In this document: positions 1 to 21,854 of the stretch, piece by piece
Layout: the number at the start of each line of letters is the position of its first letter
Numbering within the stretch: the stretch's first letter is position 1
Source of the DNA: a virus
Virus record (IMG/VR): IMGVR_UViG_3300031673_006931
Span: 1-21,854 of that record
Direction: 5' to 3' (one strand)
DNA: 21,854 nt
Notes under the pieces: model-generated
Seen by the model: only the letters and a program-made list of their open reading frames with translations
What the model was told of the DNA's origin: nothing
The model's database searches: none
Position numbers and translations under genes: made by a program

Positions 1-2388
1 TACAGGATCGGCTCCCATATCAATGTTCAGATTTTGAATGGTGAAGTCTGACACATCATTCATTGCAAAAACAAAATAGCGTTTCACATTTGCAACAGCA
101 CTTCCTGTAGCACCACTAAGAACATTTAGCCATTTGGTAGCTGGTTCCTTGCCCCATAGATATAGCTGTATGAGACTCGTAGGCACTCCACCTGATGCAT
201 CACCAAGGAATGTAATGTTGTCGCTAGTGATGTTAAAAAGGGAAGATGCTATACTCTCACCACTCTCTATCTCTGGATAGCCCCCTACAATGTCTACGTC
301 TGCATCTGTAGGCCAGACATCCCATGATCCGGCTGGAATGTATATGATGCCCCCTCCTGCTGCCTGAGCAGCCGTAAGAGCAGCATTTATAGCAGGCCAA
401 TCATTAAGACCATCACCTGATACAGCACCTCCCGCATATGACCCATTAGTAATATTGTATGTTAATTTCTGTCCAGCTCCTAGTGTTGTGGTTGTTCCTG
501 CCCCGTAAAGCCATGTCCCAAACGTGGGTGCGGTGCCGTTCTGGTAGTGGTCGGAAAGATTGGTGACTACCCCCACACGATAATAATAGGTGGTTCCTTC
601 TGCCAGTCCATCAATGTCCACATAATTGTCAGCATTGATTCCGAGAAAACGGAAGGTGCCTGCTCCTGTGTTATCAGCAGCTTGGTTATTCACCATAGTA
701 GTTGGTTTCACAAAGTTGGTGGTGGTGCTACGTTGTATCACCCACGGTTTACTCCATGTTTCTGCGTCTGTCCATGTAAGTGACAATGATCTGTGTCCTG
801 CTTCAGCCACGGTCATATCGTATTCAGGGGTAACTCCATCTGATGCTTGCACCTGTTTGGTAGTAGCACTTGTTAATCCTGCATTATCCGTCACTGTAAG
901 ACCAATCGTGTAAGTTCCTACAGTATCATAAATATGAGATGTTGTTACACCTGTTCCTGTGGATGGTGTAACTGTAGCTTCTGATTGTGCATCCGCTATC
1001 TGTTGTGCTCCAAAGGCATCAGCTAATGGGACAGTCAGTTTTAGGTCGGTCCAGCTAAGGGCATCATTCGATCCTTGTATCTTTATCTCTGTGGGTGTCC
1101 AACCTCCTACATCTGCACCTGTAAATCGTGCTCGGTAATCAATGCTCCGAATTGTTTTAGGGGATGTAAGTTCTACATAAATCCATCTGTAATTGCCACT
1201 TGTTGCCGTAAAGCTATCCCAATAAAGTCCACTACTACTACTTTCTCCATTAAATGCATGTTGATTCTCATTCAATCCTGAGACGGAAAATGCATCTGCA
1301 AAAGAAGCACTAAATTCATCTGTCCCTGTCCAATCATCCGACTCATAGCCAGCAATGTTCCATATGGCCCAACGCGCTCCAGCATCATAACTGTCTGCTG
1401 TGGCTTCAAACCTGTAATACGTGTAGGCTTGTGCATCGGCTGTGGTGTCATCAAACGTCCAAGCATAGGAAGCTATAGTTCCGTCTGGATCTGTTGAAGC
1501 ACTGGCATCCACGTTCACTGTAAGAGGAATGTTACCACTCGTGGGCGTAGCTGTGAATAAGGCTACGGGGGAAGCTGGAGCAGCAGCCACCTCTATTTGC
1601 TTCGTGGTGACGCTGGTTAATGTATCGTCGTCCGTCACCGTGAGCGTTATAGTATAGGTGCCTGCTCCTGTAAATGTTGTGCTGTCCGTTGATCCGGTGC
1701 CGCTTGCTGGGCTTCCTGTGTCAAAGTCCCATACATACCCCGCTGGGTCAGCTATTGTGCCGTCAGTGTCGTATGAAGCAGAAGCATCCACGTTCACTGT
1801 TAAGGGACTCGTGCCTGTTGATACGTCTGTAGTGAAGGAAGCTACAGGGTTTGAATTAACTACAGGTGTTGTGACATTCACTGTCTTTGGCTGCGTAATA
1901 GACGTTGCCCCATCATCGTCTGTCACCACTAAGACAATGGAATAGTTACCTGCTGATGTGTAATTGTGAGTGGAGGTAGAACCACTGGTGGTAGTGCCGT
2001 CGCCCCAATTCCATGAATAGCTTGCTATGGTGCCGTCGCTATCCGTCGATGTGGTGCCGTCTACATTCACTGTTAATGGAAAGTCACCTGTCGTTGGCGT
2101 ATAAGTGAAGAACGCTTCAGGAAATGCGTTTTGAGCTACAGGAAGCGGATTATCGCCAGGGTAAGGGTCTGGATTAGGCTCTGTATAAGCAGGAGGCCAT
2201 AAAACACTACCATTAACTATGAGATTTCCATTGATGATAAGGTTTCCATCTATTGTAAGCACAGCCTTACTAGCACTTGATCCTTCTAGGCCGTCCGTGT
2301 CAGGAGTTGGATCAGGCGTATTCTCTATAGGATTATCCTGCGCAAACAGGAAGAGAGGAAAAAGGAATACTATTAGTAATAAGCGCAT
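1..2388 (-). CDS. Secreted-type multidomain protein: signal peptide, PKD repeats, F5/8C-like domain, FN3, pectate-lyase beta-helix (partial, 3' end missing)
   Basis: Reading the minus strand from the ATG at 2388 gives 796 codons without a stop to the window edge, so the C-terminus is missing. Residues 1-17 (MRLLLIVFLFPLFLFAQ) look like a Sec signal peptide. PKD 1 is at about 91-172 (key YSWNWGDG, then GNYSIVLVVTDDDG). PKD 2 is at 179-270 (YVWDFD, GTYTITLTVTDDD). PKD 3 starts at 274-316 and resumes at 473-516 (GTYTIGLTVTDNAG). Between its halves lies an F5/8C (discoidin, CBM32-like) domain with WIYVEL and EIKIQGSNDALSWTDL. An FN3-like domain covers about 527-640 (LTWTD, YVDIDGLAEGTTYYYRV). From 657 the opening of a Pectate_lyase_3 beta-helix follows (SGDGLNDWPAI, GGGIIYIPAG). 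The start is set by a TAATG junction with the upstream tailspike stop. It probably binds and cuts surface polysaccharide. Whether it is a virion spike or a secreted enzyme is open. Domain calls rest on motif recognition, not a database search. Confidence 0.85.
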   Translation of the reverse strand, partial: MRLLLIVFLFPLFLFAQDNPIENTPDPTPDTDGLEGSSASKAVLTIDGNLIINGNLIVNGSVLWPPAYTEPNPDPYPGDNPLPVAQNAFPEAFFTYTPTTGDFPLTVNVDGTTSTDSDGTIASYSWNWGDGTTTSGSTSTHNYTSAGNYSIVLVVTDDDGATSITQPKTVNVTTPVVNSNPVASFTTDVSTGTSPLTVNVDASASYDTDGTIADPAGYVWDFDTGSPASGTGSTDSTTFTGAGTYTITLTVTDDDTLTSVTTKQIEVAAAPASPVALFTATPTSGNIPLTVNVDASASTDPDGTIASYAWTFDDTTADAQAYTYYRFEATADSYDAGARWAIWNIAGYESDDWTGTDEFSASFADAFSVSGLNENQHAFNGESSSSGLYWDSFTATSGNYRWIYVELTSPKTIRSIDYRARFTGADVGGWTPTEIKIQGSNDALSWTDLKLTVPLADAFGAQQIADAQSEATVTPSTGTGVTTSHIYDTVGTYTIGLTVTDNAGLTSATTKQVQASDGVTPEYDMTVAEAGHRSLSLTWTDAETWSKPWVIQRSTTTNFVKPTTMVNNQAADNTGAGTFRFLGINADNYVDIDGLAEGTTYYYRVGVVTNLSDHYQNGTAPTFGTWLYGAGTTTTLGAGQKLTYNITNGSYAGGAVSGDGLNDWPAINAALTAAQAAGGGIIYIPAGSWDVWPTDADVDIVGGYPEIESGESIASSLFNITSDNITFLGDASGGVPTSLIQLYLWGKEPATKWLNVLSGATGSAVANVKRYFVFAMNDVSDFTIQNLNIDMGADPV
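973..1440 (-). other. F5/8C (discoidin)-like domain inserted within PKD repeat 3
   Basis: Encodes residues 317-472 of the PKD protein. YYRFEATADSYDAGARWAIW opens it. NQHAFNGESSSSGLYWDSF and NYRWIYVELTSPKTIRSIDY follow, then EIKIQGSNDALSWTDL closes it, the order seen in F5/8C/CBM32 domains. The flanks (YAWTFDD before, GTYTIGLTVTDNAG after) are the two halves of one PKD domain. Confidence 0.7.
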
Positions 2389-4865
2389 TAGAATCCGTGG
2401 CTTTTAATATCTATTGTGTAAAATTGAAACGCATCTGAAGCATTGTCTACCGTGGCCAATAGCTTTAATTCAATATCACCATCAGTTATGTCGAGTGCAT
2501 GAATACCATTCACCTGTGATGTTGTTGAATTATTCCAATAAGTTCCATGAGAAACCTGTCCTCCAAATCCTGTGCAGTTGATTTCAAATTCAGCTCTGAA
2601 TGAACCAGTTTGTCCAGCCGTCCAAGTCATAGTAACTGGTGTGACTGTAGCACTATCATTATTCATCGTGAACTTAACTGTCTTAGCATCGTTAGTAGAG
2701 CTACCTGTTACCAATCCAGCTAGAACAACTTTAAATCCACCATTCTCATCAATCCTATCAACAGGAATAGTGGCACTCCAAATAGTTGTTTCACTGGTAG
2801 TGCCTGTGTGATCGCGACGATAAGAAGACTGATGGATCAATTGAGCATTATTAGAAATATTATCTCTCACCACACTAGGGAAAGTTAGAATATCAGTTCC
2901 GTATAGCTTCCATTTCACGGCGGCTAAATCCGTAGAGAAGGTTCCAGATGTATGTTCAACCAAGCAAATGTATCCCACATTAGACACTTTAATCACATCC
3001 CCTACTAAATATATCTTACTCGTCACCCAATTCTGTGTTGTATGTGCCACTCTGGAATACGTCTTATTGGTTCCAATTATAATATTGTCAGTGATTATAT
3101 TGTCTCTAGCTCTGCCCACTTCTGCAATTGCATGATGTGAAACTGTAGGAGCAGTTAATTGAGACCAATTCATGACACGATTATTGGTGATGATACAATA
3201 GTTAGCTGCTACAGAAATAGCATTTACACTGGCGTTAATGACATCGCAATTATCAACAATTGATCCTGTGGCCGCTAAAGATAAAGCAATACCACTTGAT
3301 CCTCTGTTTCCTCCATTAACAAATGTGTTAGTGATTTTATTACGCTTTCCAGCAACCCAGATAGAAGGGTGATCAGAACTAGCACTTACCAATGCCCACT
3401 TCACTGCTGTTAAATCGGTAGCAAAGGTTCCAGACGTATGAGCCTCTAAACATCTATAAGAATTTCCTCCATTTGATACAGTGTCATTTACAATATAGGC
3501 AGTGGACGTAACCCACAATGGAGTGGGGATATAATTTACACGGCAATTATCGACGATGTTATCGTGAGCACCTTCCTCGTTTAACCAGATGGCAGACACA
3601 GGGCTTTTGCCTGCATCTGCTGGCTTAGTCACCCGTATGTTTGTAAAAGTATTTTCGTTACATAAGTAGGCAAATTCTAAGCCTTCTTCCCTTGTCTCAA
3701 TACGTATATCTGTAAATTCACAATAAGCACTTGGATCAGCACCAATACCTGTTCCTGTTTTCATACTTACATTGCGAATCCAGCTCTTGTATGCTGACAC
3801 ATAAATACCATATCCCCAGCCTTTGTCATATGCATCAGATGTGGTTTCCAGTCTTAGGTTTTCAATTCCCGCATTGCTGATACAATAAGGAATCTCTGCA
3901 TTCTGGCCTGGTGACAATGTTCCAGTGTTAAGAACTTTCACTACTGGACTTCCAAATGCCGTAGCGTCTGTTACGTAATCATCTCGTAGTGGTTGTTCAA
4001 AAAACACTTGAGCTCCTATGATTTTAGTAACCTTAACAATGACAGAACTTAAATAATAATCAGCTAATTGGGGTGCTGCACCAGCACGTTTTCCAGAATT
4101 GCTACGTTGGCCATCTAATACTGCAATTAAATCTCCAACTGCAAAAGCAGACGCATCTCCTAACGTATCAAGAGTGACATAATTATCCCCCATAGAAGCA
4201 TCCTGTATGTCATACCCTGCCTCGGAGAATACATCTGTAACTCCATCAATCCCTGTGTATGTTCCAAAAAGAATGGATGTAGTGCTCCAAAACAAACCTG
4301 TGCTAAGATTTGTGTTACTAATAATTGTGCTATCACCATCACCGCGAAGGACAGTGTTATCCCTCATTAAAATGTGATCGCTAATATTATAAGTTCCAGC
4401 AGGAAGGTATAAAACACCTCCACCTATTCCTTCTAAATAGTCTAATGCGGTTTGGATAAATGTCACCTCATCCTGAACTCCATCCCCTTTTGCGCCACCC
4501 CAAAGAGCATTAACAGGTGTAGTGAAAGTTCTAATTAAACGTCCTGTAACTACTGTGTCTGCTTTAAATACAGACAATCCATCGGCTGTAGTAGTGGATG
4601 TGGAGTTCCAAAATAAATCAGGTCCAAACTTTCCATCATTAGCTGTGTGATAACCATTGCATTTAACCCTCGCACCATTGGCCACCTGTGAGAAATCAAA
4701 GGCTTCCATCTGTGCCACCGTATCAAACTCTAATTGTGCTCTGCCTGATACAACACCATTAACTGTGACATTCTCAACAATAAGCGTGGTGTTATCCCAT
4801 GTGCGTATAACATCCTGTCCAAAAAGGAATGTGGGAAGAAGGAATAGAAGGAATAGTTTTTTCAT
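2388..4865 (-). CDS. Tailspike, pectate-lyase-like beta-helix with signal peptide and two inserted carbohydrate-binding-like modules
   Basis: This 825-aa protein is probably the receptor-binding or depolymerase spike. Residues 1-17 (MKKLFLLFLLPTFLFGQ) form a Sec-type signal peptide, unusual for a spike. Residues about 45-115 are the region common before spike beta-helices (FDTVAQMEAFDF, GRLIRTF). Residues 118-185 match Pectate_lyase_3: WGGAKGDGVQDE, GGGVLYLPAGTYNI and LRGDGDSTII. A run of beta-helix rungs follows to about 680 (repeated N-x-I and V-D-N-C patterns). Two modules of the W-x(4)-Y...Y-x-C-x(3)-HTSGTF-x-TDL-x(3)-KW type interrupt the rungs at 451-493 and 613-655. The last 135 residues look like a beta-sandwich cap. 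The gene overlaps its neighbours by 1 nt on both sides (TAATG), with the anchor-protein gene just upstream. Catalytic residues cannot be assigned from the sequence alone, and an adhesin without enzymatic activity is possible. Confidence 0.85.
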   Translation of the reverse strand: MKKLFLLFLLPTFLFGQDVIRTWDNTTLIVENVTVNGVVSGRAQLEFDTVAQMEAFDFSQVANGARVKCNGYHTANDGKFGPDLFWNSTSTTTADGLSVFKADTVVTGRLIRTFTTPVNALWGGAKGDGVQDEVTFIQTALDYLEGIGGGVLYLPAGTYNISDHILMRDNTVLRGDGDSTIISNTNLSTGLFWSTTSILFGTYTGIDGVTDVFSEAGYDIQDASMGDNYVTLDTLGDASAFAVGDLIAVLDGQRSNSGKRAGAAPQLADYYLSSVIVKVTKIIGAQVFFEQPLRDDYVTDATAFGSPVVKVLNTGTLSPGQNAEIPYCISNAGIENLRLETTSDAYDKGWGYGIYVSAYKSWIRNVSMKTGTGIGADPSAYCEFTDIRIETREEGLEFAYLCNENTFTNIRVTKPADAGKSPVSAIWLNEEGAHDNIVDNCRVNYIPTPLWVTSTAYIVNDTVSNGGNSYRCLEAHTSGTFATDLTAVKWALVSASSDHPSIWVAGKRNKITNTFVNGGNRGSSGIALSLAATGSIVDNCDVINASVNAISVAANYCIITNNRVMNWSQLTAPTVSHHAIAEVGRARDNIITDNIIIGTNKTYSRVAHTTQNWVTSKIYLVGDVIKVSNVGYICLVEHTSGTFSTDLAAVKWKLYGTDILTFPSVVRDNISNNAQLIHQSSYRRDHTGTTSETTIWSATIPVDRIDENGGFKVVLAGLVTGSSTNDAKTVKFTMNNDSATVTPVTMTWTAGQTGSFRAEFEINCTGFGGQVSHGTYWNNSTTSQVNGIHALDITDGDIELKLLATVDNASDAFQFYTIDIKSHGF
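2901..3029 (-). repeat. Carbohydrate-binding-like module, tailspike copy 2
   Basis: Encodes tailspike residues 613-655: WVTSKIYLVGD, GYICLVEHTSGTF, STDLAAVKW. Built like phage modules resembling CBM5/12 (aromatic-rich, 40-45 aa). At DNA level the part around 2908-2954 is close to 3394-3440, suggesting recent duplication. Confidence 0.65.
3387..3515 (-). repeat. Carbohydrate-binding-like module, tailspike copy 1
   Basis: Encodes tailspike residues 451-493: WVTSTAYIVND, SYRCLEAHTSGTF, ATDLTAVKW. It interrupts the beta-helix between rungs ending VNYIPTP and resuming HPSIWVAGKRNKITN. Confidence 0.65.
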
Positions 4866-5749
4866 TATGAACTGAAATAAAATATTAGGTCAGAAGGTGT
4901 CTTGGTTGTTTTAACAATGATTTTTACAGTGACGTCCCGTGTAGCGGTGAGGGCAGTTCCTACAAGATTTATGATCACAAACTTTCCAATAGCCGTTATT
5001 GTAAAATCAACAGCTTCTGCCCCTGCCTTCCCACCAAGAATATTATCGGTGTTAGAAATGATAGTGGTGGAATCACCGCTCACATCTGTAATCAAATATT
5101 TCCTTATTCTATGACTTCCAAGAGCATTTACCACCCCATGTATCTCTATTTCTGTAGAAGTGTTAGAAATCGTGACGATAGACAAGCAAAGAGGCAGTGT
5201 AGAAAACGCTGTCATGCTGTATGTTCTACTTCCTGAGCCTGTCCCAGCCAATATCTCATCAAGGCTCTGCACCGTGGGATCTCCAGCGGCATCAAAGGCA
5301 AAATATTTATCCTTCCTTACAGAGCGCAATGGAAGTTCCTGGGCACCTGCTGTCTCATCCTCAGAAGGAGGAAACTTTAAACTTCTGTCTAATTCCTCCT
5401 GTTGTTGCTGGTCTATCATTCTGGCCTTGTCATGCCCGTCCTCATTCGTCTCTGGAGGAAACTTAGTGTTAGAAACATAGTTTCCTGTCTGTGTAAGAGG
5501 AACAGACCGTCTGATGGTCATGAAGTCGCCTATGGCCTGTCCTATGAACGTCACTGTGCAACCAGCCTCTACACCTACGTCTGACACGGTGTAGTCTGCG
5601 CTAGAGCCCATAGTAAGCGTTGTGTCTACAGCCGCCCTTGTTCTGATGACAACAATGTTAGAGGCTTGTTGAACGTGTATCTGCGTAGCCACTGCGTCTG
5701 TTCCTGTAGCTAGTGTTACCTGTTTCTTAAAATTTGTAGACGTTACCAT
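4865..5749 (-). CDS. Tail fibre/spike anchor protein with T7 gp17-type N-terminal domain
   Basis: This 294-aa protein likely attaches the receptor-binding proteins to the tail tube. Residues about 30-127 follow the N-terminal pattern of T7-like fibres and podovirus spikes: DYTVSDVGVEAGCTVTF, then TIRRSVPLTQTGNY, then a helical stretch with DKARMIDQQQQEELDRSLKFP. This pattern is usually followed by a clause like LPLRSVRKDKYFAFDAAGDP, seen here at 139-159. The remaining 130 residues are beta-rich and unrecognised; they may hold a small domain or the docking site for the next protein. There is no long receptor-binding part, so this is effectively an adaptor whose distal function is moved to the two downstream genes. 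It ends in a TAATG overlap with the tailspike start. No Shine-Dalgarno sequence precedes the ATG, but a TATAAT box lies in the 40-bp gap upstream. Confidence 0.75.
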   Translation of the reverse strand: MVTSTNFKKQVTLATGTDAVATQIHVQQASNIVVIRTRAAVDTTLTMGSSADYTVSDVGVEAGCTVTFIGQAIGDFMTIRRSVPLTQTGNYVSNTKFPPETNEDGHDKARMIDQQQQEELDRSLKFPPSEDETAGAQELPLRSVRKDKYFAFDAAGDPTVQSLDEILAGTGSGSRTYSMTAFSTLPLCLSIVTISNTSTEIEIHGVVNALGSHRIRKYLITDVSGDSTTIISNTDNILGGKAGAEAVDFTITAIGKFVIINLVGTALTATRDVTVKIIVKTTKTPSDLIFYFSS

Positions 5750-5764
5750 GTTTTTATAGGGCTA

Positions 5765-5780
5765 ATCATTATACTGTGGT
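5765..5780 (-). promoter_or_regulatory. Possible -10 box in the gap before the tail-fibre anchor gene
   Basis: The 40-bp gap between the 1430-aa gene and the anchor gene contains a perfect TATAAT (followed by G) on the minus strand, about 23 nt before the ATG. No good -35 hexamer lies at the usual distance (the closest is ACAATT-like), so it may be chance in AT-rich DNA. It is one of the few gaps of this size in the window and would separate fibre genes from ejection-protein genes. Confidence 0.2.
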
Positions 5781-5789
5781 CTTTCAAGT

Positions 5790-8700
5790 TTAATTGTCTG
5801 AGTGTTCTTGCACGCCTATTCCTAATGCGGTCATTGCGGCGGCGGCGGCGGTTTTGTCTACACGATGAGTATTTACCCATACATCACGTGTTTCCTGAAC
5901 AATTAATGGTGCAATTCCTCTCATTATAGTTTCTCCAACTCCTTGTTCTTGCCCAATAATATTCTTACCTGTAATAAGAGTCATAGGAAGATTAACAGCA
6001 GGAGATGTTTTGTAGTTTAAAAACCTATTACCAGCATCCCATAAATCTATGTCTTCTTCTAATTCTCTAATTCCTGTAGTATCTCCTAATGATAATATAG
6101 CTTTTAAAACCAATCTAGCAGGCTGTAATAGTCCTCCCCATATATCAATACGGGTGTCTCCCCATACAATTTTACCAAAATCTGAATCTTCAGGATCTAA
6201 TCCTACTTCTAACCCTGCTAAACTAGCCATAGTGAGAACAGCCATTCCAGTCATTACAAATGGAATAAAGTCTTTAAGTATTTCATTCCTCACTAACGAA
6301 TCTTGCCAATTTTTTACCACCTGCCAAGGAGCCTGAAACCTACTAATAGCAAATCTAGGAGCAAAGAATATAGCTGAAAGCTGACGACCTACAGCAGTTA
6401 ATTGCGCTAAGTCACCACGACCACTAGCAACATTGATGTAATGTGCATAAGCTGCTCGTTGCTCATATGTTGATTCAGGATGTTCTTTAATAAAGGAATC
6501 AAACTTGGCTATCCGAAACAAATTAAGACCTATTACCATATTACGTTCAGAACCTCTGGAGATTGATCTATAAATAGGCATTTGGTCTATTAATCGAGAT
6601 AAGAACATCTCTTCATTTTCGTGTATTCCTTTATCGAAACTGCTCAACCATAGTCCATGCTTATCGCGTTCTATTTGCTCAGGCATACCTCTGTATGTTA
6701 TATCTAACAGAAGTGCTCTGTCATGGTCAAAAGTTGCATTAAATGCCTGTCCAAATATTTTAGCAGCAAGAATAGGATTTCTAGGCGCAAATATACCAGC
6801 TTGCCTTAAAGCATAGCTAAAGTCAGCCATAGCCATCATAGCACGTGATGTATAAAGAACTTCCACCATTCTACCAACAGGTGTATTCTTCTTTAAATCT
6901 GCCAATGTAGAATCAATCTCTTGTTCTAACTTCTTCTTTTCTACTAAGGCTTGTTTTAGTTCCTCATTCATCACTACACGTTTACGTGGTGCTGAGATTT
7001 TATAATGGCTTGGTCCTAGTCTTAGCTGTTCCTGTAAATCAGATATAGCATCCAGCGTATCCATGAGTCGTTTTAATTCATGGTATTCCTTTTTAGCAGC
7101 AGTGATGTCTCCACTTTCCTTTCTTTTTGTTTGGATGTGGCGATAGCCTTTTGTTAGTTGGTCCTGAACCTCATTTATCTTTAAATGAATCTTCTTCAGT
7201 TGGGCATCGTCCTTCACTGTATTATAAGCAGAGGCTTTAAGATTATTTAATAATCCTCTCAAGTATTTAACCTTCTTAGTGGCTTCTTTCTTATTCATTG
7301 GAGCATCAAAGTCTCCTTTAATAGCATCAATAATCTGACCTTCCAAATTAGCCTGTGTCTTTAATTCTCTAATACGCTTAGTAATTTCTTTCTCTACACG
7401 TTTAGTTTCAGCCTTAACACGACCACCAAGAGAATTGAATATATCACGCTTAGAAGCTTCTGGAACATCTTGCTGAACTCTTCTCACCACTTCCTTTAAT
7501 GTCGTGGCACCTTCCTCAATGTGCGTAATAGCAATACGTGAAAGAATATTAGAAATCTCTACAGACAATCCAATGGTATTGGTAATGTCATTTATTTGCA
7601 TTCCCAGTTTACGTAATTCCTCTTTCAGTTCTTCACGTTCCTGTCTGGCTGTATTCTTTTTACGTTGATTCTTAACGCCTGCAAATTCCTTCACAGCATT
7701 AGCTGCATCAAATTCTTCTTTCTCTAAGGCTGCCTTCTCTAAAGCGGCTTCCAGTTCAGCTATTTTAGCTGTCTGCTCCTTCACCTTAACGGATAGAGTT
7801 TGTAATTTGTCCTTTTCTTCCTGTGTAAGACTTTCTCTTTTTAAAGCTGTGGCTTTGTTAGTTAAATTAACCAACTTATAACGCTCTTTCTCTATAGCTA
7901 TCTTACGAGCATTTAAGGCCCTACCAATTTCTGTTCCACTTAGCCTACTAGCCCTAGTGAGAACATCTATATTAGCTAAAGTGGCCTTAGCCATATTAGA
8001 ATACATATCACCATTCTCGTTAAGCCCTAATGCATATTGCTCAGATGCTTGTGCAGACTGTTCTTCATATAGCCGTTCCAGTTTAGCTTCAGCCAACACC
8101 ATAGCATGATGCTCTTTAGCAGAAATAGGGACAGGTTTCTTTATTAGTTCTACAGCAAATCCTAATGCCTGCTCATCTAAATTCTCTTTAATCACTTCCT
8201 GATAGAGAGATTCGCTTGTTTGTCTTTGCGCTGGGTCTAATGCGTCCAGTCCAAGACGAGGGCGTATATCATCATCAATAGAGGCATGTTTAAGCTGTGT
8301 AGTTCTTTTAAGAGGCTTCTCATCCTGTGCAGCACCAGGAGCAGGCTTAGGAAATGGAATGATTTTAGTTTCTACACCTTCTATTTCCTCTGCTGTAATA
8401 TCTTCAAGAGGTATATCTACAGGCTTAACGGGAATATCCACCACTTTATCAGGGTCTATGTCCTTCCCCATTAAATTGTCTACAAATTCCACTTGTGCAG
8501 CCGAGTCTCCCTGCGCGGCTCTTACACCAATTTCACCATAGCGTTCTTTTATTTGATCCTCTGTGAAATAATTAAGCATCCCATCCCATTGCTGAGCACT
8601 AGGAACAGCGGGCATACCTGGGCTTCCGGCATTCAATAAGAAATCGGCTGCCTTTAATCCAGCAGCAGGAATAGAAAAGGCTATAAGTTCTGCTAGTAAT

Positions 8701-10082
8701 TGATCCTTAGAAGGCATTGCCCAATCCTCTAGGCCCACTAATGCTCTGGCTGCATCGCCTGCACGTTCCTCAAGCATTTCACCTAATGGACCGTGATAAC
8801 CTGTTTTATTCACCAGCTTAGCCAAATCAGCCACTTTCTTAGTGGGATTGGCATTTAACATGGCTCTAGCAAAAGCTGACTTCACAAGTATTTGCTTAAC
8901 ACCCTGTCCTAGCGGCTTAAAGGCCCCTCCTACCATTTCTGAGGCCACTTCTATGTATGAGTCTAGGATGGTCTCCTTAAAGGCTTCAGGGACGCTCTTA
9001 CCCTCTCCTGTCACAATCATGCTGAGTTCACGCTTCTCATTAGCTGTGAAGCCCATATCAGGCGTTAGTTTGTCAATGAATGTCTTGGGAGCAAAGGGAA
9101 CAGAAGCTACGGGCGTTCTGGCAGCAGCAGCTATAGCACCACCAGCCACTTTCGTAATACCTCTTGTAAGTAAATTCTTCTGTATCTTCTCTTGAATACC
9201 CTTACTAACAACAGCGTTAATACTCTTCTTTAATCCGGCCTTTGTTGCTGTTCCTGCTCCTCCACTAAGAAAAAAAGATAGTCCAACTTCTGGAAGTTCT
9301 GTCAGAATACTTCCAACCATTCCACCAACAGTGGACGGTCTTTGCATTTCTCCTACATTCTGAGCGAGTCGTAAGAGTTGGTTATCATCCAACAATGAAG
9401 GGTCTTGTTCAAATGCTTCTGCTAAATTAAGAGTGAGCTGTAATTCTTGTAACTCTTTAGGGAGGTCAAGCACAGGAACACCACCATCTTTTAATGCCTC
9501 TACGAATCCTTTTGGATCTTTTGATTTAAGAGCAGCCTTAGCAAAATCTTGATCTTTATTATATTCGCTTAGCTTCTTGAATAATTCTCCAAACCTTTCA
9601 GGAGTCATTTCCTTTGGAAAATCAACAGGGAACATCTCTACAGTTTTGCCATTAATGCGTATTCCTGATGCTGCCAATTCAGCTCTGGCTTCCTTGATTT
9701 GCCTTATCTGCTTGAAGTGCCCTGATATATGCTGCCAATCAGCTTCGTGATTACCACTATATCTATATTCCTGTGAAAACTGTTCGTAGTTATCAAATAT
9801 TGTTTCTTGCTTCACTCCTGTCTGCTCGGAAAGAAACTGACTAGCCTGAACCTTTTTAGCAGAACTAGCTAATAACATCCGGTTAGGAACATCCATAGAG
9901 CGAAGATCATTCCTCCATGTATTAGGGGAATTAAACATCTCTTCAGAAGATGGTAATGGAGGACGTTCTATTACAGGTTGTTGTTCAACTTCAACTGAAG
10001 GTTGACTAACCTGTTTTTCTAAAGCCGTTATCTTTTCTAATAACGCTATCTTTTCCTCATACTGTTCTTTAGTTAGTTCCAT
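5790..10082 (-). CDS. Large internal virion / polyvalent-type DNA ejection protein (T7 gp16 position)
   Basis: The 1430-aa protein occupies the place of T7 gp16 (1318 aa), last of three ejection proteins. Residues 1-30 are a short coiled coil. Residues 265-330 are Gly/Ala-rich and could meet membrane (LSFFLSGGAGTATKAG, GGAIAAAARTP). A Pro-rich linker spans about 545-595. Residues 650-1070 are strongly helical and charged, with coiled coils (for example 735-800, 805-830 and 880-965), and include SGTEIGRALNARK at 715-727. The C-terminal third (1070-1430) has FFAPRFAISRFQAP, a hydrophobic segment at about 1272-1294 (FIPFVMTGMAVLTMASLAGL) and DFGKIVWGDTRIDIWGG. These last features resemble the ends of large phage polyvalent proteins. 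I see no lytic transglycosylase motif. The start is fixed by a TAATG overlap with the upstream gene. It probably forms part of the trans-envelope DNA conduit. Confidence 0.75.
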   Translation of the reverse strand: MELTKEQYEEKIALLEKITALEKQVSQPSVEVEQQPVIERPPLPSSEEMFNSPNTWRNDLRSMDVPNRMLLASSAKKVQASQFLSEQTGVKQETIFDNYEQFSQEYRYSGNHEADWQHISGHFKQIRQIKEARAELAASGIRINGKTVEMFPVDFPKEMTPERFGELFKKLSEYNKDQDFAKAALKSKDPKGFVEALKDGGVPVLDLPKELQELQLTLNLAEAFEQDPSLLDDNQLLRLAQNVGEMQRPSTVGGMVGSILTELPEVGLSFFLSGGAGTATKAGLKKSINAVVSKGIQEKIQKNLLTRGITKVAGGAIAAAARTPVASVPFAPKTFIDKLTPDMGFTANEKRELSMIVTGEGKSVPEAFKETILDSYIEVASEMVGGAFKPLGQGVKQILVKSAFARAMLNANPTKKVADLAKLVNKTGYHGPLGEMLEERAGDAARALVGLEDWAMPSKDQLLAELIAFSIPAAGLKAADFLLNAGSPGMPAVPSAQQWDGMLNYFTEDQIKERYGEIGVRAAQGDSAAQVEFVDNLMGKDIDPDKVVDIPVKPVDIPLEDITAEEIEGVETKIIPFPKPAPGAAQDEKPLKRTTQLKHASIDDDIRPRLGLDALDPAQRQTSESLYQEVIKENLDEQALGFAVELIKKPVPISAKEHHAMVLAEAKLERLYEEQSAQASEQYALGLNENGDMYSNMAKATLANIDVLTRASRLSGTEIGRALNARKIAIEKERYKLVNLTNKATALKRESLTQEEKDKLQTLSVKVKEQTAKIAELEAALEKAALEKEEFDAANAVKEFAGVKNQRKKNTARQEREELKEELRKLGMQINDITNTIGLSVEISNILSRIAITHIEEGATTLKEVVRRVQQDVPEASKRDIFNSLGGRVKAETKRVEKEITKRIRELKTQANLEGQIIDAIKGDFDAPMNKKEATKKVKYLRGLLNNLKASAYNTVKDDAQLKKIHLKINEVQDQLTKGYRHIQTKRKESGDITAAKKEYHELKRLMDTLDAISDLQEQLRLGPSHYKISAPRKRVVMNEELKQALVEKKKLEQEIDSTLADLKKNTPVGRMVEVLYTSRAMMAMADFSYALRQAGIFAPRNPILAAKIFGQAFNATFDHDRALLLDITYRGMPEQIERDKHGLWLSSFDKGIHENEEMFLSRLIDQMPIYRSISRGSERNMVIGLNLFRIAKFDSFIKEHPESTYEQRAAYAHYINVASGRGDLAQLTAVGRQLSAIFFAPRFAISRFQAPWQVVKNWQDSLVRNEILKDFIPFVMTGMAVLTMASLAGLEVGLDPEDSDFGKIVWGDTRIDIWGGLLQPARLVLKAILSLGDTTGIRELEEDIDLWDAGNRFLNYKTSPAVNLPMTLITGKNIIGQEQGVGETIMRGIAPLIVQETRDVWVNTHRVDKTAAAAAMTALGIGVQEHSDN

Positions 10083-11743
10083 TATTGTCCAAACTTCTGT
10101 TGGTATTCTTCTTTCAAGCGTTTTAATTCTGCTTCTGCATCTGATAATTTACTTTCTTTTGCCTTACCAACATCATTGCCTCTTTGAAGAGTTCTTCCCT
10201 TGGTCTCTTTAAATTGCATCAATTGTCCAGTGACAGACATTTTACTCTTGGTATATGAGTTTTTTATAATCTCACCAGCCGTTCCTGCATGAACTCTATC
10301 ATACAAGTCGTCTTTCATTTGTTTAGTAACTACGCCTTTGTTCTCTCTGTATAAATCAGCAAGCCCAACTTCAAGTTGAGTAGTCCATTTAAACATAGGA
10401 AAATCACTTCCTGATGCTTTAGAGAAATTGATAATCTTAGTTACCATTGATTGATAATCAGAACTTGCTGATTCAACCCATTCGTCATTACCTAAATTAG
10501 CTATCTCTTGTCCCATCAAATCGCTAAAAAAAGCACTATCAGGAACAGCAGTTATAGTTAAAAATGTGCCAAGAACCCTACGTTTTATAATAGACCTAGC
10601 ATAAGGGTCGGTAACTATTCTATTAAGACGTTGTTCAACTTTTTCCCAATTATTGACTGATACTTCAGCCTTTTCAGAGTTTTCTGGATCTTTTAATAAA
10701 GGTTCTATTTCTTTAAAGATATTATTAAATTCTCTATTTACATACTCTTCAGAAGCCTGTTTCCCTGCCAAATCTACACGAGTGTTTTCTACTTCTTTAT
10801 TAACTTTTTCAATTTCTTCTTTAGAAGCGACATCTCTTTTAATTAAATCTTCTGCTATTGCAGGATTTATAGGGTTACCTGTTCGTTGTGCTTCAAACAC
10901 AGCAGCTTCATACATTACTCTATCCTTATAAATGCTTCCTAGATTACTATTAATAACGTATTGAACAGCTCTAGTTCTTGCTCTTGAAAGTTGATTGTCA
11001 GAAGAATCTAACTGTTCTTGAGCATATTTTAACTGATCTTTAGTAGTAGAGTTTTTTGCAATTACAGTGAGTTCATCATATCTAGCTTCAGCCTTTAGCC
11101 CTGATAATAGGTTATCCAGCTCCTCAAGACTTCCCATGTGCTTAGACATTTCTTTCTCGATTGCAGCTATTTCTGCTTCGCTTCCAGGATCGCCAATCTT
11201 ATTTACATAATCTTGTTTTAGTCCAGTGAACGCTATTTCATGCGTTTTTACCTGCCTTACTTTATCGGCATATATTTCAAAGGCTTTTTGTTTAAGCGCA
11301 GTGTCAGAAGATATTTCATTTAATTCTAACATTGCTTGAGCCTGTTGCTCTTTAGACAAACCGCTAGTCATTGTCTTCAACTTCTCAAACGCTAAACTAC
11401 GTTCATCCTCTCTCTGTGTAGCTAGATTATTAGCTATTTCATTAAAATCACCAGGGTCTCCTGTAGCACTAGCTTTATCAAAAGCCCCAATTGCTGCTGT
11501 ATCTGCAAAGTTTTGTGTAGAATTATAAATGGTTTTCTGGGATTGAAACTCATCCCATGCAGCCGTTTGTTTAACAGCATCCCTTCTCTGTATCAACTCA
11601 GCCGTAATACCAAGTCCTGTCTGTAGCATACTTGTAGCAGCCCTACCAGGAGCAGCAGCAGCATTCGGGTCCATACGTGCAGCAGGTCCCACACGTGAGA
11701 CATTAGGGATATTCGGAATAGGAATGGTAGATCGTCTAGGCAT
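10082..11743 (-). CDS. Internal virion protein, T7 gp15-like by position and composition
   Basis: A 553-aa, almost wholly helical and charged protein. The N-terminus (about 1-55) is Pro/Ala-rich and basic (PRRSTIPIPNIPN, then DPNAAAAPGRAATSM), which is typical of podovirus gp15-type ejection proteins. The rest has many heptad-like stretches, including a coiled-coil tail at about 525-550 (SDAEAELKRLKEEYQQKF). T7 gp15 is 747 aa, so this is shorter. It lies between a gp14-like and a gp16-like gene, 1 nt after the former and overlapping the latter by 1 nt at TAATG. That three-gene order is the main argument for its role in the ejected core that carries DNA across the envelope. No catalytic motif is visible. 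Direct sequence recognition is weak, and the call rests mostly on context. Confidence 0.65.
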   Translation of the reverse strand: MPRRSTIPIPNIPNVSRVGPAARMDPNAAAAPGRAATSMLQTGLGITAELIQRRDAVKQTAAWDEFQSQKTIYNSTQNFADTAAIGAFDKASATGDPGDFNEIANNLATQREDERSLAFEKLKTMTSGLSKEQQAQAMLELNEISSDTALKQKAFEIYADKVRQVKTHEIAFTGLKQDYVNKIGDPGSEAEIAAIEKEMSKHMGSLEELDNLLSGLKAEARYDELTVIAKNSTTKDQLKYAQEQLDSSDNQLSRARTRAVQYVINSNLGSIYKDRVMYEAAVFEAQRTGNPINPAIAEDLIKRDVASKEEIEKVNKEVENTRVDLAGKQASEEYVNREFNNIFKEIEPLLKDPENSEKAEVSVNNWEKVEQRLNRIVTDPYARSIIKRRVLGTFLTITAVPDSAFFSDLMGQEIANLGNDEWVESASSDYQSMVTKIINFSKASGSDFPMFKWTTQLEVGLADLYRENKGVVTKQMKDDLYDRVHAGTAGEIIKNSYTKSKMSVTGQLMQFKETKGRTLQRGNDVGKAKESKLSDAEAELKRLKEEYQQKFGQ

Positions 11744-11744
11744 G

Positions 11745-12197
11745 TTAAATATATGTTGCTGCTATTTGACCAGCTCCACGGAATAAAGCCTCTCCAGCTT
11801 TGTATTTACTGGCCTTCCTAGCTTGATTGCCAGAAAACCTGTCCATTGCTGCTTGTGAACGTAATTGGTCTTGTCGTCCTTGGGACGCACGATTCTCTTC
11901 AAACACTTCCAATTCCAATCGGCCAGCCGTTTCAGCAGAGGCTATTAATGCACTTCCTGTTGATACATCTACACCTGCTCCTGCTCTACGTGCTGTTTGA
12001 TTGTCTAGGATTTCCCGATTAACCACCCGCATTCTACGGATTTGTTCTTCGGTTTGGCGTTGTTCTACTTCTGCCTGATTCTCTGAAATAGCCGCATTAT
12101 ATTCTTGAGCAGCCTGGATAGACTTCCCTTCGGCTTTGGCTCCTTGGTATCCTGTGTAAGCCGAGGCTGCTGTAAAAGCTGCAAATAATGTGCTCAT
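11745..12197 (-). CDS. Internal virion protein, T7 gp14-like
   Basis: A 150-aa helical protein. The N-terminus is small-residue-rich and mildly hydrophobic (FAAFTAASAYTGYQGAKAEG) and may insert into membrane. A long amphipathic helix with Gln/Glu/Arg (about 30-70) is followed by the RRAGAGVDVSTGSALIASAETAG segment at about 70-92 (key GAGVDVSTGS), which is characteristic of podovirus gp14-type ejection proteins. A second Gln/Arg/Ala-rich helix follows to the end. T7 gp14 is 196 aa. It follows tail tube protein B by a single nucleotide and precedes the gp15-like gene by one nucleotide. In T7, gp14 forms the outer-membrane part of the ejected channel; the same role is inferred here. No Shine-Dalgarno sequence is present, so translation is probably coupled to the upstream gene. 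Confidence 0.75.
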   Translation of the reverse strand: MSTLFAAFTAASAYTGYQGAKAEGKSIQAAQEYNAAISENQAEVEQRQTEEQIRRMRVVNREILDNQTARRAGAGVDVSTGSALIASAETAGRLELEVFEENRASQGRQDQLRSQAAMDRFSGNQARKASKYKAGEALFRGAGQIAATYI

Positions 12198-12198
12198 G

Positions 12199-15100
12199 TT
12201 AGAATATCTTATATTTTACTATAAGAGAAATAATACTAAGTGGTAAGGGTTGCTTCTGTGAAATAATAATTTTGGGATCATTGTTTTCCGGTTCGTCACC
12301 TAATGTAGAGTTCCAATTGATACGCTTCTCTCCCGTAAACACCGGAACAGCTACGTCCATAAGATCTTCTGTAGAATTAAATGGATGAACGTCTTCAACC
12401 GTTCCATTGCTAATAGAGCAACCTACAGACTTATTAACCCGCAGATTAATCTCTGAAATCATTTTCTTATGACCTTGGCTACTTCCAATAATACTGTCTA
12501 TGTCCAATCGCATTGGCTCATATACAGAATAATAAGGGATGCCAGCATTGATTAAAACAGCAGGAGTGGATATTAACACTTCGCCTGAAGAATCTACCGT
12601 TGCATTATTCTGCGGACTTCCATCACCTAAAATACTCACTTCTTCACCAGCCAAATGCAATAGACCTGTCACTCTGTTTGAAATTACAGTTCCCATAACT
12701 GTAGAACTTCCAGGATTAGGAGCTATAGCAATAGTGAATTGATCGTCTGCGGGAATAGTTAAAATAACAGCATTGGCCTTATTGTATTCCGATGGGGCCA
12801 TACCGTCTAAAGTAACTTTATCTCCCACCTGTAAGCCATGATCTGAGGCAGTTGTATAAGTGGCTATGTCCGCTGACCATGTAGCAGCAGTAATGTCTAG
12901 GTTATTATTATATTCTAACCCACAATCCACATAATATGCATCTCTGATTTGAGTCCATGTATCAGGAGAAAAGTATTCTACAAATCTCTTAAGGGTTCCC
13001 GATAAATTACGCCTCACTGTGTTATAAACTACATCATTATCGCTCCCCCGTAATATCGCTACACTTTCATAATCTGTTTCATTAGTGCTCATTGCTGAAG
13101 TGAAGCTGCTCCATCCGGCAATGTTTTCATCTCTACCATACACAAGGACACCCATATCGCCGTTGCCCATAACACAATAGATGTATGGTTCTCTCAATTG
13201 AGAGTAAGCAATATCGACAATGCCTCTTTCAGCTATTTCATCATTGAGCCTGTTTAAATCGTTCGCTTTGTAGCCCCCTGTAACCCCCGCTGTGAAGTCG
13301 TAGGCTATTTCGCGAAGTCTACGTCCATTACGTTCCACTCCGGCGAATATAGGGCCGATTATGCGAGGTTTAATGTGGTTAAATCCAATGGCTTCCTGTG
13401 ACCTGTAAGCAGCATTAGTGGGTGTAATAGGAAGGTCATCAGACCCAGAAGAAAGGATTCCATATTCTTTTCCTGTTCCAATCAAAATACTCTTACCGCC
13501 TATAATCCATTCAATAGGATTTTGCTCTGTAGCAGGAATACCATAGGAGAATGCATGGGTGTCATTGATGCCGTATTCAAAGTTGTAAAATTCTCCTATC
13601 CTCGATCCCCATATCTTTAAGGGCTCATCAATATTACCGGCATACACAATACGCTGTTCATGCATGTCACAGGTTCTTGGATAGCCTCGTCTTGGCGACC
13701 AACTGGATTCAGCCCATAAGTCTGTGGCTCTTGTTGATTCAAATTGGTCTACTACAAGAACATCTGCTATAGTATCACCTCTATAGGTGGTCATCTTCCC
13801 ATAGCCATAAATATAAGCAGAAACAGCTTCTAATGTAGCAGTGGCTTCGTAGGTCGAAGTAGGCGTATGTGCTCCAGATCCCGATCCATCTGTAATTTGT
13901 GCGCTGTCTGAATATATAAGTTTTAAATCAGCAGAGACTTCATTGGTTCCGGTGGCTAATAATGCTCGACGGCCATCTCTTACAATAGCCTCATAAACTG
14001 TTTCTTCGATAGCTGTTACAGGATCAATTCTCTTCACCTGTATCTTGCCGTCAAATGCACCTTGTGTTGATAAGGTCCAATCGCCTAATACATTAGTAAG
14101 CGTAACATTGCCGTTAGTTGGCGTGTTTGCTGTGTTTAGCAATTGTAATTCTACACTTTGTGATTCTCTCCGATGACCTAAACGATAATGACCATTTACA
14201 TTTGCTGTAGTGAACACTTCTATCTTCTCCCAATTGGCAGCAGCCAAGTCTGTAGAGAATGTGTTTGATGTGTGAGCAGCTATACATTTGTAAATACTCC
14301 CATATACAGATGCCGTTGCTGGTGCTGATACAAAAGTTCCTGGGTCTGGTGCTGTAACAACAATTGTGGTGGCTGTAACAGCATCTACAGGAAGTTGTGT
14401 AATATTGTAGAGAGAAGGGTTTACCCCTCTTACAGATATTATATCCCCTGTATTAAATGGATGACCAGCAGTCACCGTAAATGTTATTTGTCCAGCAGTC
14501 CACGAGCCTCCAGTGATGATAGCCTGCAATTGTAAATACTGCTCCACTTTATAATAAGTGGCTGTAGCCCATCCAGGGGCTTTTGCTTGCAACTCCACGG
14601 TAGTTCCAGCTCCTGTAGTGCCTGTTGGCTGCAATGTTATAGCTGAAACATTCTCATCCCTGAATGGAGGCAGATCAAATACAATAGGGGCTATGTCAAA
14701 TGTTGGAGTGGTGGTGAGTCTGCGTAAAATATATGGCTCATAGTCTTTGTGTGTCAGATAGACAACATCATTAACCTGCCTGCGTTGCACTTTCCTTAAA
14801 TCAGCTTCCGCATAGGGAGTTACTAATTCAAGGGGTTGAGTGACTTCTCCTGGAGTTGTGAGAACTCCTGGATAGGCTACAGGACCTTGTAACGTAAATT
14901 GATTAGCCGCTGGAATGCTTAGCACCCTGCCTGAAATGTTATAACCTGTAGGAACTAACCCTGATACTGTTACATCATCGTCTACGCCAAGAACATGATT
15001 AGTTCCTGTAGTGTAAGTGACAACACCTCCAACAGCCCATGATATTGCTGTAACCGTGTTAGCATCTCCAGCAACTCTGGAATACCCATCATAGAAACGT

Positions 15101-15363
15101 AAATAGTTTTCACCTGCCTCGATTATATATCCTACCTCAGAGGAATATTGAAATTCCCATACTACAGCAAATCCATTGTTCTTGGTGTTATTGATATATT
15201 TACTGCCTGGTCGCCTCTCTATCATCCCATATGGACGAATAAGAAAGTTCTCTAACTGTCTACAGGCATAGCTGTATTTCTCAAGGTCTATGCGACCGTC
15301 CAGCTTGGACGACCATATACCACTATTAAAATTAAGAAGGCTCTTTTGTGTTTTTCTAGCCAT
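12199..15363 (-). CDS. Tail tube protein B (T7 gp12-like, enlarged by inserted beta modules)
   Basis: I place the start at the ATG at 15363 (MARKTQKSLLNFN, 1054 aa), sharing one base with the upstream stop (TAATG), rather than at an in-frame ATG 33 nt further upstream. Residues 5-60 carry the podovirus nozzle signature: NFNSGIWSSKLDGRIDLEKY, then LENFLIRPYGMIERRPGSKYI. T7 gp12 is 794 aa. The excess is explained by three FCCH-like repeats (about 104-166, 286-353 and 825-893) and a carbohydrate-binding-like module (265-381) like those in the tailspike. The conserved core resumes with QFESTRATDLWAESSWSPRRGYP (540-562) and HEQRIVYAGNIDEPLKIWGSR (568-588). The protein forms the distal tail nozzle to which fibres attach. 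The surface modules could help adsorption. Confidence 0.88.
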   Translation of the reverse strand: MARKTQKSLLNFNSGIWSSKLDGRIDLEKYSYACRQLENFLIRPYGMIERRPGSKYINNTKNNGFAVVWEFQYSSEVGYIIEAGENYLRFYDGYSRVAGDANTVTAISWAVGGVVTYTTGTNHVLGVDDDVTVSGLVPTGYNISGRVLSIPAANQFTLQGPVAYPGVLTTPGEVTQPLELVTPYAEADLRKVQRRQVNDVVYLTHKDYEPYILRRLTTTPTFDIAPIVFDLPPFRDENVSAITLQPTGTTGAGTTVELQAKAPGWATATYYKVEQYLQLQAIITGGSWTAGQITFTVTAGHPFNTGDIISVRGVNPSLYNITQLPVDAVTATTIVVTAPDPGTFVSAPATASVYGSIYKCIAAHTSNTFSTDLAAANWEKIEVFTTANVNGHYRLGHRRESQSVELQLLNTANTPTNGNVTLTNVLGDWTLSTQGAFDGKIQVKRIDPVTAIEETVYEAIVRDGRRALLATGTNEVSADLKLIYSDSAQITDGSGSGAHTPTSTYEATATLEAVSAYIYGYGKMTTYRGDTIADVLVVDQFESTRATDLWAESSWSPRRGYPRTCDMHEQRIVYAGNIDEPLKIWGSRIGEFYNFEYGINDTHAFSYGIPATEQNPIEWIIGGKSILIGTGKEYGILSSGSDDLPITPTNAAYRSQEAIGFNHIKPRIIGPIFAGVERNGRRLREIAYDFTAGVTGGYKANDLNRLNDEIAERGIVDIAYSQLREPYIYCVMGNGDMGVLVYGRDENIAGWSSFTSAMSTNETDYESVAILRGSDNDVVYNTVRRNLSGTLKRFVEYFSPDTWTQIRDAYYVDCGLEYNNNLDITAATWSADIATYTTASDHGLQVGDKVTLDGMAPSEYNKANAVILTIPADDQFTIAIAPNPGSSTVMGTVISNRVTGLLHLAGEEVSILGDGSPQNNATVDSSGEVLISTPAVLINAGIPYYSVYEPMRLDIDSIIGSSQGHKKMISEINLRVNKSVGCSISNGTVEDVHPFNSTEDLMDVAVPVFTGEKRINWNSTLGDEPENNDPKIIISQKQPLPLSIISLIVKYKIF
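12685..12891 (-). repeat. FCCH-like repeat C in tail tube protein B
   Basis: Encodes residues about 825-893. Key features are ASDHGLQVGDKVTLDGMAP, then SEYN, then a FTI strand and a closing STVMGTV. The same order (H, GD, V-x-G, YN, F-T, P-G) occurs in repeats A and B of the same protein. The similarity to the ubiquitin-activating-enzyme FCCH family, which is often matched in phage tail proteins, is from memory of the family pattern. Confidence 0.6.
14221..14571 (-). repeat. Split carbohydrate-binding-like module in tail tube protein B
   Basis: Encodes residues 265-381. The first part is GWATATYYKVEQYLQ (264-278). The second part (357-381) is IYKCIAAHTSNTFSTDLAAANW plus three residues, matching the tailspike modules almost residue for residue. 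The two parts are separated by about 80 residues containing FCCH-like repeat B, whereas the tailspike copies have only about 15 residues there. Confidence 0.6.
14305..14508 (-). repeat. FCCH-like repeat B, nested in the carbohydrate-binding-like module
   Basis: Encodes residues about 286-353. Key pattern: AGHPFNTGDIISVRGVNP, SLYN, TTIVVTAPDPGTF. It resembles repeats A and C and lies between the two parts of the module at 14221-14571. Confidence 0.55.
14866..15054 (-). repeat. FCCH-like repeat A in tail tube protein B
   Basis: Encodes residues about 104-166. Key pattern: GTNHVLGVDDDVTVSGLVP, GYN, a short turn, NQFTLQGP. It is the first of three related repeats in this protein. The GD of the other copies is replaced by DD. 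Confidence 0.55.
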
Positions 15364-15959
15364 TATCCAGGTTGTATTTTTCTGGCTGCTATCCAAGGGC
15401 TATCCCCTACAGGATTATAAAATCGTTTGCGACGTTCGTTAGCGTCTATTTTTTGTGCTTCTGGCAAATCAACACGCTTAAATCGTTCTGCCAAGAATCC
15501 ACCAAGTTCTGTGTCTTGTGAAAGACGAAAGGCTAATTTACTAGCCAATAATGTAATGACGCATCTACGCAATAATGGGTCCCATTGTGGGACATTCTCA
15601 TTATAGCCTATATATGTAATTTTACAGGAGGTTGCGTCTGTGAGAATATCTCTACCCTCAATCTCGTAATAGTCTTCTTTGTAATTTGATGTGTCGTCGT
15701 AGCCGTTCACCGTCATAAGCCTTACACATTGTGTAGGGAGGGTGTAGCTATAATCCCATCCAAATACAGGAGTGTCATTTAAGGCTAATTGCTGCCTGGC
15801 TTTTAAACAATTCCAAGGATGCAAGCGCATCACTTGTCTAGCTGTAGGCTCGAATAACAACTTACAAGAACGAGCTGCGTCATTCGTTGTATCATTAATG
15901 TCTACGATGACACTCTGACCTATTTCTGCTAGGGCTTCGTTGCAAATGGATGTGGGCAT
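15363..15959 (-). CDS. Tail tube protein A (T7 gp11-like)
   Basis: A 198-aa protein, close to the 196 aa of T7 gp11. It forms the adaptor ring between portal and nozzle. The family pattern is clear: ICNEALAEIGQ at residues 5-15; a Cys/Leu helix with ARQVMRLHPWNCLKARQQLAL at about 40-60 (key HPWN); GWDYSYTLPTQCVRLM at 67-82; YYEIEGRDILTD at 97-108; WDPLLRRCVITLLASKLAFRLSQ at about 125-147. It is the first gene after a hairpin terminator downstream of the capsid genes and shares one base (TAATG) with the tail tube B start. No Shine-Dalgarno sequence is seen before its ATG. Confidence 0.9.
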   Translation of the reverse strand: MPTSICNEALAEIGQSVIVDINDTTNDAARSCKLLFEPTARQVMRLHPWNCLKARQQLALNDTPVFGWDYSYTLPTQCVRLMTVNGYDDTSNYKEDYYEIEGRDILTDATSCKITYIGYNENVPQWDPLLRRCVITLLASKLAFRLSQDTELGGFLAERFKRVDLPEAQKIDANERRKRFYNPVGDSPWIAARKIQPG

Positions 15960-15970
15960 TTATTTAGGGT

Positions 15971-16013
15971 GTTAAAATAAAAGGGGAGCAAAAGCTATGA
16001 ACTCCTGCCCCCC
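15971..16013 (-). terminator. Hairpin terminator after the capsid/decoration genes
   Basis: On the minus strand a GG..GGAG arm pairs with CTCCCC (a 6-bp stem with a 2-nt bulge and a loop of about 13 nt), followed at once by TTTTATTTT. It sits 26 bp past the decoration gene stop and 11 bp before the tail tube A start. T7 has its late terminator in the corresponding place, just after gene 10. The stem is short, so it may be a partial terminator that lowers tail gene expression relative to capsid. Confidence 0.5.
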
Positions 16014-16038
16014 AATTATAAGACATTTAGCGAGAAAA

Positions 16039-16458
16039 TTACGCTTCAATAATAGCAATATAGAAGGTCAAGACACCGGCACCAGGTGTGCCAATAGCCT
16101 CGATGTCAGCAGTAACATACTCGTCTACGGTGAGAACATAAGGAACAGTGCCGTCAAAATAGAATGTTCCGGCAGTTGCTACATCAATAGCAGTTCCAAG
16201 AGCACTGGATGACGTAGGCGTTCCAATATTAATAGTTGCTGTTGCGCCAATACCACCATCAGTGGTGACGAAACTAGAAGCAGGATCAATAATAGTTCCT
16301 GCTGGGAGCCAATCAAGAAACATATCATCCTCGTCAACTTGTGTGCCGTCGAGTGTAACTATTGCTTTGATGAGGCGTCTCACAACACCACCACTACCAA
16401 GATTCTTAGGAGCGTGCGGAGTTGATCCGGTTTGATTTGAATAGAAATCAGTGGCCAT
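16039..16458 (-). CDS. Probable capsid decoration (cement) protein
   Basis: A 139-aa, beta-rich, Cys-free protein directly after the major capsid gene. The plan resembles small phage head-decoration proteins: a flexible Gly/Ser-rich N-terminus (about 1-25), then LIKAIVTLDGTQVDEDDMFL, LPAGTIIDPASSFVTTDGG (about 51-69), GIGATATINIGTP (about 69-81), and a final pair of strands ending GVLTFYIAIIEA. No catalytic motif is present. It has the clearest Shine-Dalgarno sequence in the window, which suits an abundant structural protein. It could instead be a head-fibre or minor capsid protein. The role is inferred from position and fold-like pattern. Confidence 0.6.
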   Translation of the reverse strand: MATDFYSNQTGSTPHAPKNLGSGGVVRRLIKAIVTLDGTQVDEDDMFLDWLPAGTIIDPASSFVTTDGGIGATATINIGTPTSSSALGTAIDVATAGTFYFDGTVPYVLTVDEYVTADIEAIGTPGAGVLTFYIAIIEA

Positions 16459-16466
16459 AATTTAAG

Positions 16467-16473
16467 TCCTTTC
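16467..16473 (-). promoter_or_regulatory. Shine-Dalgarno site of the decoration protein gene
   Basis: GAAAGGA on the minus strand lies 8 nt before the ATG at 16458, inside the 21-bp gap after the capsid gene. It stands out because most other genes here have no recognisable Shine-Dalgarno sequence. Confidence 0.6.
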
Positions 16474-16479
16474 TTTTGA

Positions 16480-17376
16480 TTACAGACCTTCAGAACATTT
16501 AACAATAATAGAGCTATTGTTAATACGACATGAGCCTAGTTTAACGGAAGGACGAATCTGAAGAGCATGTGACATCTGTGGAAGCACGTCCATATGAGTC
16601 TTCATAGCTGATTCGGCGAGAATAATGTCTTTCTTACAAAAAGCGAGACATTGACGATCATTGAGGTCAGAAGGATCATAGGTTAAATCCTCATACTGAA
16701 TCCAAGTGTAACCAGCCCAGAACGTGCCGTGAATCTGGCCGTTTCTTACAAGCATGGTGTTTGCATAGTCCCGATCAGTTGCTTGAGCAATAGACATAAG
16801 GGCTTTCTTCTGGTCAGCACTAATAGCAAAATATCTACCGTCCAAAGGAACACGTAGCTGATCTTGCAGGCTAGTTGCTTCCGTCACTTTCCACCAAGTC
16901 AGATTTTCATCTGTAGCAGCGGTTTCAGCATCGGCTGCAATTACATTAGCGGCTGGGAATGTTTCAGTGGTTCCACCAGATTCACCCGTTATGCGAGTGC
17001 CTTGGATGGCGTTTCTTACGTATTCGTCACGGAGACGATTGTAAGCGGCTGCTTGGTCCTGCATAATGCGGGAGGTGGGCAATACAATAGATGCCAAGAA
17101 CTCATTGTCCCATTCATCTTGTAGAATTGGCGCGTCCCATTCTTCAGGAGTTAGCCAGCTTTTAGACGTAGAGTAATCGACGTAGGTAGTTTCAGGATAG
17201 CGGGCGGTCTTACGCTTGTAAGTAACCGTTCCACCAATGTTATACCATTTGCGATCACCCGTTGCGGTGTCGGGAGTAGCACCAGGAACCATCCGAGCTT
17301 CGGCGGTCTGTAATGCACTTACCCAGGAGTCATCCCACGTATCAGGGAAATGCTCAGGAATTGTAGGTGTGGACAT
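16480..17376 (-). CDS. Major capsid protein (HK97-fold, Phage_capsid_2-like)
   Basis: A 298-aa protein forming the icosahedral shell. The order of elements fits the podovirus capsid family: TTYVDYSTSKSWLTP (residues 63-77); QDEWDNEFLASIVLPTSRIMQDQAAAYNR (86-114, key D-x(6)-LASIV); DEYVRNAIQGT (117-127); LQDQLRVPLDGRYFAISADQ (170-189, key RYFAIS); DRDYANTMLVRNGQIHGTFW (201-220) with AGYTWIQYE following; and a last strand pair KLGSCRINNSSIIVKC. It is neither T7 gp10 by sequence nor extended by an Ig tail. The gene follows the scaffold after a 187-bp control region. Its leader is AT-rich with a run of eight T and no Shine-Dalgarno sequence. The decoration gene follows after 21 bp. Confidence 0.88.
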   Translation of the reverse strand: MSTPTIPEHFPDTWDDSWVSALQTAEARMVPGATPDTATGDRKWYNIGGTVTYKRKTARYPETTYVDYSTSKSWLTPEEWDAPILQDEWDNEFLASIVLPTSRIMQDQAAAYNRLRDEYVRNAIQGTRITGESGGTTETFPAANVIAADAETAATDENLTWWKVTEATSLQDQLRVPLDGRYFAISADQKKALMSIAQATDRDYANTMLVRNGQIHGTFWAGYTWIQYEDLTYDPSDLNDRQCLAFCKKDIILAESAMKTHMDVLPQMSHALQIRPSVKLGSCRINNSSIIVKCSEGL

Positions 17377-17500
17377 AATAAATAAAAAAAATGAATTAAC
17401 GATTTGGTTAATCCCTTGCTTTTCGATTGTCCCACAATTGGGATTCTACTCGTCTTGGGCCTGTATCTGGCAGGGTCCGAAAACGGTTGTCCTAAGATGT

Positions 17501-17531
17501 TTAATAGTCCTACACCAATCGGTTTTGTCAA
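17501..17531 (-). promoter_or_regulatory. Candidate promoter for the major capsid gene
   Basis: The minus strand has a perfect TTGACA (17526-17531) and, 19 nt on, TATTAA (17501-17506). A 17-nt spacing would give only ACTATT. The TTGACA partly lies in the right arm of a hairpin. It does not fit the Bacteroidota TAnnTTTG -7 pattern, and a phage-specific promoter cannot be ruled out. Confidence 0.3.
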
Positions 17532-17554
17532 ATCAAGACAAAAATTCAATCGGT
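17516..17554. repeat. Hairpin with flanking 8-bp direct repeats
   Basis: CAATCGGT occurs on the plus strand at 17516-17523 and 17547-17554. Between them TTTTGTC and GACAAAA (17523-17529 and 17537-17543) form a perfect 7-bp stem with a 7-nt loop. The layout looks like a protein-binding or RNA-processing site. Significance is unproven. Confidence 0.45.
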
Positions 17555-17563
17555 ATTGCTAAG

Positions 17564-18442
17564 TTAGCCGTTTCTCTTCCTAGCAAGCTCATGAAACTCC
17601 TCCTGCAATTGAAACATGCGCCTTGGATTGTTCTCTCTTTGAAGGAATATTTTGGAATCCATAGTTTCTCCTGCCAATAACTCTGCATAACGCTTGTCAT
17701 TAGGATTACCAGGCCCTGTCATCACTTTACTTCCGTCCACATGGGCCGTTTCGCCTAGCAAATCTTGGAGCCTATACGCTAAGTGAATGCCTTCAGCACT
17801 CTTCTTAACATTATTGAAATCGTAACCCTGTTTTTCTATGAAACTTTTTATTTCTGGAGCTACAGCGTCAAAGTCTACACCATCATCTTCAAAGAGTTTA
17901 TAAGCTGACTCTGTAATATTCTTTATTTCAGCTTCTTTTGCTCGTGCTTCAATTCCCAATTGAAACTCCATCATGCTATTCACCTCTTCAGCCGTATGGC
18001 CGTGTTCGTGAGCATATTGTTTTAGCAGGGCTTGATTCTCTTCCGGCATCTCCATACCTTCTGGAAAGCTAAATTTGTAGTCTTCTGGCTTCTCAGGAAC
18101 ACCTTTGGCATCACGTATAGCTTTTTGACGGGCTTCTCTTTCCTCGTCTGTAGCATCTTCTCCTAATGGAGCCAGTTCTTTGCCGGATGCTGTCTTTTGT
18201 AAATAGGCTAGGCCTTTCTCGAAACCTTGCCCGTCCTTCTGCATTCCTATCCAGTTCTTTAAATTGCTTGGTAGGTTGTCAATGGCTCCTTCTTGGAAGA
18301 GAACATCAAATGGACTGTCTGTTCTTCCTTGGTCCTGCATTATTGATGCACCTGCTTTTTCTGGCACAGGGGCCTGCATTCCTTCTGCTATTTCTGCAAC
18401 TCCTTGTTCTACGGGTGCTTCTGCTATTTCTTGTTCGCTCAT
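17564..18442 (-). CDS. Capsid scaffolding protein
   Basis: A 292-aa acidic, helical protein between portal-linked genes and the capsid gene, the usual scaffold position. It has a disordered acidic N-terminus (about 1-40), then the typical podovirus scaffold phrase with PEKPEDYKFSFPEGMEMPEE (residues 115-134), an ALLKQYAHEHGHTAEEVNSM helix, a central charged helix region, and a C-terminus ending in RRMFQLQEEFHELARKR, a basic helix suited to binding capsid subunits. No protease motif is seen. Its start overlaps the previous stop by 4 nt (ATGA), implying coupled translation. The 187-bp control region follows. Confidence 0.82.
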   Translation of the reverse strand: MSEQEIAEAPVEQGVAEIAEGMQAPVPEKAGASIMQDQGRTDSPFDVLFQEGAIDNLPSNLKNWIGMQKDGQGFEKGLAYLQKTASGKELAPLGEDATDEEREARQKAIRDAKGVPEKPEDYKFSFPEGMEMPEENQALLKQYAHEHGHTAEEVNSMMEFQLGIEARAKEAEIKNITESAYKLFEDDGVDFDAVAPEIKSFIEKQGYDFNNVKKSAEGIHLAYRLQDLLGETAHVDGSKVMTGPGNPNDKRYAELLAGETMDSKIFLQRENNPRRMFQLQEEFHELARKRNG

Positions 18443-18666
18443 ATCTTTTTATGTAAGTGTTTGTATTGGTTTACTGCTAAATCTCTAGCTGTGCAGGGAA
18501 ACGATTGTTCCTCAGTGGTGGTCATATAAAGATATTTCCCTATCCATCGGTTGTAATAACGCTGTTGTAATGGGCTTCTTTCACCTTCCTTACCTAGCAT
18601 TGCTATTACATCATCCCGCTCTCTCTCTATAGCACTTGTGTCTTTCTTCTTATTTCCTAGCATCAT
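18439..18666 (-). CDS. Small protein of unknown function between portal and scaffold
   Basis: A 75-aa charged protein that I do not recognise. It has a helical first half (ERERDDVIAMLGKEGERSP), then an aromatic, basic stretch (QQRYYNRWIGKYLYMTTTEEQ), and ends in a Lys/His-rich helix. There is no signal peptide, membrane segment or Cys pair (a single Cys at 58). It overlaps both neighbours by 4 nt at ATGA motifs, which strongly supports it being translated and made in step with portal and scaffold. An assembly helper or small head component is a guess from position only. Confidence 0.7.
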   Translation of the reverse strand: MMLGNKKKDTSAIERERDDVIAMLGKEGERSPLQQRYYNRWIGKYLYMTTTEEQSFPCTARDLAVNQYKHLHKKI

Positions 18667-20306
18667 CTAATATTCTTCTCAATCTCACTGCCCGTCTTGC
18701 CCATTTCTAGGGCCATTTGCATTTGCTGAGCCTTGGCTTGGGCTTCACGCGCTTTAGCTACATCCTCTGCTCCAAACAATTCTTCTTCTGGTTGGCCAGA
18801 GTCTTTCCACAGGTTGCGATATTTAAGGTCCCAATTAGTATTATCCAGCACTTCGGGTCTCACTTGCACCACAAGGGCTATTGTCTGTAGGAATTGCATG
18901 AAGCTATTAGACCTCACAGCCTTCATAGCCATTGCCAGCTTGGACGTGAATATTAATTGAGGCAGTTCTATTTCTCCTGCCTGTTCTGATTCTGGATCAG
19001 TGACGACTAAATGCTGAATAATGTCATTAAACTCACCAGTTCTTAGCATGATTCCAAACACACGCTTCAAATAGAGTTCTATCACCTCTTCGTCCAAACG
19101 TGAAAATGTAGGAGAAGCACGTCCCACTTGTTCTTCCAGCATTTTAGCTGTTTCAAAAGCTGTTTTCTCGCGTTGGCGTTCGCTGTCTGATGTAAGCAAT
19201 TTGAATAAAGGAACAAAGAATGAATCCTCTAGCTTCCGTATATCCCTATCCACCATGTCCTTAGACACGTTATAGTCTCCTGCGTATTTCCATTCTCTAG
19301 GAAGGTTCATAGCAGCATCCTCTAATGTGGCTACGGTGACGCCGAATGGGTCTGGATCATCCTCTTGCCCTGGACCTACAATAATGCCTGGGGAGGTGAC
19401 ACGGTTTCCTAATGCTTGTAGTGTCTGCTCTTTCTTTTGAAGGCTTCGTGCTCTTGAAAGTTGAATATGGGAAGGGCCTGTTCCATACGGGCTATCTCCC
19501 CATCTGTTAAATCGAGAACACATAAAAGGCTGCTCTTGATAGCCTCCTTCTCTTACCAAATTTTTGTCATCAAGGCAGACGTATATGCTGGCCCACGACA
19601 TCTCTGAAGGAATATCAGAACCAGGCTTCACACCTCTGATACGTGGTTCCACCATGTGATAGAATTCAAACTTTTCTTCCTGCTTGGCTGGATTGTTGAC
19701 AGCCTCCATCACCTTAGCACCGAGTTTGTCTGTCTCCTTCTTGAATTTTTCTTTGGCTTGTCTGGCTGTAAGCTTAAATTTCCTGACAAACAGATCCACC
19801 TGCTTTTTATGGTTTTCAGCTATGGCGTATTGCCCCACTGGTATATGTGTATGGAAAATCAAATCTTCCTCGTCTTCTTCGACTAAAATGAGAGACGTAT
19901 GCATTGTGGACCTGTCTGCAAGAAATTCTTGTATCTCCAATTTAAAATTACTCTTATCAATCACTTTACGCATACGCTTGCCCACTATGCTGTATGCCAT
20001 CTCTTTATCGTGGTCTTCTTCTCCTAGTGATTCCTGTGGAGCCTCTGTTTCAAACCAATCTCCTGTGAATAGCAGGTCATATTGTCCTTGTGCCAGTATC
20101 TGCGCTGCTTCAATGGGGGCAGGATCATAAATGTGGTCATACCAACCAGCATCCGTTCCTTTGCCCTTCTCTTGGGTTTGTATTTCAGAACGTCTAGGAA
20201 TGAACAAACTCGCTACATCATCGGAGATGGTCTGATTATTAATGTAATGCTGACTATTGAATAATCCGTCTGCGCGTTGAATGTATGAATCTGCTGAATC
20301 TGGCAT
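18663..20306 (-). CDS. Portal (head-tail connector) protein
   Basis: A 547-aa protein (T7 gp8 is 536 aa) that forms the 12-fold ring at the packaging vertex. Family features: W55-YDHIYDPAPIEAAQILAQG, then LLFTGDWFE (to about residue 86), the clip/stem lead-in; RFNRWGDSPYGTGPSHIQLS (residues 265-284), the Head-tail_con signature; LQKKEQTLQALGNRV with GIIVGPG after it; and a C-terminal Ala/Gln/Met helix (AKAREAQAKAQQMQMALEMG), a likely barrel that enters the capsid. The ATG follows the Gly-rich gene by 5 nt. A GGAGG lies 12 nt upstream but falls within that gene's last codons. The 3' end overlaps the 75-aa gene at ATGA. Confidence 0.92.
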   Translation of the reverse strand: MPDSADSYIQRADGLFNSQHYINNQTISDDVASLFIPRRSEIQTQEKGKGTDAGWYDHIYDPAPIEAAQILAQGQYDLLFTGDWFETEAPQESLGEEDHDKEMAYSIVGKRMRKVIDKSNFKLEIQEFLADRSTMHTSLILVEEDEEDLIFHTHIPVGQYAIAENHKKQVDLFVRKFKLTARQAKEKFKKETDKLGAKVMEAVNNPAKQEEKFEFYHMVEPRIRGVKPGSDIPSEMSWASIYVCLDDKNLVREGGYQEQPFMCSRFNRWGDSPYGTGPSHIQLSRARSLQKKEQTLQALGNRVTSPGIIVGPGQEDDPDPFGVTVATLEDAAMNLPREWKYAGDYNVSKDMVDRDIRKLEDSFFVPLFKLLTSDSERQREKTAFETAKMLEEQVGRASPTFSRLDEEVIELYLKRVFGIMLRTGEFNDIIQHLVVTDPESEQAGEIELPQLIFTSKLAMAMKAVRSNSFMQFLQTIALVVQVRPEVLDNTNWDLKYRNLWKDSGQPEEELFGAEDVAKAREAQAKAQQMQMALEMGKTGSEIEKNIR

Positions 20307-20311
20307 AATAG

Positions 20312-20779
20312 TTAAGAGCCTCCTAGTAATTGTTTTCCTGCGCCTAAGCCCGGATTGCCCCCTGCAATGATGGTGGCACCTATTCCCCTACGTTTTGTTT
20401 GTATCATTCGTGATTCTGCTCGGCTTGCCTGCATCACTTCAGGAGAAGAGGCTCTAACTACAGCTTGTGGTTTAACTGGCTCTAATGCTTTTGGTGGTTT
20501 AAAAGATTGTGAACCTATTGCACCAACTAAAGCTGAACCAGCTATAGTGCCTGCTGTTGAAAGTGCAGTGAGTCCACCTGCCGCCAAACCTCCTACACCA
20601 GCTCCTATTCCTCCGGTAACACCCCCGTAGAGTGCTCCCTTCCAAGGATCTCCTCCTGTTAAAGCTGCTGTTCCGGCACCAATTCCCGCACCAACAGCAA
20701 CACCACCAACAATGGTGGCTCCTATTCCGGTGGCTCCTGCTGTTAAAGCTGATCCTACTGCTAAAAATAATGGTGCCAT
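20312..20779 (-). CDS. Gly/Ala-rich, possibly membrane-active virion protein
   Basis: A 155-aa protein in two parts. Residues 1-90 are Gly, Ala, Val and Thr with many G-x(3)-G spacings and almost no charge (GATIVGGVAVGAGIGAGTAA; GGIGAGVGGLAAGGL), able to pack in a membrane or form a pore. Residues 90-155 are basic and end in RMIQTKRRGIGATIIAGGNP and a final KQLLGGS. A similar tail (basic stretch, G-x-ATI-x-x-G, LLGG end) recurs in small podovirus and siphovirus virion proteins near portal genes. A holin-like role is possible because of the hydrophobic part, but the tail and location favour an ejected or connector-associated protein. It is preceded by an 18-bp gap with no Shine-Dalgarno sequence. 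Confidence 0.6.
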   Translation of the reverse strand: MAPLFLAVGSALTAGATGIGATIVGGVAVGAGIGAGTAALTGGDPWKGALYGGVTGGIGAGVGGLAAGGLTALSTAGTIAGSALVGAIGSQSFKPPKALEPVKPQAVVRASSPEVMQASRAESRMIQTKRRGIGATIIAGGNPGLGAGKQLLGGS

Positions 20780-20797
20780 GATAAATATGTTTGAATA

Positions 20798-21157
20798 TTA
20801 TGTGATAGATCCGCTCATAAACCAATGACAACACCCGCCTGCTGTCAATCCTATCCTCTCTGTGTGCTTGAACGCCTCTACGTTCTCTGGAATCACCCAC
20901 AGGAGACGTTTGTGGCCTTTAGAGGGGGCTATTACATCCCTTACATATTTAAACATCCTCACGGACGTTATAGGATGGAGGTCGTCTAAGTTAAACCACA
21001 AAAACACTGTTGGAAGCCACACCTCACTAAAGGCCCCACGTAATGCATCGCCCTCCATAAACACATGCGTCATATGAGGAACGTAATGACCTTGTGACAA
21101 CATAAGCCGATGAACAGACAATGACACCTCTGGATCTGTGATTTTAACGTATTCCAT
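20798..21157 (-). CDS. Small GNAT-like protein between terminase and virion genes
   Basis: A 119-aa protein with an alpha/beta pattern. The second half (FKYVRDVIAPSKGHKRLLWV, then IPENVEAFKHTERIGLTAGG) resembles the second half of the GNAT acetyltransferase fold, where an Asn/Ala helix precedes a 'k-x-GF' strand. A canonical acetyl-CoA loop (R/Q-x-x-G-x-G/A) is not evident, so it may be a structural GNAT relative, as proposed for T7 gp13. It shares one base with the terminase stop (TAATG) and so is translationally coupled. Activity and substrate are unknown. Confidence 0.5.
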   Translation of the reverse strand: MEYVKITDPEVSLSVHRLMLSQGHYVPHMTHVFMEGDALRGAFSEVWLPTVFLWFNLDDLHPITSVRMFKYVRDVIAPSKGHKRLLWVIPENVEAFKHTERIGLTAGGCCHWFMSGSIT

Positions 21158-21854
21158 TAATAAGCTGAGAATTTCTTTATCTTTAATTTCCGTTTCTTCT
21201 TATTAGCTGAGCCATATCCCGACCCACTATACGTGTATCCCTTGTCTATAGCTTGCGTTATACTACCAAATGCGTCTGCATAGTGGCTGGAGAAGTCTCC
21301 GTGGGGCATTTGCTTGATGGTTAAGCCGTCATTCTCTGTCTTTGTGTGATACATGCTCAAATGTTTTAGCATCACCGTAATACCAAAGCTGTCTGTGTTA
21401 AACACCATACGTTCAAAGCTCTCTTGTGTAGCGTTGATTCTATTCCATATGGCGTTCTTTATACGCTGCATGACACGCACGTCTGTCAGTCCCAGCTTTA
21501 TAAGGTCTGCCCTAAATGTTGTGCCTGTGCTTGTTGTAATGTTTCCGTCATGAGGAAGAATATGGGAAGCATAGCCATAGGGCTTGGCTTTTATCAATTT
21601 CACCCAATCAGACACCTTACGTGGCCCGTCTTCCTTCAAGTCCTCACTGTAGCCACCCATTTGAGCATCAATAATGCGTATTTCCCCCATCACCTGTTGA
21701 AAGAATACACACCTCGTGTTCTCAGGACTCCCCAAATCCCATATGGTGCAGACAGGCAATCGGGGATCATGGGGGAATTTACCCACCCTGTTGTCGCTTC
21801 TAGCCTCATTTATCAATGTTGCGTATATGGCTCCCTCAATGGGCTGGTCCCAGC
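21157..21854 (-). CDS. terL: Large terminase, C-terminal nuclease part (partial, 5' end outside the window)
   Basis: The frame is open to the window edge (231 residues plus stop), so only the C-terminal half is present. It starts WDQPIEGAIYATLINEARSD. The RNase-H-fold nuclease is clear: a first acidic strand CTIWDLGSPENTRCVFFQ (D39 of the visible part), GEIRIIDAQMGGYSEDL, a second acidic site at ILPHDGN (D102), and the closing helix GDFSSHYADAFGSI (D186 or D193). It ends in a basic tail rich in Lys. The enzyme pumps DNA into the prohead and cuts the concatemer; the ATPase domain lies outside the window. It is upstream of the portal gene, unlike T7. Confidence 0.93.
   Translation of the reverse strand, partial: WDQPIEGAIYATLINEARSDNRVGKFPHDPRLPVCTIWDLGSPENTRCVFFQQVMGEIRIIDAQMGGYSEDLKEDGPRKVSDWVKLIKAKPYGYASHILPHDGNITTSTGTTFRADLIKLGLTDVRVMQRIKNAIWNRINATQESFERMVFNTDSFGITVMLKHLSMYHTKTENDGLTIKQMPHGDFSSHYADAFGSITQAIDKGYTYSGSGYGSANKKKRKLKIKKFSAY

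Follow-up and report, generated by a model that had tools for sequence, protein, structure and literature searches.

Does one complete domain sit inside another in the protein encoded at the end of this phage contig, and what would such a protein do? The gene lies in the window analysed here, the 21,854 nucleotides of IMG/VR virus record IMGVR_UViG_3300031673_006931. A first-pass annotation, made from the letters alone, had read its product as a phage spike in which a carbohydrate-binding F5/8C domain interrupts a PKD repeat. PKD domains are commonly spacers, and F5/8C or CBM32 domains commonly bind glycans. Domain insertion and circular permutation are each uncommon, and in this gene they appear to be combined. 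Both kinds of domain are already known; what is new here is the nesting of an apparently permuted F5/8C domain within a PKD domain.

Domain organization of the gene

The gene (1..2388) and all features described below for it are on the minus strand. It is an ORF of 796 aa, in frame throughout, whose 3' end is cut by the contig end. Read directly from the translation, the protein starts with a hydrophobic stretch that resembles a signal peptide, MRLLLIVFLFPLFLFA, with Q as the next residue (2341..2388). Three PKD units come next. PKD1 (residues 90-172; 1873..2121) was matched by the Pfam models PKD_4 and PKD, and PKD2 (residues about 180-267; 1588..1851), with its visible repeats, by PKD_4 in four stretches. 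PKD3 is found in two parts, residues 272-315 (1444..1575) and residues 476-513 (850..963), between which lies an in-frame stretch of 160 codons (residues 316-475; 964..1443) that comprises an F5/8C-type domain and short linkers. The remaining two regions are both conserved in L009, the homologous gene of another phage contig. One is predicted to have a Fibronectin-III-like (FN3-like) fold (residues 522-616; 541..825), with a match to Pur_ac_phosph_N below the Pfam threshold (23.6 bits, cut-off 30). The other (residues about 655-796; 1..426) resembles the beginning of a pectate-lyase-like beta-helix, and NCBIfam models of rhamnogalacturonidase and alpha-d-galacturonidase match it weakly.

A PKD domain in two parts

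The motifs used in the first-pass annotation are found where it placed them in the translation of ORF 2388..1, with PLTVNVD at residues 104, 195 and 288, YAWTFDD at 308-314, and GTYTI at 243 and 491. It had further proposed Pfam searches with the insert alone and with the joined flanks. The insert alone matched PF00754 (F5_F8_type_C) with 35.2 bits (cut-off 28.2), and the joined flanks, with linker residues kept, matched PF18911 (PKD_4) with 58.4 bits (cut-off 27 bits). Both searches, together with an uninterrupted PKD in L009, bear out the claim that PKD3 is split by an F5/8C-type domain. Its limits for the insert, residues 317-472, were a few residues off; the best limits, set by the joined PKD score and the fit to the L009 PKD, are 316-475.

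When the flanks were cut at these limits and T315 was joined to S476, the PKD_4 score reached 74.9 bits over positions 2-79 of the 85-position profile. The first half alone scores 33.8 bits (profile 2-43) and the second half 31.9 bits (profile 46-80). The two halves are thus complementary, since they are adjacent in the profile without overlap and their joined score is higher than the sum of the separate scores. The joined halves exceed the curated cut-off of the family (PF18911/PF00801) across the domain, and both flanks match single solved ColH PKD domains, for example 4u6t at chain residues 21-45 and 52-83. PKD3 has the ColH strand motifs in common with the PKD domains of the ColG/ColH collagenases (PF18911/PF00801), but here 160 residues follow the WTFDD strand before the domain resumes. 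At the level of sequence, the split of PKD3 is real and confirmed. A paper retrieved under the same abbreviation is not relevant here, PKD standing there for the pyocin-knob domain (PMC11823257).

Strand order of the inserted domain

The PF00754 match of the insert falls on its core (residues 358-464; 997..1317) and stops at position 81 of the profile (6-81 of 127), so that in the usual order of strands the insert does not match along the whole profile; on other F5/8C profiles its C-terminal part is matched only after being moved to the end. Ordinary phage F5/8C domains, such as those of Erwinia phage RisingSun, Bacillus phage G, and Pectobacterium phages ZF40 and DU_PP_I, end with the strand pair AYxYYRLxIT...IxEIxL. 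The first ~36 residues of the insert (AYTYYRFEATA...) correspond to these last strands, and the strand pair AYTYYRFEATADSYDAGARWAIWNIAGYES (residues 321-350; 1339..1428), assigned by profile match and rotation tests, stands first in the insert. With a Pfam match that ends at 81 of 127 and the closing strands placed ahead of the core, the insert reads as a circular permutant. The F5/8C identity proposed by the first-pass annotation thus holds for the family and not for an ordinary domain. Like other F5/8 type C domains (discoidin, CBM32-like; PF00754/PF22633), the core from AFNG to SNDALSW matches PF00754 above the cut-off; it differs from the ordinary ones in having the last strands in front and in being seated within another domain.

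Rotation of the insert raised its score on phrog_16348 from 23.9 to 35.4 bits (+11.5) with a continuous alignment to profile positions 459-582, and a shuffled control gave no gain (24.2 bits). On a profile of 8 ordinary domains, the rotated insert scored 44.7, compared with a mean of 36.7 (sd 1.0, maximum 39.8) for 500 shuffles. A profile of 25 ordinary domains (length 143) gave 41.0 for the rotated insert and a mean of 31.4 (maximum 37.2) for 500 shuffles; in its native order the insert has two separate matches on this profile, and they are reversed, with hmm 105-133 (the insert front) before hmm 15-86. The gain is broad across junction choices. A profile in permuted order shows only a modest preference for the native order of the insert (35.6 versus a shuffle mean of 31.3 and maximum of 36.9), and on Pfam PF00754 rotation gave no gain (35.2 to 34.4 bits). 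The YYYR strand of the FN3-like region, put in the same position, reached 41.6 on the profile built from 8 ordinary domains; YYR by itself is thus an unspecific motif. With the YYR pair before the core, none after it, and a rotation gain above that of shuffles, as in permuted phage F5/8C domains, the inserted domain appears to be circularly permuted.

Searches of viral contigs, phages, plasmids and genome contigs returned no close relatives of the insert, and one candidate (L007) was dismissed as a chance match. In a tree of rotated domains, the window domain is nearest to the permuted rows, on a very long branch (2.8) that makes its placement unsure.

Permuted F5/8C domains in other phages

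Viral contigs were searched with the pattern YYRxxxITANNG, and 20 of the 21 stretches found are in ordinary order. The exception, L037 (3949-4377, plus strand), has a domain that begins with AYRYYRIYITANNG, and its protein stops at KTFSLV, before the usual place of that strand. When the L037 domain was rotated, its PF00754 score rose from 33.3 to 41.1 bits, the profile was completed to 127/127, and the best PDB match improved from E 0.018 to 3.4e-7. In its permuted order the L037 sequence found matches in 50 phage records, and in 44 of these the match covered 80% or more of the L037 sequence. Ten loci were read, and the permuted order was found in Caulobacter phages of the phiCbK type, Brevundimonas phage Gurke, Bordetella phages FP1 and CN2, Xanthomonas virus PB119, Burkholderia phage FLC8 and contig L043. 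All eight permuted phage domains that were tested gain 6-16 bits on rotation. Permuted F5/8C domains are thus present in about six phage groups, including two IMG/VR contigs.

The domains of L037, L043, phiCbK gp101, CcrPW, Gurke, FP1, CN2, PB119 and FLC8 gp89 share the strand order of the window insert, in which a YYR/YWR strand precedes the core and none follows it. They differ from it in their low identity and in that they were not seen nested, their flanks having been read by eye only. A limited search showed no further nested permuted F5/8C domain. As judged from these sequences, the permuted F5/8C domain is a recurrent phage tail domain, and its nested position in the window is the unusual part. 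The domains at L037 and L043-L051 belong to tail proteins of several unrelated phages and have partial Pfam coverage. Since Pfam matches to permuted phage tail F5/8C domains stop short, such modules are probably under-annotated, and a dedicated family model would make them easier to annotate. The open-access papers searched contained no description of permuted F5/8C/CBM32 domains.

The site without the insert in a homologue

The C-terminal region of the gene (window 2-840) recovered gene 5446..7806 of L009 (IMGVR_UViG_3300023284_000930) from viral contigs, with 76% identity over 280 columns of the shared downstream part; no relatives of this region were found in genome contigs. L009 is a phage contig whose gene order matches that of the window: the gene for a tail-fibre adaptor of 294 aa is followed by a beta-helix gene that begins with a signal-peptide-like segment, and then by the homologue. 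The homologue shares with the window gene the signal-peptide-like start, PKD, the FN3-like region and the beta-helix. It has a single uninterrupted PKD directly before the FN3-like region, whereas the window gene has three PKD units with the third one split. The L009 loop FGDGNTGTGVTPSHTY aligns where the window reads FDDT, the insert and then STGTGVTTSHIY, and no F5/8C domain was found in the L009 contig. The uninterrupted PKD of L009 represents the state without the insert. Most simply, the insert would be a gain in the window lineage; it may instead have been lost in L009, since the PKD copy number differs too (three versus one).

Structure predictions

AlphaFold2 with the single sequence gave a mean pLDDT of 36. 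With alignment A5, composed of window, L009, L006 and phage F5/8C rows, the mean pLDDT was 46, and the YTYYRFEATA strand and the TEIKIQGSNDALSWTDL region were the best predicted parts. In trials with MAFFT, PKD and F5/8C fragments displaced one another, and A5 was chosen among many row sets for fitting the proposed arrangement, so the A5 model is not independent support for it. Foldseek with this low-confidence model placed collagenase PKD domains first, with E 0.15 at best, and no F5/8C chains were noticed near the top. In a second fold comparison (VIA), both chain ends of the model co-align on PKD chains with Z about 3 (best 3.3). The A5 model does not decide for or against the nested fold.

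Proposed arrangement and alternatives

From the interruption of PKD3, the matches of its joined halves and of the insert to their families, the uninterrupted PKD of L009, the permuted strand order and the presence of that order in other phages, we consider it probable that the third PKD of a three-PKD stalk received an in-frame insert of one circularly permuted F5/8C domain, which would serve as a glycan-binding side arm. A single F5/8C (discoidin/CBM32-like) domain would have been inserted into the PKD3 loop following the WTFDD strand, the counterpart of GDGNTGTGVTP in L009. The strand pair that ends the ordinary fold (YYRxxxT...) would come first in this domain, and the chain would stop where that pair usually starts. 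With such a strand order, the two ends of the domain should be close to each other, at the cut beta-hairpin, and the domain could thereby replace a short loop and leave the PKD sandwich unbroken. The PKD repeats would form the stalk from which the F5/8C domain projects sideways to bind a surface glycan, and the C-terminal beta-helix is predicted to bind or cut polysaccharide. If this is true, the protein would be a natural example of a receptor-binding protein that gained a side-facing binding module and kept its stalk.

The segments TADAQ (residues 316-320; 1429..1443) and IADAQ (residues 464-468; 985..999), at the two ends of the insert, are direct repeats with 13 of 15 nt equal (P 0.005 by codon shuffle, and P 0.03 against random zone pairs of the same gene). 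In a domain of ordinary order this segment would occur once, just before AYTYYR, and we suggest that copying of a permuted unit out of two tandem domains could have left it at both ends. A target-site duplication was rejected as its source, the repeat being imperfect, of moderate significance, and inside the insert according to the PKD join. More broadly, the permuted F5/8C domain may be a phage domain format, with ends at a cut hairpin that permit both loop insertion and end-to-end addition; in that case the window would capture the act of insertion itself and TADAQ/IADAQ would be the leftover of a tandem-pair copy, a scenario that we put forward tentatively and regard as doubtful.

Other explanations start from the same observations. 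The two PKD halves might be what a deletion left of separate PKD copies, on either side of an independent F5/8C domain. PKD copies do come and go among the relatives (3 versus 1), and the structure prediction stayed at low confidence. Such an origin is nevertheless very unlikely, given that the halves are adjacent and non-overlapping in the profile, score above their sum when joined in a way that fits the intact L009 PKD, and, in the low-confidence model, have both chain ends co-aligning on single PKDs (4jgu, 4xed). An ordinary F5/8C domain, truncated or degenerate, that lost its last strands and follows 40 residues of unrelated linker or strand pair would agree with the PF00754 coverage of 6-81/127 without rotation gain, and with the YYR-like strand of the FN3-like segment that reaches 41.6 bits in the same position. 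The rotation gains on phrog_16348 and on our two profiles, which exceed all shuffled controls, and the equal order in about six other phage groups with clear permutation make this unlikely. Exact repeats of 9 nt are shorter than the usual assembler words. An assembly artefact in which the contig fuses two genes is almost certainly not the explanation, as the exact part of the direct repeat is only 9 nt, the 160 codons of the insert are in frame on both sides without a stop, and its GC content (0.447) is similar to that of the flanks (0.511 and 0.404), even though the contig is metagenomic, a short direct repeat lies at both insert ends, and a second record with identical junctions was looked for and not found.

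Function of the product

Beta-helix proteins behind a tail-fibre adaptor gene are normally spikes. Judged from its domain families, the product is most likely to act in the tail region, where the insert would form a lateral, glycan-binding arm of a beta-helix protein. Solved carbohydrate-binding modules, those of hyaluronidase, NagJ, chitosanase and GH92 mannosidase, are matched by a profile built from ordinary phage F5/8C domains. The name of phage spike given by the first-pass annotation should be read as putative: the whole protein matched no PHROG family at E 0.01 and showed no tail-spike-family similarity, the beta-helix is weakly recognised, and the start resembles a Sec-type signal peptide. 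Owing to this start, a virion-bound and a secreted product are both possible.

A carbohydrate-active protein secreted during infection, which the nested domain would anchor to polysaccharide, is a plausible reading in place of a virion spike, though on the whole we hold it to be not probable. Signal-peptide-like N-termini are present here, in the neighbouring gene 4865..2388 and in the matching L009 genes, and the similarity to tail-fibre N-terminal regions sits on a separate 294-aa gene (5749..4865). In this gene, the neighbour and their L009 counterparts, such a start with Q behind the likely cleavage site fits the Q-rule of exported proteins in Bacteroidetes (PMC5837995) and hints at a Bacteroidota host. 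The position of the gene directly behind the tail-fibre adaptor gene and the tail-spike families matched by the neighbour 4865..2388 argue instead for a spike.

Other genes of the window

Sec-type signal-peptide-like starts are unusual for phage tail proteins. They were observed in two spike-like genes on the minus strand of the window, at 2341-2388 (MRLLLIVFLFPLFLFA, then Q) and 4815-4865 (MKKLFLLFLLPTFLFG, then Q), and in the L009 spike-like genes at 3488, 5446, 7824, 8441 and 10797. The neighbour 4865..2388 (minus strand) also matched Pect-lyase_RHGA_epim, and two copies of CBM_5_12 (residues 451-497 and 613-660) were found within this beta-helix protein.

The tail gene at 12199-15396 (minus strand) contains three copies of a module (residues about 111-185, 289-366 and 831-910) with the consensus ITxxSWxxGxxTYTTxxxHxLxxGDxVxxxGxxPxxYN. 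At residues about 275-390, a CBM_5_12-like module (GWATATYYKVEQYLQLQ ... YGSIYKCIAAHTSNTFSTDLAAANW) is seemingly split by this repeated tail module. Its Pfam score of 15.6 bits is under the cut-off of 26.2; the joined halves scored 40.1 against a shuffle mean of 36.1, with 1 of 300 shuffles as high. This may be a second nesting in the same phage. The portal and tail genes (18663-20306 and 12199-15396, minus strand) have only distant kin among named phages, with about 29% identity in the best tail match, to Pelagibacter phage HTVC010P, and the phage probably belongs to a little-known podovirus-like lineage.

Follow-up and report, generated by a model that had tools for sequence, protein, structure and literature searches.

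Tail assembly in tailed phages is known, and taught, as a cytoplasmic process. Sec signal peptides on virion proteins are familiar from the coat proteins of filamentous phages, the particles of which assemble in the inner membrane, whereas tailed particles, such as those of the phage considered here, are held to be assembled in the cytoplasm. Nozzles and spikes normally have no leader, and this includes the proteins of Bacteroidota phages that have mass-spectrometry support. In a search of literature that covered few subscription journals, no tailed phage was found with a reported signal peptide on a tail protein.

The nearest report in the literature searched concerns the phages of Porphyromonas gingivalis (Nixviridae), which encode five Q-rule proteins of unknown function that are thought to modify the cell surface (PMC10367356). 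Host-type leaders are encoded both by these phages and by the window, that is, the whole stretch of 21,854 nucleotides analysed here, but in the window they are found on recognisable spikes adjoining the tail genes. A glutamine at +1 is a mark of the signal peptidase I substrates of Bacteroidota, present in more than 48% of these substrates in 332 of 334 Bacteroidetes species, with a mean of 71% (Bochtler et al. 2018, PMC5837995). The leaders of both spikes have the same shape and the same Q at +1; the substrates in that study are host proteins, while the window's genes belong to a phage tail operon.

The tail spikes and depolymerases of short-tailed phages in which the fibre anchor is separate (branched receptor-binding systems; Carin1 Dpo31 anchor, PDB 8CK1) are similar to the window in the sequence and fold of the anchor, in the spikes directly downstream of it and in having a pectate-lyase-like spike. 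Their spikes are leaderless, however, whereas in the window each spike begins with a signal peptide and a short protein of its own serves as the anchor. The HTVC010P-type pelagiphages have the same gene order as the window and homologous portal, tube A, nozzle and anchor, but the census described below detected no leader on the nozzle, anchor or spikes of these phages.

No leader was found on the annotated structural proteins checked in the Bacteroidota phages phi14:2, phi18:1, phi38:1 and B40-8, the structural label being partly by similarity for the latter two. The pectate-lyase spike of phi14:2, which was found by mass spectrometry, is without a leader. On these records we rejected the view that the virions of Bacteroidota phages usually carry leaders; leaders are thus not general among the phages of the phylum, which makes the window an unusual case.

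The tail operon and the leaders of its spikes

The window (21.9 kb) comes from a short-tailed phage and takes in most of one operon on the - strand, in the order large terminase end, portal, scaffold, major capsid protein, tube A, nozzle (tube B), three internal proteins, fibre anchor, spike1 and spike2. Among named phages, the HTVC010P-type pelagiphages and the Cobetia phage Carin1 come closest, at 24-32% identity. The features are as follows:

16480..17376, - strand: major capsid protein, leaderless (phrog_3437, 1.3e-37)
15363..15959, - strand: tail tubular protein A, leaderless (phrog_394, 1.7e-42)
12199..15363, - strand: tail nozzle (tail tubular protein B), leaderless, start MARKTQKSLLNFNSG (phrog_376, 1.7e-142)
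4865..5749, - strand: short tail-fibre anchor (adaptor), 294 aa, without signal peptide, with N-terminal virion-attachment domain (PHROG tail families, 2.5e-12)
4863..4867, - strand: TAATG overlap of fibre anchor stop and spike1 start (sequence)
4818..4865, - strand: spike1 signal peptide MKKLFLLFLLPTFLFG, predicted cut before Q17 (G16/Q17), then QD (sequence, home-made scorer)
2388..4817, - strand: spike1 mature part, residues 17-825 and stop, with short N-terminal stretch, tailspike-type domain, pectate-lyase-like beta-helix and two CBM5/12 stretches (Pfam PF12708 1e-10, PF02839 2e-9; PHROG tail spike families 5e-10)
4287..4499, - strand: spike1 pectate-lyase-like (PF12708) stretch, residues 123-193 (Pfam)
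3432..3515, - strand: first CBM5/12 stretch of spike1, residues 451-478 (Pfam)
2898..3047, - strand: second CBM5/12-like stretch of spike1, about residues 607-656 (Pfam)
2386..2390, - strand: TAATG overlap of spike1 stop and spike2 start (sequence)
2341..2388, - strand: spike2 signal peptide MRLLLIVFLFPLFLFA, predicted cut before Q17 (A16/Q17), then QD (sequence, home-made scorer)
1..2340, - strand: spike2 mature part, cut by the contig end at base 1, with PKD repeats (PF18911 1e-41, four stretches), later a fibronectin-like stretch and a beta-helix-like start

A small gene at 20798-21157 lies between terminase and portal; relatives often have an annotated acetyltransferase gene in that neighbourhood.

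The original prediction placed Sec-type leaders on two consecutive spike-like proteins, over a range (2335-4865) that takes in the whole of spike1 and just the first 18 codons of spike2. The N-termini are exactly as quoted there, the starts are secure, and the leaders stand above shuffled controls. For the scoring we used a home-made n/h/c scorer (not SignalP), a simple rule based on a basic start, an uncharged hydrophobic core and small residues at -3 and -1. It accepts both spike leaders, which have h-regions of about 12 residues, L at -3, and G (spike1) or A (spike2) at -1; because of this G, the score of spike1 is just above the threshold. When residues 2-40 are shuffled, the observed score is reached in 0.5% of the cases for spike1 and in 0/20,000 for spike2, and none of the internal stretches of the two proteins reaches the score of the respective N-terminus. 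The leaders share 35 of 54 bases, and in both spikes a glutamine, Q17, comes right after the predicted cleavage site, as in Bacteroidota Q-rule substrates.

Each spike has an ATG that overlaps the preceding stop codon, and a scan of codons 1-25 of both genes gave no further ATG, GTG or TTG, so that both proteins are made with the leader. A leaderless cytoplasmic form, produced from a second start next to the exported leader-bearing form, would reconcile export with assembly in the cytoplasm, but a non-standard start would be needed, and such dual products are scarcely credible.

A direct host link was not found for the window. Shine-Dalgarno cores are present at 2 of its 14 starts. In Cellulophaga phages the share is 0-9%, and in seven phages that are pelagiphages, other proteobacterial phages or unassigned it is 37-62%. 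The scarcity of these cores and the Q at +1 together make a Bacteroidota host likely, as far as can be judged from such signals. The regions upstream of the window's gene starts, that of the capsid gene included, are AT-rich, and the translation starts are Bacteroidota-like.

Leaders on virion proteins of related loci

About 290 loci encoding a related nozzle were fetched and all N-termini scored with the same scorer. Among the portal, capsid, scaffold, tube A and large internal proteins of the relatives, the first census found no leader (0/644). The scorer accepted one of 201 small internal proteins and one of 75 terminases, and both look like false positives. Leaders are found on proteins between capsid and nozzle, on the nozzle itself and, in one locus (L084), on two consecutive late genes. 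Three of the 20 genes of at least 300 aa that follow an anchor bear a leader, two of them in the window and one in L005, where the leader-bearing spike comes after a short anchor. A fibre anchor is also among the leader-bearing proteins:

L073, 12561-13106: fibre anchor domain with a 21-residue leader ahead of the usual start (phrog_1640, 7e-26)

In the relatives, leaders thus recur on outward-facing virion parts, and the inner parts are without them.

A search with the leader-bearing nozzles gave 55 loci on IMG/VR contigs, from a clade that differs from that of the window, whose own nozzle is leaderless. The leader is present in 28 of 41 readable nozzle N-termini, a count in which the five seed loci are included and some rows overlap or come from the same contig. 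The leader-bearing proteins match phrog_376 at 1e-154 to 1e-188 and the Carin1 tail nozzle (8CK1) at 9e-148, and are without doubt tail nozzles, a certain virion protein. A second, leaderless nozzle was not found on the twelve contigs searched, which may be incomplete. According to the premise of the original prediction, no export is to be expected for virion proteins that are assembled in the cytoplasm. These nozzles contradict it as a general rule, and since they are virion proteins, export alone is no argument against the spikes being virion parts. The following nozzles have Sec-type leaders with a predicted cut that restores the leaderless length:

L181, 4135-7935: tail nozzle
L081, 7354-11259: tail nozzle
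L246, 10001-13819: tail nozzle
L250, 10001-13873: tail nozzle
L256, 10001-13861: tail nozzle
L257, 5769-8873: tail nozzle
L236, 9941-13573: tail nozzle
L102, 3240-7094: tail nozzle

The contigs of these eight nozzles encode one to five more leader-bearing proteins each. In L274 / L275 (5908-9106), four leader-bearing proteins in a row are followed by a leader-bearing nozzle. The nozzle is split or partly duplicated in L177 (9607-13758) and L280 (9932-14166), each piece with its own signal-peptide-like leader.

The conserved NFxxGEL motif of the nozzle is preceded by 7-9 residues in 143 of 157 nozzle loci, and the long exceptions are leader-bearing except for three mild ones. The predicted cut lies 8-12 residues ahead of the motif in 17 of 20 leader-bearing nozzles (8-11 in 16), which means that removal of the leader would give the usual nozzle N-terminus. 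This result bears on another option raised in the original prediction, namely that the hydrophobic N-termini of the spikes stay uncleaved, either anchoring the proteins in a membrane or retaining them within the virion. A hydrophobic stretch by itself would permit this, and the score of spike1 is barely over the threshold. The short leaders with small residues at the end of the h-region and signal-peptidase sites, the Q at +1 twice, and the restored length in the nozzle clade speak against it, however, and we regard uncleaved anchoring as quite improbable. Cleavable leaders with Q17 as the new N-terminus, and the export idea itself, find support in the sequence evidence.

Within the nozzle clade, the identity is 42% for the leaders as compared to 70% for the mature start, and all leaders keep the three regions. 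Leaders that have diverged and yet are intact would fit selection for export and cleavage, and are hard to explain otherwise. One could also assume that the spike leaders have no export function, being chance hydrophobic starts or unused remnants of captured host secretory genes. Just two genes are involved, and spike domains are swapped freely among phages. Against this stand the full leader and Q at +1 in each of two adjacent genes, the permutation values, and the leaders of the relatives, which are on outward parts, on none of the inner ones, and are kept in the diverging nozzle clade; leaders without function are therefore even more doubtful than uncleaved ones.

The phages with leader-bearing nozzles use Shine-Dalgarno motifs at about one quarter to three quarters of their starts, which speaks against a Bacteroidota host for that clade. 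The contig of L102 was assigned to a Planctomycetota bin, an assignment that may be wrong because the contig is only 7.4 kb. Other nozzles from Planctomycetota genomes are without a leader, and this bin does not settle the host of the clade. A more distant leader-bearing nozzle (L149, 8-1855) has its cut near LGA|QS and lies on a contig binned as Candidatus Dependentiae.

Fibre anchor, spike domains and the site of action

Upstream of spike1 lies the gene for the protein that attaches the tail fibre to the virion. A profile of this anchor retrieves Carin1 Dpo31 at 1.5e-36, and its model, which is good in the N-terminal part only, has a fold match to the fibre anchors in 8CK1 and phage LME-1, and a weaker one to T7 gp17. 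The alignment of the fibre anchors is too diverse for scanning. In most relatives a fibre several hundred residues long begins with the anchor domain, whereas in the window the protein has 294 aa and the spikes are separate downstream genes.

Spike1 combines tailspike-type domains with a place in the tail operon after the virion anchor, as expected of a virion tail spike, and spike2 has the same place. The solved structures related to spike1 by sequence are beta-helix proteins, including alginate C5 epimerases. The substrate of the spikes is presumably a sugar. Spike2 has zero cysteines in 795 residues and gave no match in PHROG or in phage records. Close relatives of the window's spikes were not present in the collections searched; pattern searches of viral contigs gave no relative with spike1 or with the window nozzle, and one locus with the window portal. 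The AlphaFold2 single-sequence model of spike1 had a mean pLDDT of 31.5 and was set aside.

On balance, we consider it probable that Sec exports the spikes, that cleavage takes place before Q17, and that the proteins act outside the cytoplasm, most likely joining the particles at lysis. They would be receptor-binding or depolymerase spikes of a Bacteroidota podovirus, with host-type Sec signal peptides that direct their export through the inner membrane during infection. Signal peptidase I would cut before Q17, the host would cyclise the new N-terminal glutamine to pyroglutamate, and the mature spikes would fold and collect outside the cytoplasm. No T9SS-type C-terminal sorting domain is found among the Pfam matches of spike1 (the C-terminus of spike2 lies beyond the contig), so that crossing of the outer membrane would need lysis. 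Lysis would mix the compartments, and the most likely outcome is that the spikes would then attach to the particles through the short fibre anchor.

The main rival is that the exported spikes stay free. They would then remove capsule or slime from infected and neighbouring cells, which would help release and spread, or they would cover receptors against superinfection. The domain content of the spikes fits this option, as secreted carbohydrate-active proteins often contain pectate-lyase, CBM5/12 and PKD domains. The leaders, with export signals that follow the host's Q-rule, are explained equally well by free enzymes, the virion spikes for which Bacteroidota phages have mass-spectrometry support are leaderless, and the five Q-rule proteins of the P. 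gingivalis phages offer a precedent (PMC10367356). What argues against this option is that the spike genes are in the tail operon, coupled in translation to an anchor that is without a receptor-binding part of usual size, that spike1 matches PHROG tail spikes, and that the relatives have leaders on nozzle and anchor, both virion parts. Free enzymes are therefore rather unlikely in our judgement; the phage would in that case secrete depolymerases from its own tail operon.

The wider proposal that in some tailed phages outward tail parts (spikes, fibre anchor, even the nozzle) are Sec precursors that mature outside the cytoplasm, and that the particle is finished there or at lysis, so that the last step of tail assembly would be extracytoplasmic, can be put forward tentatively, as a possibility. 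If it is true, part of the virion passes through the host secretion route, including a nozzle that is indispensable to the particle. Tail assembly, host range (through the dependence on host Sec and signal peptidase), lysis timing and superinfection control would then be open to direct tests.

CBM5/12-like modules are found in spike1 (2898-3047 and 3432-3515), weakly in the window nozzle (12199-15363), and in the nozzles of L018, L145, L168 and L274. As a side reading, the module may be a mobile insert common to tail proteins.
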